Positions 1-64,000 of a stretch of DNA of 64,000 nt are shown here, piece by piece. A program made the position numbers and the translations under genes. The DNA is from Stackebrandtia nassauensis DSM 44728 (lineage in GTDB: Bacteria; Actinomycetota; Actinomycetes; Mycobacteriales; Micromonosporaceae). The notes under the pieces are model-generated. The model was given only the letters and a program-made list of their open reading frames with translations. It searched no databases and had not been told where the DNA came from. Positions within the stretch are counted from its first letter, which is position 1. Each line of letters opens with the position of its first letter. The stretch is from the NCBI RefSeq assembly GCF_000024545.1, contig NC_013947.1:620001-684000 (forward strand). Direction: 5' to 3'.

Positions 1-50
1 CGCAGTCGCTGGCGGAGCGGCGCGCCGAACCGCAGGACGTCTGGGCGTAG
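1..50 (+). CDS. C-terminal tail of an upstream gene (partial)
   Basis: Reading from base 3, an open frame gives a 15-residue tail (QSLAERRAEPQDVWA) that ends at a TAG at 48-50. The next gene starts 4 bases later on the same strand, which fits an operon running into the window from the left. Too little is visible to name a family. Confidence 0.45.
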   Translation, partial: QSLAERRAEPQDVWA

Positions 51-53
51 CCG

Positions 54-491
54 ATGTCGGCCAAGCAGGCGAAACAGCCGAGTTTCCCGCAGCGCGACGA
101 CAACGGACGCATCGTCCTGCTGACGCAGCTGCTGGGCTTCATCGCGATGTCGGTGGCCCTGGGTGTCGTCATGCTCGCCGTCATCGACGGCCTGCTGGCG
201 CTCCTGGGTTTCACCGAGTTCGGCAAGGACATCTCCGGCTGGATCTGCGGCGTGCTGGCCGTGTTCGTCTTCGTCGACGAATTCCGTGCCTATAAGGGAC
301 AGTCGGTGCGGTACTGGCTGGCCCCGGTCGCGGGCCTGTTGGCGCTGGCCTTCGGGATCGTGATCTCCGCGGTGCTGCCGACCGGCTGGCTGCCGTTGTT
401 CACCGGCGCGATCGGCGTGGCCGCCGCGATGCTCGCCTACGGCGCGCTGTGGTTCGTCGGCACTCGACTCACCGGAGCCGATATCTCATGA
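54..491 (+). CDS. Small multi-pass membrane protein, function unknown
   Basis: The product has 145 residues. A polar N-terminus (about residues 1-20) is followed by four hydrophobic stretches, roughly 21-50, 60-76, 85-107 and 112-137, so it is an integral membrane protein. It starts 4 bases after the upstream stop and overlaps the next gene by ATGA (488-491), which suggests translational coupling with the DUF4229 protein. I do not recognise a family and see no catalytic motif. Confidence 0.75.
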   Translation: MSAKQAKQPSFPQRDDNGRIVLLTQLLGFIAMSVALGVVMLAVIDGLLALLGFTEFGKDISGWICGVLAVFVFVDEFRAYKGQSVRYWLAPVAGLLALAFGIVISAVLPTGWLPLFTGAIGVAAAMLAYGALWFVGTRLTGADIS

Positions 492-736
492 GCCCACTGT
501 GGAAGTTCACCCTCGGCCGGGTCGGGCTGTGCGTCCTCATCGGAGCGCTGCTGTGGCCGACCGGCCTGCACATCCTGGTCATCGCCATGGCGGCGCTGCT
601 GGGTTCGTTCCTGCTGTCGTTCGTGGTGCTCAAGAAGTGGCGCACCGAGATGCTGGCCGACGTCGACGAGGCCGTCAAACGGCGCCGGGCCCAGAAAGAG
701 GAACTGCGCTCCGCGCTGGCGGGCGAGGACGAATGA
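488..736 (+). CDS. DUF4229-type small membrane protein
   Basis: The product has 82 residues. The start MSPLWKFTLGR is chosen because its ATG overlaps the previous stop (ATGA), while the longer upstream extension is a shadow of the preceding gene. Two hydrophobic helices (about 10-24 and 27-46) are followed by a charged, basic then acidic tail (KKWRTEMLADVDEAVKRRR). Length, the start 'xPLxKFTLGR' and the tail match actinobacterial DUF4229 proteins. Their function is unknown. It is the last gene of the left-hand operon and is followed by a hairpin. Confidence 0.7.
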   Translation: MSPLWKFTLGRVGLCVLIGALLWPTGLHILVIAMAALLGSFLLSFVVLKKWRTEMLADVDEAVKRRRAQKEELRSALAGEDE

Positions 737-738
737 CA

Positions 739-769
739 GACCGGCCCATGTCGATGACATGAGCCGGTC
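739..769. terminator. Hairpin between convergent genes
   Basis: The arms GACCGGC (739-745) and GCCGGTC (763-769), with an inner CATGTC/GACATG stem (747-752/756-761), enclose a 3-base loop. It lies between two convergent genes and probably stops transcription from both sides. There is no strong T tract. Confidence 0.6.
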
Positions 770-784
770 GCAAGTAGTTCGTTG

Positions 785-1558
785 TCAGGCTTCGTCGGCG
801 TGCGTGGGGTCCAGCACCCGCTTCAGGAACTCCCGGGTGCGTTCGGCACTGGGGTTCTCCAGCACGTCGGCGGGCTGACCCTCCTCGACGATCACGCCAC
901 CGTCCATGAACACCACCCGGTCGGCGACGTCGCGCGCGAAACCCATCTCGTGGGTCACGACCATCATGGTCATGCCGTCGGCGGCCAGCTCCCGCATGAC
1001 GGTCAGCACGTCACCGACCAGCTCCGGGTCCAGCGCCGAGGTCGGCTCGTCGAACAGCATCAGGTCCGGTTCCATCGACAGCGCCCGCGCGATGGCGACC
1101 CGCTGCTGCTGACCACCCGACAGCCGGGCCGGGAACTCCTTGGCCTTCTCGGCGACGCCGACCTTCTCCAGCTGCTCCATCGCGACCTTGCGCGCGGTGG
1201 CCTTCGGGGTCTTGAGGACCTTGCGCTGGGCCACCGCCACGTTGTCGAGGACGTTCAGGTGCGGGAACAGGTTGAACTGCTGGAAGACCATGCCGATGTG
1301 GCGCCGCGCCAGGTTCAGGTCGGCGTCGCGGTCGGTCAGCAGGTAACCGTCGACGACGATCTCACCGGCGGTGGGCTGCTCCAGCAGGTTCACGCACCGC
1401 AGCAGCGTCGACTTGCCGGAACCCGAGGGGCCGATGACACACACGACCTCCCCGCTCCGGATCGAGATGTCGATGCCCTTCAGGACCTTGAGCTTGCCGA
1501 AGCTCTTGTGCAGCCCTCGGATCTGCACCTGTGGATCCACAGTGGATTGTTCGCTCAT
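785..1558 (-). CDS. Polar amino acid (glutamate-type) ABC transporter ATPase
   Basis: The product has 257 residues, the standard length for GluA/GlnQ ATPases. Visible motifs are Walker [10 protein letters not shown] (43-51), the Q-loop VFQQFN (91-96), the signature LSGGQ (146-150), Walker B LMLFDEP (166-172) and the switch His in VTHEM (201-205). It powers import of glutamate or another polar amino acid together with the two genes upstream. It is the last gene of a three-gene minus-strand operon, and its start overlaps the permease stop by ATGA (1555-1558). The exact substrate cannot be read from the sequence. Confidence 0.92.
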
Positions 1559-2412
1559 CGTGCCTTGGCCTGCCTTGCTTCCAGCCGCCGTACCAGGATG
1601 CTCAGCGGAATCGTGATGACGAGAAACGCCAGACCGGCCACGACCAGAGGGGTCGAGTTACCGGTCTCGTTTGCCAGATCGTTGCCGAACTTCACCAGGT
1701 CGGATTCCTTGGCCGCGATACCGACGGTCAGCACCAGCGACGAGTCCTTGGTCAGCAGGATCAGCTCGTTGGTCAACGGCGGGATCACGATCCGCACCGC
1801 CTGCGGCAGGATGATCGTGACCATGGCCCGGGTGTGGGACATGCCCAGCGAACGCGCCGCCTCCATCTGCCCCTTGGGGACAGCCTGAATACCGGCTCGG
1901 AAGGTCTCGGCCATATAGGCGGCACTGCACAGACCCAACCCGAGGGCGACGGTGCCGTAGTTCCCGCCCGGGATGATCAGGTTCGGGAACGCCACCGGCC
2001 AGAAGAACGCCAGGAACGTCAGGATGAGCAGGGCGGGCAGCCCCCGGAAGATCTCGATGAATCCGGTGGCGATCCAGCGGTTGACGGCCGCCGAGGACAA
2101 CCGCATCACGGCGATGAGGATGCCCAACGCGAAGCCCACGACGTATCCGGAGGCGGTGTAGATGACCGTGTTGGCCAGCGCCACCGTGAACAGCTCCGGG
2201 AACGACCGCTCGATCAGTTCGGCGTTGAAGAACTTCTCGCTCAGGTCCGCCCAGTCGGCGCCGAAGATGACGAACAGGATCACCGCGGCGATGACCACGT
2301 ACTGGACGGTCATGCTGATCTGGTACTTCTTCCGCGGGCTCAACCCGGGGTGCTTGCGGAAATCGGTGGCCGCTTCCACGGCCACCGATTTGGGTTCAGA
2401 TTTTGGGTTCAT
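1555..2412 (-). CDS. Amino acid ABC transporter permease (HisM/GlnP type)
   Basis: The product has 285 residues. The start MNPKSEPKS is set by the ATGA overlap (2409-2412) with the binding-protein gene. An N-terminal helix (about 33-53) precedes the usual permease core. The cytoplasmic EAA loop is visible as [14 protein letters not shown]...ILPQAVR, the coupling motif to the ATPase. The segment [15 protein letters not shown] is typical of polar amino-acid permeases. Only one permease gene is present, so the transmembrane unit is probably a homodimer. Confidence 0.92.
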
Positions 2413-3227
2413 GACGCTTTCGGCTCGGTGCCGAACCACTTCTTGTAAAGCTCGTCGTACTTCTTGCTGTCCTTGGCCTTCTTGATCTGGTCGTTGACGA
2501 CCTTCACCAGCGTCTTGTCGGCGCTCTTCTTGAAGCCGAACCCGTACTGGGAACCGGTCTCGATGATCTGGCCGACCTCGTACTTGGCGGCGAACTTCTC
2601 GTCCTTCATCCACTCGGTGATCACCGGGTAGTCCTGAAGCACGACCTCGACCTTGCCGGACTCCAGGCCCGCGCGCTGCTTGGCCGAGTCCTCGAACTCC
2701 TGCGGTTCCAGCTTGTGCTTCTTGGCGTACTCGAGGCTGGTGGTGGAAGCCTGCACGCCCAGTTTCCGGTCGCCGACGTCCTCGACGGACTTGGGCGCCT
2801 TGCCCTTGGGGGCCACGAACGCGATGACCTCGTCGAAGTACGGCTCGGAGAAGGTCAGGTTCTTCTCGCGCTCGGGCGTGATGGTCATGGCGGCCGCGGC
2901 CAGGTCACACTTGCCGCCGCTCAGCGCCGAACCGTTCTCGATGTTGTCCCATTTGACGTCGATGACGTCCTGCTTCACACCGAGTTCATCGGCGGCCAGG
3001 TCAACCATGTCCACATCGAAACCCACCGTCTTCCCGTTCTTCTCGAACTGGAAAGGCACGTATGGAATATTCGTGCAGACGGTGAGCTTCTTGGCGTCGA
3101 TGAGCTCCACCGTGTAGCCACCGGGCGTCTTGGTTTTCTCAGCTCCACCGCCACAGGCCGCGACGGTCATACCGACCGCGACGACAAGGCCCACGGCTAG
3201 CAGGCGCGCATAGTTCGGTCGGATCAT
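2409..3227 (-). CDS. Family 3 amino acid-binding lipoprotein
   Basis: The product has 272 residues. MIRPNYARLL is the preferred start because GAGGAG sits 7 bases upstream (3235-3240). The N-terminus is a lipoprotein signal: a basic start, a hydrophobic stretch and the lipobox VAAC followed by GGG. The mature part has the periplasmic-binding fold expected for SBP family 3, e.g. NGKTVGFDVDMVDLAADELG and AAAAMTITPEREKNLTFSEP, the glutamate/glutamine-type ligand region. It is the first gene of the operon, so expression of all three is probably driven from the gap at 3228-3391. Confidence 0.92.
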   Translation of the reverse strand: MIRPNYARLLAVGLVVAVGMTVAACGGGAEKTKTPGGYTVELIDAKKLTVCTNIPYVPFQFEKNGKTVGFDVDMVDLAADELGVKQDVIDVKWDNIENGSALSGGKCDLAAAAMTITPEREKNLTFSEPYFDEVIAFVAPKGKAPKSVEDVGDRKLGVQASTTSLEYAKKHKLEPQEFEDSAKQRAGLESGKVEVVLQDYPVITEWMKDEKFAAKYEVGQIIETGSQYGFGFKKSADKTLVKVVNDQIKKAKDSKKYDELYKKWFGTEPKAS

Positions 3228-3391
3228 GACCTGACTCCTCCACAGTACAAACTCCACCGGTCGCCCCATGATGTCACGCATCGATGTAGGCGGTCATTTC
3301 GATTAAGTAACGCTTGAACTCAATGGTTAACACGCCTGTCAGCCCAATACACGACGCCGTGCCGTAAACCCTCGGCCGAATATCCGACGAC

Positions 3392-3847
3392 TCAGGACGC
3401 CAACCGCGCCTTGACGAGCGCGGCAACCGCCTTCCCGTCCGCCCGGCCCGCCACCTTGGCCTGAACGGCCTTCATGGCCTGCCCCATCTGCTTCGGCTCC
3501 GAGAACCCCTCCGCGGCGAACACCTCCTCGACGATCGCCGTCAACTCGTCCTCACTCAACGCCTTCGGCAGGTACCGCCCCAGCACCTCCTCCTCGGCCC
3601 GCTCCCGCGCCGCCGACTCGGTCCGTCCGGCCGCCTCGAAAGCCTCCGCGGCCTCCTCCCGTTGCTTGGCCTGCTTCGCGATCACCTTCATGACCTCGGC
3701 GTCGTCGAGCTCCCGTGCCTGCTTACCGGACACTTCCTCGGTCCGAACGGCGGTCAACGCCATCCGCAGGGTGTTGAGAACCAGTTCGTCCCGGCTCTTG
3801 AGGGCGGTCTTCATGTCGGTTTCCAGGCGGGTCTTCAAGCTGCTCAT
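3392..3847 (-). CDS. GatB/YqeY-domain protein
   Basis: The product has 151 residues, the usual length for YqeY-family proteins. The start MSSLKTRLETDMKTALKSRD is the family's canonical N-terminus. The helical region around KQAKQREEAAEAFEAAGR and the C-terminal KxMGxxMKAVxAKVxGRADGKxV block are also typical of the GatB/YqeY tail domain. In amidotransferases this domain binds tRNA, but the role of the stand-alone form is uncertain. It is divergent from the metallophosphoesterase, with only 25 bases between the starts. Confidence 0.9.
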   Translation of the reverse strand: MSSLKTRLETDMKTALKSRDELVLNTLRMALTAVRTEEVSGKQARELDDAEVMKVIAKQAKQREEAAEAFEAAGRTESAARERAEEEVLGRYLPKALSEDELTAIVEEVFAAEGFSEPKQMGQAMKAVQAKVAGRADGKAVAALVKARLAS

Positions 3848-3872
3848 GACGTCACAAACTACCGTGGAGCCT

Positions 3873-4763
3873 ATGAAGAAGCGAAGCCTTATCGCCACCG
3901 CCGGGGTGCTCGCCGCCGGTGGCGCGGCGGCCCTTGCCTACGCGAGCCTCATCGAGCGATTCCGCTTCCAACTGCGGCGCTTCGACGTACCCGTCCTGGC
4001 ACCCGACACCGAACCCCTGCGCATACTCCACATCTCCGACCTCCACCTCAGCCCCAACAGCCACAAGGAAGTCGAATGGGTCGCCTCCCTGGCAGCCCTC
4101 GACCCCGACCTGGTCGTCCTCACGGGAGACAACCTCGCCCACCCTGAAGCGGTCTCCACGGTCTCTGCGGCCCTGGAACCCCTCTTCACCTACCCGGGCG
4201 TCTTCGTCTTCGGCTCCAACGACTACTACGCCCCGGTCCTCAAAAACCCGTTCACCTACTTCAACCCCAACCGCGAACACAAATACGGCGAAGAACTCCC
4301 CACCGAAGAACTCCGCAAAATGCTCACCGGCGCGGGCTGGCGCGACCTCAACAACGCCACCACCACCATCCCCATAGCCGACCGCACCATCGCGGTAGCG
4401 GGCGTGGACGACCCCCACTTCGACCTGGACGACTACGACCTCATAGCGGGCGAAGCCCCCACCGACGCCTCGGTAACCCTGGGCCTCACCCACTCACCCG
4501 AACCCCGCGTCCTGGACCAAATGGCAGCCGACGGCTACCAACTCCTCCTAGCGGGCCACACCCACGGCGGCCAAGTCTGCGTCCCCGGCTACGGCGCCCT
4601 GGTCACCAACTGCGGCATAGACCGCAAACGCGTCAAAGGCCTCCACCGCTATGGCAGCTCCTGGCTCCACGTCTCGGCCGGTCTGGGCACCAGCCCCTAC
4701 GCCCCAATCCGTTTCGCCTGCCACCCAGAAGCCAGCATCCTGACCCTCATCCCCCGCACCTAG
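3873..4763 (+). CDS. Membrane-anchored calcineurin-like metallophosphoesterase
   Basis: The product has 296 residues. An uncleaved hydrophobic N-terminal helix (about 6-25) would hold the enzyme at the outer face of the membrane. Metal-binding motifs are present in order: ISDLH (near residue 53), LTGDN, GSND in the place of the usual GNH(D/E), and AGHTHGGQ near the end. The GSNDYY variant is common in actinobacterial YkuE-like members, so I do not read it as loss of activity. The start only 25 bases from the divergent YqeY start suggests short or leaderless transcripts. The substrate is unknown. Confidence 0.88.
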   Translation: MKKRSLIATAGVLAAGGAAALAYASLIERFRFQLRRFDVPVLAPDTEPLRILHISDLHLSPNSHKEVEWVASLAALDPDLVVLTGDNLAHPEAVSTVSAALEPLFTYPGVFVFGSNDYYAPVLKNPFTYFNPNREHKYGEELPTEELRKMLTGAGWRDLNNATTTIPIADRTIAVAGVDDPHFDLDDYDLIAGEAPTDASVTLGLTHSPEPRVLDQMAADGYQLLLAGHTHGGQVCVPGYGALVTNCGIDRKRVKGLHRYGSSWLHVSAGLGTSPYAPIRFACHPEASILTLIPRT

Positions 4764-4814
4764 ATACCCGCTGGCGCGCCCCTCCGGGCATTAGCTACGA
4801 TTGCTCGGCGACTT

Positions 4815-4891
<77 letters not shown>

Positions 4892-4916
4892 GGAGGTTCG
4901 ACTTCGAACCTTGGTC

Positions 4917-4951
4917 AAGGGCGGTGCTCCCACCATGGGAGCACCGCCCTT
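4917..4951 (+). terminator. Strong hairpin after tRNA-Pro
   Basis: A perfect 16-bp inverted repeat with arms 4917-4932 (AAGGGCGGTGCTCCCA) and 4936-4951 encloses a 3-base CCA loop. It starts 25 bases after the tRNA, so it probably ends the tRNA transcript. The following bases (GTGTTGG) give only a weak T tract. Confidence 0.8.
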
Positions 4952-5123
4952 GTGTTGGTCGTGCGAATTTCTGAGCGTGGGGAAGAACAAGTTCTTGAAC
5001 AGCTTGGCGAGCTGTAGAGCAACCGGTCGTGCGATCAGGTAGGGCTTTAAGGTGCATCACATGTCGTGCCCGTAACCGATCTCGACGACGTTGATCAAGT
5101 AAAGTGTTCGAAAATACACCAAC

Positions 5124-6119
5124 CTAGAGCAGCTTCTTCACGTTATCCCAGCTAGCCCACCCGCAGCCTTGATAATCGTATCCCCATACGATCACCACTG
5201 GGACAAACCCATCATGAACCCTGAGATAGCGGTCAGATGGTTCAAATTCTTTATCGATCATGTATTCAATCTTTGGAGCCTGAGCTGTCGGTTTTGAAGG
5301 AGACTTCTTAGGGGGGCGAGGGCCGTCAACTACGGGCGCATTTTTGAAAGGTTGAACTCGCGGGTCGGACTTCAGCGTGTCAGTAATGTTGGTGTACTTG
5401 AGGCTGGAGGCAGGGTCGTCAGAATCTCCTCCAGTACAGCTTTCTGTTGCTAGAGCAAGGTCTTGACCTGCAGTGACAACTGGATATCCCTTCTTGACAC
5501 CAATGAAGTAGGACGCATCTGTACGGGCCTTCTTGTCCAGGATATCGTCGCCGCAGAGATTGTTTGTGTTGCGCTCAATGACTACACCGAAAGGGGAAGC
5601 AGGGCTTGTGATACTAAGTGCCCCTCCCTTAGGTTGGTCTTTGGTGACACAATTCCATTGCCATGCACCTGGCCACTTTACCGGAACTACCTTGTTGTCG
5701 TCCCAGAGCCAGAAATAGAGCGCCCGCCAACTACTGTACTTGTCGCCAGAATTGTCGACCCATTCGAGGATTGCAGAGGCGTCAATATCCTGGTCACCAT
5801 CTAGATCAGCGAACTGAACTTTGGAGTCAACGCGGACATGCGCCCCGTTGTCGGCGTTTCCAGGTGGAGAGTACTTACCTTGGTTCAGCTGGACTTTTTC
5901 TTGAGGGACACCCTGGTCAAACAAATAGAAACTGGCGTTCTCGAGGATAAATGAATCCTCGATGGAAGACGATGTTGATTCAGGTTTACTGTCCGCGAAC
6001 CACCAAATGCAAACACCGAGGCACAGAATTCCAATTACCGAGAGAGCCATCCAGCGCGGTTTGATCCTGGAAGTCTGCCTGTCGGTGTTGCTATTTATTG
6101 AGCCTTCTTCGGTAGGCAT
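5124..6119 (-). CDS. Membrane-anchored extracytoplasmic protein, unknown
   Basis: The product has 331 residues. A polar, basic N-terminus is followed by one membrane helix at about 23-41 (WMALSVIGILCLGVCIWWF) and a long outside domain with several cysteines (e.g. WNCVTKDQ, NNLCGDD, ESCTGGD, GCGWASW). A Pro/Lys-rich linker (RPPKKSPSKPT) precedes the C-terminal part. The phrase KVQFADLDGDQDIDASAILEW resembles FG-GAP/VCBS-like calcium-binding stretches, but I would not assign a fold. It is the last gene of an AT-richer four-gene operon whose base composition differs clearly from the core genes on either side. Confidence 0.7.
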   Translation of the reverse strand: MPTEEGSINSNTDRQTSRIKPRWMALSVIGILCLGVCIWWFADSKPESTSSSIEDSFILENASFYLFDQGVPQEKVQLNQGKYSPPGNADNGAHVRVDSKVQFADLDGDQDIDASAILEWVDNSGDKYSSWRALYFWLWDDNKVVPVKWPGAWQWNCVTKDQPKGGALSITSPASPFGVVIERNTNNLCGDDILDKKARTDASYFIGVKKGYPVVTAGQDLALATESCTGGDSDDPASSLKYTNITDTLKSDPRVQPFKNAPVVDGPRPPKKSPSKPTAQAPKIEYMIDKEFEPSDRYLRVHDGFVPVVIVWGYDYQGCGWASWDNVKKLL

Positions 6120-6162
6120 TTAGTGGCCGCCTCTTCTCATTGCAGTCAACGTGATGTAATGA

Positions 6163-7032
6163 TTAGCTTGCAGGTGGCTTTAGTTTACCTCCTGGATCAT
6201 CTGGATTGACATCGGCTAGTTCCGGGGAGGGTGGGACAATGTCATCTAGCTTTTTCTCTATTGCGTCTATATTCTTCTTGAGCCCCTTTGAAATCGTCTT
6301 TTCTTCTGCTTGTGAATCGTCTTCGAGTTCATCTAGCTTTTTCTTCATTTGGTCCAGGATCTCGTTGACAAACTTGGCTTCGATGCTTCCTGCGGCTTCT
6401 GTGACTGTCCTAGAGGCATCGGCTATCTGAATGACTGCAACAGCTTTGGCGACGGCGCCCATAGGGCTCGCCGACGCGGCGATCGAAAGCAGTCCAGCGA
6501 CCTTGAAAAGGATATCCTTGCCTTCCTTTTCTGAGAGGAAGGGAGGCCATCCGTCGATTCCTTTCAATCCTTCGACTGTTGCTTCGCCTATGGAATAGGC
6601 GCGGCCGCGCATGCGGCTATAGAGATCGCGGTGGGAATCTGCTGCGGATTTTAGGGCACGAATTAGTTCCTTATGGAACTCTCGGTAAGTTTCCCATGGA
6701 GTGATGTAGTTGTCATCGAAGGAAGTTTTTGCTGTTCCACGCCACTCCGCTATCTTTAGCGAGCTATCACTCGACAAATAGGAGGCATCTTTTCCAGCGA
6801 TCTTGTCGTAGGCGTCTTCAAGCTGTTTGGAAATGTCATCGAACGGAGTAAGGTTCGGTTCCGTGAAGCGCTCAAATTCTCCTTCGATGTACGCGTATTT
6901 TTCGGCGAGCCCCAAGTCCTCTTTTGTGTCGGTCGAATCAGGATGGTCGCGAACCCATTCGATCATTCGCTTTTCCTGTGCCAGCTCGTAAATTTGTTGG
7001 GCGATCTGTCGGATCTCGCTCGGGGTAGTCAT
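6163..7032 (-). CDS. WXG/ESX-like helical protein
   Basis: The product has 289 residues. The N-terminal 180 residues are almost entirely predicted helix and contain W97-R98-G99 (IAEWRGTAKTSF), similar to the turn motif of WXG100-type secreted proteins. It is followed by FDDNYITPW and a second long helix. Residues about 182-213 are small and hydrophobic (VAGLLSIAASASPMGAVAKA), and the C-terminus is a charged coiled coil (about 220-275). This layout suggests a type VII-secreted or membrane-inserting factor, which is an inference. The ribosome-binding site GGAGGAG overlaps the end of the upstream gene, so the two are coupled. Confidence 0.65.
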   Translation of the reverse strand: MTTPSEIRQIAQQIYELAQEKRMIEWVRDHPDSTDTKEDLGLAEKYAYIEGEFERFTEPNLTPFDDISKQLEDAYDKIAGKDASYLSSDSSLKIAEWRGTAKTSFDDNYITPWETYREFHKELIRALKSAADSHRDLYSRMRGRAYSIGEATVEGLKGIDGWPPFLSEKEGKDILFKVAGLLSIAASASPMGAVAKAVAVIQIADASRTVTEAAGSIEAKFVNEILDQMKKKLDELEDDSQAEEKTISKGLKKNIDAIEKKLDDIVPPSPELADVNPDDPGGKLKPPAS

Positions 7033-7037
7033 TTTTG

Positions 7038-7571
7038 TTACTCCTCCTCAGGAAGAATGTCTTTCACCACGTCGCTGTCGTCTCGGCTATTGTCAGGTTT
7101 GGTTTCGGCTTCCCCTTCGGGGGCGATAGGTTCATCGTCCCGGTCAGCATCTTTCTCATCTTCTTTGACTTTCTTTTCATAGTCGTCGATTTGTTGATCC
7201 AATTGGTCACGGGCGGACCCTATCTCGTTTGCATTGTCTTTGTCTCGGTCAGCGAATCCTTTCGCCGCATCTTCAAGAACTTCTCCGACGTCGTAGAGGT
7301 TTTGCGAAGTTCGCGCGAGAATCGTTTGAATCAAGTCCCGCAAATCCTTGAACTCCTGTTTCGCTTCGCTTTGCCCTCGAGCCATTTTATTTCTGAAGAC
7401 TACATCCTCTTCATTAGTTCCCATTGCTTCGCCGTCATGCCACGCGTAGATTGACCCCAGACTCCTTGAGGCTTCGGCGTAAGTGTCTGCGACAATGGGT
7501 ATATATACATGACCTGCTTTCCACAAGTTGTAGCAATCAGTAGCGAACCCCGTATAGTCTTCATCGCCCAT
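7038..7571 (-). CDS. Acidic coiled-coil protein, unknown
   Basis: The product has 177 residues. ATG (MGDEDYTGF) is preferred over an in-frame TTG two codons upstream because AGGAG lies 7 bases before the ATG. The middle is helical. The last 60 residues are very acidic and probably disordered, ending EEE-stop, where GAGGAGGAG also serves as the ribosome-binding site for the next gene. It overlaps the upstream YbaB-like gene by 11 bases. Length and helical character would suit a partner or chaperone for the neighbouring WXG-like protein, but there is no recognised domain. Confidence 0.6.
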   Translation of the reverse strand: MGDEDYTGFATDCYNLWKAGHVYIPIVADTYAEASRSLGSIYAWHDGEAMGTNEEDVVFRNKMARGQSEAKQEFKDLRDLIQTILARTSQNLYDVGEVLEDAAKGFADRDKDNANEIGSARDQLDQQIDDYEKKVKEDEKDADRDDEPIAPEGEAETKPDNSRDDSDVVKDILPEEE

Positions 7572-8106
7572 TTTCAAGCTCCTCTCGGATTCTAGTCATC
7601 TTTTTGTCGAGACTTTGTTCTATGGCCTTGATTTCCGAATCCAGTTGTCGCATCGAGGATCGGATGGCTTCATTGATTCGATCGACGATCTGTGAGTCTC
7701 CGCGTCTCAAACAACCTGGTTGCAGTGCTACGAGTACGTCGCCATTCACGAATACGGCGACAGTGACGTCGCCGCTTACGGCTGTTGCGGTGGCGTTTGT
7801 GTCAGCAAAAGCCTGGTCTCGATGCCTCTTATACTCTTCCCATAGCCATTTTCCTTGCGGAGTGTTCATTATTTTTGGTTGTTGTGTCATCCGAACCTCA
7901 TGCAGGATGCCAGCATTTCGATCTCTGATTAGTGTTCGCACTTCAATAAGCAGATCCTCGATTAGCGTCTCTAGGGTTTCTTCAGTGATGTCATGGAGGC
8001 CTTTAGGGCCGACTGATATCAAGTAGCCGCTCTTGTTTGAGTACTGGCACCGTACTTTGTCATCTGGAGAGGAAATATCTACATGTGTTGGGCTATTTAT
8101 GTTCAT
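7561..8106 (-). CDS. YbaB/EbfC-like protein
   Basis: The product has 181 residues. The segment about 110-165 (AVSGDVTVAVFVNGDVLVAL followed by a helix ending in AIRSSMRQLDSEI) has the strand-strand-helix pattern of YbaB/EbfC nucleoid-associated proteins. The first half (about 15-65) may be a diverged second copy. In actinomycetes such proteins often precede WXG100-type genes, as here. It is the first gene of the AT-richer operon, with GAGG a few bases before the ATG. Assignment rests on pattern, not on a search. Confidence 0.5.
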   Translation of the reverse strand: MNINSPTHVDISSPDDKVRCQYSNKSGYLISVGPKGLHDITEETLETLIEDLLIEVRTLIRDRNAGILHEVRMTQQPKIMNTPQGKWLWEEYKRHRDQAFADTNATATAVSGDVTVAVFVNGDVLVALQPGCLRRGDSQIVDRINEAIRSSMRQLDSEIKAIEQSLDKKMTRIREELENGR

Positions 8107-8551
8107 GATCTACCTCTGGGTAGAGGTGATGCTGTGGAGTCGGTGTGAGTGGTTCTGTACGGCATGTCGTCGTAGTCCTCCTAGGGTGGGCGCCGGTGGA
8201 CGCATGATGTGAGTTGTGCGCCCATGATTGTGACAGGACCTCGCAAACCGGCCCATCCGCTTGAGCGCAGCCTCTTTCGGGAGGCAACACTTTCGTGTGT
8301 AGCTAGCGTGATGAGCTGGTGTGGGTGACGTGGATGCATTTGGCGTCGTCCCCCATTGCTGGGGGCGTCTCGGTCTGCCTGCGCTGATACCGCTGCGCTT
8401 GTCCGTGGGTGCTGGTGGTCGGGGCGCAAGGTTTTTGCAAGGTCTTTGACGGGGCGATCGGGGGAGGGCGGCTTAGCGTTTTGGTGCGGTGGGGTCGCAG
8501 CCTTGGGGGTTGTGGGTTCCCGCCGGATCATCTCCGATGGAAAGGATCGCC
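8107..8551. other. Gene-free divergent region upstream of the lanthipeptide locus
   Basis: There is no convincing coding frame in these 445 bases. They separate the minus-strand AT-richer operon from the plus-strand precursor gene and so should hold two divergent promoters. Visible structures are a small hairpin GCCTC-TTTCGG-GAGGC (8270-8285), a hairpin CCCCCA-TTGC-TGGGGG (8350-8365) and the heptamer direct repeats described separately. I could not pick out a clear -35/-10 pair. Confidence 0.6.
8426..8443 (+). promoter_or_regulatory. Two heptamer direct repeats at 11-bp spacing (SARP-box-like)
   Basis: GCAAGGT occurs at 8426-8432 and again at 8437-8443, exactly 11 bases apart. Heptamers in an 11-bp phase are the known arrangement of SARP activator sites, and a SARP regulator is encoded at 14081-16867. 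The site lies about 110 bases before the precursor gene. No good -10 box is visible right behind it, so this is tentative. Confidence 0.3.
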
Positions 8552-8725
8552 ATGACGACTCTGCTTGAGCTGGCTCCTCGTGATGCTGGTGACGTGGTTG
8601 CCGATGTCGATGTTGAGTTTCCGCAAGGCGTCGGTATGAACGAGAACGTCGCCTGTTTTCTGACCTGCACGGTTTTGTGTGGGACTTCTGACTGTGGTGG
8701 ATTGCTGGTCGACGACGAGATCTGA
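8552..8725 (+). CDS. Lanthipeptide precursor peptide
   Basis: The product has 57 residues; the start is MTTLLELAPRD, with AAAGGA about 7 bases upstream. The N-terminal half is acidic and free of Cys (leader, LLELAPRDAGDVVADVDVEF). The C-terminal half is the likely core: four cysteines (35, 39, 43, 48) alternate with four dehydratable residues (T38, T40, T45, S46), enough for several (methyl)lanthionine rings. The leader start resembles the LLxLxx motif of class III/IV leaders. The cut site is not obvious; PQG or GVG near residues 24-28 are options. The synthetase follows after 95 bases. Confidence 0.8.
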   Translation: MTTLLELAPRDAGDVVADVDVEFPQGVGMNENVACFLTCTVLCGTSDCGGLLVDDEI

Positions 8726-8820
8726 CCCGGTTCGTGGCCTTGGTGGCGGTGGATGCGGTGGGTTTCGTATTTCGATGTGGTTACCGGCGTTGTCGAGTTC
8801 TGTGAGGAAGTGGATGCTGA

Positions 8821-11415
8821 ATGACTGCTAGAGGTGCGAAGGCTTCAGTTCCCGCCATCAAGGCCACTGTCTCGGATCTGGTGTTGGCCGATGGTCGATA
8901 CCGGATCCGGCGGGATGCGAATTGGCTTTACGCGGATCTTGTTGGTCACGGGTTGGCGGATCATGGGTGGAAGTTTCACGTCTCTTCGCGGCCAGTGGAT
9001 TTCCGTGAACTGATGGCCGTGTTGGTGCCGTTTTTGCTTGAGCGGGGTTGCGTTTTTAAGGTGGCTCGGTCGTTGCGGGTTCTGGGGGAGTTGAACGATG
9101 GGGCGTCGGCGCCAGCCAGTGTGGGGAAGGCCGTCACGATTTATCCGGAGCAGGATCGGGTGGCGCGGTTGGGCGGCGAGCTTGTGGAGTTGCTTCGCGG
9201 GTGGGTTGGGCCGAGGATCCTGAGTGATCGGCGGGTGGCGGTGGATGCCCCGGTGTACTACCGGTATGGGCCGTTTCGGACCACGCTGGTGGCCAATCGG
9301 CTTGGGAATCTCACGTCGGTTATGGCTGGTCCCGATGGGGAGAGTTTCGATGGGTGGGCTACGACCGCTTATCAGCAGCCGTCTTGGGTTGTCGACCCGT
9401 TTCGGTTGGGTGGTGAGGTTGGGGACGTTGTTGGGGGGCGGGCGGTTCGGCTTGGTACCCACTATGAGCCGCTGGCGGGGTTGGCGGAGTCGGCGCGGGG
9501 CAATGTGTACACCGCTACGGATGTTCGTACCGGTGAAGTGGTTGTGGTGAAGCAGGCGCGGGCTTATGTTGCTGAGTCGCTCGATGGGTTCGATGCTAGG
9601 ACTCAGTTGCGCAATGAGCGCTTTGTTCTTGGGGCGCTGCATGACGTTGCGGGGGTGGCGCGGTTTCGCGATCACTTTCGGCATGGTGAGGACGAGTATC
9701 TGGTCACCTCGTTCGACGGTCGGTTCAGCCTGTCGGAGTACGTCACTCGTAAGGGGCGGTATGTGCCGGTCGAGCGTTCTGAGGGTGGTGCCGGGGCGTC
9801 GGAGTTGGAGGAGTCTCGCAGCCTGGATGGGCTCGCTCACCGGCTCGCGAAGACGTTGCGTGACATACATGCTCGGGGGTTTCTGCTGCGCGATCTGAGC
9901 CCGAAGAATTTGATCGTGAACGCGACCGGTGATGGGGTCACGTTCATCGACTTCGGACACTGTAATCACCACGATGTGGTGATAAGGGGCGGTACCAAGG
10001 GGTACGCCCCGGCACGGCAGTTCGACGACGAGCCCGCCGAGCCGCGCGATGATCTGCACGCGCTGGGGATGACGCTGTTCGCCGCCACGATCGGGGCTGA
10101 GCCGGTTGTTGATGAGGATGATGCGGACGCTTCGCGGGTGATGGCGTTGCGGGTGCTGGGGCGGATGTACGGGGATCGGCCGCCAGCAGTGATCGCCGCG
10201 GTCGCCGATCTGTTGTCCGCTGATCCCGAGACTATGACGACCGCGTTCACCGCGTTGGTGGAGGGGCGGCTGGCTGGGGCGACGAGGCGGCCGCGATTCC
10301 CTGCGGCCGTGGTGCATCGGCGGGGGCCGGGTACCGCGGCGCTGGTTGAGCGTGTGCTCGCGCAGTTGGTGTCGCGCGCCAATCGGATCGTTGACGACGG
10401 GCGTGAGCCGGACCCGGGTGTCTATCGTGGCGCCGCGGGTATTGGTTTGTGTTTGTTGCCGCATCTGGAGCGCCCGGGTGTCGCCGACACCGTCGCGCGG
10501 CTCGCCAAGTTCAGCTCGCTCGCCGCCGATCAGGTGAGCTTGCGGCCGGGCCTGTACCTGGGTTCCACTGGCGTGGAGGTGTTCCTGCGGCGTGCCATTG
10601 CCGCGGGGGTGGCGGCGACGCCGTTGTCGCCGGAGCGGTTGTTCGGGGTTGCCGACGACGGCTTCGAAGGCGTGGATGTCATCAATGGCGCCGCCGGTAT
10701 CGGTCTGGGGCATCTGTTGTTGAACGAGTGGGATCCTCGGCCGGAACACGAGGACGTGGTTCGGCGCTGTCTCGAAGCGCTTGGTGAACCGGGCGCCGTG
10801 TTCGACCCCGCCGAGGAGGCCGAGGTTCCCGGACGTGACACCACTCTTGGTGTCTCGCATGGGGAAGGTGGCGTGGTCGAGTTCCTGCGGCACCACCACC
10901 GCCTGGCTCCATCGGAGGAGTCGCGGCGGCGACTCAACACCCGGGTGGCGGTGTTCGCCGAGCAGGTGCGGCGGTTCGTCGAGGCGTCGGCGAAACCCAG
11001 TGCTGTTCCGCTGTGCACCTCGTGGTGTCGGGGTATGGCCGGGATGGGTCGGGTGGTGCTCGCCGCGGGACGCCAGCTCGGTGACAGTTCTCTTGTGGAT
11101 CTCGCGGTGGAGTGCGCGGACGGATGCCTGCGTTGGCTTCCGCAGCTGGCCACCGCCGGGCAGTGTTGTGGGGTGGCGGGGATCGGCGAGCTGTTCTGCG
11201 ATCTCGTTTCTCACGATGACCGGTTCCTGGCCGCCGCCGAGTCCGCGGCCACGCAGCTGTTGATACTCAACGCCGACGCGCCCCCGGCCCCGCCGGGTCG
11301 CAATCAGGTGCAGCCCGGAAGTACGTCGTGGGCCAGCGGCGCCGCCGGAGTCCTCGACTTCTTGACCCGGCTGCGCGATCTCACGCCCCGCGGCACCGCG
11401 ATCGCGGCGTTCTGA
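8821..11415 (+). CDS. Three-domain lanthipeptide synthetase (LanL-type)
   Basis: The product has 864 residues. The N-terminal lyase-like region (about 1-210) has the family phrases DHGWKFHVS, FKVARSL and YYRYGPF. The kinase domain (about 214-490) has Lys244 (VVVKQ), the catalytic loop RDLSPKN with Asp358, and IDFG with Asp377. The C-terminal LanC-like cyclase (about 520-850) keeps zinc ligands: Cys736 in WCRG and Cys782-Cys783 in QCCG. Retained ligands argue for class IV (LanL) over class III (LanKC), whose cyclases lack them. The third ligand is Cys rather than the usual His of LanC enzymes. It dehydrates Ser/Thr by phosphorylation and elimination, then forms thioether rings on the peptide encoded just upstream. 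Confidence 0.88.
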   Translation: MTARGAKASVPAIKATVSDLVLADGRYRIRRDANWLYADLVGHGLADHGWKFHVSSRPVDFRELMAVLVPFLLERGCVFKVARSLRVLGELNDGASAPASVGKAVTIYPEQDRVARLGGELVELLRGWVGPRILSDRRVAVDAPVYYRYGPFRTTLVANRLGNLTSVMAGPDGESFDGWATTAYQQPSWVVDPFRLGGEVGDVVGGRAVRLGTHYEPLAGLAESARGNVYTATDVRTGEVVVVKQARAYVAESLDGFDARTQLRNERFVLGALHDVAGVARFRDHFRHGEDEYLVTSFDGRFSLSEYVTRKGRYVPVERSEGGAGASELEESRSLDGLAHRLAKTLRDIHARGFLLRDLSPKNLIVNATGDGVTFIDFGHCNHHDVVIRGGTKGYAPARQFDDEPAEPRDDLHALGMTLFAATIGAEPVVDEDDADASRVMALRVLGRMYGDRPPAVIAAVADLLSADPETMTTAFTALVEGRLAGATRRPRFPAAVVHRRGPGTAALVERVLAQLVSRANRIVDDGREPDPGVYRGAAGIGLCLLPHLERPGVADTVARLAKFSSLAADQVSLRPGLYLGSTGVEVFLRRAIAAGVAATPLSPERLFGVADDGFEGVDVINGAAGIGLGHLLLNEWDPRPEHEDVVRRCLEALGEPGAVFDPAEEAEVPGRDTTLGVSHGEGGVVEFLRHHHRLAPSEESRRRLNTRVAVFAEQVRRFVEASAKPSAVPLCTSWCRGMAGMGRVVLAAGRQLGDSSLVDLAVECADGCLRWLPQLATAGQCCGVAGIGELFCDLVSHDDRFLAAAESAATQLLILNADAPPAPPGRNQVQPGSTSWASGAAGVLDFLTRLRDLTPRGTAIAAF

Positions 11416-11437
11416 CGGACCAGCGGAGGTTCATGAC

Positions 11438-12904
11438 ATGGACGCGATCGAGCATGACGTGGTGATCGCCGGTGGCGGTCCGACCGGGTTGATGCTGGCG
11501 GGTGAGCTGGCGCTGGCGGGGGTTGATGTCGCTGTTGTGGAGCGTCGGGTCGGTCAGGAGCTGCCCGAGTCGCGGGCGGGCGGGCTGCACTCCCGCACCA
11601 TCGAGGTTCTCGATCAGCGGGGGATCGCTGATCGTTTTCTGTCGCGGGGGAAGAGGTCGCGGGCCGTGGGGTTCGCCACGTCGCAAGTGGACATCGGTGA
11701 CCTTCCCACTCGGCACGGCTACCTGCTTGGCTTGTGGCAGAACCACACCGAACATGAGTTGGCCGGATGGGTCGGAGAACTCGATGTGCCGGTCTACAGG
11801 GGACGCGAAGTGATCGGTTTCGCGCAGGACGACAGCGGTGTCGACATCGAAGTGTCGGACGGGGGACCGATGCGGGCGCGGTATCTCGTCGGTTGCGATG
11901 GCGGACGCAGCTTGGTCCGCAAGACCGCCGGTATCGACTTTCCTGGCTGGGACCCGACTTTCAGTTGCCTGGTCGCCGAGGTCGAGGTGGAGCGGGTGCC
12001 GGATTGGTTGTCCCGTCAGCCCGTTGGCCCTGCTCGTCGGCGTGCCGGGTCGGGGAAGGGGACGCCGGTGCGGATCGTGGTCGCCGAGTCGCGCGTCGGA
12101 CGGACCGGTGAGGCCAGCCTGCACGATCTCAGCGAGGCGCTGATCGCCGAATACGGCACCGATTACGGGGTGAGCAACCCGAGCTGGATCTCCCGGTTCG
12201 GGGACACGTCGCGGCAGGCGGCGTCCTATCGGGACCGTCGGGTGCTGTTGGCCGGGGACGCCGCGCACGTGCACGCCCCGGTGAGTGGGCAGGGCCTCAA
12301 CCTCGGGGTGCAGGACGCGGTGAACCTGGGCTGGAAGCTGGCCCAGGTGGTCGCGGGCGCCTCGGCGGAGTCCTTGTTGGACACCTACCATGCCGAGCGG
12401 CATCCGGTGGCGGCCAGGGTGTTGCGACACACGATGGCGCAGCACGCGCTGTTGCGCACCGACGAGCGCACCCGGTCGCTGCGCGACATCATGTCCGAGT
12501 TGCTGAGTCTGTACGAGCCGCGCCAGCGCGTCGCCGCGATGATCGCCGGTCTGGACATCCGCTATGACTGCGGCGAGGGGCATCCGCTGCTGGGGCGCCG
12601 CATGCCCGATCTCGACCTCGTCACCGCCGACGGGCCGCGACGGGTGTTCACCCTGCTGCACCAGGCCCGGCCGGTACTGCTGAACCTGGGTGAGCCCAAC
12701 GGCTTCGACGTGACGCCGTGGGCGGGCCGGATTCGCTCCGTGGACGCCAAAGCCGCCGCGACCTGGGAACTGCCGCTGCTCGGCGAGGTCGCCGCTCCCG
12801 CCGCCCTCGTGATCCGCCCGGACGGCTACGTCGCCTGGGCCGGGGAGCTCACCGACGCTAGCCTTCCCGACGCGTTGACCTCGTGGTTCGGGGAACCGGA
12901 GTAG
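11438..12904 (+). CDS. FAD-dependent aromatic-hydroxylase-type monooxygenase
   Basis: The product has 488 residues. The Rossmann motif GGGPTGL (12-18), followed by an acidic end of strand (VVERR), binds FAD. A CDGGRS motif and a GD motif (LLAGDAAHVHAP then GQGLNLGVQDAVNLGW) complete the PHBH-type fold, and the last 100 residues look like the thioredoxin-like tail of the PgaE/Rox-type group. It starts 22 bases after the synthetase with GGAGG upstream, so it is co-transcribed and may hydroxylate or oxidise the lanthipeptide. It could instead act on an unrelated small aromatic compound or an antibiotic. Confidence 0.88.
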   Translation: MDAIEHDVVIAGGGPTGLMLAGELALAGVDVAVVERRVGQELPESRAGGLHSRTIEVLDQRGIADRFLSRGKRSRAVGFATSQVDIGDLPTRHGYLLGLWQNHTEHELAGWVGELDVPVYRGREVIGFAQDDSGVDIEVSDGGPMRARYLVGCDGGRSLVRKTAGIDFPGWDPTFSCLVAEVEVERVPDWLSRQPVGPARRRAGSGKGTPVRIVVAESRVGRTGEASLHDLSEALIAEYGTDYGVSNPSWISRFGDTSRQAASYRDRRVLLAGDAAHVHAPVSGQGLNLGVQDAVNLGWKLAQVVAGASAESLLDTYHAERHPVAARVLRHTMAQHALLRTDERTRSLRDIMSELLSLYEPRQRVAAMIAGLDIRYDCGEGHPLLGRRMPDLDLVTADGPRRVFTLLHQARPVLLNLGEPNGFDVTPWAGRIRSVDAKAAATWELPLLGEVAAPAALVIRPDGYVAWAGELTDASLPDALTSWFGEPE

Positions 12905-12928
12905 GTGAAGCGCGGCACCCGCGAAAGG

Positions 12929-12964
12929 GACGACGCCGAGCGGCATGGGGCGCTCGGCGTCGTC
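12929..12964. terminator. Hairpin ending the lanthipeptide operon
   Basis: The 14-bp arms GACGACGCCGAGCG (12929-12942) and CGCTCGGCGTCGTC (12951-12964) enclose an 8-base loop. It lies between the plus-strand monooxygenase and the convergent protease gene, so it can serve both. Confidence 0.75.
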
Positions 12965-12993
12965 GAACTGGGTGGGCGTGGTTATTGGGTGGT

Positions 12994-13827
12994 CTAGCCG
13001 GTGGTCTCGGCGATCCAGTCGGACCACCAGTCGATGTTGGTGTAGACCTCCGGGGTGCTCAGGCACTTGTCGCCCCCACCTCGGCTGGTGATGCCGAAGA
13101 TGCGCCACTGGTCGCCGACCTTGTGCATGGCCGGGCTTCCGGAGTCGCCGGAGCAGGGTCCGGCCTTGCCGTCGGGCGTGTCGACGCACAGGTCGCCGGG
13201 GGAGATGTCGAACCCGGGCTCGCCGAACTTGCAGTCGTCGAAGTTCAGCAGTGTGGTGTCGAGCTCCTGGGCTTGCTGTGAGATCGAGTTCGGGTCGTCC
13301 CGGTCGGTCCGGCCCCAGCCGATGATGCGGATCGGTTTGTCGCCGGACGGGTGGCCCGACATGGCGACCGGCTTCTCCTTGGCGGCGGTCTTGAGTTTGA
13401 TCAGCGCGATGTCGGCCACGCTCTCGTTGTCGGTCGCCCAGTAGGGGTGCGTCGTGAACGACTCGATCTCGATCTGCTCACCGGCGAGGTTGTCGTTGGA
13501 GCCGATCCGGATGTGGTAGTCGGCCGGGTTCAGCAGTGCCCCGTCCTCTACTTTGGATACACAGTGGGCCGCGGTCAGGACCCACTCGGGGGCGATGAGC
13601 GAACCGCCGCAGCGCTGCGGGTTGGGCCGCTCGCCCGGCTCCTTGTACTGCATCGAGGCGTGGAACTTGTACTCCTCGCTGGCGGGTTGGCCGCCAATGA
13701 TCTTGGTGCTGGCGTCGTCACCGTTGCCAGAGCCGTATTCGCGATCGGCGTAGGCCATGCCGCCGACGCCGAGGGCCGCCACAGCGACCACCACGGCCGC
13801 GGCCGTGAGGGCGAATTTTCGCCGCAT
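12994..13827 (-). CDS. Secreted S1-family serine protease
   Basis: The product has 277 residues. A signal peptide ends near AYA (about 25-27) and a short propeptide precedes IIGG (43-46), the activation site of chymotrypsin-fold proteases. The triad is His88 (TAAHC), Asp139 (DIALIKL) and Ser229 (GDSGSP). The residue six before the Ser, which sets the S1 pocket, is Gly223 rather than the Asp of trypsin, so Lys/Arg specificity is doubtful. It is convergent with the lanthipeptide operon; a role in leader removal is possible but not supported by more than location. Confidence 0.92.
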   Translation of the reverse strand: MRRKFALTAAAVVVAVAALGVGGMAYADREYGSGNGDDASTKIIGGQPASEEYKFHASMQYKEPGERPNPQRCGGSLIAPEWVLTAAHCVSKVEDGALLNPADYHIRIGSNDNLAGEQIEIESFTTHPYWATDNESVADIALIKLKTAAKEKPVAMSGHPSGDKPIRIIGWGRTDRDDPNSISQQAQELDTTLLNFDDCKFGEPGFDISPGDLCVDTPDGKAGPCSGDSGSPAMHKVGDQWRIFGITSRGGGDKCLSTPEVYTNIDWWSDWIAETTG

Positions 13828-13971
13828 TGTCGTCCTTTCGGGAAATGGGGAGCTGAACCGAGGCGAACCGGCCGATCGACTGGGAGCGCTCGATCTGGCA
13901 CCCGACCCGGGTAGCTTCGTAGGGGACGAACTGACCGTTGTGGGCGCCGTGCCGGTCCGACTCGGCGTCGG

Positions 13972-13986
13972 TCACGTTAAGCGTGA
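13972..13986. promoter_or_regulatory. Small palindrome between protease and SARP gene
   Basis: TCACG (13972-13976) and CGTGA (13982-13986) form an inverted repeat around TTAAG in the 253-base divergent gap. It is a possible operator for either gene. Short arms like these can arise by chance. Confidence 0.25.
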
Positions 13987-14080
13987 TCGCGAGCCGCGGC
14001 CCGCAATTGAGCTTGTGAAAACCTTGCGCGCCAACGCTGAGGTCCGCGACGTCGCGATCGGTCATCGAGGAGGTGTACGA

Positions 14081-16867
14081 GTGCTGGTACGGCTGCTGGG
14101 ATCCGTCGAGATCGCCAGTGCCACCGGCTGGGCGCGCGCCGGGCCCGCCAAACGCAGCTGTGTGCTCGCCGCGCTGGCGGTCACGCCGCGCGTCCCGGTC
14201 ACGCTGGCGACGCTCACCGAGCGGGTGTGGGGCACCGGTGCGCCCTCGTCGGCCCACAGCACCCTGTACGGGCACATCGCCCACCTGCGCACGCTCCTGC
14301 GCGACTGCCCCGGCGAGGTGACGCTGCGCCGTTCCGGGATCGACGGCTACGTCCTGGACGTCGAACCCGAACTCATCGACGTGCACGCGCTGCGGTCGCT
14401 GGTGCACGCGGCCCGCGATCAGCTGCTGGTCGGGGACGGCGAGCGGGCGGTCGAGCGGTGGCGACGCGCCGGGGAACTGGTGCGCGGCGAGGCGCTGGCC
14501 GGGGTCAAGGGGGACTGGGCCGCCGAGGTCCGTTCGGGTCTGCGTCGCGAGCACGCGGCCCTGCTGGCCGAGCGGTTCACCGTCGAGCTGGAACTGAACC
14601 GGCACAACGAGATCATCGACGAGCTGGCCGATCAGGTCGCGCGGCATCCGCTGTCGGAGAGCCTGGTCGAGTGCCTCATGACCGCGCTGTATCGCAGCGG
14701 TCGTCCGGCCGAGGCGCTGTCGTGTTTCGCCGAGGCCCGGTTCCGGCTGGCCGAGCGGCTCGGCGCCGACCCCGGTACGCGGTTGCGGGAACTGAACCGG
14801 CGCATCCTCAAGCAGGATCCGGAACTGGCGCGGCCGACTCCCGCGTCCGCACCGGTCGCGCGCGGCGGGCACCCGTTCGCGCAACTGCCCGCGGCGCCAC
14901 GGTTGTTCACCGGACGCGCCGCCGAACTGTCCGAACTGGATAACGCGCTCGACGCCCCCGACGGTGCGCGACTGTGGACCGTCAGCGGTCCCGGCGGCAT
15001 CGGCAAGAGCTGGCTGGCACTGCACTGGTCGCATCGCCGTCGCGACGCCTTCGCCGACGGCCAGCTGTACGTCAACCTGCACGGCTTCGATCCCGGCACC
15101 GCTCCGACGCCGCCGGAGACGGCGCTGCGGGGCCTGCTGGAGACCCTGGGGGTGGCCCCCGCGGCGATCCCGACCAGCCTGGACGCCATGTCCGGGCTGT
15201 ACCGCAGCCTGCTCGTCGGCAAGCGGGTGCTGATCCTCGTCGACGACGCCCGCGACTCCCGGCAGGTGATCCCGCTGCTGCCCGGCGACGACGCGGCGTT
15301 CACCGTCGTCACCGGACGCCCCGGGCTCGCGACGCTGGCCACCTCCCACGGCGCCGCCGGACTGCGGCTGGACACGTTGAGCCACAACGAATCGCGCGAG
15401 GCGTTCTCGCGGCACCTGGGGCACGACCGGATCGCGGCGGAACCGGAGGCGACGGCCGAGCTGGTCGGCAGCTGCGCCGGACTGCCGCTGGCGCTGGGCA
15501 TCCTGGCCGCGCGCGCCGCCGCCCACCCCGGCCTCCCGCTCGCCGCACTGGCGGAGTCGGTGCGCGACGACTCCGCGCGGCTGGACGCGCTGGACACCGG
15601 CGAGCTGTCGGCCAGCCTGCGGGCGGTGCTGGAGGGATCGCTGGCGGCGGTGCGACCCGAGGCCGCCCGGCTGTTCGCGCTGCTGGGCCTGGCTCCCGGC
15701 ATCGACGCCGAACGCCACGCCGTCGCCAGTCTCGCGGCGGCGTCGCTCGGCCACAGCGACGCGCTGCTGCGGGAACTCGATTCCGCCAACCTCGTCGAGC
15801 AGCGGGTTCCGGGCCGGTACCGGATGCACGACCTCACCCGCTTGTACGCCGCCGAACGCGCCGAGGTCGACCTCGACGAGAGCGACCGCGACGCCGCGCT
15901 GCGCCGCGTCGTCGACCACTACCTCTACACCGCCGCGGCGGGCCGGGAACTCATGCAGCGGGGACTGATTCCCCGCGACCTCGGGCAGCCGGCACCCGGT
16001 TGTGTGACCCGTCCGCTGACCGATCTGGAAGCCGCGAAACGTTGGTTCGCCGCGGAACACGTCAACATCGTCGCGGCGCAGCGCAAGGCCGCCGAGCTCG
16101 GCTGGGACGCGTCGGTGTGGCGGCTGGCGTGGGCACTGACCACGTTCCAGATCCTGCGCCGACGCAGCGACGAGGGAGTGCCGGTGTGGCGCCGGGCCGT
16201 CGCGGCGGCGGAAAACCTGGACGACCTGTTCGGACAGGTGGTCGCACACCACACCCTCAGCCAGATGTTGATCTACGCGGGCGACTACGACGACGCCGCG
16301 ACGCACGCGGCCCGCGCGCTCGACCGGGCCGAAGCCTCCGGCGACGTCCACCAGCTCGTCGGCGCCCACGACGCGATGAGCAAGGCATACGTCCGCCAGG
16401 GCGACTATCGGCTGGCGCTGCGGCATTCCACGCGATCCCTCGACCTGGCGCGGCGAACCGGCAACCAGATCCTCGAAGCCCAGGCCCACAACTCGGTCGG
16501 CTGGCACCTGGCCCACCTGGGCGAGTACGCGGCCGCGCGAGGCCACTGCGAGCAGGCCCTGGACAAAGCCCGCGCCATCCCCGACGACTACCTCGCCGCG
16601 CTCATCCTCGACAGCCTCGGGTTCGTCGCCTCGCGCGACGACCGGCCCGCCGACGCGTCCGTCCACTATCGGCAGGCACTGGAGCTGGTGCGCCGTTTCG
16701 GTGCGACAGAACAGGAACCGACGACCATGGTCGCGCTGGCCGAAGCCGAGGAGGCGCTGGGTCGGCGCGACGAGGCCGAGCGGTTGCGCCGCGAAGCCGC
16801 CGACCTGTACGAAGCCCAGGGCTATGCCGAGGAGGCCGCCCTGCTGCGCAAACCCGCGTCCGGCTGA
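14081..16867 (+). CDS. AfsR/SARP-type regulator with NB-ARC and TPR domains
   Basis: The product has 928 residues. The GTG start is chosen because GAGGAGG lies 7 bases upstream and the winged-helix domain begins immediately (VLVRLLGSVEI). Order: OmpR-like DNA-binding domain (about 1-95), BTAD helical domain (about 100-250), NB-ARC ATPase with P-loop GPGGIGKS (Lys309), Walker B-like VLILVDDAR, winged-helix part with MHDLTRLYA, then TPR repeats from about residue 640 to the end. Such STAND regulators switch on secondary-metabolite genes after nucleotide-driven oligomerisation. The lanthipeptide locus is the nearest candidate target. Confidence 0.9.
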   Translation: MLVRLLGSVEIASATGWARAGPAKRSCVLAALAVTPRVPVTLATLTERVWGTGAPSSAHSTLYGHIAHLRTLLRDCPGEVTLRRSGIDGYVLDVEPELIDVHALRSLVHAARDQLLVGDGERAVERWRRAGELVRGEALAGVKGDWAAEVRSGLRREHAALLAERFTVELELNRHNEIIDELADQVARHPLSESLVECLMTALYRSGRPAEALSCFAEARFRLAERLGADPGTRLRELNRRILKQDPELARPTPASAPVARGGHPFAQLPAAPRLFTGRAAELSELDNALDAPDGARLWTVSGPGGIGKSWLALHWSHRRRDAFADGQLYVNLHGFDPGTAPTPPETALRGLLETLGVAPAAIPTSLDAMSGLYRSLLVGKRVLILVDDARDSRQVIPLLPGDDAAFTVVTGRPGLATLATSHGAAGLRLDTLSHNESREAFSRHLGHDRIAAEPEATAELVGSCAGLPLALGILAARAAAHPGLPLAALAESVRDDSARLDALDTGELSASLRAVLEGSLAAVRPEAARLFALLGLAPGIDAERHAVASLAAASLGHSDALLRELDSANLVEQRVPGRYRMHDLTRLYAAERAEVDLDESDRDAALRRVVDHYLYTAAAGRELMQRGLIPRDLGQPAPGCVTRPLTDLEAAKRWFAAEHVNIVAAQRKAAELGWDASVWRLAWALTTFQILRRRSDEGVPVWRRAVAAAENLDDLFGQVVAHHTLSQMLIYAGDYDDAATHAARALDRAEASGDVHQLVGAHDAMSKAYVRQGDYRLALRHSTRSLDLARRTGNQILEAQAHNSVGWHLAHLGEYAAARGHCEQALDKARAIPDDYLAALILDSLGFVASRDDRPADASVHYRQALELVRRFGATEQEPTTMVALAEAEEALGRRDEAERLRREAADLYEAQGYAEEAALLRKPASG

Positions 16868-16882
16868 TGGCGGGCGCCCGCG

Positions 16883-17512
16883 TCACTCCGGCTTCGCCTC
16901 GGCGGGCCGGACGTAGGCTCCGGCACGCGCCGCCGCTGCCGCCGCCTCGGCGGCCCGATCCGCCACGGATGCGTCGAGTGGTTCGTCGGTGGCCAACAGC
17001 CGGTAGTACAGCGGGGCCGACACGGCGCGGATGACCTCGGCGGGATCGGTGTCGGCGGGAAGTTCCCCGCGTTCGATCGCCTGGGTCACGCACGGGGACC
17101 ATTCGTCGAGGCGGGCGCGGTAGAACCGGGCCAGCGACCGTCGGGTGTCGGGATCCGAGGTGGCGGCGGCGATGACGGCCTTGAACAGCGCGCCCTGCCG
17201 GGGGTCGACGAGGGTGCGCTGGACGAGGCGCGCGTTGGCGCGCAGGTCGCCCAGCAGCGAGCCGGTCTCGGTGCGCGGCAGGGATTGTTCGGCCATGTCG
17301 GTGAGCAGGTCGGCGACCACGGCGGTGACGGTGCCCCAGCGGCGGTAGACGGTGGTGCGGCCGACGTCGGCGCGGCGGGCGATGTCGCCGAGGTCCAGGC
17401 CGGTGAAGCCGTGTTCGGCCAGGGCGTCTCCCGCGGCGCGCAGCACGGCTTCGCGTACCCGGGCGGTGCGTCCGCCGGGGCGGAGGGTGCCGGGTCCTGT
17501 GTTCGTGGCCAC
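16883..17512 (-). CDS. TetR-family repressor
   Basis: The product has 209 residues, with a GTG start. The N-terminal HTH is clear: REAVLRAAGDALAEHGFTGL, then DIARRADVGRTTVYRRWG with the TVYRRW recognition helix (about 40-58). The C-terminal ligand domain resembles the TetR_C group with RAxLVQRTLVDPRQGALF. It is divergent from the aldo-keto reductase. The 91-base gap holds two matching palindromic repeats, so it most likely represses itself and the reductase. Confidence 0.9.
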   Translation of the reverse strand: MATNTGPGTLRPGGRTARVREAVLRAAGDALAEHGFTGLDLGDIARRADVGRTTVYRRWGTVTAVVADLLTDMAEQSLPRTETGSLLGDLRANARLVQRTLVDPRQGALFKAVIAAATSDPDTRRSLARFYRARLDEWSPCVTQAIERGELPADTDPAEVIRAVSAPLYYRLLATDEPLDASVADRAAEAAAAAARAGAYVRPAEAKPE

Positions 17513-17588
17513 TTAACGGTACTCCAGTTTCATTAGCGACGATTCGGTGTTAGTGTAGGCGACGTTAACGGTACAGCAGTTCCATTAG
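17513..17588. promoter_or_regulatory. Two 24-bp repeats, likely TetR operators
   Basis: A 24-base element occurs at 17513-17536 and 17565-17588, differing at 3 positions. Both begin TTAACGGTAC and end CATTAG. The right copy is an imperfect palindrome (8 of 12 base pairs match around its centre). The copies are 52 bases apart, about five helical turns. One abuts the TetR start codon and the other ends 15 bases before the reductase start, as expected for repression of both promoters. Confidence 0.7.
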
Positions 17589-17603
17589 GAAAGAGGTTCG
17601 GTC

Positions 17604-18641
17604 ATGGAATATCGCCAGTTGGGCAACTCGGGACTCAAGGTGCCCGAGCTGAGCTTCGGTGCCGGGACCTTCGGCGGGCAGGGACCGCTGTTCGGCGCCT
17701 GGGGCAACACCGACGCCGAACAGGCGCGGCGGATGCTCGACATCGCCCTCGACGCGGGGCTCAACATGTTCGACACCGCGGACGTCTACTCGGACGGGGC
17801 CTCGGAGGAGGTGCTCGGCGCCGCGATCAAGGGCCGCCGGGACCAGGTGATCCTGTCGACCAAGGCGGGCCTGCCGATGGGAGACGGGCCCGGCCAGGCG
17901 GGCACCTCGCGGGCGCGGCTCATCACCGCCGTCGACGACGCGCTGCGGCGGCTGGGCACCGACTACATCGACCTGTTCCAGCTGCACGCCTTCGACGCGG
18001 CCACCCCCGTCGCGGAGGTGGTGGCGACCCTGGACGACCTGGTCCGGGCCGGAAAGATCCGCTACACCGGCGTGTCCAACTTCTCCGGCTGGCAGCTGAT
18101 GAAGTCACTGGCGACCGCCGACGCCCACGGCCGCACCCGCTACGTCGCCAACCAGGTCTACTACTCCCTCGTGGGCCGCGACTACGAGTGGGAACTCATG
18201 CCGCTGGGTGCCGCCGAAGGCGTCGGCGCCGTGGTGTGGAGCCCGCTCGGCTGGGGACGGCTCACCGGCAAGATCCGCCGCGGCCAGCCGATCCCGGACG
18301 GCAGCCGCCTGCACGACACCGCCTCCTTTGGCCCGCCCGTGGACGAGGAACTGCTGTACGACGTCGTCGACGTCCTCGACGAGCTCGCCGCCGAAACCGG
18401 ACGCACCGTTCCGCAACTGGCGATCAACTGGCTGCTGCGCCGCCCCACGGTCTCCAGCGTGATCATCGGCGCCCGCAACGAACAGCAGCTGCGGCAGAAC
18501 CTGGACGCCGTCGGCTGGAGCCTGACCGACGAACAGGTGGCCCGGCTCGACAAGGCCAGCGCCCGCACCGCCCCCTACCCGTACTTCCCCTACCGGCGCC
18601 AAGAGGGCTTCGCCAGGCTCAACCCGCCGCTGGCGGGTTGA
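17604..18641 (+). CDS. Aldo/keto reductase
   Basis: The product has 345 residues with the AKR barrel. The catalytic tetrad is visible: Asp57 (MFDTAD), Tyr62 (VYSDG), Lys87 (LSTKAG) and a His in DLFQLHAFD. The NADPH-binding tail VIIGARNEQQLRQNL is present. AKR11/YajO-like reductases reduce aldehydes and ketones; the natural substrate is unknown. It follows the operators described above, so it is probably induced by a ligand of the divergent TetR protein. Confidence 0.92.
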   Translation: MEYRQLGNSGLKVPELSFGAGTFGGQGPLFGAWGNTDAEQARRMLDIALDAGLNMFDTADVYSDGASEEVLGAAIKGRRDQVILSTKAGLPMGDGPGQAGTSRARLITAVDDALRRLGTDYIDLFQLHAFDAATPVAEVVATLDDLVRAGKIRYTGVSNFSGWQLMKSLATADAHGRTRYVANQVYYSLVGRDYEWELMPLGAAEGVGAVVWSPLGWGRLTGKIRRGQPIPDGSRLHDTASFGPPVDEELLYDVVDVLDELAAETGRTVPQLAINWLLRRPTVSSVIIGARNEQQLRQNLDAVGWSLTDEQVARLDKASARTAPYPYFPYRRQEGFARLNPPLAG

Positions 18642-18802
18642 GTCAAACCACTTTCCGGGTAGTGAGACACCACACCCGCCGCCCCCGGCCGGGGATGCCG
18701 TTACGCGTCCTCGATACGCTGCGGGGATGGGATTTTCCGGGCGCCGCTCGTGCCCGCGAGGCGTCCCGTCAATGTTGACAAGACAGGAGCGGACTTCTAA
18801 CA

Positions 18803-19981
18803 GTGGACCTGTATGAATACCAGGGGCGCGCGCTGTTCGCCCGGCACGGCGTGCCGGTGCTGGACGGGGGCGTAGCCGAGACCGTCGAGGAGGCGGTCGA
18901 GCTCGCCGGAAAGCTCGATGGGCGAGTGGTCGTCAAGGCGCAAGTCAAGGTCGGCGGCCGGGGCAAGGCGGGGGGTGTCAAGCTCGCCGACAACGTCGAC
19001 GAGGCTCGTGAACACGCCACCAACATCCTCGGCATGGACATCAAGGGACATACCGTCCACAAGGTCATGTTGACGGTCACCGCCGACATCGACACCGAGT
19101 TCTACTTCTCGTTCCTGCTGGACCGTGCCAACCGCACCTTCCTGTGTATCGCGTCCACTGAGGGCGGTGTGGAGATCGAGCAGGTGGCCGCCGAGACGCC
19201 CGACAAGGTGCTCAAGCTGCCGATCAACGCCCTGACCGGCGTCGACGCCACCGTCGCGGGCGAGATCGCCGACAAGGCCGGATTCCCGGCCGACCTCAGG
19301 CCGCAGCTGGTCGACATGTTCGTCAAGCTGTGGGAGACCTTCGTGTCCGAGGACGCCACCCTCGTGGAGGTCAACCCGCTGGTGCGCACGCCCGAGGGCC
19401 GGGCGCTGGCGCTGGACGCCAAGGTGACCCTGGACGAGAACGCCGCGTTCCGGCACCTCGACCACGCCGAGCTCGAGGACAAGGCCGCCGTCGACCCGCT
19501 GGAACAGCGCGCCAAGGAAGCCGACCTCAACTACGTCAAACTGGACGGTGAGGTCGGCATCATCGGCAACGGCGCCGGACTCGTCATGTCCACCCTGGAC
19601 GTCGTCGCGTACGCGGGCGAGAAGCACGACAACGTCAAGCCCGCCAACTTCCTCGACATCGGCGGCGGCGCCTCCGCCGCGGTCATGGCCTCGGGCCTGG
19701 AGGTCGTCCTGTCCGACCCGGCCGTCAAGAGCGTCTTCGTCAACGTCTTCGGCGGCATCACCGCCTGCGACGAGGTCGCCAACGGCATCGTCGGCGCGCT
19801 GACCATGCTGGCCGAACGCGGCGAGACGGTGGACAAGCCGCTGGTCGTGCGGCTGGACGGCAACAACGCCGAACTGGGCCGTTCGATCCTGGACGGCGCC
19901 AACCACCCGCTCGTGACCCGAGTGGACACCATGGACGGCGCGGCCGACAAGGCCGCCGAGCTCGCCGCGCAGGGAGCGTGA
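18803..19981 (+). CDS. sucC: Succinyl-CoA synthetase beta subunit
   Basis: The product has 392 residues, the normal length. It begins [19 protein letters not shown] from a GTG codon, with AGGAG 13 bases upstream. The ATP-grasp region includes [19 protein letters not shown], and the C-terminal half carries NFLDIGGGA and FVNVFGGIT, the CoA-ligase interface. It forms the nucleotide-binding half of the TCA-cycle enzyme that converts succinyl-CoA to succinate with ATP/GTP formation. Its stop is 1 base before sucD, so the two are translated together. Confidence 0.98.
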
Positions 19982-19982
19982 C

Positions 19983-20870
19983 ATGACTATCTTCCTCAAC
20001 GAGAACTCCAAGATCATCGTCCAGGGCATGACCGGTGCCGAGGGCACCAAGCACACCCGGCGGATGCTGGCCTCCGGCGCCAACGTCGTCGGCGGCGTCA
20101 ACCCGCGCAAGGCCGGTTCCAAGGTCGACTTCGACGGCACCGAACTGCCGGTGTTCGCCACCGTCGCCGAGGCGATGACCGAGACCGGCGCCGACACCAC
20201 CGTGGTGTTCGTGCCGCCGAAGTTCGCCAAGGACGCGGTGCTGGAAGCCGTGAACGCCGAGATCGGGCTGTGCGTCGTCATCACCGAGGGCATCCCGGTG
20301 CACGACTCGGTGACGTTCTGGGCGCAGTCGCAGGCCAAGGGCGGCAAGACCCGCATCATCGGCCCCAACTGCCCGGGCGTCATCAGCCCCGGCAAGTCCA
20401 ACGCGGGCATCATCCCCGCCGACATCACCAAGCCCGGCAAGATCGGCCTGGTGTCCAAGTCGGGGACGCTGACCTACCAGCTCATGTACGAGCTGCGCGA
20501 CATCGGCTTCTCGACCTGCGTGGGTATCGGCGGTGACCCGGTCATCGGCACCACCCACATCGACTGCCTGCGGGCGTTCCAGGACGACCCCGAGACCGAG
20601 GCGATCGTCATGATCGGCGAGATCGGCGGCGACGCCGAGGAGCGGGCCGCGGACTTCATCAAGGAGAACGTGACCAAGCCGGTCGTCGGCTACATCGCCG
20701 GATTCACCGCGCCGCCCGGCAAGACCATGGGCCACGCCGGAGCCATCATCTCCGGTTCGGCCGGGACCGCCGACGCGAAGGCCAAGGCCCTCGAGGCCGC
20801 CGGTGTCCGGGTCGGCAAGACCCCGTCGCAGACCGCCGAGCTGATGCGCGAAGTGGTCAAGGGACTGTAG
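19983..20870 (+). CDS. sucD: Succinyl-CoA synthetase alpha subunit
   Basis: The product has 295 residues. The CoA-binding N-terminus ([15 protein letters not shown]) and the segment [11 protein letters not shown] are intact. The phosphorylated active-site His251 is in [13 protein letters not shown]. It pairs with SucC, encoded 1 base upstream. A hairpin 11 bases after the stop ends the sucCD transcript. Confidence 0.98.
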
Positions 20871-20881
20871 AGCGCGAGATC

Positions 20882-20917
20882 GTGAATGCCGGTGTCCATT
20901 CGGGCACCGGCATTCAC
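20882..20917 (+). terminator. Hairpin after sucCD
   Basis: The 13-bp arms GTGAATGCCGGTG (20882-20894) and CACCGGCATTCAC (20905-20917) enclose a 10-base loop. It begins 11 bases after the sucD stop. There is no T tract behind it. Confidence 0.75.
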
Positions 20918-21019
20918 CGTGTCCGGCACCGAAATGACGCGACTTGGGGAGTAATGGTGTGGCCGACCTTGAGTACGATCGATCGCACCCACAGGCGATA
21001 GACGACCCCGGAGCGAATC

Positions 21020-22045
21020 ATGAATTCCTTGCCCTACGAAGGCGTTCGTGTGCTCGTGCTCGGCAGCGGACCCCGCGTCGGCAAGGCCCGGCAACTGCTG
21101 TCCGAGGGCGGGGCGACCATCGTCTCCAACTTCAGTTCACAGGTCACCTATGTGGTGGTCGACCGGACGGTTCCGCACAGCGCCCCCCAGGTGGTGGCCG
21201 CCCGCCGCGCCGCGATCCCGGTCGTGACCACCTCGGAGCTGCAGACCTGGCCCGGCATGGAGGGCCTGGCGGCCGTCCGTTACCTGACGCCCGCACGGCT
21301 GCCGGTGTCCGGACCGGTCATGACCGCCACCCCCGTACCGGTGTACACCGCGCCACTGCCGAGGCCGCGCGGTTCCTCCGGTCCGGACACGACCCTGATG
21401 GCCCTGAGCTGGGCGGCGTTCCCGCTGCTCACCGGTGGCCTCGCGATGCCGTTCATCACCGCCCACGTGGCCCGCAAACTCCGCTCCCGCACCCACGCGA
21501 TGCTCGCGGCCGGATACGGCGGGGCGCTGGTGGTGTCCATGCTGGGCTTCATCGCCGGTGTCGGGCTGGACGTCGACATCTTCATCCTGGTGAGCATGTT
21601 CACCTGGTTGTGCTGCTGGCTGGGCGGCAGCGTCCACGCGTTCCTCATGTACGAGTCGGTCTCGCGTGACGGCGGCAGCGACGGCGAACCCCGGGTGTCC
21701 GACCCGCGCAACGCCCAGGCCCTCGCGGCCATCGAACACCGCCGCAACCTGCGCGACGAGGCACGCCAACTCGCCAAACGCGACCCGGTGGCCGCCCGCG
21801 AACTGGGCATCGGACGGCCCGACCGGCACTCCAGTTACGACGACGGCGGCCTGATCGACGTCAACAACGCCCCCGCCTCGATCCTCAAGACCCTGCCGGG
21901 CGTCACCGACGAGGTCGCCCAGGAGATCATCCGGTTCCGCGAACTGACCGGCCCGTTCGAGTCCACCTCGGACGTCGTCGTGCACACCAGTTTCGAACCC
22001 CGCTACGTCGACCGTTTCGACGAGCTCGCCCTGTACGTGGCCTAG
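21020..22045 (+). CDS. BRCT-like / membrane / helix-hairpin-helix protein
   Basis: The product has 341 residues. Residues about 5-80 read like a BRCT domain (VRVLVLGSGPRVGKARQLL, then TYVVVDRT and IPVVTTSEL). Three hydrophobic helices follow (about 130-150, 170-190, 193-212). The C-terminus (about 278-341) is a ComEA-like helix-hairpin-helix domain: DVNNAPASILKTLPGVTDEV then IIRFRELTGPF. Both end domains commonly bind DNA or protein partners, so it may tie DNA or a repair complex to the membrane; that is an inference. It stands alone, downstream of the sucCD terminator. Confidence 0.75.
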   Translation: MNSLPYEGVRVLVLGSGPRVGKARQLLSEGGATIVSNFSSQVTYVVVDRTVPHSAPQVVAARRAAIPVVTTSELQTWPGMEGLAAVRYLTPARLPVSGPVMTATPVPVYTAPLPRPRGSSGPDTTLMALSWAAFPLLTGGLAMPFITAHVARKLRSRTHAMLAAGYGGALVVSMLGFIAGVGLDVDIFILVSMFTWLCCWLGGSVHAFLMYESVSRDGGSDGEPRVSDPRNAQALAAIEHRRNLRDEARQLAKRDPVAARELGIGRPDRHSSYDDGGLIDVNNAPASILKTLPGVTDEVAQEIIRFRELTGPFESTSDVVVHTSFEPRYVDRFDELALYVA

Positions 22046-22054
22046 AGAACCGCC

Positions 22055-26307
<4,253 letters not shown>

Positions 26308-26397
26308 CCCGCACGACGAAGCCCGCCGTGCCGTACGGGCAGTGCGCCGTGCCGCCGGGCGACGGTGCCGATGGCCCGCGATCTAGGATGCCGTGTG

Positions 26398-27039
26398 ATG
26401 AACAGTCAGCGGGACGGGTCGAAGGCGCGGCTGGTCGTACTCGTGTCCGGCTCGGGGTCGAACCTCCAGGCGCTCATGGACGCGTGTGCCGACGACGCCT
26501 ACGGCGCGCGGGTCGTCGCGGTCGGGGCCGACCGCGACGGGACCGTGGGGCTGGAGCGAGCCGCCAAGGCCGGTATCCCCACGTTTGTCCACAAGGTTGT
26601 GGACTACCCGGATCGGCAGGGCTGGGACGCCGCCATGACCGAGACCGTCGCCGCCCACGAACCGACGCTGGTGGTGTCGGCCGGGTTCCTGAAGATCCTC
26701 GGCGACAGCTTCCTGGCGAAGTTCGCCGGACGGTTCATCAACACCCACAATTCGCTGCTGCCTTCGTTTCCCGGGATGCGGGGACCGGCCGCCGCACTCG
26801 AGTACGGCGTGAGGATCACCGGCGCGACGCTGTTCCTGTGCGACCCGGGTGTCGACACCGGACAGATCATCGCGCAGGTCGCGGTGCCCGTCGCGGACGA
26901 CGACACCGTCGACACCCTCACCGAGCGCATCAAGGTCGCCGAGCGCGAGCAGCTGGTGGACACCGTCGGCCGGATGGTGCGGGAGGGCTGGCGCGTCGAG
27001 GGCCGCCGGGTCCTGATCCCGTTATCGTTCCGGCCGTGA
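26398..27039 (+). CDS. purN: Phosphoribosylglycinamide formyltransferase
   Basis: The product has 213 residues. The start MNSQRDGSKARLVVLVSGSG is the natural one; an extension 11 codons upstream is not needed. GSGSNLQAL binds the phosphoribosyl group, and the catalytic residues are Asn115/His117 (INTHNSLLPSFPG) and Asp153 (GVDTGQI). The usual HPSLLP appears as HNSLLP, a variant outside the catalytic residues. It transfers formyl from 10-formyl-THF to GAR in purine synthesis. It follows DUF6350, as in many actinomycetes, and its 3' end overlaps the convergent gene by 18 bases. Confidence 0.95.
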   Translation: MNSQRDGSKARLVVLVSGSGSNLQALMDACADDAYGARVVAVGADRDGTVGLERAAKAGIPTFVHKVVDYPDRQGWDAAMTETVAAHEPTLVVSAGFLKILGDSFLAKFAGRFINTHNSLLPSFPGMRGPAAALEYGVRITGATLFLCDPGVDTGQIIAQVAVPVADDDTVDTLTERIKVAEREQLVDTVGRMVREGWRVEGRRVLIPLSFRP

Positions 27040-27669
27040 CGGGAAGTCGATCCCGGAACCGTCGGCGAACGTGACGCGGTGGTAGTCGTACAGGCCGCGT
27101 TTGACGGGGCCTTCACGGGAGTACTGGCCCGGGCGCAGTTCCCACAAAGTGCGCAACCGCACCGGTTCCGGGGGCAGGTTGTTGATGGTGCCGGTGAAGA
27201 TCTGTCCGAGTTCCCTGACGATTTGGGCTCCCCGGCCCAGAATCGATGAGGTCCGCGACGCGGGGTCGGTGGGCACGGACTCGACGGTAACCCCCGCGAA
27301 TCGGTGGTCGGTCAGCACCCAGAAGGCCCGGTACTCGTTGACGTCGGTGCCGGCGAGCTGTGAGGCTTCGCAGTCCGGGTGCGATCCGAACGCGACCGGT
27401 TCCTCCGGGGCGCTGCTGGGGCCGGCGGGCACGCTCTTGTACATCGGACCGGCGGCCCAGCCTTTGCTCAACGTGTACGGATAGAGGGCCCACCGCGCCA
27501 CCCGCAGCACCGGATGTCGCTTCGGCACGGTGCCTCGCTTGCGTCCCTCGACCGCGTAACGGATCGAGTTGAAGCCGTCGGCCCAGATGGGCCGCTCGCC
27601 CGAACGCAGCCAACCGTCGTGGAGCGCGGGGAGGGCGTCGCGGCGGGGATTGAACCTGCGGAAGGACAC
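27022..27669 (-). CDS. Paralogue 1 of a tandem unknown family (PH-like)
   Basis: The product has 215 residues, with a GTG start. It shares with the next two upstream genes an N-terminal block RFNPxRD-xxPALxxGWLRxGER, a central FWVLTDxRFA and a C-terminal GSGIDF. The 'LTDxRF' strand pattern is reminiscent of bacterial PH-like domains (bPH), which is a tentative fold call. A hydrophobic patch (ARWALYPYTL) could touch the membrane. It is last in a three-gene minus-strand cassette inserted between purN and purH. Confidence 0.6.
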   Translation of the reverse strand: MSFRRFNPRRDALPALHDGWLRSGERPIWADGFNSIRYAVEGRKRGTVPKRHPVLRVARWALYPYTLSKGWAAGPMYKSVPAGPSSAPEEPVAFGSHPDCEASQLAGTDVNEYRAFWVLTDHRFAGVTVESVPTDPASRTSSILGRGAQIVRELGQIFTGTINNLPPEPVRLRTLWELRPGQYSREGPVKRGLYDYHRVTFADGSGIDFPSRPER

Positions 27670-27678
27670 GGTGTGTCG

Positions 27679-28185
27679 TCACCGCCTGAAGTCGATTCCG
27701 GAACCGTCGCCGAACACGATGCGCTCGTACGTCAGTCGTTTGTGGGTGAACTCGGAGTAGCCGAATTCGTCGGACGGGATCTCGCCGATGGTGTGCAGCG
27801 CGCCGTCGTCGGCTCGCAGGTGCGCGAACCGCTGGTCGGTCAGGACCCAGAACGATCGCGGGGCGTTGGCCTCGGCCAGGGTCGCGGCCCGGCAGCCGGT
27901 TCGGGTGCCGAAGACCCGCACTTCGGGCCGGGACGGACCACTGGAGACGTCGGACGCGAAGAAGTCGAGCACGGTCACGGCGCCGTCGGCCACCGCCAGT
28001 GCCCGCCGCCCCGCCGTTCGCCACGGCGACTGTTTCAGCACCTTGCCGCGGTAGCCGCGTCCGGGGACCTGGAACGTGATGGTCGGGGTGTGCCTGGTCC
28101 AGGCCAGTCGCTCTCCCGGGCGCAGCCATCCGGAGCGCACCGCCGGTTCGGCGTCGCGGCGCGGGTCGAAGTCGGGGCTGGTCAC
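27679..28185 (-). CDS. Paralogue 2 of the tandem unknown family
   Basis: The product has 168 residues, the shortest of the three. The GTG start (VTSPDFDPRRD) has AAAGGA just upstream. It keeps DFDPRRD-AEPAVRSGWLRPGER, FWVLTDQRFA and GSGIDF, but the middle is reduced and lacks the FTGxI block seen in the other two copies. It stops 9 bases before paralogue 1 starts. No enzyme motif is visible. Confidence 0.6.
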   Translation of the reverse strand: MTSPDFDPRRDAEPAVRSGWLRPGERLAWTRHTPTITFQVPGRGYRGKVLKQSPWRTAGRRALAVADGAVTVLDFFASDVSSGPSRPEVRVFGTRTGCRAATLAEANAPRSFWVLTDQRFAHLRADDGALHTIGEIPSDEFGYSEFTHKRLTYERIVFGDGSGIDFRR

Positions 28186-28229
28186 GGTGGTTCCTTTCGG
28201 GCGAAAAGGGCTGGCGAGACCATATCTCG

Positions 28230-28844
28230 TCAGGGACGGGGGAAGTCGATCCCGGAACCGTCGGGGAACGTGATGCGGTCGTATTCGGTCCGCCAGCGTT
28301 TCACGACGCCGTCGTAGCGGTACTGGTCCGTGCCCAGTTGCCAGACGGTGCGTATCCGCACCGACTCGACGGGCAGGGTGTGGATCCCGCCGGTGAAGGT
28401 CTGGCCGACGTCCTTGGCGAAGTCGCCGAGCCTCGCCATCGTCGTGTCCGACGTGCCGGACAGCGGATCGGCTGACACCGAAGCGAACCGGCGGTCGGTC
28501 AGCACCCAGATCGAGTGGTAGTCGTCGGCGTCGGCGAGTCGGGCCGCCAGGCAGTCCCACCGCTTCCCGAAGGCGATCGGCTGCGGGGCTTCGGGACCGT
28601 CGAGGATGCCGTACAGGAAGTTCCTGATGTTGTCCACGAGCAGGAACGGGGAAATCAGCGCCACGCCCAGTGCCCGCCAGAACGGGTGCCGGATCGGCAC
28701 GCCCTCGCCGGTGCGTCGGTGGACCTTGTAGTTGACCGCGCCGAATTCCGGTGTGGGCCAGGCCAGCCGTTCGCCGGGTTGCAGCCAGCCGTGCGAGAGT
28801 GCTGGTGCGGTATCGCGTTCCGGGTTGAACCTGCGGTATGACAC
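28230..28844 (-). CDS. Paralogue 3 of the tandem unknown family
   Basis: The product has 204 residues. The GTG start VSYRRFNPERD is chosen to match the start of paralogue 1 (SFRRFNPRRD). It contains the blocks WLQPGERLAW, IWVLTDRRFASV, a QTFTGGIHTLPVESVRIRTVW segment closely matching paralogue 1 (QIFTGTINNLPPEPVRLRTLW), and GSGIDFPRP. A hydrophobic stretch (WRALGVALISPFLLV) may be membrane-facing. It is the first gene of the cassette and is divergent from the purH riboswitch. Confidence 0.6.
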   Translation of the reverse strand: MSYRRFNPERDTAPALSHGWLQPGERLAWPTPEFGAVNYKVHRRTGEGVPIRHPFWRALGVALISPFLLVDNIRNFLYGILDGPEAPQPIAFGKRWDCLAARLADADDYHSIWVLTDRRFASVSADPLSGTSDTTMARLGDFAKDVGQTFTGGIHTLPVESVRIRTVWQLGTDQYRYDGVVKRWRTEYDRITFPDGSGIDFPRP

Positions 28845-28895
28845 GTCTCGATTCTCGCCGCGTCGAGGGGGCGCTGAATCCCCTGTTAAGGTCAC

Positions 28896-28992
28896 ATCGT
28901 CGCGACTGGCGCACGGCGAGACACGCCGAAGGTGGAGTACCACCAGGGAGCGACACCCAACCAGCAGACTTTAGGTCGAACGCCTGGGCCGC
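28896..28992 (+). promoter_or_regulatory. ZTP (pfl-type) riboswitch in the purH leader
   Basis: The pfl consensus blocks occur in order: CGCGACTGGCG (28901-28911), GGTGGAGTACCACC then GGGAGCG (28931-28952), and the 3' pseudoknot strand CGCCTGGGC (28981-28989). The two subdomains are joined by a short linker, as usual. It ends about 50 bases before the purH start. ZTP riboswitches sense the AICAR derivatives ZMP/ZTP, and purH consumes AICAR, so this would raise purH expression when formyl-folate is short. Confidence 0.88.
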
Positions 28993-29043
28993 GAAGTCGA
29001 ACCGACCCCCTGTGTCGGCGACCAGGTTTGCTGAGGAGAAGAC

Positions 29044-30600
29044 ATGACCACCGACAACGACGCCCGCAAGCCCATCAAGCGGGCGCTGATCGGCGTATAC
29101 GACAAATCCGGGCTGGACGTGCTGGCGCTGGGCCTGCACGAGGCCGGGGTGGAGCTGGTGTCCACCGGCGGGACGGCGGCGGCGATCGCCGACCTCGGGG
29201 TTCCCGTCACCAAAGTGGAGGAACTCACCGGGTTCCCGGAGTGCCTGGACGGACGGGTCAAGACCCTGCACCCCAAGGTGCACGCGGGCCTGCTGGCCGA
29301 CCTGCGCAAAGAGGCCCACGCGGCCCAGTTGCAGGAGTTCGGTATCACCGCCTTCGATCTGCTGGTGGTGAACCTGTACCCGTTCGCCGAGACGCTGGCG
29401 GCGGGCGCGGAGTTCGACGAGACCGTCGAGCAGATCGACGTGGGCGGACCGTCCATGGTGCGCGGTGCCGCCAAGAACCACGCGAACGTCGCGGTGGTCG
29501 TCGATCCCGGCGACTACGAGGAACTGCTGGGCGAGGTCCGCGAGGGCGGTTTCACCGAGCCGAAGCGACGGGCCCTGGCCGCCAAGGCTTTCGCGCAACT
29601 GGCGACCTACGACTCCCAGATCGCCAGCTGGCTGAGCCGGTCCACCGCGGCGGGTTTCCCGCCGTTCGTCGGCACGCCGCTGCACAAGACGGCCGACCTG
29701 CGCTACGGCGAGAACCCGCACCAGGCCGCCGCCCTGTACACCGACCCGCAGTCGTCCGACGGGCTGGCGCAGGCGAAGCAGCTGCACGGCAAACCCATGT
29801 CCTACAACAACTACGTCGACGCGGACGGGGCCTGGCGGGCCTGCAACGACTTCCGGCACCCGTGTGTGGCGATCATCAAGCACTCCAACCCGTGCGGCAT
29901 CGCCACCGCCGCCAACGTCGCCGAGGCGCACCGCAAGGCGCACTCCTGCGACCCGGTGAGCGCCTACGGCGGCGTCATCGCCGTGAACTCGCCGGTGTCG
30001 CCTCAGCTGGCGCGGCAGGTCGCCGAGATCTTCACCGAGGTGATCGTCGCGCCGTCCTATGACCCGGAGGCACTGAAGATCCTGCAGGCCAAGAAGAACC
30101 TGCGGGTGCTGAAGGCGCCGCGCTGGGCGGCCGAGCCGATGGAGTTCCGCAACATCTCCGGCGGCGCGCTGGCGCAGGCCCCGGACCGGATCGACGCCGA
30201 GGGCGACGACCCGGCGAACTGGAAACTGGCGACGGGCTACGCGCTGGACCCCGAGGCGATGGCCGATCTGGCGTTCGCGTGGTGGGCGGTGCGGTCGGTG
30301 AAGTCGAACGCGATCCTGCTGGCCCACGACCTGGCCACGGTCGGCATCGGCATGGGCCAGGTCAACCGGGTCGACTCGGCGCGGCTGGCCGTCAACCGGG
30401 CCGGGGAGCGGGCCAAGGAGTCGATGGCGGCCTCGGACGCGTTCTTCCCGTTCCCGGACGGACTGAAGGTGCTGGCCGCGGCCGGGGTGCGCGCGGTGGT
30501 GCAGCCGGGCGGCTCGATCCGCGACGAGGAGGTCATCGCGGCCGCGAACGAGGCCGGGCTGACGATGTACTTCACGGGTACAAGGCACTTCTTCCACTAG
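29044..30600 (+). CDS. purH: Bifunctional AICAR formyltransferase / IMP cyclohydrolase
   Basis: The product has 518 residues. The N-terminal cyclohydrolase (about 1-200) has [11 protein letters not shown] and [14 protein letters not shown]. The C-terminal formyltransferase has [12 protein letters not shown], the catalytic KHSNPCG and a closing [21 protein letters not shown]. It carries out the last two steps to IMP. GAGGAG lies 5 bases before the ATG, and the ZTP riboswitch precedes it. The unknown three-gene cassette separates it from purN, which usually lies next to it. Confidence 0.98.
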
Positions 30601-30620
30601 CCGGGCCCAGGCGGGCTCAT

Positions 30621-30647
30621 CTCACCCTCTGGGCACCCGAGGGTGAG
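30621..30647 (+). terminator. Hairpin after purH
   Basis: The 9-bp arms CTCACCCTC (30621-30629) and GAGGGTGAG (30639-30647) enclose a 9-base loop, 20 bases after the purH stop and before mdh. Confidence 0.6.
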
Positions 30648-30705
30648 CGCGTTGTGCTGCCGGAATAACGTACTGGCAAAAGCACACTCACGAGCAGGAG
30701 CAGTC

Positions 30706-31656
30706 ATGGGCAAGAAGGTCACCGTCGTCGGCGCCGGTTTCTACGGATCCACCACGGCGCAGCGACTGGCCGAGTACGACGTCTTCGACACCGTCGTCCT
30801 CACCGACATCATCGACGGCAAGCCGGAGGGGCTGGCGCTGGACCTGAACCAGTCGCGCTCCATCGAGGGCTACGAGACGAAGGTGATCGGCGCCACCACC
30901 GGCACCGACGGCAGCGGCTACGAGGTCATCTCCGGTTCCGACATCGTGATCATCACCGCCGGGCTGCCGCGCAAGCCGGGCATGAGCCGCATGGACCTGC
31001 TGGAGGTCAACGCCAAGATCGTGCGCGGCGTCGCCGAGAACGTCGCCAAGTACGCTCCCGAGGCCGTCATCATCGTGGTGTCCAACCCGCTGGACGAGAT
31101 GACCGCGCTGACCCAGATCGCGTCCCAGTTCCCGAAGAACCGGGTCATGGGCCAGGCCGGAATGCTCGACACCGCCCGGTTCACCCACTTCGTCGCCGAG
31201 GAGCTGAACGTCCCGGTGGCCTCGGTCAAGACGCTGACCCTCGGATCGCACGGCGACACCATGGTTCCGGTGCCGTCGCAGTGCACCGTGGACGGCAAGC
31301 CGCTGTCGGAGGTCCTGGACGCCGACAAGATCGAGTCGCTCGTGGACCGCACCCGTAAGGGCGGTGCCGAAGTGGTGGCGCTGCTGAAGACCGGTTCGGC
31401 CTTCTACGCGCCCTCGGCCGCCGCGGCCCGGATGGCTCGCGCGGTCGCCGAGGACTCCGGCGCCGTCATGCCGGTCTGCGCCTGGGTCGACGGTGACTAC
31501 GGCATCTCCGGCGTCTACCTCGGCGTCAACGCCGAGATCGGCGCCACCGGTGTCCGCAAGGTCGTCGAGACCCCGCTGACCGACTCGGAGCTGGCCGGTC
31601 TCAAGGAGGCCGCCGAGGCCGTGCGCGCCAAGCAGGGCGACGTCGCGAACCTCTAG
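30706..31656 (+). CDS. mdh: Malate dehydrogenase (LDH-like)
   Basis: The product has 316 residues. The start MGKKVTVVGAG has GGAG 7 bases upstream. GAGFYG binds NAD and Asp34 holds its ribose. Arg89 in AGLPRKPGMSR is the substrate-discriminating residue that marks malate rather than lactate dehydrogenases of this family. Catalytic Asp155/Arg158 (LDTARF) and His182 (GSHGDTMVP) are present. It oxidises malate to oxaloacetate in the TCA cycle. Hairpins on both sides suggest a single-gene transcript. Confidence 0.96.
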   Translation: MGKKVTVVGAGFYGSTTAQRLAEYDVFDTVVLTDIIDGKPEGLALDLNQSRSIEGYETKVIGATTGTDGSGYEVISGSDIVIITAGLPRKPGMSRMDLLEVNAKIVRGVAENVAKYAPEAVIIVVSNPLDEMTALTQIASQFPKNRVMGQAGMLDTARFTHFVAEELNVPVASVKTLTLGSHGDTMVPVPSQCTVDGKPLSEVLDADKIESLVDRTRKGGAEVVALLKTGSAFYAPSAAAARMARAVAEDSGAVMPVCAWVDGDYGISGVYLGVNAEIGATGVRKVVETPLTDSELAGLKEAAEAVRAKQGDVANL

Positions 31657-31681
31657 ACACCAAACACTGGGCCACAACGAC

Positions 31682-31715
31682 AACGGCCGCGAACCCGTAC
31701 GGGTTCGCGGCCGTT
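31682..31715. terminator. Bidirectional hairpin between mdh and YibE/F gene
   Basis: The 15-bp arms AACGGCCGCGAACCC (31682-31696) and 31701-31715 pair perfectly around a GTAC loop. It lies between convergent genes and is followed by TTC on the plus side. Confidence 0.85.
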
Positions 31716-31719
31716 TCGG

Positions 31720-33030
31720 CTATCGCGGCTCCTCGGCCTCGGGACGGCTCTCCGGCGGCGGGGTCTCGTCCTCGTGCATGTCCAGCCACTCGTTGCGGGG
31801 CCGTTTCGGGCGCGGCCCCGGCGTCGCCAGCTCCACCCCGGGCGGGGGAGCGAACTTGTGGACGGTCAGCGCCGCCAGCAGCGTCGTCAGCGGGACGGCC
31901 GCGATCAGTCCGATGGTGCCGACGATGCCGCGCACGATCTCCTCGGCGATGAGCTGCGTGGTCAGCGTTTCGCTCAACGGCCGGTCAGCGGCGGCGATCA
32001 GGATCAGCAGCGGCAGCGCCGCCCCCGCGTAGGCGAGGATGATCGTGTTGACCACCGAGGCGATGTGCGAGCGCCCGATCCGGGCCGCCGCCGAGTACAG
32101 CTCCCCGAACCCGTACTCGGGGTTGGCGCGCGCCAGCTCGGACACCGCGCTGGCCTGGGTCACCGTGACGTCGTCCAGCGCCCCCAGCGAGCCGATGAGG
32201 ATGCCCGCCAACAGCAGCCCCTCGGTGTTGACGCCGTGGTACATCGACAGGACGCTGGTGTCCTCGTCGGAGATGCCGGTCAGGTGCGCCATGCCCACGG
32301 CCAGCGCCGACAGCAGCCCGGTCAGGACCAGGCTGCACAGCGTCCCGGCCACGGCGATGGTCGTGGTGGCGCGGAACCCGTGCGTCAGGTACAGGACAGC
32401 CAGCATGATCGCGCAGGACCCGACGATCGCCACCGGCAGCGGCGACTCGCCCGACAGGATCGCGGGCACGATGAACAGCAGCAGCACCGCGAAGGTCACG
32501 GCGAGCCCGACGAGGCTCAGCAGCCCCCGCAGCCGTCCGAAGGCGATGACGGCCAGCGCGAACGCGATCGCCAGTATCCACAGTGGCGTTGATCGGTCCT
32601 GGTCGATGATCGAGTACGAGAACTCGGCCTCGGGCAGGTGCATCAGGATGACCGAGTCGCCGACCTCGACGTAGGGCGCGCCGGGTCCGTTGGGCAGGGT
32701 CGAGGTGACGATGTCGCCCTCATCGGCGCCGCTGGTCAGCTCCACGGTGACGGTGCCGCAGCGTTCGGGCTTGGCCGACGCCCCGCTGTCGCCGGGTTCG
32801 CCCCCGGGCTCGGTCCCGGTGTCGGGGCACTCCTTCAGCGAGATCCCGGTGACGGTGCCGGTGACCTCCTGGGCACCGGCGGCCGACGTCGCCTCGGGTT
32901 TGTCGGTCGGCCACATCAGGGCCATGGCGATCGCGGTGGCCACCGCCACCGGCACGAGCAGGTACAGCGCGAACCGCACCGTGGTCGGCGTGTTCTTCTC
33001 GTCGGTCTGGTGTGAGTGGACGGTTCCCAT
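31720..33030 (-). CDS. YibE/F-family membrane protein
   Basis: The product has 436 residues. One N-terminal helix (about 18-40) is followed by an outside beta-rich domain (about 50-135) and then about seven membrane helices. Family phrases include GRLRGLLSLVGLAVTFAVLL, LYLTHGFRATTTIAVAGTL and GSLGALDDVTVTQASAV. The C-terminus is a proline-rich cytoplasmic tail. YibE/F proteins are of unknown function. It ends at the shared terminator with mdh. Confidence 0.88.
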   Translation of the reverse strand: MGTVHSHQTDEKNTPTTVRFALYLLVPVAVATAIAMALMWPTDKPEATSAAGAQEVTGTVTGISLKECPDTGTEPGGEPGDSGASAKPERCGTVTVELTSGADEGDIVTSTLPNGPGAPYVEVGDSVILMHLPEAEFSYSIIDQDRSTPLWILAIAFALAVIAFGRLRGLLSLVGLAVTFAVLLLFIVPAILSGESPLPVAIVGSCAIMLAVLYLTHGFRATTTIAVAGTLCSLVLTGLLSALAVGMAHLTGISDEDTSVLSMYHGVNTEGLLLAGILIGSLGALDDVTVTQASAVSELARANPEYGFGELYSAAARIGRSHIASVVNTIILAYAGAALPLLILIAAADRPLSETLTTQLIAEEIVRGIVGTIGLIAAVPLTTLLAALTVHKFAPPPGVELATPGPRPKRPRNEWLDMHEDETPPPESRPEAEEPR

Positions 33031-33070
33031 GCGGAGTCCTTACTGTGGCTGCCGCGACATGGTAAGCGAA

Positions 33071-33098
33071 AGTCCCGGACCCGTCAGGGCCCGGGACT
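33071..33098 (-). terminator. Hairpin after the oligopeptide ABC operon
   Basis: The arms AGTCCCGG (33071-33078) and CCGGGACT (33091-33098), with an inner CCC/GGG pairing, lie 26 bases beyond the stop of the binding-protein gene, which is read on the minus strand. Confidence 0.65.
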
Positions 33099-33124
33099 AT
33101 CACAACACCCGGTGAGGTGGTCCT

Positions 33125-34915
33125 TTACACGGCGCCGGTCTTGCCCTTGAGGATGGACATCATGACCGGGTTGTCACGGTAGATGTCGTTCTCGGCCAGC
33201 GACTTGTCGGTGATGAACTTCTTGACGCCGGTGCCCTCGATGCCGTAGCTGAGCCGCACGAAGCCGACGATCGGCAGCCGGGGCAGCGTCTCGTTGAAGA
33301 TCGTGGCGAGCTTGGCGTGGGCTTCCTTGCGCTTGGCGTCGTCGTCGGAGGTGTGGGCGACCTCGTAGATCTTCTCGACGTCGGTCTCGCCGTAGGCCTT
33401 GGAGTCGACCTTGGCGGTGTCCAGCGACATGCCCGGTTCGTCCTTGGTCCGGTTGTTGTCGGTGAACCAGGCCATCTGCCAGGCGCCGAACATCTCGGGG
33501 TGGAACGGGTTGCCCCACTGCCGGACCGCGACCTGGTAGTCACCGGCGGGCCAGATACCCCAGATCGAGGCCTCCTCGGCGTTCTTGGTCGTCGTCTTGA
33601 TGCCGAAGTTGTTCCACTGCTCGGCGACCTGCTTGGCGGTGGCGTCGAAATCGTTCCAGCCGTTGACGGCCAGGATCTCGTACTCGGCCTTCTTGCCCTC
33701 CTTGGTCTCCCAGGAGTCGCCCTTCTTCTTCCATCCTGCTTCCTCGAGGTACTTCTCGGCCTTGTCGGGGTCGTACTCGTAGGGGTCGAACTTGCCGATC
33801 TCGGACGCGCCCACCACTTCCTTGGCCTGGTCGTCGGCGCAACCGGCCATGTACTCGGGCACGAAGTAGCCGCCCTTGCCGAGCGCGATCTTGCCGACCT
33901 CGTCCTTGTTGATGATGTGCATGAGCGCCTTGCGGACCCGCACGTCCTTGAACTCGGGGTTCGACTTGTTGTTGAGCATCAGGCCGATGCCCTGCTGGTC
34001 GTCGAACTTGAACTCCTTGAGACCTTCGGTTCCCTTGAGCTGCTTGCGTTCGGCGGGGCCGAGGACGTGGGTGATGTAGTCGACCTTCTTCTCGGCCACC
34101 AGCTGCGCGGCCTCGTCGTTGCTGGCCTTCTCGACGTGCACCTTGTCGAAGTTGACCTTGTCGGCGAACAGGCCGCCCTTGTTCTTCTTCATGGTGACCT
34201 TGGTGTCGGACACCTTGGACGCCTCGATCACGAACGGTCCACAGGAAATCATGTCGTCGAACTTGAGCTTGCCCAGTTCGGTGACGAACTTCTGCTGTTC
34301 CTTGTCGCCGTTGCGAACCCCGTCGTTGAACAGCTTCAGGGCCTTGTTCAGCTGCTCGTCGTAGCGGGACGAGGCGTGGACGCGGGTGCGCATCACCTCG
34401 TACTCGATTCCGGGGAAGATCTTGTCGAAGGTGATGTTGATCTTGTCACCGTCCTTTTCGATCTTCGTGACGTTGGGCCAGCCGTCGACGCCCGGCGCCA
34501 CGTTGAGCTTGCGCTCGGCGAAGCTGCCCATGAAGTCGTCGATGGTGAGCTTCGAGCCGTCGCTCCACTTCACGCCCGAACGCGGGGTGATCGTCAGGAC
34601 CTTGTCGTTCCATTCGCTGCTCTCGGCGAGCATGTACTGCCACTCGTTGGTCTCCCAGTTGCGCAGCGCGCAGCGCGGGTAGTACAGCTCCGAGATCGGC
34701 GCGGCCATCAGCAGGGTGGTGTCCGGGACGATGGCGTTGAAATTCTGGGACGACTTGTCGAAGTCGTAGGCGTACACGAAGGTGCCGCCGCGACCGGTGT
34801 CGCTGGAGTCGGCCTTACAGCTCGACAGGGCGACGGCGCCCGTCGAGGCGACCGCGCCGATGCCGACCAGCTGAAGCAGCCGTCGGCGGGACATGTTGGG
34901 GCTAAAGGAGGTCAC
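33125..34915 (-). CDS. Family 5 oligopeptide-binding lipoprotein (Tat-type signal)
   Basis: The product has 596 residues from a GTG with GGAGG upstream; an internal ATG 7 codons on is less likely. The signal has twin arginines (SRRRLLQLVG) and a lipobox ALSSC, so it is probably exported folded by Tat and lipid-anchored. The body is a family 5 solute-binding protein, e.g. SGVKWSDGSKLTIDDFMGSF and RVRKALMHIINKDEV. It captures oligopeptides or similar solutes for the transporter encoded by the upstream genes. Unusually, it is the last gene of the operon rather than the first. Confidence 0.92.
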   Translation of the reverse strand: MTSFSPNMSRRRLLQLVGIGAVASTGAVALSSCKADSSDTGRGGTFVYAYDFDKSSQNFNAIVPDTTLLMAAPISELYYPRCALRNWETNEWQYMLAESSEWNDKVLTITPRSGVKWSDGSKLTIDDFMGSFAERKLNVAPGVDGWPNVTKIEKDGDKINITFDKIFPGIEYEVMRTRVHASSRYDEQLNKALKLFNDGVRNGDKEQQKFVTELGKLKFDDMISCGPFVIEASKVSDTKVTMKKNKGGLFADKVNFDKVHVEKASNDEAAQLVAEKKVDYITHVLGPAERKQLKGTEGLKEFKFDDQQGIGLMLNNKSNPEFKDVRVRKALMHIINKDEVGKIALGKGGYFVPEYMAGCADDQAKEVVGASEIGKFDPYEYDPDKAEKYLEEAGWKKKGDSWETKEGKKAEYEILAVNGWNDFDATAKQVAEQWNNFGIKTTTKNAEEASIWGIWPAGDYQVAVRQWGNPFHPEMFGAWQMAWFTDNNRTKDEPGMSLDTAKVDSKAYGETDVEKIYEVAHTSDDDAKRKEAHAKLATIFNETLPRLPIVGFVRLSYGIEGTGVKKFITDKSLAENDIYRDNPVMMSILKGKTGAV

Positions 34916-34923
34916 GACCTCCT
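34906..34923 (-). promoter_or_regulatory. Inverted repeat sequestering the binding-protein start site
   Basis: On the minus strand, AGGAGGTC-GT-GACCTCCT is a perfect palindrome in which the first arm is the Shine-Dalgarno sequence and the second arm is codons 2-4. The GTG start codon sits at the turn. As RNA it could fold and hide the start until translation of the overlapping small upstream gene opens it. Confidence 0.45.
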
Positions 34924-35103
34924 CCTCTCTATATAGAAAACCACAGTGGAGAAAAGGCCGAGGAAGACTCCCAGGCCACATGTGATGCCGGTGATGACGA
35001 ATTCGGCGCTACCCGGCTTGAGGAAGGCCACGAGCAGCAGTGCCGAGGTGCTGATGAGGAACACCGCGGCCACCAGGCCCATGCGGGCCAGCTGGGTTGG
35101 CAT
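34912..35103 (-). CDS. Small two-helix membrane protein
   Basis: The product has 63 residues with two hydrophobic helices (about 8-27 and 35-57) and a basic C-terminus (YIERRRS). It lies between the ATPase gene (6 bases upstream) and the binding-protein gene, overlapping the latter by 4 bases (GTGA). It may be a small transporter accessory protein, or it may exist mainly to couple translation. No family is recognised. Confidence 0.6.
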   Translation of the reverse strand: MPTQLARMGLVAAVFLISTSALLLVAFLKPGSAEFVITGITCGLGVFLGLFSTVVFYIERRRS

Positions 35104-35109
35104 CGGTTC

Positions 35110-36147
35110 TCACCCGGCTTTCAGGTCGCGGGCGAGCACGTGACAGGACAGCCGCCGCGAGTCAATGGATTCCAGGATGGGCAGTTCGTTGTCGCACAGT
35201 CCGGGTTCGTAGAGGGGACAACGGGGGTGGAAGGCACAGCCGGACGGCAGGTCGGTGAGGCTCGGGATCTCCGAGCTTCGCAACCGGATGGTCTTCTTGG
35301 CGCGCGCCAGTTTCGGGTCCGGTTCGCACACCGCCGAGATGAGGGCCTTGGTGTACGGGTGCTGCGGGTCGCCGATGATCTGGGGTGTCGGTCCCTGTTC
35401 GACGATCTTGCCGAGGTACATGACCGCGATCTCGCCGTCCCAGGCGAAGTACTTCGCCACGGCGAGGTCGTGGGTGATGAACAGGAAGCCCACGCCCAGG
35501 TCGTCGCGCAGCGCCCCGAGGGTGTTGAGGAGGCTGACCCGGATCGACACGTCCAGCATGGACGTCGACTCGTCGGCGATGAGCAGTTTGGGTTCCATGG
35601 CCAGCGCCCGCGCCACCGAGACCCGTTGCCGCTGGCCGCCGGACAGCTGGTGCGGGTACTTGTCCAGGCAGTACTCCGGCGGGGTCAGATCGACGCGGGT
35701 CAACAGTTCGATGGCGGCCTCGCGGGCCTGCTTCTTGGTCTTGACGATGCCGCGCGCCTTCAGGCCGCCGGTGACGCTGGACAGGATGGTGCGCACCGGA
35801 TTCAGCGAGGCGTACGGGTCCTGGTGGATGTACTGGACGTCCTCGCGGTAGGTGTTCCACTCCTGCTTGGCCATTCGCGCGACGTCCTTGCCGCGGTACA
35901 GCACCTGGCCGCCGGTGGGGCGGGTCAGCCCGGCGGCGGCCCGGGCGGTGGTGGTCTTGCCGCAGCCGGACTCGCCGACCAGGCACACCACCTTGCCCTT
36001 GCCGACGGTCAGGTCGACCCCGGACACGGCGGGCACCTTGCCGCGCTTGGTGTCGAAGACCTGCTCCAGTCCGGACAGTTGGAGCAGCGGCGGCGCCGCC
36101 GGCTCCACGTCGGTCGCTTCCAGTCGCGGGGCTGCTACCTCAGACAC
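35110..36147 (-). CDS. Oligopeptide ABC transporter ATPase (DppF/OppF type)
   Basis: The product has 345 residues. Walker A GESGCGKTT, signature LSGGQRQRV, Walker B LLIADESTSMLD and switch His in FITHDLAV are present. Walker B has Ser-Thr-Ser (DESTSM) in place of the usual DEPTSA, which leaves the catalytic Glu intact. The C-terminal oligopeptide-ATPase tail with spaced cysteines (GCAFHPRCPLY...LCDN) suggests the iron-sulfur-type oligo_HPY domain. It pairs with the other ATPase, whose frame it overlaps by 8 bases. Confidence 0.93.
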   Translation of the reverse strand: MSEVAAPRLEATDVEPAAPPLLQLSGLEQVFDTKRGKVPAVSGVDLTVGKGKVVCLVGESGCGKTTTARAAAGLTRPTGGQVLYRGKDVARMAKQEWNTYREDVQYIHQDPYASLNPVRTILSSVTGGLKARGIVKTKKQAREAAIELLTRVDLTPPEYCLDKYPHQLSGGQRQRVSVARALAMEPKLLIADESTSMLDVSIRVSLLNTLGALRDDLGVGFLFITHDLAVAKYFAWDGEIAVMYLGKIVEQGPTPQIIGDPQHPYTKALISAVCEPDPKLARAKKTIRLRSSEIPSLTDLPSGCAFHPRCPLYEPGLCDNELPILESIDSRRLSCHVLARDLKAG

Positions 36148-37186
36148 GGGACACCACCTGTCGGGAGAATTCGACCTGGTCGCTGTGCAGGCAGGCCGCG
36201 GTGTGCGGCGGGTTGCCGTTGGAGCCCTCGATGCGGGTCAGCGCCGGGATCTCGTCGGAGCACTCGGATGTGGCGTAGCCGCAGCGCGGCGCGAAGGCGC
36301 AGCCGGGCGGCAGGTTCGCCAGGTTCGGTGGCGTGCCGGGGATCGACTCCAGTTCCGGCAGGTCACCGGCGACCGGCAGCACCGCCTTGATGAGTCCGGC
36401 CGTGTAGGGGTGGCGCGGGTTGTAGAAGATGTCCTCGGCGGTGCCGGACTCGATGATCCGTCCGGCGTACATGGTGGACACCCGGTCGGCCAGTTCGGCG
36501 GCCAGGCCGAGATCATGGGTTATGAAGATCATCGAGAAGCCCAGCCGTTCCCGCAGCTCGTGCAGCTGTTCCACGATGGAGCGCTGTGTCAGCAGGTCCA
36601 GTGCCGTGGTGGGTTCGTCCAGCACCAGCAGTTGCGGCTCCAGGGCCAGTGCCAGCGCGATCAGGGTGCGCTGCTTCATGCCGCCGGACAGTTCGTGCGG
36701 GTAGCTGCGCAGCACCCGGTCGGGTTCCAGCCGCACCAGGTCCAGCAGTTCCTCGGAGCGCCTCTTGATGTCGGCCGTACTCCAGCGCTTCTGACCGTTG
36801 GCGTGGTCGCGCAGCGTGTCCTCGAAGTGGTCGGCGATGCGCTGCACCGGATTGAAGGCGTTCATGGCGCCCTGGAACACCATCGCCGCCTCGCTCCAGC
36901 GGAACCTGCGCAGCTCCTCCTTGCCGAGCTTCATGATGTCGGAGCGGCTGCCGTCCTTGCGGCGGTAGGTGACGGTGCCGCGCGGCACCCGGCCCAGCCG
37001 GGGCAGCAGCTTCAGCAGCCCGAGCCCCAGTGTCGTCTTGCCGCAACCGGACTCGCCGACCAGCGCCATCGACTCGCCCGGGTACAGGTCGAAGTTGATG
37101 TCGGACGCGGCGGTCACCTCGGTGCGTTTCCCGGTGCGGTAGCTGATCTCCAGGTCGCGGACCGACAGGATGGGTTCGTCGTTCAC
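36140..37186 (-). CDS. Oligopeptide ABC transporter ATPase (DppD/OppD type)
   Basis: The product has 348 residues. Walker A GESGCGKTT, signature LSGGMKQR, Walker B LLVLDEPTTALD and FITHDLGL are visible. The C-terminal oligo_HPY region is also complete (GCAFAPRCGYATSECSDEIP). It energises peptide import as a heterodimer with the DppF-type subunit. It starts 7 bases after the DppC-type permease gene ends. Confidence 0.94.
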   Translation of the reverse strand: MNDEPILSVRDLEISYRTGKRTEVTAASDINFDLYPGESMALVGESGCGKTTLGLGLLKLLPRLGRVPRGTVTYRRKDGSRSDIMKLGKEELRRFRWSEAAMVFQGAMNAFNPVQRIADHFEDTLRDHANGQKRWSTADIKRRSEELLDLVRLEPDRVLRSYPHELSGGMKQRTLIALALALEPQLLVLDEPTTALDLLTQRSIVEQLHELRERLGFSMIFITHDLGLAAELADRVSTMYAGRIIESGTAEDIFYNPRHPYTAGLIKAVLPVAGDLPELESIPGTPPNLANLPPGCAFAPRCGYATSECSDEIPALTRIEGSNGNPPHTAACLHSDQVEFSRQVVSRV

Positions 37187-37193
37187 CGGTGGC

Positions 37194-38090
37194 CTACCTT
37201 TCCCTCAGTCGCGGGTTGAGGGCTTGTTCCAGGGAACGGCCCATCGTGATCAGTCCGATTTGGAACAGGATGATGAGCGCCAGCGGCGCGGCGATGTACG
37301 GGATCGCCTCGGGCAGCTTGAACGCGCCCGACTTCCACGACTCCTGGATCATCAGGCCCCAGTTGTCGGCTGTGGACGGCAACAGGCCGAGCAGGTACAT
37401 GCCGACCAGCGCGTAGATGGCGTTGTTGATGGCCAGGATGAAGTTGACGAAGATATAACCGGCCATATTGGGCAGAACCTCGGCGAAGATCACCGTCCGC
37501 ACCGGGATGTTCTGCAGTCGCGCCGCCTCGACGAACTCGCGCTGCCGCAGCGACAACACCTGCGCCCGTACCGATCGCATCAGCGGCGCCCAGGTCGTCA
37601 GGCCGATGATGACGGCGATGGCGGTGGGCGTGATGGACCGGAACATCGCGGTCAGCACCAGCATCAGCACGATGCTGGGGATGGTCATCGTGATGTCGGT
37701 GAGCTGCAGGAAGAACGTGTCGAGTTTGCCCCGGACGAATCCGGCGATCGAGCCCAGCACGGTGGCGACCACGACCGCGATCGACGCGGCCAGGATGCCC
37801 ACCCACAACGGTTCGGCGCCTCCGGCCACCAGGGTCAGGAACGAGTCCTTGCCCTGTCCGTCGGTACCGAGGATGTGTTCGGAACTGGGTCCGGTCCAGA
37901 TGAGATCGGAGTTGGAGGGGTTGGTGGTGTCGATGAGCAGCGGGCCCAAAAACGCGAAACCCATGACCAGCAGCACGATGACGCCGCCGACGAAACCGCT
38001 GGGGGAGCGGGTGAGTCCGCGCCACACGACGGTGCGGGTGCGCAGCGGGGCCGCCGCCTCGGGGGGAGTGGTGGTGCCTACCGCGGTCAT
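37194..38090 (-). CDS. Oligopeptide ABC transporter permease (DppC type)
   Basis: The product has 298 residues. The start MTAVGTTTPPE is set by the ATGA overlap (38087-38090) with the other permease. An N-terminal helix (about 34-53) is followed by the linker HILGTDGQGKDSF, typical of DppC, and five further helices. The EAA motif EAARLQNIPVRTVIFAEVLPN contacts the ATPases. Confidence 0.93.
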   Translation of the reverse strand: MTAVGTTTPPEAAAPLRTRTVVWRGLTRSPSGFVGGVIVLLVMGFAFLGPLLIDTTNPSNSDLIWTGPSSEHILGTDGQGKDSFLTLVAGGAEPLWVGILAASIAVVVATVLGSIAGFVRGKLDTFFLQLTDITMTIPSIVLMLVLTAMFRSITPTAIAVIIGLTTWAPLMRSVRAQVLSLRQREFVEAARLQNIPVRTVIFAEVLPNMAGYIFVNFILAINNAIYALVGMYLLGLLPSTADNWGLMIQESWKSGAFKLPEAIPYIAAPLALIILFQIGLITMGRSLEQALNPRLRER

Positions 38091-39184
38091 TTCGTGGCCT
38101 CCGTTGCCTCGCCGGAGCGGATGCGCGGGTCCAGCCAGCCGTTGAGCAGGTCGACGACCAGGTTGCTGAACACCACGGCACAGGTCAGGATCAAAACGAC
38201 GGCCTGGATCACCGGGTAGTCGCGCAGCGAGATCGACTTCACCAGCAGCTGTCCGACGCCGGGGTAGCTGAGGATCTCCTCCACGACGATGGCGCCACCG
38301 ACCAATGTGCCCACTTGGAAGGCCATGGTGGGCATCATCGGCAGCACCGAGTTGCGGCCGACGTAACGGGTGCCGACCCGGCGCTCCTTCAGGCCCCGCG
38401 CCTTGGCGATGGTGATGTAGTCCTCGCTGAGCACCTCGGTGGTGGCGGCCTTCATCATCAGCGCCCACGCGCCGGTCAGCGTGAACGCGTAGGTGATGAC
38501 CGGCAGGACCACGTGGTACAGCGCGTCGCCGATGAACACCGCGTTGAAGCCGGGTTCCACGCCCTCGGTGAGCCGTCCGCGCATGTCCCAGAAGTCGAAC
38601 AGCCCCAGCCAGGTCGATCCGATCAGGACGATCGCCATCGCGCCCAGGTAGTTGGGGATGGCCGACACCGTCGAGGCGATCTGGGTGGCGACGTGGTCGA
38701 ACCAGCCGCCGCGCTTGTACGCCATGATCATGCCGACGGTCATGCCGATGCTGATGGCCACCACGACGCCCAGCCCGACGCTGAACAGCGTCCAGGGCAG
38801 GTACTTCATGATCTGTTCCAGCACCGTGGTGTCGCGCTGGCTGATGGTCCAGCCGAAGTCGCCGGTGGCGAGGTTGCCGAAGTACTGGAAGTACTGCGAG
38901 AAGATGTTGGCGTCCGGGTCGTAGGGCAGCACCTGCCGGGCCTGCTCCCGGGCCTGGTCGATGTTCATGCCCTGCTGCGACAGCCGTCCGGCGATCACCT
39001 CGATGGGGTCGCCGGGCATGGCGCGCACCATGAAGAAGGTGCCCGAGGTGACCAGCCAGATGACGAACAGGGCGTACACGATGCGCCGGACGACGTACAC
39101 GCGCCACAGCCTGAGCAGCGGGTTCACCGGTTTCGGGGGCGGCAGGTCGGTCTCGGCGTGCCGCTTGGGGGCGAGGGTAACCAC
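38087..39184 (-). CDS. Oligopeptide ABC transporter permease (DppB type)
   Basis: The product has 365 residues. The GTG at 39184 is preferred to the GTG at 39193 because AAAGGAG ends 8 bases before it; the longer form would place the ribosome-binding site on top of its own start. The first helix VRRIVYALFVIWLVTSGTFF and the PGDP motif are standard for DppB, followed by a long periplasmic segment and the EAA-type loop ITIAKARGLKERRV. It is the first gene of the operon; the AT-rich 39200-39310 region should hold the promoter. Confidence 0.92.
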   Translation of the reverse strand: MVTLAPKRHAETDLPPPKPVNPLLRLWRVYVVRRIVYALFVIWLVTSGTFFMVRAMPGDPIEVIAGRLSQQGMNIDQAREQARQVLPYDPDANIFSQYFQYFGNLATGDFGWTISQRDTTVLEQIMKYLPWTLFSVGLGVVVAISIGMTVGMIMAYKRGGWFDHVATQIASTVSAIPNYLGAMAIVLIGSTWLGLFDFWDMRGRLTEGVEPGFNAVFIGDALYHVVLPVITYAFTLTGAWALMMKAATTEVLSEDYITIAKARGLKERRVGTRYVGRNSVLPMMPTMAFQVGTLVGGAIVVEEILSYPGVGQLLVKSISLRDYPVIQAVVLILTCAVVFSNLVVDLLNGWLDPRIRSGEATEATK

Positions 39185-39368
39185 GACGAGCACTCCTTTG
39201 AGGGCCGAAAAAACTAATAAGAGTCTTTTCGAAAAGAAAGTACTCGGTGTGAGCCGGGATACGGAATAGAAGAAGCTAAATTGTTACCTTTATTGACCAA
39301 AAGGCCGAGAACCCCGTGCCACCCGCCCCTGACGCGGCCGTCCGGCCGCGAACCGGGAACGGGGATCG

Positions 39369-40580
39369 CTACTGCGGCAAAGGCAATCGCGCCGACAGCA
39401 CCCAGTGCGTCCCGTCCTCGTCGGCCCCGGCGGTGACCTCACCGTGCAGCAGCCGCACCCGCTCGGCGGTGCCCGCGAGCCCCCGCCCGGGCCGGTTCGG
39501 CCGGGCCTTCGGCAGCGGGTTCACCACCCGCACCCCCAGACTCCTGGCCGAGACCTCCACGGTCACCTCGACGGGCTCGCCCGGCGCGTGCCGCAACGCG
39601 TTGGTCACCGCCTCCTGCACCACCCGGTAAGCCTCCCGCGACACCGTGGCGGGGATCGACGTCAGCCCGTGGCCGAGATGGCGCTGCACCGTCGTCCCGG
39701 TCGCGGCGACCCGATCCAGCAGCGGCCCCACATCGGCCAGTGTGTACTTCGGCTCCCGCGTCGCGGCCTCCTGCCGCAGCACGCCCAGGACGTGATCCAG
39801 GTCGTCGAGGGCCTGCCGGGAGGACTCCTCGATGGTGGTCATCGCCTGCCGCGCCGAAGCCGGGTCGGACTCCATCAGCTGGTTGGCCACCGCCGCCTGA
39901 ATCGTCGACGTGGTCAGGGTGTGCCCGATCGAGTCGTGCAGCTCCTGCGCCAACCGGTTGCGGCGCGCCAGATCGTCGGCCCGCTCCTCAACCGCGACAA
40001 GCTTCTCCGCCGCGTAGGGCCCCAGCAGCCGCGGCGCCAGCCACCGCAGCCACGCCGCGGTGGCGGCGGTCAGATAGGCCGCGACCGGCAGCTGCGCCAG
40101 CGCCACCGCGATCGTCCACAGTCCAGCGGTTCCCGCCGCTATCGATATGTCCGCGAACAGATAGGTCACGGTGTCGCCGCCGTTGAGCCACAGCAACGGC
40201 AGCAGCACCGTCGTGAGGGCGAGCATTCCCGTGACCAGCATCAGGGCCCCGCCGGAAACCGCCAGCACCACCAACCACACGGCGGTGCGCAGTCTGGCCG
40301 ACCACAACGGACGGGTACCGGCCTCGGGGATCGCGGTCCCCAGCATTTGATTCGCCAACCACACCCACCCCTGCCGGGTCTGGGCGAACAGCCCCTTCGC
40401 CGCGACCCCGGCCACCAGCACCACCAGGAAGATCGCGGGTTCCGCACGGCGGGGCCAGTTCGGCAGCACCGCCAGCAGCGCGATCACTCCGGCGGGCAGC
40501 CAGCACATCGCGCCCAGCAGCGCGAACACCCAACCGGTATACGTTCGCCGGTCGAGCAGGGGAGCCAAGACTTTCCACAC
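39369..40580 (-). CDS. NarL-family sensor histidine kinase
   Basis: The product has about 403 residues from GTG 40580; no clear ribosome-binding site is visible, so the start is uncertain. Several hydrophobic helices fill the first 190 residues. The phospho-His is in LAQELHDSIGHTLTTSTIQA, the N box is VVQEAVTNALRHA, and the end is a divergent ATPase domain (GRGLAGTAERVRLLHGEV). The G-box region is shorter than usual. Its probable partner is the response regulator at 41578, on the opposite strand beyond the CPBP gene. Confidence 0.87.
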   Translation of the reverse strand: MWKVLAPLLDRRTYTGWVFALLGAMCWLPAGVIALLAVLPNWPRRAEPAIFLVVLVAGVAAKGLFAQTRQGWVWLANQMLGTAIPEAGTRPLWSARLRTAVWLVVLAVSGGALMLVTGMLALTTVLLPLLWLNGGDTVTYLFADISIAAGTAGLWTIAVALAQLPVAAYLTAATAAWLRWLAPRLLGPYAAEKLVAVEERADDLARRNRLAQELHDSIGHTLTTSTIQAAVANQLMESDPASARQAMTTIEESSRQALDDLDHVLGVLRQEAATREPKYTLADVGPLLDRVAATGTTVQRHLGHGLTSIPATVSREAYRVVQEAVTNALRHAPGEPVEVTVEVSARSLGVRVVNPLPKARPNRPGRGLAGTAERVRLLHGEVTAGADEDGTHWVLSARLPLPQ

Positions 40581-40720
40581 GGATGTGAGTGTGCCACCAC
40601 GTCCGCGAGCCCACCTCCCTCTTGGGAGGGGTATCGATTTGGCTCCCGCTAGCCAGGCGCGGTGGTCGGCGAACGGACAGGTTTGCCACAGCTGTCTGTC
40701 ACCCGGAAAGGACCCCACCC

Positions 40721-41581
40721 GTGACAACCCGAGCCAAGGGACTGACCTGGTTCCTCGTCATCAGCTTCGTCGTGACCTGGACGTGGATACTCGCCGCCTA
40801 CTACCTGTTCGACATGTCGCTGGCCGAACCGCTGCCGCAGATCGGTATGGCGTTCACCCCGGCCCTCGCCGCGATCGTGGTCCGCGCCTGGATCACCCGG
40901 GAGGGCTTCGGCGACGCTGGACTGGCGTTCCGCTGGCGGCAGTGCTGGTGGCTGTATCTCGCCGCCTGGCTGGGCCCGCTGGCCTTCGCCGCCGTCGGCG
41001 GGGCCACCGCGGCCCTGCTCGGACTGTGGGAACCGGATCTGTCCGCACTGGACGCGTTCGTCCCCGGCCTGCCGGGCTGGGCCTTCGTCCTCATCCTCAT
41101 GCTCGTGGTGCCACTGCTGACCCCGATCTACTGGGGCGAGGAGTTCGGCTGGACCAGCTACCTGCGGCTGCGGCTGTTCCCCGAACGCCCCATATCCTCC
41201 ACACTGGCCACCGGCCTCATCTGGGCCGTATGGCACTTCCCGCTCGCGTTCACCGACTACGTCGTCTTCGGCAACCTCGCGATCGGCCTGCTGTTGTGGA
41301 CGGTGTCGTTCATGTTCCAGGAGATCATCCTGTCGTGGATGCGACTGCGCGGCGGCAGCATCTGGCCGGTCAGCCTCGCCCACGCGGGCAACAACATGGT
41401 GCTGTTCCTGCTGCTCGGCGAACTGCTGCACGGCGGAAACCTGGGCGTCGTAGCCGTCACCGTCATGGGCACCGTCCCGATGGCGCTCGTGAGCCTCTGG
41501 ATCATCGCCACCGGCCGTCTCAACCACATCCCCACCGAACCCGCCAAGCCGTCCCTCGTGGATGCCAGAATCGCGGCATGA
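40721..41581 (+). CDS. CPBP-family intramembrane metalloprotease
   Basis: The product has 286 residues; the GTG start (VTTRAKGLTWF) has AAAGGA upstream. About seven membrane helices. Active-site motifs are in order: GEEFGWTSYLRLRL (the EE box), AVWHFPL (the second His) and AHAGNNM (the HxxxN box). CPBP/Rce1-type proteases often handle peptides or prenylated proteins, and some give self-immunity to bacteriocins. Its stop overlaps the response-regulator start by ATGA (41578-41581). Confidence 0.88.
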   Translation: MTTRAKGLTWFLVISFVVTWTWILAAYYLFDMSLAEPLPQIGMAFTPALAAIVVRAWITREGFGDAGLAFRWRQCWWLYLAAWLGPLAFAAVGGATAALLGLWEPDLSALDAFVPGLPGWAFVLILMLVVPLLTPIYWGEEFGWTSYLRLRLFPERPISSTLATGLIWAVWHFPLAFTDYVVFGNLAIGLLLWTVSFMFQEIILSWMRLRGGSIWPVSLAHAGNNMVLFLLLGELLHGGNLGVVAVTVMGTVPMALVSLWIIATGRLNHIPTEPAKPSLVDARIAA

Positions 41582-42228
41582 CGATCACGGTGCTGCTGGC
41601 CGACGACGACCCGCTGGCCCGCACGGGCCTGCGCACCCTGGTCTCCGCGCAACCCGACATCGACGTGATCGCCGAGGCCGCCGACGGCACCCAGGTCCTA
41701 CCCCTGGTGCGTCGCCTTCGCCCCGACGTGGTCCTGATGGACGTCCGCATGCCGGACATGGACGGCATCGAAGCCACCCGTCGACTCCGCCGTGACCTGA
41801 CCGAACCACCCAAAGTGGTCGTCATAACCACGTTCGAGAACGACGAATACGTCTTCGACGCCCTCCGCGCGGGAGCCAACGGCTTCGTCCTCAAACGGGC
41901 CCCGGCCACCGAGATCGCCCACGCCATCCGCACCGTGGCCTCGGGGGACGCCCTACTGTTCCCCGAGGCCATCCGGGCCCTGGCCGCCGCCCGTCCCGCC
42001 CCACCGGGCAACCCTCACGGCCCCATCGCCCTCACCGCCCGCGAAGCCGAAGTCCTGCGGCTCATGGCAACCGGACTGTCCAACCAAGACATAGCAACCC
42101 ACCTCACCGTGAGCCTCGAAACCATCAAAACCCACGTAGGCAGCGTCCTCACCAAACTCGGGGCCGCCAACCGAACCCAAGCCGTCATCATCGCCTACGA
42201 ATCCGGCTTCGTAACCCCCGGCGGCTAA
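41578..42228 (+). CDS. NarL/LuxR-type response regulator
   Basis: The product has 216 residues. Receiver domain with ADDD (9-12), phospho-acceptor Asp55 (LMDVRMP) and FVLKRAP; LuxR HTH LTAREAEVLRLMATGLSNQD and SLETIKTHVGSVLTKLG at about 147-205. It is translationally coupled to the CPBP gene. The sensor kinase at 39369-40580 is divergent, so kinase and regulator share the 140-base region 40581-40720 for promoters. Confidence 0.93.
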   Translation: MTITVLLADDDPLARTGLRTLVSAQPDIDVIAEAADGTQVLPLVRRLRPDVVLMDVRMPDMDGIEATRRLRRDLTEPPKVVVITTFENDEYVFDALRAGANGFVLKRAPATEIAHAIRTVASGDALLFPEAIRALAAARPAPPGNPHGPIALTAREAEVLRLMATGLSNQDIATHLTVSLETIKTHVGSVLTKLGAANRTQAVIIAYESGFVTPGG

Positions 42229-42403
42229 CGACAGTGCCGCCGCGTCATACCCCTCATATGCCGAGACGCCGGACCAGCGTGAGTGCGCCAAGGAGATCGG
42301 ACCCGATCCGCTGTCGCTGGCAGTCCGGTCCGAGCGCCGCGTCGGGCCACGACACCCGCTCGCCCGTGTCCACCCGCGCACATCCTGAGCCACCGGCAAA
42401 GTT

Positions 42404-43387
42404 TCACGAGCTCGCCTTACTCTCGTCGGGCTCCGCAGAACCCTCATCGGACACTTCGGACTCCACAGTCCCCGAACCGACCTCAACCTCAACGAGCTTG
42501 CCCGCCCTGGCATCCGCCGAATCCCAATCCACCATCCGCAGGCCCCCCGCCTCACCGGGAACCAACACCCCCCGCTTCCCCTTGACCCGCAACAAGTACA
42601 CGATCGCACCCACGATCATCACCAACGACAACCACTCATTGACCCGCAGCCCAAGGAAGTCGTGGGCCACATCAATCCGCCGCCCCTCAATCCAGAACCG
42701 CCCCACGCCATACCCGAGCACATAAATCGCGAACGCCCGCCCGGCCCCGAACTTGAACCGCTTGTCCAGCCGCCAAATCACCGCCGCCAACCCAAAATTC
42801 CACAGTGACTCATACAAGAAAGCGGGCTCATAAGCCTCAGCCCCACGGAACTCAGGCGGAATATCCCGCTGGTGGGCCGCGTCGATCTCCACACCCCAGG
42901 GAGCATTCGTCGGCAACCCATACAACTCCTGGTTGAACCAATTACAAGGCCGGGCAACAGCCTGCCCCAAGGGCAACCCGATCGCCGCCGCGTCGGCAAC
43001 CATCGAAAACGGCACTTGCCCACGCCGACAAGCGATCCAAACCCCCACGCCCCCCAACACGATCGCCCCGGGAACCCCCAACCCACCTTCCCACACCGCG
43101 AACGCCTTCAACGGCTCCCCATCCGCCCCAAAATAAGCGTCGGGCGAAGTAACAACGTGGTACAGCCGCCCGCCAACGATCCCGAACGGAACAGCCCAAA
43201 CCGCCAAGTCCAACACAAAGAACCGAGGCGCCCCCCGCCTCCGCAACAACGCCTCAACAACCCAACAAGCCGCCACAATCCCCGCCACGATGCACAACGC
43301 ATAAGCCCGAATCGGCACAGCGAGCCCAAACGGCAACGGAATCTCCCAAACGCTCTGCGCCGGGCTGGGAATAAACGCATAGTCCAC
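42404..43387 (-). CDS. lgt: Prolipoprotein diacylglyceryl transferase
   Basis: The product has about 327 residues from GTG 43387 (VDYAFIPSPAQSV). An upstream GTG at 43429 is possible. Seven membrane helices are expected. The Lgt signature is visible as ARPCNWFNQELYGLPT (family GRxxNFxNxELxG), with GGRLYHVV and GYGVGRFWIEGRR. It moves diacylglycerol from phosphatidylglycerol to the lipobox Cys, so it would mature the lipoproteins encoded elsewhere in this window. The C-terminal 50 residues are an acidic tail. Confidence 0.93.
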   Translation of the reverse strand: MDYAFIPSPAQSVWEIPLPFGLAVPIRAYALCIVAGIVAACWVVEALLRRRGAPRFFVLDLAVWAVPFGIVGGRLYHVVTSPDAYFGADGEPLKAFAVWEGGLGVPGAIVLGGVGVWIACRRGQVPFSMVADAAAIGLPLGQAVARPCNWFNQELYGLPTNAPWGVEIDAAHQRDIPPEFRGAEAYEPAFLYESLWNFGLAAVIWRLDKRFKFGAGRAFAIYVLGYGVGRFWIEGRRIDVAHDFLGLRVNEWLSLVMIVGAIVYLLRVKGKRGVLVPGEAGGLRMVDWDSADARAGKLVEVEVGSGTVESEVSDEGSAEPDESKASS

Positions 43388-43491
43388 GGCGACAAACGTT
43401 ACCGAGTCCCCGTGAGCCGCGCTACGCACTGTCGCACTTGGGACAAAACCCTACCGACCATCCCCACCCCACTCGGCCGCCTCGCCGCGTT

Positions 43492-43573
43492 CCCCTGCGG
43501 GGCCCGGCTTCTCACGCCGCTGTCCCTCGTCCCCGTCTCCGGGTCAGTTCCCGGCTGGCTCCCGCCCACCCCG
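43492..43573 (+). repeat. Dispersed repeat, copy A
   Basis: About 82 bases, starting with the palindrome CCCCTGCGGGG, then CGCTGTCCCTCGTCCCC, and ending CGGCTGGCTCCCGCCCACCC. It matches copies B (44538-44619) and C (48977-49059, opposite strand) block by block. Intergenic, between lgt and the toxin-antitoxin pair. Confidence 0.75.
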
Positions 43574-43635
43574 CAAACGCACGGTCTCCAAGGTTTCGGC
43601 GCCCCACAATGCCGGCCGCTTAAGCACGGGCATGT

Positions 43636-43941
43636 TCACAGCTGGATGGACAGACGTCCAACAGTTGCCGTGATTGTCAGCTCACCGCCAATGGCGTGAA
43701 GATATGCGGCCATCGTCTCGGTGTCCAACCGCGTTTTGCCGCTTTCGATTTGGCTTATCCGTCCCTGAGTTACGCCCATAGCCTCGGCTACCTGTGATTG
43801 GGTAAGCCCCTGCGCCTTCCGCAAGCTGGCAAGCTCGTGCCCGCGTTCAGCGTCAATCATTTCCTGCTTGATCGCGTCAATGCGGGCACGCTGCTCCGTG
43901 GAAATTCCAGAAGTCAGTTCGGACATGTCCCGAAGTTCCAT
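43636..43941 (-). CDS. XRE-type antitoxin (HigA-like)
   Basis: The product has 101 residues; a start at residue 6 (MSELTSG) is also possible. The HTH is clear: LASLRKAQGLTQSQVAEAMG then VTQGRISQIESGKTRLDTET (about 38-77). The C-terminal IGGELTITATVG is typical of HigA2-type antitoxins. Its start overlaps the toxin stop by one base (TAATG), giving a toxin-first pair, the HigBA order. It should bind the palindrome upstream of the toxin gene. Confidence 0.88.
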   Translation of the reverse strand: MELRDMSELTSGISTEQRARIDAIKQEMIDAERGHELASLRKAQGLTQSQVAEAMGVTQGRISQIESGKTRLDTETMAAYLHAIGGELTITATVGRLSIQL

Positions 43942-44324
43942 TACTCCTCCTCCGCATTTAGTGCGTCAAGGTACGCGGCGTACCGGGCGTCCGCTTCCTT
44001 GACGGCCTTGTCATACCAAACTGTCCATTGACGCTGACCAGCCTTGTTGCCTGCGACCAAAAAGATAGCGCGACGTTCAGGGTCAAACGCGAACAACAGC
44101 CGAATACTGACACGCGAGCCGTTCCGTGCGCGAAGTTCTCGCATATGTCGATACGCGCTGCCCTCGATTGCGCCCACCGTCGGCCTCCGCAGGGCCGGCC
44201 CGTGCTCTTGGAGTCGCTCCAAGGCCGCGATCACGTGCTCAAAGCTGTCAGGGTCCTCCTTCTGCAACTGCTGAATCCACTCGATGACGTCCTTGAAAAA
44301 GCGGAGTTGATAGTTACCGGCCAC
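43941..44324 (-). CDS. RelE/HigB-family toxin
   Basis: The product has 127 residues. Family signs are FKDVIEWIQQL, a PALRRPTVGAIEGSAYRHMR core, ELRAR...SRVSIRLLFAFDPERRAIFLVAGNK and a C-terminal helix (the Gp49/HigB-like group). Such toxins cleave mRNA on the ribosome. The Arg/Lys-rich strand region matches the catalytic face, but individual residues cannot be assigned with confidence. It is coupled to its antitoxin. Confidence 0.87.
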   Translation of the reverse strand: MAGNYQLRFFKDVIEWIQQLQKEDPDSFEHVIAALERLQEHGPALRRPTVGAIEGSAYRHMRELRARNGSRVSIRLLFAFDPERRAIFLVAGNKAGQRQWTVWYDKAVKEADARYAAYLDALNAEEE

Positions 44325-44332
44325 GCCGATAA

Positions 44333-44354
44333 ATTAGCACTAGCTAATACTAGC
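44333..44354. promoter_or_regulatory. Toxin-antitoxin operator
   Basis: ATTAGC (44333-44338) and GCTAAT (44343-44348) form an inverted repeat, and ACTAGC occurs twice (44339-44344, 44349-44354). It starts 9 bases upstream of the toxin start in an AT-rich patch. This fits autoregulation by the antitoxin complex. Confidence 0.6.
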
Positions 44355-44537
44355 GCACGCACTGACGTGACTGCAACATCACATTAAGTGGCCTTGGGGG
44401 TGGTGTATGCCTTACTCGCACACCGCCGCGGTGGTCTCCTTGTGAGGCCTGAGTCCCAGGGGTGCGGTCACCAGAACCCCAGTATCTGGCTCCCGCCCGC
44501 TCCGCTGTGGGGCGGTCATGCAGACAATGCCCCGTGC

Positions 44538-44619
44538 CCCCTGCGGGGCCCGGGTTCACAAGACGCTGTTCTTCGTCCCCCGCCTATGAGCCGGTTCTCG
44601 GCTGGCTCCCACCCACCCC
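44538..44619 (+). repeat. Dispersed repeat, copy B
   Basis: Begins CCCCTGCGGGGCCCGG, continues CGCTGTTCTTCGTCCCCCGC and ends CGGCTGGCTCCCACCCACCC. Closest to copy C in its CCGCCTAT middle. The 340-base gap 44325-44665 otherwise holds the toxin-antitoxin operator and no gene; a partial extra match (GGCTCCCGCCCGCTCC) lies near 44488. Confidence 0.75.
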
Positions 44620-44665
44620 AAACGTTGGGGGCAACGGTTCGCTAGGGCGGGCCTGTTTTGGTGGG

Positions 44666-45133
44666 TTACACGGACTCGGTTGATGGTGGCTCCCAAGATT
44701 GGATGACGCAGTGCTCCAGGGTGTGGGTACGAAGGGTTTCCAGAGCCCTGTCCGAGACGACGAGGTGGGCCTTGGCGGTCTGTCCAAAGTCGTCGTGCCC
44801 AGGACGACCGGTTATCTGTAGCCACTTCAACTGGGGCGTTTCGGCGTCGTCGCCCATCAGCTCGTATGCTTCCTCGCTCATGGTGACTTCCATGTCTGCC
44901 AAAGCGAACCCCGTCAACTCAGCGTCGGTCAGCTTGTCCGCCAGCGCGGTAGTCACCGCGAAACACGGGAAGCTTTCCAACAGTTCATCGCCCAGCCAGT
45001 CGGTGATTGACAGATGGAACACGCTCACGCGTGGTGGGTGAACGCTGGTGTCAAGATCTATGTTGTCGCCGAACTCGCCCGGGACTTCCGGCTTGAGCAA
45101 GTGATACATCATGTGGGCGTCTACTTTCTTCAT
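44666..45133 (-). CDS. Candidate immunity protein for the adjacent HNH toxin
   Basis: The product has 155 residues from MKKVDAH; starts at 45157 or 45112 (MMYHLLKPEVPGEFG) are also possible. It is an acidic single-domain protein with the phrases LKPEVPGEFG, WLGDELLESFP, WLQITGRPGHDDFG and LVVSDRALETL, which I associate with actinobacterial Imm11-like/hypothetical immunity proteins. It lies 51 bases downstream of the toxin gene on the same strand, the expected position. No enzyme motif is seen. Confidence 0.6.
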   Translation of the reverse strand: MKKVDAHMMYHLLKPEVPGEFGDNIDLDTSVHPPRVSVFHLSITDWLGDELLESFPCFAVTTALADKLTDAELTGFALADMEVTMSEEAYELMGDDAETPQLKWLQITGRPGHDDFGQTAKAHLVVSDRALETLRTHTLEHCVIQSWEPPSTESV

Positions 45134-45184
45134 CTGATGGTGGTGGAACGCGACCATACCGGCGTGTGGTGGCTGAACCGGGCA

Positions 45185-46159
45185 CTATCGAATTGGCGGG
45201 TTGAACTGGTGACCATATTCGTTGTCGACCTTTGTGGCGTGGTCCAGTAGCTGCTGCTTCGTGGGGCTCGGGTTGTCTCGGTAGAACTCGTTCCAGCTCA
45301 TGCGAATGGCACTGAGGTGAACACGGTTGTTAGTCTCGCCTTTGGGGATGCCTCGCAGATTTTCGTAGGAGTGCATCTCGCTTTCGGTTACGGCTCCTTG
45401 ATAGAGCTTCAGGGTTTTCTGTTCCACGGCATGATGGACAACCACCTTGCCTTCGGTGTCCGGGTGTTTGTCGAAAAACGTCTTCTTGTAATTCCGCGAC
45501 GTCGAGGTTCCGAATGTTGCACGGCCGTCGGCGGCGGGGTGAGGTTTTGAAACCTGAGTACGGCCGCGGCTTGACGATACGGTGGCCTGTGGTGTTGACA
45601 TTGGAGTGGGGTTCGCGCGTGGTTGGCTGGCTTCAGAGCTTAAACCCTCAAGCTCCTGAGCCTCAGTTTCCAGGCGCTTCTGATACCCGTTGACCGCGTT
45701 GATGGCGGTTTGTGCGCCTTGCCGTGCTCCGTCGATCGTGGATGATGCGTCATGGCAGAGATTGACGATTCCCTCGGTACCTGCCAGTTGCGCCTGTTCC
45801 ATGGCGCCTTTGACGCTCTCGCCCGAGGTATCGATGCTGATCTTTGTTGTGCCCAGCGTGGACACGGTGGTGCCGAGTATGGCGATGACGTCGGGAATGG
45901 GCGCGGTGTCGGGCACCTTGTCCAGAGTTTCCGCCGCCTTGTCAGTCTCACCTCGTGCCGAGGCCAGCTGTTCCAACGCTTCCCGCAGTTTCTCGAGCGC
46001 CAAATCCAACGCTTGTGCGGTCGCCGCGACACCTAGTTGTTCGAGCCGAGACTTCTTGTCGTCCGTGCTGGAATACGCCTGTTGAGTTATCGCTACGGCG
46101 TCGTTGATCGTGCTGCGAGCCTGGTGTAGCTGAGTCTTTACCGTGTCGAACTCTGACAT
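45185..46159 (-). CDS. Polymorphic toxin with C-terminal HNH/Endo VII-type nuclease
   Basis: The product has 324 residues. The start MSEFDTVKTQLHQA has GAGGAC upstream. The N-terminal 175 residues are helical coiled coil (a packing or export module). Residues about 178-225 form a Ser/Pro/Thr-rich linker. The C-terminal 95 residues hold VHHAVEQ (His242-His243), ENLRGIPK (266-273), and HLSAIR (281-286) with WNEFYR, the pattern of 'xHH' HNH/Endonuclease VII-fold toxin domains. It should cut nucleic acid in competitors or on induction. No signal peptide is visible. Confidence 0.72.
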   Translation of the reverse strand: MSEFDTVKTQLHQARSTINDAVAITQQAYSSTDDKKSRLEQLGVAATAQALDLALEKLREALEQLASARGETDKAAETLDKVPDTAPIPDVIAILGTTVSTLGTTKISIDTSGESVKGAMEQAQLAGTEGIVNLCHDASSTIDGARQGAQTAINAVNGYQKRLETEAQELEGLSSEASQPRANPTPMSTPQATVSSSRGRTQVSKPHPAADGRATFGTSTSRNYKKTFFDKHPDTEGKVVVHHAVEQKTLKLYQGAVTESEMHSYENLRGIPKGETNNRVHLSAIRMSWNEFYRDNPSPTKQQLLDHATKVDNEYGHQFNPPIR

Positions 46160-46294
46160 AGAGGTGTCCTCGTCCGCCGATGGAGGTTTCCGGGGTTGAT
46201 GCGCAGAGTAGTGGAGCGTTGCGACACCAGTCACGACCGTCTAAGCGAGGCAGGACCCTGAAACCGACCCGCCGCGCTGTAGGGAAGCGGTTCG

Positions 46295-46513
46295 CTAGGC
46301 GTTGGCTTTGACGGTGCGGAGGAGGGCGGTCCAGTCGGAGCGGGTGATGGTGAGGGGGGTGACGGTGGGGTGCTTGGAGTCGCGGACGGCTATGCCGTGA
46401 TGAGGGCGGGCCCCGACTTCGACACAGTTACCGCCATTGCTGGGGCTTCGTGAACTCTTGCGCCACGCAATGGCAGCGCGTGTCGTGGCGTCGAGAGTTC
46501 GCAGTACTGGCAT
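46295..46513 (-). CDS. DUF397 protein
   Basis: The product has 72 residues. AWRKSSRSPSNGGNCVEVG and IAVRDSKHP are the DUF397 signature, and the end ITRSDWTALLRTVK is typical. DUF397 proteins pair with XRE/DUF5753 regulators, as here, where the regulator gene ends 6 bases upstream. They may act as small antagonists or partners in development-related control. Confidence 0.92.
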   Translation of the reverse strand: MPVLRTLDATTRAAIAWRKSSRSPSNGGNCVEVGARPHHGIAVRDSKHPTVTPLTITRSDWTALLRTVKANA

Positions 46514-46519
46514 GGCGGA

Positions 46520-47377
46520 CTAGATCTCCTTGGCAATGGATTTGATCTTGCGCATCGTCGCGTCTCGGGTAAGTGCCTGGCTCTCCATTTGAGCGTACAT
46601 TCGCTCGATCCGATCCATCTCTTCGTCATCCATGTGGCATACGAGGCCAGAGACGTTCTCTGTGTACCCAACCGTGGGGTAGGGGGTGGGCATCTGGTAC
46701 TTCGCGAGACCCGTGCCGACACTCCCAAGTCCGTGTATCCAGGTTCCCAATGGAAGGAGCCGCAAGTCAATGTTCGGGTTATCGGCTTGAGCAATCAGAT
46801 GGTCAAGCTGAACTCTCATGACTTTACGGTCACCAACACGATGGTAAAGGGCAGCTTCGTGAAGTATCGAAGTGACTTGCGGCGCTTGATTTCTCGTGAG
46901 GATCCGCTGGCGAGCGATGCGCAGTTCTGTGAGACGACGGACGGCAAGCTTGTCGTCCAGGCTCGGGTCGTCATTGATGAGCGCGTGGGCATAGTCGGGC
47001 GTTTGGAACAAGCCGTGAATCAAGACGACGTCTACGAGAGAAATCGCCGTGGCCCGTTCTTCTACCCATAGAAAGTCAGCGAACTCAGCCGTGAGAAACG
47101 TCTTGAACGGATCCCACCAACCATGGTTCGCGACATCATCGCAGAGTTCGAGGATCTCGTTGCGTTGGTCGAAGTCGTTGAGTCCATAGTGGTCAATCAG
47201 TCCGAGAAGAAGATTGCTTCGAATTGGGGAGGCGCCACTCTCGAAGCGGGACAACGATGCTGGGTCGCGGTGGATCGCGTCTGCCGCGTCTGCGAGCGTT
47301 AGGCCCGCTGCAAGGCGTAGCTTTCGCAACTTCGATCCAAGCCACCGTGCTCTCAAGGATCGACTCGTCCGCGCCAT
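46520..47377 (-). CDS. XRE-family regulator with DUF5753 domain
   Basis: The product has 285 residues. The start MARTSRSLRARWLG has GGAGG 5 bases upstream. The HTH (about 10-65) reads LGSKLRKLRLAAGLTLADAA and HRDPASLSRFESG. The C-terminal DUF5753 region (about 95-280) includes LIHGLFQTPDYAHALI and RQRILTRNQAP. It belongs to the large actinomycete XRE-DUF397 two-gene family and is divergent from three small unknown genes. Confidence 0.92.
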   Translation of the reverse strand: MARTSRSLRARWLGSKLRKLRLAAGLTLADAADAIHRDPASLSRFESGASPIRSNLLLGLIDHYGLNDFDQRNEILELCDDVANHGWWDPFKTFLTAEFADFLWVEERATAISLVDVVLIHGLFQTPDYAHALINDDPSLDDKLAVRRLTELRIARQRILTRNQAPQVTSILHEAALYHRVGDRKVMRVQLDHLIAQADNPNIDLRLLPLGTWIHGLGSVGTGLAKYQMPTPYPTVGYTENVSGLVCHMDDEEMDRIERMYAQMESQALTRDATMRKIKSIAKEI

Positions 47378-47496
47378 GTGTCCTCCAGGTTTTGCAAGTT
47401 GCAGATGATCTGTCATCTGACGCCTTTGTGTCAAAGACGCATTTTTTGAAGCTTGTGCACGAGCGTAGCTCATGTGATGGTGGGAGTGGACAAGCG

Positions 47497-47514
47497 AGTG
47501 ATCGAAAGATCACT
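47497..47514 (+). other. GAAA-tetraloop hairpin in the leader of the next gene
   Basis: AGTGATC-GAAA-GATCACT is a perfect 7-bp stem with a stable GNRA loop, 33 bases upstream of the start at 47548. It may be an RNA stabiliser or an operator palindrome in the XRE divergent region. Confidence 0.4.
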
Positions 47515-47547
47515 GCAACAGATGCTCCGAGTCTGAGGGGATTACTG

Positions 47548-47895
47548 ATGATGGAAAAGCAAGCATTCGAAATGCCCGTGTTTGGCGGGGATCTGGTGCG
47601 GACACAGCGCCGACGCTTCACAACGCCGGACGGCACCAACGCGGGCTGGCTCATCGTCAACGCTGCTGACCAGTTCACCGAGATCTTCGACGACGTGGCC
47701 GCAGCGCTCGCCTCCGCGACCGACTTGAGCCTCGATGCGCTGGCCGTCCACGACGATCTCCGTGCGTCGCTGCCACACCAACTCCGCCGTGTCCCCGGAG
47801 CTTGCTGTCCTGTCCCGGGCTGCACGCACCACCACGGCGACCTCGGCGACAACTCCGACGATCCGCCGCAGCACGCGGTTCCGCAGCAACGGTAA
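47548..47895 (+). CDS. Unknown small protein
   Basis: The product has 115 residues. The first of two adjacent ATGs is chosen because GAGGGG lies 7 bases upstream. The N-terminal 70 residues look folded (TTPDGTNAGWLIVNAADQFT, then a helix). The C-terminus has a CCPVPGCTHHHGD cluster that could bind a metal. It is the first of three small plus-strand genes beside the XRE-DUF397 pair. No family is recognised. Confidence 0.5.
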   Translation: MMEKQAFEMPVFGGDLVRTQRRRFTTPDGTNAGWLIVNAADQFTEIFDDVAAALASATDLSLDALAVHDDLRASLPHQLRRVPGACCPVPGCTHHHGDLGDNSDDPPQHAVPQQR

Positions 47896-48132
47896 CCAGC
47901 ACCGGCTGACTAATGCGTCCATTGTCTTTATCCATCGGTCGCGTCTCCCGTGAGGACGTACGCGGCTGGCGGGGTGGGTGGGCTCGGATCGGGAAGCCAC
48001 GTGTAGTACCACGCGCCGACGAAGCGCCAGCCTCCCTGCTGTTCGTCGGCAGCTTCTCGCCACCCACCCCGCGCACTCAACACTGCACGTCCGTCCACAA
48101 GCCTTCTGCCGTACCAGAAAGCGAGTACCGCC

Positions 48133-48435
48133 ATGCCCGACACCAACCGTCCACGCCTACACGTACCACAAGGCCACCTCGAAACTTGGGTGTTGTCAAT
48201 GGCGTTCACCGCCGCCGACGAGGCCCGTGCCCGCACCATCGCAGGCTATGCCGCCCAACGCCTAGCCGACTTCCTACCCGGGTTCGACAAGAACATGATC
48301 GCCATCTCCCGCGAGGCAGATCCCGGCCTCATGCTGCCGCTGTACTGCGACCAGGACATCTACTGCCTGCTCGCTCCAGAGCATGCCGGGCCGTGCCGCG
48401 ACATCAACGGCACCAACCTGGACGGTGCGCTGTGA
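48133..48435 (+). CDS. Unknown small protein
   Basis: The product has 100 residues. The helical middle (AADEARARTIAGYAAQRLAD) is followed by YCDQDIYCLLAPEHAGPCRD with three Cys and one His that may bind a metal. Its stop overlaps the GTG start of the next gene by 4 bases (48432-48435). I do not recognise it. Confidence 0.5.
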   Translation: MPDTNRPRLHVPQGHLETWVLSMAFTAADEARARTIAGYAAQRLADFLPGFDKNMIAISREADPGLMLPLYCDQDIYCLLAPEHAGPCRDINGTNLDGAL

Positions 48436-49013
48436 CCGTCATCGACCGGCCCCTCCACACGCGCCTTACTCCGCCAACACACGACGACGACTTGCGGGTT
48501 GACGTCTACAGACCGGCCCAGCGGATCCGCGTCGACACGCTGTTTTGGCACCACCGCTCACCATTCGCCGGTACTCAAGAACAGCTCGACGAACTACGCC
48601 ACGACGCCGACAACCGCGCCGCCGCCCGAGCTGCAAAACGCGCCCAAGCCGAGTTGATCGACTACCTCAACACACTGACCCGGCCGCGGCCAAAGCCACG
48701 CCCGTCCGTGTTCGACGTCCACCGACCCGCCATCCGGCGGCTGCGCACCATCGTCCACGTCGGACTCGTGCCGATGCTGTGGGCGATAACCACCTGCGCC
48801 TGCGGGGAGCGTTGGCCCTGTAACTCGGTGAAGCAACACCTGCGCAAACACTTGGGCTGGACCATCGACATCACCGACGAGCTGAAACGCATCACGCGAC
48901 GACTGCCCAAACCCGAGACTCGCGTCAAACGCTGGTGGCGCAAGCTACGGACACATCGGCACGATCGCTCGCCAGCGGGGGTGGGTGGGAGCCAGCCGAC
49001 GACGGGCCGATAG
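48432..49013 (+). CDS. Unknown basic protein with a Cys cluster
   Basis: The product has 193 residues from GTG 48432 (VTVIDRPLHTRL). A helical Ala/Arg-rich stretch is followed by CACGERWPC, a compact Cys motif seen in small actinomycete and phage-type proteins, and a basic tail. The last 12 residues (VGGSQPTTGR end) are encoded inside dispersed repeat copy C, so insertion of the repeat may have replaced the original C-terminus. It is coupled to the upstream gene. Confidence 0.5.
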   Translation: MTVIDRPLHTRLTPPTHDDDLRVDVYRPAQRIRVDTLFWHHRSPFAGTQEQLDELRHDADNRAAARAAKRAQAELIDYLNTLTRPRPKPRPSVFDVHRPAIRRLRTIVHVGLVPMLWAITTCACGERWPCNSVKQHLRKHLGWTIDITDELKRITRRLPKPETRVKRWWRKLRTHRHDRSPAGVGGSQPTTGR

Positions 49014-49059
49014 GCGGGGGACGAAGGACAGCGGTTTGGGGACCCAGGCCCCCGCAGGG
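48977..49059 (-). repeat. Dispersed repeat, copy C (inverted)
   Basis: Read on the minus strand it runs CCCTGCGGGGGCC, CGCTGTCCTTCGTCCCCCGC, CGGCTGGCTCCCACCCACCC, matching copies A and B. It overlaps the 3' end of the gene ending at 49013. Confidence 0.75.
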
Positions 49060-49168
49060 AAACGGGGCCAAAAGTCTTCGGCGGATTTCGATGAGTTTTC
49101 GATGCGAGCGTCGTCTCTGCTAGCGAGCGCGGGGCCCCGCGCGCGAACATGTAGAGGAGATCGTTCAC

Positions 49169-49960
49169 ATGGCCTACGCGGACGTCAACGGCCTGTCCCT
49201 GTACTACGAGGAGCACGGCGACGGGGAGGGGACGCCACTGGTGCTGCTTCACGGCGGGTTCGGGCTCGGCGCCATGTTCGCCCCCATCCTGCCCAGCCTG
49301 AGCAGCGGGCGCAGGGTGATCACCGTCGATCTGCAGGGGCACGGGCACACCGCTGATGTTGATCGGCCGCTGCGCCACGAGCTGATGGCCGACGACGTTG
49401 GGGCGCTCGTGCGGCACCTCGGCTTGGGGCAAGTTGATGTCATGGGTTACTCGATGGGTGGGTACGCGGCTCTGCAGACCGCCATTCGGCACCCGGAAGT
49501 GGTGCGGCGCTTGGTGACCGTGTCGATTCCGTTCAAGAGTGATGGTTGGTATTCCAGTGTGCGCGAGCAGCAGAAGAGCATTGGGGCTGACGCGGCCGAG
49601 GCCCTGAAGCAGTCGCCGCTGTATGCCACGTACGAGGCAGTGGCTCCGAGAGTTGAGGACTGGGGTGTGCTCGTCGGCAAGATGGGGGAGGGGATGCGTC
49701 GCGACTTCGACTACACCGAGCAGGCGAAGACGATCACGGCCCCGGTTTTGTTGGTGTACGCCGATGGTGACGCGGTTCGGTATGAGCACATTGTGGAGGT
49801 GCTTCGGATTTTCGGGGGCGGGCAGGGGGATCCGGGGTGGGATGGTTCGGGTGGGCGGGGGACCGCGCAGTTGGCCGTTGTGCCGGGTACGACTCACTAT
49901 GACCTGGGGGTTTCGCTGAGGATGGTGAGCGCGGTGGTGCCGTTCTTGGATCAGGAGTAG
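49169..49960 (+). CDS. Alpha/beta hydrolase
   Basis: The product has 263 residues. HGG oxyanion region (LVLLHGGFGLG), nucleophile Ser in GYSMGG (near residue 95), and a His in GTTHYDL near the end; the acid is probably the Asp in LLVYADGDAV. GAGGAG lies 9 bases before the ATG. The family includes esterases and C-C hydrolases; no specific substrate is indicated. It is followed immediately by an acetyltransferase remnant. Confidence 0.9.
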   Translation: MAYADVNGLSLYYEEHGDGEGTPLVLLHGGFGLGAMFAPILPSLSSGRRVITVDLQGHGHTADVDRPLRHELMADDVGALVRHLGLGQVDVMGYSMGGYAALQTAIRHPEVVRRLVTVSIPFKSDGWYSSVREQQKSIGADAAEALKQSPLYATYEAVAPRVEDWGVLVGKMGEGMRRDFDYTEQAKTITAPVLLVYADGDAVRYEHIVEVLRIFGGGQGDPGWDGSGGRGTAQLAVVPGTTHYDLGVSLRMVSAVVPFLDQE

Positions 49961-49961
49961 G

Positions 49962-50066
49962 GCGACGTGCGAGGGGGCGGCGCGGCGGTTGTACGAGCGG
50001 CACGGGTTCACCGTGGAGGCCGAGGACGCGGTGGACGTGTTCATGGGGCGCGAGTCGCGCCTATGA
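49962..50066 (+). pseudogene. GNAT acetyltransferase C-terminal remnant
   Basis: In the frame ending at TGA 50064-50066, the translation reads ARRLYERHGFTVEAEDAVDV then FMGRESRL, the usual last strand and helix of a GNAT acetyltransferase (RLYxRxGF). No start or acetyl-CoA loop precedes it, because the hydrolase gene ends at 49960. It looks like the 3' stump of a deleted gene. Confidence 0.55.
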
Positions 50067-50480
50067 GCCGATGACGCGGGACATGCCGATGGAGCCGTAG
50101 CCGGTGGTTTCGATGAAGCCGAACTGTTGGTAGAGGTGGCGGGCCGGGCCGTCGGCGATGAGGGAGATGTAGGCCGTGGCGGGGGCGCGGCGGTCGAGTT
50201 CGGCCGTGAGGGCCGCCATGATGCGTTTGCCCAGGCCCTTGCCCTGGTGGGCGGGGTTGACGCACATGTCGACGATCTGGAACGCGGTGCCGCCGTCGCC
50301 GATGATGCGGCCCATGCCGATGGGGGTGCCCTCGTGGTGGATGACCACGCCGTACCAGGTGTTGGGCAGGGCGAGGGTGACGGCTTCGGGGGACCTGTCG
50401 GACAGTCCGGCGTCGGTGCGCAGGCGCCGGAAGTCGGCGACGGACGGCACGCCTTCGCGCAGTTCGTAGGTGTCTTCCAT
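50061..50480 (-). CDS. GNAT-family acetyltransferase
   Basis: The product has 139 residues from the ATG (MEDTYELREGV). The acetyl-CoA pyrophosphate loop HQGKGLGKRIM (family Q/RxxGxG/A) follows DMCVNPA, and the last strand has LYQQFGFIET. Compact single-domain GNATs acetylate amines or protein N-termini; the substrate is unknown. Its stop overlaps the remnant on the other strand. Confidence 0.9.
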   Translation of the reverse strand: MEDTYELREGVPSVADFRRLRTDAGLSDRSPEAVTLALPNTWYGVVIHHEGTPIGMGRIIGDGGTAFQIVDMCVNPAHQGKGLGKRIMAALTAELDRRAPATAYISLIADGPARHLYQQFGFIETTGYGSIGMSRVIGS

Positions 50481-50511
50481 GGTGGACAAGCTAGCGGCGG
50501 CGGGCGTGGCC

Positions 50512-51918
50512 TCAGATCATGGGGCCGCCGGAGGGGACGCCGGGCACGTCCGGGTGGACCGAGTCGCCGCCGAAGGGTTCGTACGGGGTGGCCTTGGGTG
50601 GGTTGGCGGGGTCGCCCAAGTCGATGCTCGGCGCCGGTGGGGCCGTGGGGTCGACCTGCCAGTATTCGCCCGACAGCGGGCGCCACTGCTGGAACTGGGT
50701 GGCCGGTCCTTGTCCGGCGCCGATCTCGTGGTTGGTGGGCAGTTCGATCAGCGGGCCGAAGGTGCCCTCGTTGTCGGCCGGGTCCTGGATGATCGTCGTG
50801 GTGGGGCCGTCGTTGGTGTCGTGGTACGCCTCGAAGGCCGGGTAGTCGCCGATGGTGCCGTCGATGCGCGGGGCGTCGTCTCCGGTGCCGGGCGTGACGG
50901 TGATGTCGCCCTTGACGGAGTGCCCGGTGACGTCGCTTCCCGGTGGGGCGAACGGGTTGGCGGCGTCGTACTGGATGCGCACCGCGCCGTTGGTGGACTC
51001 CTGGACCTGTACTTCCGGGGTGCCGACGCGTACCTCGCCGGACGTGTCGACCGACGGGTTCTGGCGGGCCAGGACGGTTCCGGTCTCGTAGTCGACGTAG
51101 AGGGTGACGCGGGTGTCCTCGGGACTGAAGTTCGGGTTCATGCCCCGGTTGTCGCCCTTGTCGTAGTTGGGCAGGTTGAAGACCTCGCTGCTGGGGATGT
51201 ACAGGCCGATGCGCACCAGGCCCTCGCCGGGACGGGGCGTGATGCGGCCGACGGCCACGACCGCGTCCTGGCCGCCGTTCTTGTCGAGCCGGGAGGTGGG
51301 GTCCAGGGCGGCGGCGAGCTGCCAGTCGGTTTCGCTCATCGGCAACCGGCCCAGGGTCTTGCGGAACGCTTCGGCTTGGGCGGCGGCGATTCCCGGGTCG
51401 GTGGGTCCGGCGAAGTCGGGGGCGTTCATGCGCAGCCCCGCGGTCGTGAGCGTCGAGACGGCGGTCTGGTCGGCGTGGTCGGCCAGTTTCAGGGCTTCGT
51501 CGATCAGTTCGCGCGCTTGCTGTGCGAGCTGGGCGTTGCGGTCGGCGGCGGTGGCCGATTCGACGACGGGGGTGGTCACGGTGCCGTCGGGGCCGATGGT
51601 GATTCCGGTACCGGCGACGAGGTCCTGCGCGTCGGTCAGTTTGGTCTTGGCGGCTTCCAGGTCGACGACGAGGTCTTCCAGCGCGGCCCGGCTGGACCGG
51701 AAGACGTCGGAGGCGTCGAACAGCGGGGACGGTTGGGTCTCCAGCAGTCCGGACGCGGCGGAGGCGTCGACTCCGGCCCACATGCCGCCGGGGATCTGGG
51801 CCGAGGTCTGCACCTCACCGGCCCGGGTGGACAGCGTGCTGGACAGACCGCCGGCCGCCTCGGCCGCCCCCGACAGCTTCGAGGTGTCCATGTTGACGAG
51901 TTGGCTGTAGGTAACCAT
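50512..51918 (-). CDS. Large secreted-type protein, N-terminus shared with the RTX protein
   Basis: The product has about 468 residues from MVTYSQLVNMDTS; an ATG at 51942 is also possible. The N-terminus (QLVNMDTSKLSGAAEAA) matches that of the next gene ([17 protein letters not shown]), followed by the helical ESX/WXG-like module and QARELIDEALKLADHAD. The C-terminal 270 residues are beta-rich with no known motif (e.g. LYVDYETGTVLARQN, PATQFQQWRPLSGEYWQVD). It is probably a substrate of the same export route as the RTX protein. The toxin activity, if any, is unknown. Confidence 0.65.
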   Translation of the reverse strand: MVTYSQLVNMDTSKLSGAAEAAGGLSSTLSTRAGEVQTSAQIPGGMWAGVDASAASGLLETQPSPLFDASDVFRSSRAALEDLVVDLEAAKTKLTDAQDLVAGTGITIGPDGTVTTPVVESATAADRNAQLAQQARELIDEALKLADHADQTAVSTLTTAGLRMNAPDFAGPTDPGIAAAQAEAFRKTLGRLPMSETDWQLAAALDPTSRLDKNGGQDAVVAVGRITPRPGEGLVRIGLYIPSSEVFNLPNYDKGDNRGMNPNFSPEDTRVTLYVDYETGTVLARQNPSVDTSGEVRVGTPEVQVQESTNGAVRIQYDAANPFAPPGSDVTGHSVKGDITVTPGTGDDAPRIDGTIGDYPAFEAYHDTNDGPTTTIIQDPADNEGTFGPLIELPTNHEIGAGQGPATQFQQWRPLSGEYWQVDPTAPPAPSIDLGDPANPPKATPYEPFGGDSVHPDVPGVPSGGPMI

Positions 51919-52055
51919 TACCGTTGCTTTCTCATGAGCCATAGGAAAAGACGCCGAAGCGTCCAGATGAGATAGAGATTAGCGTGGTCGGGACGTGACT
52001 GTAACCGGCGGCTAACCGGTCTATGGGCGGATTGTGGGACAACGGAAACGATGGG

Positions 52056-53846
52056 TCAGCGGTGCTGGAACCGTTCCCACCAGTTGGGGCGGCGGGTGGG
52101 TTGTTCGCCGGAGGAGTAGTGGTCGAGCGGGTCGCGGCCGGTCTCCTCGTTGAAGCTGTTCTGGGTGAACTCGTAGGGGTGCGGGTTGTCGGGGGAGCGG
52201 ACGTCGTCGGGCACGCCGTCGCCGGTGTAGTCGTAGTTCAGGCCGGTGGCCTGGCGTTCGGCGTTGGGGACGGCGAGGCCGTTCTCGGTGTCGGGGTCGG
52301 TGTCGCTTTCGTAGAAGCCGCCCTGCATCTTGTCGTGGATCTGGTCCCAGGTGTGGGCGAGTTCGTGTTTGACGATGCTGGTCGACTCGTAGCCGCTGCC
52401 GCCGTGGGTGAAGTCGTCGGGGTCGAACTCGATGACGGAGTCGCTGGCGGGGAACGGGCCCTGGCTGGCGTTGCTGCGGCCGTCCATCTCCTTGAAGACG
52501 ATCTCCTCCTCGCCGGGCAGCCAGTCGTGGCGGCCCTCGTCGATCTTGGCGTGCAACGATTCCAGGAACTTGCCGCCGTCGGGGGAGGAGCCGAGCATGT
52601 CGAGGTCGGCGCGCATGCGGTCCTGGAACTCCTCGCTGCCTTCGATCTTGATGAAGCCGGAGTCGACGATCTTCGTCTCGGTGAACTTCTCTGTGGACGG
52701 TGAGACCGTGTCCTCCTTCTGCGCGAAGGTCTCGTCGGTGCCGTCGCCGCCGTCGATCGTGTCCTTTCCGGCTCCGGCGTAGATCTTGTCGTTCTGGGCG
52801 CCGCCGCGCAGGGTGTCGTCGCCGTAGCCACCGGACACGACGTCCTTGCCGGTGCCACCGTCGATGGTGTCGTTGTTCTGGCCGCCTTCGAGACTGTCGT
52901 CGCCGTCGCCGCCGTGGATGGTGTCGTCGCCGTCCAGGCCGTAGACGTGGTCGTTGCCCGCGCCGCCGTGCAGCCTGTCGTTGCCGTCCTGGCCGTCGAT
53001 GTAGTCGTGGCCGCTGCCGCCGTGGATGATGTCGTCGCCGTCGTGGCCCTTGAGGACGTCGTTGCCGGAGCCACCGTCGATCACGTCGGCCTTGCCACCG
53101 CCGTCGACGGTGTCGTCGCCGCTGCCCGCGCTGACGGTGATGCCGCTGCCGACCTTGTCGTCAATGGACACCTTGTCGTTTCCGCCGCCGCTGTTGACGA
53201 TCAGCGGGGTGTCCGGTTTGTACTTGAACTCCTTGCCGTCGACGGTGGCGATGAGGTTGCCGTCCTCGTCCTCGGTGATGTCGATGTCGTTGGCGTCGTC
53301 GCCGGTGGCCAGGTAGACCGAGCCGTCGGGGAGTTTCACCTGGACGGGGCCGGAGCCGGGGTTGTTTCCCGCCAGCTGGGACGAGGCCTGGTCGTCGGCG
53401 CCGCTGGCGCGGGCGACGGCCGCCTGCAACAGGCCGAACAGGGTCTGCGCCTTGGCTTTCAGGTCCTGTTCGCGGGCGGCGTCACCGGACGGCGGCCAGG
53501 TGACCCGGCCGTCGTGTTCGACGGTCAGTTCCGGGTACGACGTGATGGCGCGTTCGATGTCGGCCTTGGCGCCCTCCAGTTCGGTGACCAGGGAGTCCAG
53601 TGTGGTCGCCGCGGCTTTGAAGACGCCTCCGGCGGCCAACAGCGGCGGCGGGAACGTGTTCAGCAGCGCGTTCTGCTCGGTGGCGTCGGCCCCGTCCCAG
53701 AAGTCGGAACCGGTGCCCTGCTTGGCCGAGTCGGTGATCTCGTCGGCGCGGGTCTCCAGATCCTTGCCGACCACGACGGCCGCGTCCGCGGCGCCGGTCA
53801 GACCGCTGGTGTCCAGGCCACGGAGTTGAGCGAAACTGATTGCCAC
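52056..53846 (-). CDS. RTX-repeat protein with HELAH metallopeptidase motif (M91-like)
   Basis: The product has 596 residues from GTG 53846 ([14 protein letters not shown]). The N-terminal 150 residues are helical and ESX/WXG-like. Residues 249-374 are 14 nine-residue RTX units (GGxGxDxUx), which bind calcium and fold outside the cell. The C-terminal domain contains HELAH at 494-498 followed by TWD, a zinc-protease motif similar to M91/NleD-type effectors. This is the architecture of an exported toxin with a calcium-dependent stalk. It overlaps the upstream regulator gene by 49 bases. Confidence 0.75.
52725..53102 (-). repeat. RTX nonapeptide repeat tract (14 units)
   Basis: Fourteen in-frame 27-base units encode GGxGxDxUx nonapeptides, e.g. 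[27 protein letters not shown]. Two looser copies precede it. Confidence 0.9.
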
Positions 53847-56218
53847 AAACCAACATCGTATGGGGACGGAAGGGTGCCGGACCCGTCCTGTTTGGGACAA
53901 GTCGCTAATACGACATCGGTGCGCGCCTTCTCCTCGGCGACGATCTTCGCGGCGACGACCTCGGCCTCGGACTCGCGATTGAGCGCCTGGAACCGGTCCC
54001 GGGACTGCCGCCAATGGCGCAGCGCGTCGGCGTCGTCGCCCATGGCCGCGTGGACGTCACCCAGCTGGTCGTGGATCTTGGCCTCCTCGGTGCGCCGCCC
54101 GCCGCTGGACTCCCGGTACAGCTCCAGCGCCCGGCGGTAGTGCTCGAGGGCCTGCGGGTGGCGGTGCTGCCGCTGGGCGATGTAGCCGAGGTTGTGCTGA
54201 GCCTCGGCGAGCGGTTCGGCGTAGTCGTTGCCGCTCAACAGTTCCAGGGCCTGCTCGCATTCGCCGCGGGCGAGGTCGAAGTCACCGGACAGGGCGCGGT
54301 TCCAGCCGAGCAGGTTGAGGGCCTGGCCGCGCATGAAGTCGGTGCTGTCCGGGTGGCTCGCGGCCTGGAAGGCGTTGAGCGCGTGGGGAAGCGCCGCGGC
54401 CGGGTCGTCCTGGAGCTGGTACGTCTGCGCGGTGATGTAGTGCGCGCCGATCACGTTGGGCTGGTCGGCGTCGGCCTCGGCGGAGACGAGGGCCTGTTTC
54501 AGCTGCTCCCGCGCCTCGTCGAAGCGTTTGCGGTACAGCAGCGCCTGGCCGAGATACAGGTGGCTCTGGGTGCGGGCCCGGGCCTTGTCGAGGTGGACGG
54601 CGGATTCGGCGGCGGCCGTCCAGATCTCGATCTCCTCGTCGAACCAGCCGTACCAGTTGATCGCGGCTTTCAACAGCCACGCCAGTTCCCACACCTTGTC
54701 GTGCCAGCCGTGCTGGTACGCGGTGCGCTGGGCGGCCAGGACGTTGGGCAGTTCGAGGTCGAACCACCACAGGGCCGCGGCGCGGTCGGGGACGGGCGTG
54801 GTGAGACAGCCCGGGGCCGGGGTGCCCAGATCGTGGCGCTCCCGGAAGGACAGCAGCGCCGAGTCGGCGATCTCGGCGGTGTGTACATAGTGGTCGACGA
54901 GGCGGCGCTGGGCGGCGATCCGTTCGGTCGCGCTCAGCTCGCTCATGGACTGTTCGGCCGCGTACAGGTGGATCAGGTCGTGGGTGCGGTACCGGCCGGG
55001 TGTGTACTGTTCGGCCAGACTGGACGCTTCCAGTTCCCGCATGATGCCCCGGGTCTCGGGGAGCTTGCCGCCGATCAGGCTCGCCGCCGCGTGCGCGGAG
55101 ATCCCTCCGTTGGGCGCCAGGCCCAACAGCGCGAAGGACTGTTCGGCGCGCGGCGGCAACTGCCGCACCGAACCGGCGAACACCGAACGCAGGTTGGCCC
55201 ACAGGTCGCCGGTGTCCAAGGCGTCCAGACGGTCGGCCTCGTCCTGGAGTTCGGCGGCCAGCACCGACAGCGGGAACCGGGGGTGGGCGGCGGCGCGGGC
55301 GGCCACGATGCCCAGCGCCAACGGCATGCCGCCGCAGTGGCGGACCAGGTCGGCGACGGCGTCCGGTTCGGCCTTGACGCGTTGCTCGCCGAGCTGGTTC
55401 GTCAAGGCGCGCAAGGCTTCGGTGTCGTCGAAGACGCTCAGCCGCACCTGCCGGGCCCCCTGGGTGGCGGTCAGGCCCATGAGGTCCTCGCGACTGGTGA
55501 TGAGCGTGGCGCAGGACGGGGTGCCGGGCAGCAGGTCGGTGACCTGCTCCTCGTCGCGGGCGTTGTCGAGCACCACCAGGATCCGGCGGTCGGCCAGCAG
55601 GCTGCGGTACAGCCCGGCGCGGCTTTGGGTGTCGCGCGGCATGACCGACGGGTCGACGTCGAGCGCGTACAGCAGCTGCCGCAGCGCCTCCGCGGTGGGA
55701 ACCGGGCTCGCGTCGGGGTCGAAGCCGCGCAGGTTGAGGTACAGCTGGCCGTCGGGGAACTGCCCGGCGTTGTCGTGCGCCCAGCGCAGCGCCAGCCAGG
55801 TCTTGCCGATGCCACCGGCACCGGTGATGATCCACAGTGGTTCTTCGCCGACGGCGGCGTCGAGCTCGGTCAGCTCCAGCGCGCGGCCGGTGAACCGACG
55901 AGGCGCGGCCGGAAGCTGCCGGGGGACGTCGGCGGGCGCCGCGTCGGGCGTCTCGTCGACGACGGGGGTCGAGGGCTGGCTATCGGGCAGCGCTGTCTCC
56001 AGCAGCGCCGTCCAGTCCGCTTCGGACAGGCCGAGGGCCTCGGCCAGCAGCTTCAGCGTGCTGGCCCGGGGCTGGGAACGGCCCGACTCGATCTGCCGGA
56101 TCGTGCGGGGGCTGAGCGCGGCCTTCTGGGCCAGCCGCTCCTGCGATAGGCCAGCCTGGAGCCGATGGGCACGCAGCAGGCGTCCGCAGGTGCCGGTCTT
56201 CTCGGTTTCGGGCGGCAT
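53798..56218 (-). CDS. XRE-NB-ARC-TPR (STAND) regulator
   Basis: The product has 806 residues. An XRE HTH (about 11-65, [20 protein letters not shown] and [16 protein letters not shown]) replaces the SARP domain of the otherwise similar regulator at 14081. The NB-ARC P-loop GAGGIGKT has Lys139, with Walker [11 protein letters not shown] and MHD-like [13 protein letters not shown] repeats fill about 530-760. The 3' end overlaps the RTX gene by 49 bases in another frame, so the C-terminus (from about CPKQDGSG) may be fortuitous. It probably controls the RTX gene. Confidence 0.87.
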
Positions 56219-56364
56219 TTCCCCACCTTATTGACTGCCGATTTCCGGGAACTACCGGTTTAGTGCCGTGTTTGTGCCGGGTGGCCGCGATATTACCTAC
56301 AGTGCTGTAAGCATTGCGGCTGGATGTCTTGCGCGCCAATTGGTCCCCTGTTCTAATTTGACGC

Positions 56365-57087
56365 ATGCAAAGTCAGTGGAACAACGACGGAAACAACCTG
56401 CCGCCGAGGATACAGTGGACTCCGCCCAAGTCCAAGTCCTCGAAGGGCCTGGTAGTGGGCATCGTGGTCGGGCTCATGGCGGTCGTGATCGCGGTCGGCG
56501 TCGTGATCGCCGTCGCGCGATCCAGCAGCGCCGGGAATCCACCCGCGGACGACGCGAACGACGGTTCCAAGACCACCAGCGGTGACGAAACCTCCGAAGC
56601 GGACAAAACCGACGATCCCGATTCGGGCTCCTACCCGAAGGTCGGCGAATACGAGGTCGTGCACGTCGCCACCGGACTGTGCCTGACCACCGGCCCCGAA
56701 CCCAACAACGAGGAGCGACAGGTCATCGTCCTCGGCAAGTGCGGCAAGACCTACCCGAAGGTGATGACCTGGAAGCCGGTCAAGGACCGCCAGTACACCG
56801 TCGGGCTGGCCTACACGAAGGACAACTGGAACGCGTGCCTGACGGCCGACAAGCCCGCCGACGAGATGGGCTACCTGTTCGCGGGTCAGGACTGCGGCAA
56901 GAAGGACAACAAGGACCTGCAGACCTTCGAGCTGTCTGACAAGGGCGACAAGCAGTACGGCATCGCGGTCGCCAAGACGGGCATGTGCCTGGGGCCGTTG
57001 GAGGAGAAGGCCAAGAAGGGCATGGCGATCAGCACCGTCGAATGCGGTGACGATCGGTTGCAGTTGTTTACCTTGAAGAAGAGTTAG
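56365..57087 (+). CDS. Membrane-anchored ricin-type beta-trefoil protein
   Basis: The product has 240 residues. A short polar cytoplasmic part precedes one helix (about 29-51), then an acidic linker (about 52-90). The outside domain (about 95-240) has three repeating Cys-containing units (HVATGLCLTTG, TKDNWNACLTADKP, VAKTGMCLGPL) with xxLFTL/QTFEL ends, as in ricin B-like trefoils. It may bind sugars on the cell surface. Confidence 0.7.
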   Translation: MQSQWNNDGNNLPPRIQWTPPKSKSSKGLVVGIVVGLMAVVIAVGVVIAVARSSSAGNPPADDANDGSKTTSGDETSEADKTDDPDSGSYPKVGEYEVVHVATGLCLTTGPEPNNEERQVIVLGKCGKTYPKVMTWKPVKDRQYTVGLAYTKDNWNACLTADKPADEMGYLFAGQDCGKKDNKDLQTFELSDKGDKQYGIAVAKTGMCLGPLEEKAKKGMAISTVECGDDRLQLFTLKKS

Positions 57088-57138
57088 TCAAAGCTTGTCG
57101 AAGCAGAGCCAATTCGAGCGGTAGGACATACTCCGCAC

Positions 57139-58206
57139 ATGAGCGGTACGCGGCTGGGTGTCGACTACGGCAGTTCCCATACGGTGGCGGTGTTGTCGTT
57201 GCCCGACGGCCGCACCCGGCCACTGCTGTTCGACGGCTCGCCGCTGCTGCCCTCGGCGGTGCACGCCGACGGGGGTGAACGCCTGCTCGTCGGAGCCGAC
57301 GCCCAACGCGCCGCCCGCGCCGAACCGGCACGAGCCGAGCCGAACCCCAAGCGCCGCTTCACCGACGGCGCGGTGCTGCTGGGTGAGGACGAGTACCCGG
57401 TGAGCCGACTGGTCGCGGCCACACTGCGCGCGGTCGCACAGGAAGCTGAGCGAGCGGCGGGGCGAGCCCCGGACGCGGTGACTCTCACCTACCCGGCCGC
57501 GTGGGGCAAGGTGCGGCTGGGCGTGTTGCGAGAGGCGGCCGAGCTGGCGGGACTGTCGGCGGCCGAGTTCGTTCCCGAACCGGTGGCGGCGGCGACCTTC
57601 ATCGCGGAGCAACCGGACGCGGCGGTCGCGGTGGGCGAGTGCGTCGTGGTGTACGACCTCGGCGCGGGGACCTGCGATGTGGCGGTGGTGCGGCGCGACG
57701 AGGCTGGGTTCACCGTCGTGGCCGACGGCGGGCTGGACGACGCGGGCGGGCTGGACCTGGACAAGGTCGTGGTCGACGTCATCGCCGGAGTCGAGTCCGA
57801 GGTGCGCCGCTCCGCGTCGGAAGGGGAGCTGCGGCACCGTCGGGCGCTGTGGCTGGAAGCGCGGCACGCCAAGGAATCGCTGTCGCGGCGCTCCAGTGTG
57901 AACGTGCACGTGCCGATCGTGGACCGGACGGTGCCGGTGACGCGGGAGCAGTTCGACGCGGCGGCTCGGCCGCTGCTGATGCGCACCGCTGACTTGACGA
58001 CTCGCGTCATCGAGCAGTCCGGGGTGGACGAACAGCGCGTCAAGGGGCTGTTCCTGGTGGGGGGGTGCCAGCCGGGTTCCGTTGGTGGCGACCGTGTTGC
58101 ACCAGGCCACGGGCTTGGCGCCGGTGCTGCTGGACCAGCCGGAGCTGGTGGTGGCGGAGGGGAGTCTGCGGGGCGGCGAGCCGCGTCCGGTTGTCGAGCG
58201 GGTTGA
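57139..58206 (+). CDS. Hsp70-like ATPase, 5' part before a frameshift
   Basis: The product has 355 residues as read. The first 307 are an Hsp70/actin-type ATPase: phosphate-1 loop GVDYGSSHTVAVL, phosphate-2 VVYDLGAGTCDVAVV, and the start of the adenosine motif LFLVGG. The frame then leaves the family pattern at a run of seven Gs (58059-58065). With six Gs the reading would be LVGGASRVPLVATVLHQATG, the normal Hsp70 signature 3, and would continue into the next entry. The tail after residue 308 is therefore out of frame. This is either a real frameshift or a base-call error. Confidence 0.75.
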   Translation: MSGTRLGVDYGSSHTVAVLSLPDGRTRPLLFDGSPLLPSAVHADGGERLLVGADAQRAARAEPARAEPNPKRRFTDGAVLLGEDEYPVSRLVAATLRAVAQEAERAAGRAPDAVTLTYPAAWGKVRLGVLREAAELAGLSAAEFVPEPVAAATFIAEQPDAAVAVGECVVVYDLGAGTCDVAVVRRDEAGFTVVADGGLDDAGGLDLDKVVVDVIAGVESEVRRSASEGELRHRRALWLEARHAKESLSRRSSVNVHVPIVDRTVPVTREQFDAAARPLLMRTADLTTRVIEQSGVDEQRVKGLFLVGGCQPGSVGGDRVAPGHGLGAGAAGPAGAGGGGGESAGRRAASGCRAG

Positions 58207-58873
58207 GCCACAGGCTGAGCCGCGCGCGGCCGAGCCGCCGGTTTCCGGCCAGTCGACGCCGATCGCTGCGACGGGACCGCCTACTTCGGCTGGGCGGGCG
58301 GAGATGATGACGCCATCGCCGTCAGTATTCACCATGGATCCTGAAGGGGCCGAGGGCCGGAGTAATGCCGTCAGCTTGACTTGGGGCTGCATTTTGGGGC
58401 TGGTTGTGGGATTCGGGTGCCTCCTCGGTGGCAGCATTGGCGCTGTAGAAGGCTCACCGGAGCAGGAACCCGGAGGGAACGTCGTCTTCATCATCCTGGG
58501 TGGACTTCTGGCGATTGGCTCGATCATCCTGTTGGTCATCGCGATCAAGTCATGGCGGAGGCTGCGGCGGACACTGAGTCTCGACGCGACCTGGATCCGG
58601 GTCGCGTCCGCTGGAGAACAGGCCTCGTTTCAGTGGGCCGAAGTCTCGAAAGTGACGGTCAGCCGGGTCTTCGTGTACCTGACCATTCCGAGCGCGTCCA
58701 AACACGACGCTGAGCGGTTCTCCAATCTGGCGAGCGACAGATCGGTGTGGAAACCGGAATCCCCCCGTGTGATCCTCTGCAAACTCGATAGCCTGACTGG
58801 TTCACGGCAGTCGTTTTTGGACGCGCTCACACGGCTGTCCGGGCACGACATCGAATATCCGAGCAAGACCTAG
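58082..58873 (+). CDS. 3' part of the Hsp70-like protein with membrane helices
   Basis: The product has 263 residues in the +1 frame, not likely to have its own start (first codon TTG, no ribosome-binding site). It begins with the end of the Hsp70 ATPase domain (VATVLHQATGLAPVLLDQPELVVAEGSL split over the frame). A Pro/Glu linker, two membrane helices (about 98-122 and 130-155) and a C-terminal domain of about 100 residues follow, with a PH-like pattern (LDATWIRVASAGEQASFQWAEV split over strands). The intact protein would be a membrane-tethered Hsp70 relative of 57139-58873. Confidence 0.6.
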   Translation: MVATVLHQATGLAPVLLDQPELVVAEGSLRGGEPRPVVERVEPQAEPRAAEPPVSGQSTPIAATGPPTSAGRAEMMTPSPSVFTMDPEGAEGRSNAVSLTWGCILGLVVGFGCLLGGSIGAVEGSPEQEPGGNVVFIILGGLLAIGSIILLVIAIKSWRRLRRTLSLDATWIRVASAGEQASFQWAEVSKVTVSRVFVYLTIPSASKHDAERFSNLASDRSVWKPESPRVILCKLDSLTGSRQSFLDALTRLSGHDIEYPSKT

Positions 58874-58879
58874 GCACGC

Positions 58880-59542
58880 TCACGACGCCTGCTTGGGAGT
58901 GATCAACCCCGACTCATACGCGTAGACCACCAGCTGCGTCCGATCCCGGCAGGCCAGCTTGATCATCGCCCGGCTGATATGCGTCTTCGCCGTCGTCGGG
59001 CTGATCACCAACCGCTCCGCGATCTCCTCGTTGTTCAGCCCCTGTGCCGCCAGCACCACGACCTCCCGCTCCCGATTCGTCAGCCGCTCGTCGTCCACCG
59101 GATTCGGTGACAGCGGCCGGGAAGCGAAGTCCCGCATCAACCTCCGGGCCACGTCCGGCGACAGTGGAGCATCCCCGCGAGCCGCCTGCCGCACCGCGTG
59201 CAGCAGCTCCGCCGGTTCGATGTCCTTGACCAGGAACCCCGACGCCCCGGCGCGCAGCGCGTTGTACACGTACTCGTCGAAGCCGTAGTTGGTCAGCATG
59301 ACCACCCGCACCGACGCCAGCTCCGGTCGGGCCGCGATGCGGCGAGCCGCCTCGATGCCACCGGTCCCCGGCATCTGGATGTCGATGAGCGCCACGTCCG
59401 GGACGTGTTCGGCCGCAAGCGAAACCGCCTCCTCGCCGTTGGCCGCCTCCGCCACGACGCTGATGTCGTCCTCGGCGTCCAAAAGGGCTCGGAAGCCGCC
59501 GCGCATCAGGACCTGGTCGTCGGCCAGCAGCACCCGGATCAT
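58880..59542 (-). CDS. NarL/LuxR-type response regulator
   Basis: The product has 220 residues. Receiver ADDQ (7-10), Asp54 (LIDIQMP), FLVKDIEP; LuxR HTH LTNREREVVVLAAQGLNNEE and SPTTAKTHISRAMIKL (about 148-208). It overlaps the sensor-kinase stop by ATGA (59539-59542). The nearby palindrome at 60744-60761 is a candidate target. Confidence 0.93.
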   Translation of the reverse strand: MIRVLLADDQVLMRGGFRALLDAEDDISVVAEAANGEEAVSLAAEHVPDVALIDIQMPGTGGIEAARRIAARPELASVRVVMLTNYGFDEYVYNALRAGASGFLVKDIEPAELLHAVRQAARGDAPLSPDVARRLMRDFASRPLSPNPVDDERLTNREREVVVLAAQGLNNEEIAERLVISPTTAKTHISRAMIKLACRDRTQLVVYAYESGLITPKQAS

Positions 59543-60681
59543 CGCACCGTCCCCAGTGGCAGGACGGCGGAGACCGCGAAGCCGCCGCCGGGTTTGGGAC
59601 CGGCCCGCAGTCGGCCGCCGATGCCCGCGACGCGTTCGTTCATGCCGGTCAGCCCGACGCCGGGCACCGGGGGCATGGACGGGTCGGCGCGGCCGTCGTC
59701 GGTGACGTTGACCTCCAGGGCGCCGGGCGAGTAGCGCAGCAGGACCTGGGCGGTCTCGGCCCCGGCGTGCCGGGCCACATTGGTCAGTGACTCCTGGACG
59801 ATGCGGAACGCGGTCCAGTCCACTTCGGTGGGTACGGCGCCGCGTTCGCCCTCGACGGTTACCGTCGCGCGTACTCCCGCCAGCCGGATCTGTTCCACCA
59901 GTTCGCTGAGCCGGTGCAGTCCGGGCTCCGGCGGCTGGTCGTCGCGCAGCACCTTCAGGGTGGAGCGCAGTTCCCGGTTGGCCTCGATGCTGGCCTGCTG
60001 GATCGCGGTGAGTGCTTCGGAGGGGCGCTGTCCCTGTTTGGCTGCCAGGTGGACCGCGACGCTGGACTGCATCTTGATGACCGAGATCGCGTGGGTCAGC
60101 GAGTCGTGTAGTTCCCGGGCGATGCGCAGCCGTTCCTCGCCCGCGCGGCGCAGCGCCATCTCCTCGCGGCCGCGTTCGGCCTCGATGGCGCGCTGTTCGG
60201 CCTGGTCGACGTAGGCGCGGTACTGCCGGAACACCTCACCGAGCACCCCGGCCGCCACCACCCAGCCCAGCGGGATGCCCGACGCCTCCGGCAGCGAGCG
60301 CAGCGGCCGGTCGGGTTCCTCGATGAGGTTGATGGTCGTCAGGACGACGATGACGGGGGCGACGAGGGTGACGGAGAACCACCGGTGTCCCAGCCGCATG
60401 CTGTTGAACACCGCCGCCAGCAACGGGACGCTGCCCAGCATCGACATGGTGTTGAACTGGCTGTAGACGGCCACGGCGGCCAGCGCCCCGATCAGCACCA
60501 GCCGGGGGAAACGCCGCCACAGCGCGAGGGACAGCGCCGAGGCCAGCAGCGCGGCTCCCGCGGGCTCGACCCGTCCGGCGTCCGAGGCCGCCAGCGCGCC
60601 GTCCACGACAACCAGCGCCGCGGCAACGGCGACGACAACCGCGTCCACAAGCGGCTGTCGCGGGGGTCGAGAGAGTTCCAT
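59539..60681 (-). CDS. NarL-family sensor histidine kinase
   Basis: The product has 380 residues from ATG 60681; a GTG two codons upstream (60687) is equally possible. Five or six membrane helices lie in the first 150 residues, then a coiled coil (AEQRAIEAERGREEMALRRA). HisKA_3 box with phospho-His in IARELHDSLTHAISVIKM, N box IVQESLTNVARHA, G boxes DDGRADPSMPPVPGVGLTGM. It pairs with the overlapping response regulator and is divergent from the lipoprotein gene at 60881. Confidence 0.92.
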   Translation of the reverse strand: MELSRPPRQPLVDAVVVAVAAALVVVDGALAASDAGRVEPAGAALLASALSLALWRRFPRLVLIGALAAVAVYSQFNTMSMLGSVPLLAAVFNSMRLGHRWFSVTLVAPVIVVLTTINLIEEPDRPLRSLPEASGIPLGWVVAAGVLGEVFRQYRAYVDQAEQRAIEAERGREEMALRRAGEERLRIARELHDSLTHAISVIKMQSSVAVHLAAKQGQRPSEALTAIQQASIEANRELRSTLKVLRDDQPPEPGLHRLSELVEQIRLAGVRATVTVEGERGAVPTEVDWTAFRIVQESLTNVARHAGAETAQVLLRYSPGALEVNVTDDGRADPSMPPVPGVGLTGMNERVAGIGGRLRAGPKPGGGFAVSAVLPLGTVR

Positions 60682-60743
60682 ACTCACCGACGCTAACCGA
60701 GGACCTGGTGTTTCGGCATCGGCTCGGAGGTTGATACCCGCGC

Positions 60744-60761
60744 GTACTCCCCGGGGAGTAC
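60744..60761. promoter_or_regulatory. 18-bp perfect palindrome in a divergent promoter region
   Basis: GTACTCCCCGGGGAGTAC is perfectly self-complementary. It lies between the kinase/regulator operon and the lipoprotein gene (137 bases before 60881). A dimeric regulator, possibly the adjacent response regulator, could bind it. Confidence 0.5.
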
Positions 60762-60880
60762 CCGGGCCGAAGAGCACCCCGCACGACGCAGCCGGGAAGT
60801 GTATCCGCGGGGCAGACGTCAAAAGCGTTGCCGCGAACCAACATTGGGCCCAGCAACGCAACAACCCGAACGGAGAGACA

Positions 60881-61768
60881 ATGAGCAACTCACTGCTGAG
60901 GCGTCTGGCCCTGCCCGCGGTCATCGCGGCACTGGCGATTCCGGCGCTGGCCGCGTGCAATTCCGCCGGTGCCAACGAGAGCACCGGCAAGGAGGCCGCC
61001 GACTCGGCCACCGAGGTCAAGGTCGGCGAGACCAGCCTGGGCGACGTCCTGCTGGACTCGGAGGGCAAAACCCTCTACATGTTCAAGAAGGACAAGGACG
61101 GCAAGTCCGCCTGTTACGACAAGTGCGAGAAGATGTGGCCGCCGTTGACGGTGGACGGGGACGCCAAGGCCGGTGACGGCGCCGACGCGGATCTGTTGGG
61201 CACCAGCGAACGCGAGGACGGTTCGCAGCAGGTCACCTACAACGGCATGCCGCTGTACTACTTCGCCAAGGACAAGGCCGAGGGCGACGTGAACGGCCAG
61301 GGCGTCAAGGACGTCTGGTACGTCGTGGACGCCGAGGGCAACATCGTCGACAAGGCCAAGGACTCCGGTGGCGACGACGGCTACGACGACGGGGAAGAGA
61401 AGAAGAGCTACGACCTGCAGCTGGTCGACAACGACGAATACGGCCCGATCCTGGTCAACTCCGAGGGCATGACGCTGTACATGTTCTTCAAGGACGAGAA
61501 GCTCGACAACGCCTCCGCCTGCTACAAGGACTGCCTGAACAAGTGGACTCCGCTGACCGTCGAGGACGACCCGACCTACGGCGACGGCGTCGACAAGTCC
61601 CTGATCGGCACCATCGAGCGTGAGGACGGCACCAAGCAGGTCACCTACAACGACTGGCCGATGTACACCTTCAACGACGACGCCAACGCCGGTGACACCA
61701 AGGGCGTCGGCTTCAAGGACCTGTGGTGCGCCACCACCGCCACCGGCGAGGCGGCCGTCACCAAATAA
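60881..61768 (+). CDS. Lipoprotein with duplicated PF03640-type domain
   Basis: The product has 295 residues. The start MSNSLLRRLALP has GGAGAG upstream. Lipobox ALAAC near residue 26. Two similar halves (about 47-155 and 175-290) each contain a LYMF strand and an SACYxxC motif followed by W(P/T)PLTV (KSACYDKCEKMWPPLTV; ASACYKDCLNKWTPLTV), the pattern of the 'secreted repeat of unknown function' family. The pairs of Cys may form disulfides or bind a cofactor. It is followed by a strong terminator. Confidence 0.9.
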   Translation: MSNSLLRRLALPAVIAALAIPALAACNSAGANESTGKEAADSATEVKVGETSLGDVLLDSEGKTLYMFKKDKDGKSACYDKCEKMWPPLTVDGDAKAGDGADADLLGTSEREDGSQQVTYNGMPLYYFAKDKAEGDVNGQGVKDVWYVVDAEGNIVDKAKDSGGDDGYDDGEEKKSYDLQLVDNDEYGPILVNSEGMTLYMFFKDEKLDNASACYKDCLNKWTPLTVEDDPTYGDGVDKSLIGTIEREDGTKQVTYNDWPMYTFNDDANAGDTKGVGFKDLWCATTATGEAAVTK

Positions 61769-61808
61769 GCAGCCCTTAGCCAAGAGGAGAAGGGTGATAA
61801 GGGGGTTA

Positions 61809-61846
61809 CAAGGGGTTCGCGCGTGGGGCATCGCGCGAACCCCTTG
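61809..61846 (+). terminator. Rho-independent terminator after the lipoprotein gene
   Basis: The 15-bp arms CAAGGGGTTCGCGCG (61809-61823) and 61832-61846 enclose an 8-base loop and are followed by TCTTTTG, giving a real T-rich tail. Confidence 0.9.
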
Positions 61847-61922
61847 TCTTTTGTGTATGGACGGAATATGTACGCCTCGACCAGTATCGATACAGCTGAT
61901 CCCGCTCCCGAGAGGTCGACCC

Positions 61923-62762
61923 ATGCGTACCCGACGCACCCGCTGGCTCCTGTCCGCCGTCACGATCCTGGCCGGCGTCGGCGCGATGACGGCGATGACG
62001 CTGCCCGCCCAGGCCGAGGACCGGAACCTCCCCAAGTGCCCGCAGGTCTTCACGCACGGCGGTTACCCGGAGGTCAACCCGGACGGCTGGAAGCGGGACC
62101 AGGTGCGCCAGCCCAACAATCCGATGGCGCTGCAGGCGTACAAGGACATGGGTTCGGTCGGCGTCGAGGCCGACATCCAGCTCACCAAGGACGGCCACAA
62201 GGCGGTCATGTGGCACAACGGCAGCACCTACTGGCTGACCGGCTCGCACCGCAACGTCAACGACATCTGGTGGAACACCGGGCCCGACAAGATGTCGGGC
62301 CGCACCATCGAGGTCGGTCCGTTCAAGGGCGAGACGGTCTACACGCTGCGCGGCTACCTGGATTCCCTGTACGAGAAGAAGATGGTGCCGCTGCTGGAGA
62401 TCAAGCCCTCGGCCGCGCAGTCGCTGCTGCATTCCGACGCGGGCGTCCGGGACGGGGCCTGGAAAGAGGTCATCGATCCGATCAGGGAACGCATCGACCG
62501 CCAGGAGATCATGATCTACACCCACGACGCGAACCTCCGTCCCGAGATGCAGGCCCGGTTCAAGGCCGCCGGACTGGAGAAGGCGTTCCCCACCGCCGAG
62601 ACCGGGCCCGTGTGGCCGGACACGGTGGGCTGGGAGGAGCCGCCACCGGCGGCCGACGGCAACTTCGCCTCCTGGCAGGCCGCCCTGGACAAGGGACCCA
62701 ACCGGATGGCCACCGACTGGCCCAAGGAAATGGTGGCCTGGCTGAAGGGCAAGTGCGAATAG
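61923..62762 (+). CDS. Secreted glycerophosphodiester phosphodiesterase-like protein
   Basis: The product has 279 residues. The signal peptide ends near AQA (about 31). Active-site elements of the GDPD barrel: THGGYPEV (family HRG), VGVEADIQLTKDGHKAVMWH with the Glu/Asp metal ligands and second His, and LLEIKPS. The first motif has Gly in place of the usual Arg after His (HGG for HRG), so activity on glycerophosphodiesters is not certain. GAGAGG lies before the ATG. Confidence 0.82.
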   Translation: MRTRRTRWLLSAVTILAGVGAMTAMTLPAQAEDRNLPKCPQVFTHGGYPEVNPDGWKRDQVRQPNNPMALQAYKDMGSVGVEADIQLTKDGHKAVMWHNGSTYWLTGSHRNVNDIWWNTGPDKMSGRTIEVGPFKGETVYTLRGYLDSLYEKKMVPLLEIKPSAAQSLLHSDAGVRDGAWKEVIDPIRERIDRQEIMIYTHDANLRPEMQARFKAAGLEKAFPTAETGPVWPDTVGWEEPPPAADGNFASWQAALDKGPNRMATDWPKEMVAWLKGKCE

Positions 62763-62770
62763 CGGGACCG

Positions 62771-62798
62771 TTGACATATACCGATATGGGTATATGAT
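62771..62798 (+). promoter_or_regulatory. Promoter with embedded ArsR operator palindrome
   Basis: TTGACA (62771-62776) and TATGAT (62793-62798) are 16 bases apart, a good sigma-70-type promoter. An inverted repeat CATATACC/GGTATATG (62775-62782/62789-62796) fills the space between them. This is a classic autorepressor layout for the ArsR gene starting at 62806, which implies a very short leader. Confidence 0.8.
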
Positions 62799-62805
62799 TT
62801 GAGGC

Positions 62806-63159
62806 ATGGCTAGAGCGGCGACGACTACGGACGCGTTCAACGCGGTCGCGGAACCCCGAAGGCGCGAGATCCTGGCGATCCTGGCCGAAGGCGAACGCAC
62901 CGTGACCGAACTCGTCGACGCGCTCGGCCTGGTGCAGCCGTTGGTGTCCAAACACCTGCGCGTGCTGCGGGAGGTCGGCCTGGTCTCCGTACGGGAGGAG
63001 GGCAGGCGACGCGTGTATTCAATGGACGGACGTCCGCTGAAAGCCGTTCACGACTGGGTGAAGGGCTTCGAACAGACCTGGAACCGGCGCTTCGATCTGC
63101 TGGACGGGGTGCTGGAGGAACTCAAGACGGAGGAAGAGGGCAATGAGGATCGAGAATAG
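62806..63159 (+). CDS. ArsR-family repressor
   Basis: The product has 117 residues. Winged-helix with PRRREILAILAEGERTVTEL then VQPLVSKHLRVLREVGLVSV (about 17-62) and RRRVYSMDGRPLKAV. It lacks the metal-binding Cys of ArsR/SmtB sensors, as is usual for the members paired with SRPBCC genes. It overlaps the next gene by 17 bases. Confidence 0.93.
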   Translation: MARAATTTDAFNAVAEPRRREILAILAEGERTVTELVDALGLVQPLVSKHLRVLREVGLVSVREEGRRRVYSMDGRPLKAVHDWVKGFEQTWNRRFDLLDGVLEELKTEEEGNEDRE

Positions 63160-63628
63160 GACCGCGAAGGTCACCACTCCCAGCGACACCCAGATCCTGA
63201 TGACGCGGGAGTTCAACGCCCCCAAGCATCTGGTGTTCAAGGCGTGGACTACGCCCGAGCTCATCAAGTGCTGGTGGAGCGGCGGGCGCGGTGAGGTCAC
63301 CGTCGCCGAGGTCGACCTGCGGGTCGGCGGCACCTGGCGGTACGTCATCGCCTCCGAGCACGGCGAGGTCGGCTTCAACGGCGAGTACCTGGAGATCGTC
63401 CCGAACGAGCGCATCGTCAACACCGAGATCTACGAGCAGGCGCCCGAGGGCACCAAACCCGCCGACAACTTCGTGACCTTCACCGAGACCGACGGCCGGG
63501 GCAAGATCGAACTGCTGATGGAGTGCCACAGCAAGGAAGTCCGCGACGCCGTGCTCGCGTCCGGTATGGAGGAAGGACTCCAGGACTCCTGGGACGCGAT
63601 GGACCGCGTCGCGCAGTCGCTGAAGTGA
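63143..63628 (+). CDS. SRPBCC (AHSA1-like) protein
   Basis: The product has 161 residues. LMTREFNAPKHLVFKAWTTP and LIKCWWSG are the typical AHSA1/START-like opening, with the GTWRYV strand and a closing DSWDAMDRVAQSL helix. The fold binds hydrophobic ligands; the role of ArsR-coupled members is unknown. It overlaps the repressor gene, so the two form a self-regulated pair. Confidence 0.92.
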   Translation: MRIENRTAKVTTPSDTQILMTREFNAPKHLVFKAWTTPELIKCWWSGGRGEVTVAEVDLRVGGTWRYVIASEHGEVGFNGEYLEIVPNERIVNTEIYEQAPEGTKPADNFVTFTETDGRGKIELLMECHSKEVRDAVLASGMEEGLQDSWDAMDRVAQSLK

Positions 63629-63679
63629 CCGAGCCGGACCTCGCGGCGTCGGCCGGGCGTTCCGCATATTGTGGGCCGT

Positions 63680-64000
63680 ATGGCTATCGATGTCGTCCTT
63701 GATGTGGACACCGGCGTCGACGACGCGTTGGCGCTGCTGTTCGCCACCGCCCACCCCGCGCTGCGGGTGCGGGCGGTGACCTGTGTGGCCGGGAACGTGG
63801 ACGTCGACCAGGCGACCCGCAACAGTCTGGCGGTGTTGGACGCCGCCGGACACCCGGACATCCCGGTGGCGCGCGGCGCCGACCGGCCGCTGCTGCGTCC
63901 CTTCAACGGGGCCCGGGCCGTGCACGGCGACAACGGTCTGGGCGGTATCGACGTCCCCGACGCCAAGCGGTCGGCCGACAGCGTCCACGCCGTCGAACTG
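63680..64000 (+). CDS. Inosine-uridine nucleoside hydrolase (partial, N-terminus)
   Basis: The first 107 residues are visible; the frame runs off the end of the window. DVDTGVDDALALL (8-20) is the calcium-binding signature of IU-type nucleoside hydrolases, followed by TCVAGNVDVDQATRN and VHGDNGLGG, also conserved. It cleaves the N-glycosidic bond of nucleosides for salvage. Confidence 0.93.
   Translation, partial: MAIDVVLDVDTGVDDALALLFATAHPALRVRAVTCVAGNVDVDQATRNSLAVLDAAGHPDIPVARGADRPLLRPFNGARAVHGDNGLGGIDVPDAKRSADSVHAVEL

What the first reader, a model, noticed from the sequence alone, without database searches (positions are those of the whole stretch)
8552..12904. Compact LanL-type lanthipeptide locus with a co-transcribed FAD monooxygenase
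Seen: a 57-residue precursor with four Cys and four Thr/Ser in its C-terminal half, a lyase-kinase-cyclase synthetase, and an FAD monooxygenase starting 22 bases later. There is no transporter or dedicated protease in the operon. Flavin monooxygenases of the aromatic-hydroxylase type are not a standard tailoring enzyme of class IV lanthipeptides, so the product may be unusual. That it acts on the peptide is inference.
Basis: partly seen in the sequence, partly recalled or inferred. Interest (0 to 1): 0.78.

Follow-up and report, generated by a model that had tools for sequence, protein, structure and literature searches.

The report
Class IV lanthipeptide locus beside monooxygenase
A soil actinomycete carries a small, intact-looking gene set for making a ring-containing peptide of a known kind, and the oxygenase gene that follows it looks like a widespread general enzyme rather than a new peptide-modifying step.

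Summary
In detail: at 8552-12904 (+) lie a 57-residue precursor (LanA), an 864-residue lyase-kinase-cyclase synthetase (LanL) and, 22 bases later, a 488-residue FAD monooxygenase. LanL keeps the catalytic residues examined and three zinc ligands (Cys-Cys-Cys) and falls in a supported clade with solved chain 8car. The precursor is real: the two closest LanL loci (Nonomuraea, Asanoa) carry homologues directly upstream, and 18 of 19 clade relatives have a short ORF with the same PR..G-type leader motif. The tailoring idea fares poorly. The monooxygenase is a PRK06834-family enzyme, found beside 0 of 19 clade relatives. The 11 other genomes of a class sample with its closest homologues (54-68% identity) show only kinase-domain matches to the LanL model. 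Of 84 other synthetase loci one has a strong neighbouring homologue, from another lineage; four have weak flavoprotein matches. The precursor has no Tyr, Trp or His. I file it as a new member of a known kind; tailoring is possible but unlikely.

The parts
8552..8725 (+). lanA: 57-aa lanthipeptide precursor, leader with LLELAPRDAG and VEF, core with ACFLTCTVLCGTSDC
   Evidence: homologues upstream of the two closest LanL genes; invariant C35, T38, C39, T40, C43 among the three
8821..11415 (+). lanL: class IV lanthionine synthetase (phospho-Ser/Thr lyase, kinase, zinc LanC-like cyclase), Cys-Cys-Cys clade of chain 8car
   Evidence: K51, K103, R148 (lyase), K244, D358, D377 (kinase), H680, C736, C782, C783 (cyclase)
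11438..12904 (+). FAD-dependent aromatic-hydroxylase-type monooxygenase, NCBIfam PRK06834 subfamily
   Evidence: 839.7 bits against a cut-off of 625; 54-68% homologues in 11 other genomes of a class sample of 316
12929..12964 (.). 14-bp stem hairpin between the monooxygenase and the convergent protease gene, possible transcription end
   Evidence: -48.5 kcal/mol for 12900-12990, z -4.30; no T-run follows, and the intrinsic-terminator scan did not list it

Best explanation
This is an ordinary minimal class IV lanthipeptide locus of the Cys-Cys-Cys zinc clade that holds solved chain 8car (recalled as CuvL), in Stackebrandtia nassauensis. LanL is expected to phosphorylate Thr38, Thr40, Thr45 and Ser46 of LanA, eliminate phosphate in the lyase domain to give dehydro residues, and add Cys35, 39, 43 and 48 to them at a zinc site, giving up to four thioether rings. 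Leader removal and export would be done by enzymes coded elsewhere. The monooxygenase is most likely a generic group A flavin hydroxylase of a small aromatic compound that came to lie downstream of lanL; it is probably transcribed with it but is not a needed tailoring step. Shown: gene anatomy, homology, conserved catalytic residues, phylogeny, absence of the monooxygenase beside the sampled relatives. Inferred: the reactions, ring number, co-transcription, and the monooxygenase's substrate.
For: LanL domains and model scores. Catalytic residues: K51, K103, R148 align with ThurKC K65, K117, R163 (alignment to chain 8sao; that 8sao is ThurKC I infer from the matching residues; their role from PMC10604976 passages), and they are largely conserved in 36 relatives. 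Zinc triad C736, C782, C783; of 84 other panel loci 20 read Cys-Cys-Cys, 45 Cys-Cys-His and 19 neither. Clade of 20 at support 1.0 in a tree of 33 chosen synthetases; chain 8car falls inside it, support 1.0. Precursor homologues; PR..G (17) or IR..G (1) leader ORFs in 18 of 19 clade relatives (chosen by eye). Monooxygenase beside 0 of 19 clade loci; the HMM rang on the window, L071, L072 and L021, of which L072 and L021 were not among its seeds. The 11 class-sample genomes with close monooxygenase homologues have at best 142 bits to the LanL model, kinase part only. Own-genome paralogue, 63% identical, at C1:409275-410750 beside NmrA-like and GNAT genes.
Against: LanL scores below NCBIfam's class IV cut-off (584 of 650), at the low end of its clade: 15 scored relatives give 590.7 to 825.4 bits, 6 of them also under 650. 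The 22-base spacing and shared strand do fit one operon. One other class IV locus (L128, genome G044) has an FAD_binding_3 monooxygenase directly upstream of lanL, so such pairs occur more than once. Third-position G+C of the first 600 bases of the monooxygenase gene is 0.76, like lanL (0.74), and 0.91 after that, which could mean joint arrival. One genome with a 62% monooxygenase homologue, G004 of the same genus, does carry a class IV/III-type synthetase (538.9 bits, under the cut-off), but 2.8 Mb away, of another type (zinc positions read D-F-H).
Confidence: 0.75

Rival explanations
1. The monooxygenase is a dedicated tailoring enzyme of this one pathway: it oxidises the LanL product, most plausibly a thioether sulfur (sulfoxide) or Phe36, making the first tailored class IV lanthipeptide.
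For: 22-base same-strand spacing; a strong hairpin only after the monooxygenase; a second FAD monooxygenase, of another lineage, directly upstream of lanL in L128; FAD oxidoreductases reported near class IV clusters (PMC7268733 passages).
Against: Beside 0 of 19 clade relatives, including the two whose LanL are 59-65% identical; close homologues in genomes without a LanL-like match beyond kinases; precursor has no Tyr, Trp or His, only Phe23 and Phe36, while this enzyme group, as recalled, acts on activated phenol-like rings; top solved chains are rifampin and polyketide hydroxylases.
Confidence: 0.13
2. The monooxygenase is a rifampicin-type drug-inactivating enzyme whose gene only happens to follow lanL (a special case of the best explanation, not exclusive of it).
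For: Top solved-structure match is rifampin monooxygenase 5vqb (E 4.2e-108); rifampin monooxygenase model 461 bits.
Against: The rifampin model's curated cut-off is 800 bits, not met; Iri model 347 of 950; PRK06834 fits far better, 839.7. Polyketide oxygenase 4k2x scores the same as 5vqb (365.6 and 365.9 bits).
Confidence: 0.1
3. The locus is a silent or decaying remnant acquired with the low-G+C island upstream.
For: The flank 5001-8000 has 49-51% G+C against 68.1% for the genome; lanA 54.6%; of the 4 other sampled genomes of the genus (G004, G046, G066, G083) none has this LanL: G004 gives a 33% partial match, the others none at E 1e-40, and three of them have a different synthetase, 24-25% identical (L138, L161, L162).
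Against: All three frames are open; the catalytic residues examined are intact; core residues conserved among the three closest precursors.
Confidence: 0.1

Closest known systems
CuvL / curvocidin (solved chain 8car/8cav; that this chain is CuvL is recalled, the paper was seen only as a reference title)
   Same: Same domain order, 35% identity over 871 aligned positions, Cys-Cys-Cys zinc motif, same supported clade
   Different: Different sub-branch (8car groups with L069 and L070); the CuvA precursor and its gene cluster could not be compared
VenL / venezuelin (Goto 2010, PMC2843593, passages) and SgbL / globisporin (PMC12328550 and PMC9889658 passages)
   Same: Lyase-kinase-cyclase synthetase with zinc site; VenA has four Cys and four Ser/Thr in the core and its cluster has no protease gene
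   Different: The venezuelin cluster has putative transport genes venTH. In my panel the commoner class IV type reads Cys-Cys-His (45 loci, 1 of them with DFG) and this type Cys-Cys-Cys (20 loci, 14 with DFG); that VenL and SgbL are of the first type is recalled
PRK06834-family FAD monooxygenases; rifampin monooxygenase 5vqb; polyketide oxygenase 4k2x
   Same: Whole-length PRK06834 match over cut-off; about 366 bits to 5vqb and 4k2x
   Different: Not over the rifampin model's cut-off; substrate unknown

Membership tests
[quoted passage not shown]
   RamC_N, Pkinase, LANC_like in order; class IV model 584 bits, class III 288
class IV lanthionine synthetase (LanL) | NCBIfam NF038150 curated cut-off (650 bits) | tested here: not met
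   584 bits; 6 of 15 scored clade relatives are also under 650, range 590.7-825.4, so the cut-off sits inside this clade
class IV lanthionine synthetase (LanL) | zinc ligands in the cyclase, which separate class IV from class III | tested here: met
   C736, C782, C783, from automatic alignment
class IV lanthionine synthetase (LanL) | dehydrates and cyclises a cognate precursor | not testable with these tools
   needs expression
Cys-Cys-Cys clade of chain 8car (recalled as CuvL) | groups with chain 8car in a supported clade | tested here: met
   clade of 21 including 8car and the window, support 1.0, in a tree of 34 chosen sequences
PRK06834 FAD monooxygenase subfamily | model cut-off 625 bits | tested here: met
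   839.7 bits
rifampin monooxygenase | model cut-off 800 bits | tested here: not met
   461.4 bits
lanthipeptide tailoring enzyme | recurs beside related lanthipeptide synthetases | tested here: not met
   0 of 19 clade loci; 1 of 84 panel loci has a strong match, of another lineage, and 4 have weak flavoprotein matches
lanthipeptide tailoring enzyme | acts on the peptide | not testable with these tools
   needs expression with and without the enzyme

The most novel reading that the evidence does not exclude
The monooxygenase has been recruited, here and separately in genome G044, as the first tailoring enzyme of a class IV lanthipeptide, oxidising a thioether or Phe36 of the ring-bearing peptide.
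Probability: 0.13. Interest if true: 0.6.

Novelty: new member of a known kind. Interest (0 to 1): 0.24.

Why it matters
It adds one clean, minimal locus to a class IV group with few studied members, and a leader signature (PR..G followed by a V.F-like motif) that should help find the often unannotated precursors of that group. It also shows why a neighbouring flavin enzyme should not be read as tailoring without a check of relatives.

Tried and rejected
Rejected: rifampin resistance as the assigned function of the monooxygenase (cut-off not met). Rejected: class III assignment of the synthetase (288 bits against 584; zinc ligands present). Left open: joint horizontal arrival of the three genes; G+C rises gradually from the flank (about 50%) through lanA and lanL to the monooxygenase, which does not separate the cases. 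The promoter scan gave 0 sites (0.4 expected by chance) and the terminator scan 4 (4.7 expected), one of them, 11611-11634, inside the monooxygenase gene; neither says anything. The defence library gave kinase-domain matches for LanL, two matches for the protease and one weak LeoBC match for an upstream gene. Rough adjacency estimate: 15 FAD_binding_3 matches over 150 bits in the own genome and 6,487 protein genes give about 0.5% per locus for a direct neighbour, so about 0.3 expected over the 65 other loci with a zinc motif if other genomes are alike, against 1 seen (L128); no enrichment can be claimed.

Limits: the panel of 84 loci comes; some are cut by contig ends (for example L060, L108, L122, L168, L169); 19 of 84 did not read as a zinc type, some probably through misalignment (for example L175, which matches chain 8car at 461 bits, more than the window does, but was left out of the tree and of the clade count; no monooxygenase near it). 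L142-L147 are weaker matches (409-427 bits), class III-like. Not every lower-scoring hit was fetched. L127 is the same locus as L009 and was dropped. The trees used 33 and 34 chosen sequences of 85. One search looked for [PI]R..G after I had seen the motif; I chose the LanA-like ORFs by eye, chance matches also appear there, and L067 was taken. Two of the 11 genomes are incomplete (G115 78%, G342 81%). The HMM had the window and L036-L054 as seeds, so window and L071 are circular controls. Papers on curvocidin, on SgbL residues, on a further class IV product and the class III/IV review were not held. PMC9576775 and PMC10676384 passages added nothing used here.

Full report
Where it is. The window is bases 620001-684000 of a single-contig genome of 6,841,557 bases. 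That equals the published length of Stackebrandtia nassauensis LLR-40K-21 (6,841,557 bp, 68.1% G+C, 6,487 protein genes; PMC3035245 passages), so I take it as that strain.

The observation. The precursor has four Cys (35, 39, 43, 48) and four Thr/Ser (38, 40, 45, 46) in its second half. The gap from lanL to the monooxygenase is 22 bases. A 14-bp stem hairpin (12929-12964) sits between the monooxygenase and the convergent protease gene (z -4.30 against shuffles), without a T-run; the stretches between lanA and lanL and around the lanL-monooxygenase gap fold no better than shuffles (z 0.93 and -0.32). This fits one transcript, but that is inference.

The precursor is real. Pfam and NCBIfam gave no match for it up to E 1. 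The scan of genome contigs returned two LanL relatives, Nonomuraea typhae (L008, 64%) and Asanoa siamensis (L009, 59%). Both carry a homologous precursor directly upstream, 49% identical over 47 and 57 residues, with the leader LLELAPRDAG, a VEF motif and a core ACxxTCTxxC. The window differs from both in having a fourth Cys. In the wider clade 18 of 19 relatives have a short ORF near the start of lanL with PR..G (17) or IR..G (1, L068) and Cys further on; L065 has none and its synthetase match is cut short (motif sought after it was seen, ORFs chosen by eye).

The synthetase is class IV. It has RamC_N, Pkinase and LANC_like domains. The class IV model gives 584 bits, under its cut-off of 650, and the class III model 288. 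Fifteen scored relatives of the clade give 590.7 to 825.4 bits, six of them also under 650, so the window is at the low end. Lyase residues K51, K103 and R148 align with K65, K117 and R163 of ThurKC (alignment; K65 and R163 essential and K117 contributing according to PMC10604976 passages). Kinase K244, D358, D377 and cyclase H680, C736, C782, C783 are present. In a panel of 84 other loci 45 read Cys-Cys-His, 20 Cys-Cys-Cys and 19 neither, some through misalignment. In a tree of 33 chosen synthetases the window and 19 relatives form a clade with support 1.0; with solved chain 8car added the clade has 21 members and support 1.0; 8car is 35% identical to the window and closest to L070 and L069, 49% and 48%. 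I recall 8car/8cav as CuvL of curvocidin; the paper was not held and I saw only its title in reference lists. Two further Cys-Cys-Cys loci, L130 and L157, sit in the other clade.

The monooxygenase. It matches FAD_binding_3 and Rng_hyd_C and PRK06834 at 839.7 bits over a cut-off of 625; the rifampin monooxygenase model gives 461 of 800. The top solved relatives are rifampin monooxygenase and polyketide oxygenases, about 366 bits. The genome has 51 FAD_binding_3 matches, fragments included, 15 of them over 150 bits, and a 63% paralogue at 409275-410750. In the family sample 80 of 101 genomes have a homologue at E 1e-60 or better.

Is it linked to lanthipeptides? An HMM built from 20 monooxygenases finds nothing in 36 LanL loci and rings on the controls. 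Over 84 loci it finds one strong neighbour, L128 (E 2.8e-102), and four weaker flavoprotein matches: L135 (1.9e-18, 6.8 kb away), L145 (9.6e-14, 1.1 kb, class III-like synthetase), L138 (7e-5, 3.8 kb) and L170 (7e-4, 0.4 kb, other strand). In the clade it is 0 of 19. L128 has a good class IV LanL (880 bits) with the monooxygenase 118 bases upstream on the same strand, but that enzyme is 38% identical over 402 positions, gives 306 bits to PRK06834 and lies far off in the tree. The genomes with the two nearest LanL have monooxygenases only up to 46% (Asanoa) and 45% (Nonomuraea) identical. In a class sample of 316 genomes 11 besides the own have a homologue at E 1e-145 or better, 54-68% identical. 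Searched with the class IV model at E 1e-30, all 11 give matches, but the best is 142 bits, every listed match lies within model positions 147-573, that is the kinase part and its edges, and 0 of 11 passes the cut-off; two of the 11 genomes are only 78% and 81% complete. No LanL lies in the flanks held for those 11 loci. Against this, G004, of the same genus, has a 62% homologue and also a synthetase of another type (538.9 bits), 2.8 Mb apart. So, in these samples, the monooxygenase family lives mostly without LanL and this LanL clade lives without the monooxygenase.

Chemistry. The precursor has no Tyr, Trp or His; its only aromatic residues are Phe23 and Phe36. Enzymes of this group, as I recall, hydroxylate activated phenol-like rings. 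Position 36 is Trp in L008 and Tyr in L009, where no such gene is adjacent. Thioether oxidation is conceivable but I recall no precedent for this enzyme group.

History. The flank at 5001-8000 has 49-51% G+C against 68.1% for the genome. Third-position G+C is 0.74 in lanL, 0.76 in the first 600 bases of the monooxygenase gene and 0.91 in the rest. The four other sampled genomes of the genus lack this LanL; three have a different synthetase. Horizontal arrival of at least lanA and lanL is likely; whether the monooxygenase came with them is not settled.

Print. Walker et al. [quoted passage not shown] My searches for class IV lanthipeptide with Stackebrandtia nassauensis (0 papers), Stackebrandtia nassauensis with lanthipeptide (3 papers, listing only), stackepeptin (7 papers, listing only) and lanthipeptide with FAD or flavin monooxygenase terms (and 5 papers, listings only) showed no title or abstract start that reports this locus or a tailored class IV product; the papers were not read for it and the library lacks most subscription papers.

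Verdict. A sound new member of a known kind; the headline reason for interest, the monooxygenase, is most likely a neighbour of general function. Tailoring stays open at about 13%.

Noticed in passing
window 5124-8106 (-): Four adjacent unknown genes on the minus strand in a stretch of about 50% G+C (genome 68.1%), with only weak matches (WXG100, coiled-coil, LeoBC at 25.6 bits); probably an acquired island ending near lanA.
   Followed up: partly
window 12994-13827 (-): Trypsin-family protease with a signal-peptide-like start, convergent with the monooxygenase; tblastn showed no counterpart in L008 or L009 above 50 bits.
   Followed up: partly
L122, L172, L173 (same clade): Near-identical cores GPQACVNTCKRTVCSS(F/W)PCCPSIV with five Cys in three genomes; a Cys-rich class IV precursor group.
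   Followed up: no
L128:9525-13949: Monooxygenase followed by class IV lanL and a candidate precursor ORF (LQKLQ in the leader, chosen by eye) in genome G044; the only other close pair of this kind in the panel.
   Followed up: partly
L130 and L157: Cys-Cys-Cys zinc motif inside the otherwise Cys-Cys-His class IV branch of the tree, suggesting a separate change of the zinc ligand.
   Followed up: no
L008:12121-13794 (+): In Nonomuraea typhae the gene after lanL reads, by eye, like a secreted serine hydrolase of the beta-lactamase/D-Ala-D-Ala peptidase kind; the family search was given another frame and found nothing, so this is untested.
   Followed up: no
window 42404-47071: Another run of genes with low third-position G+C (0.66-0.75) in the window.
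   Followed up: no
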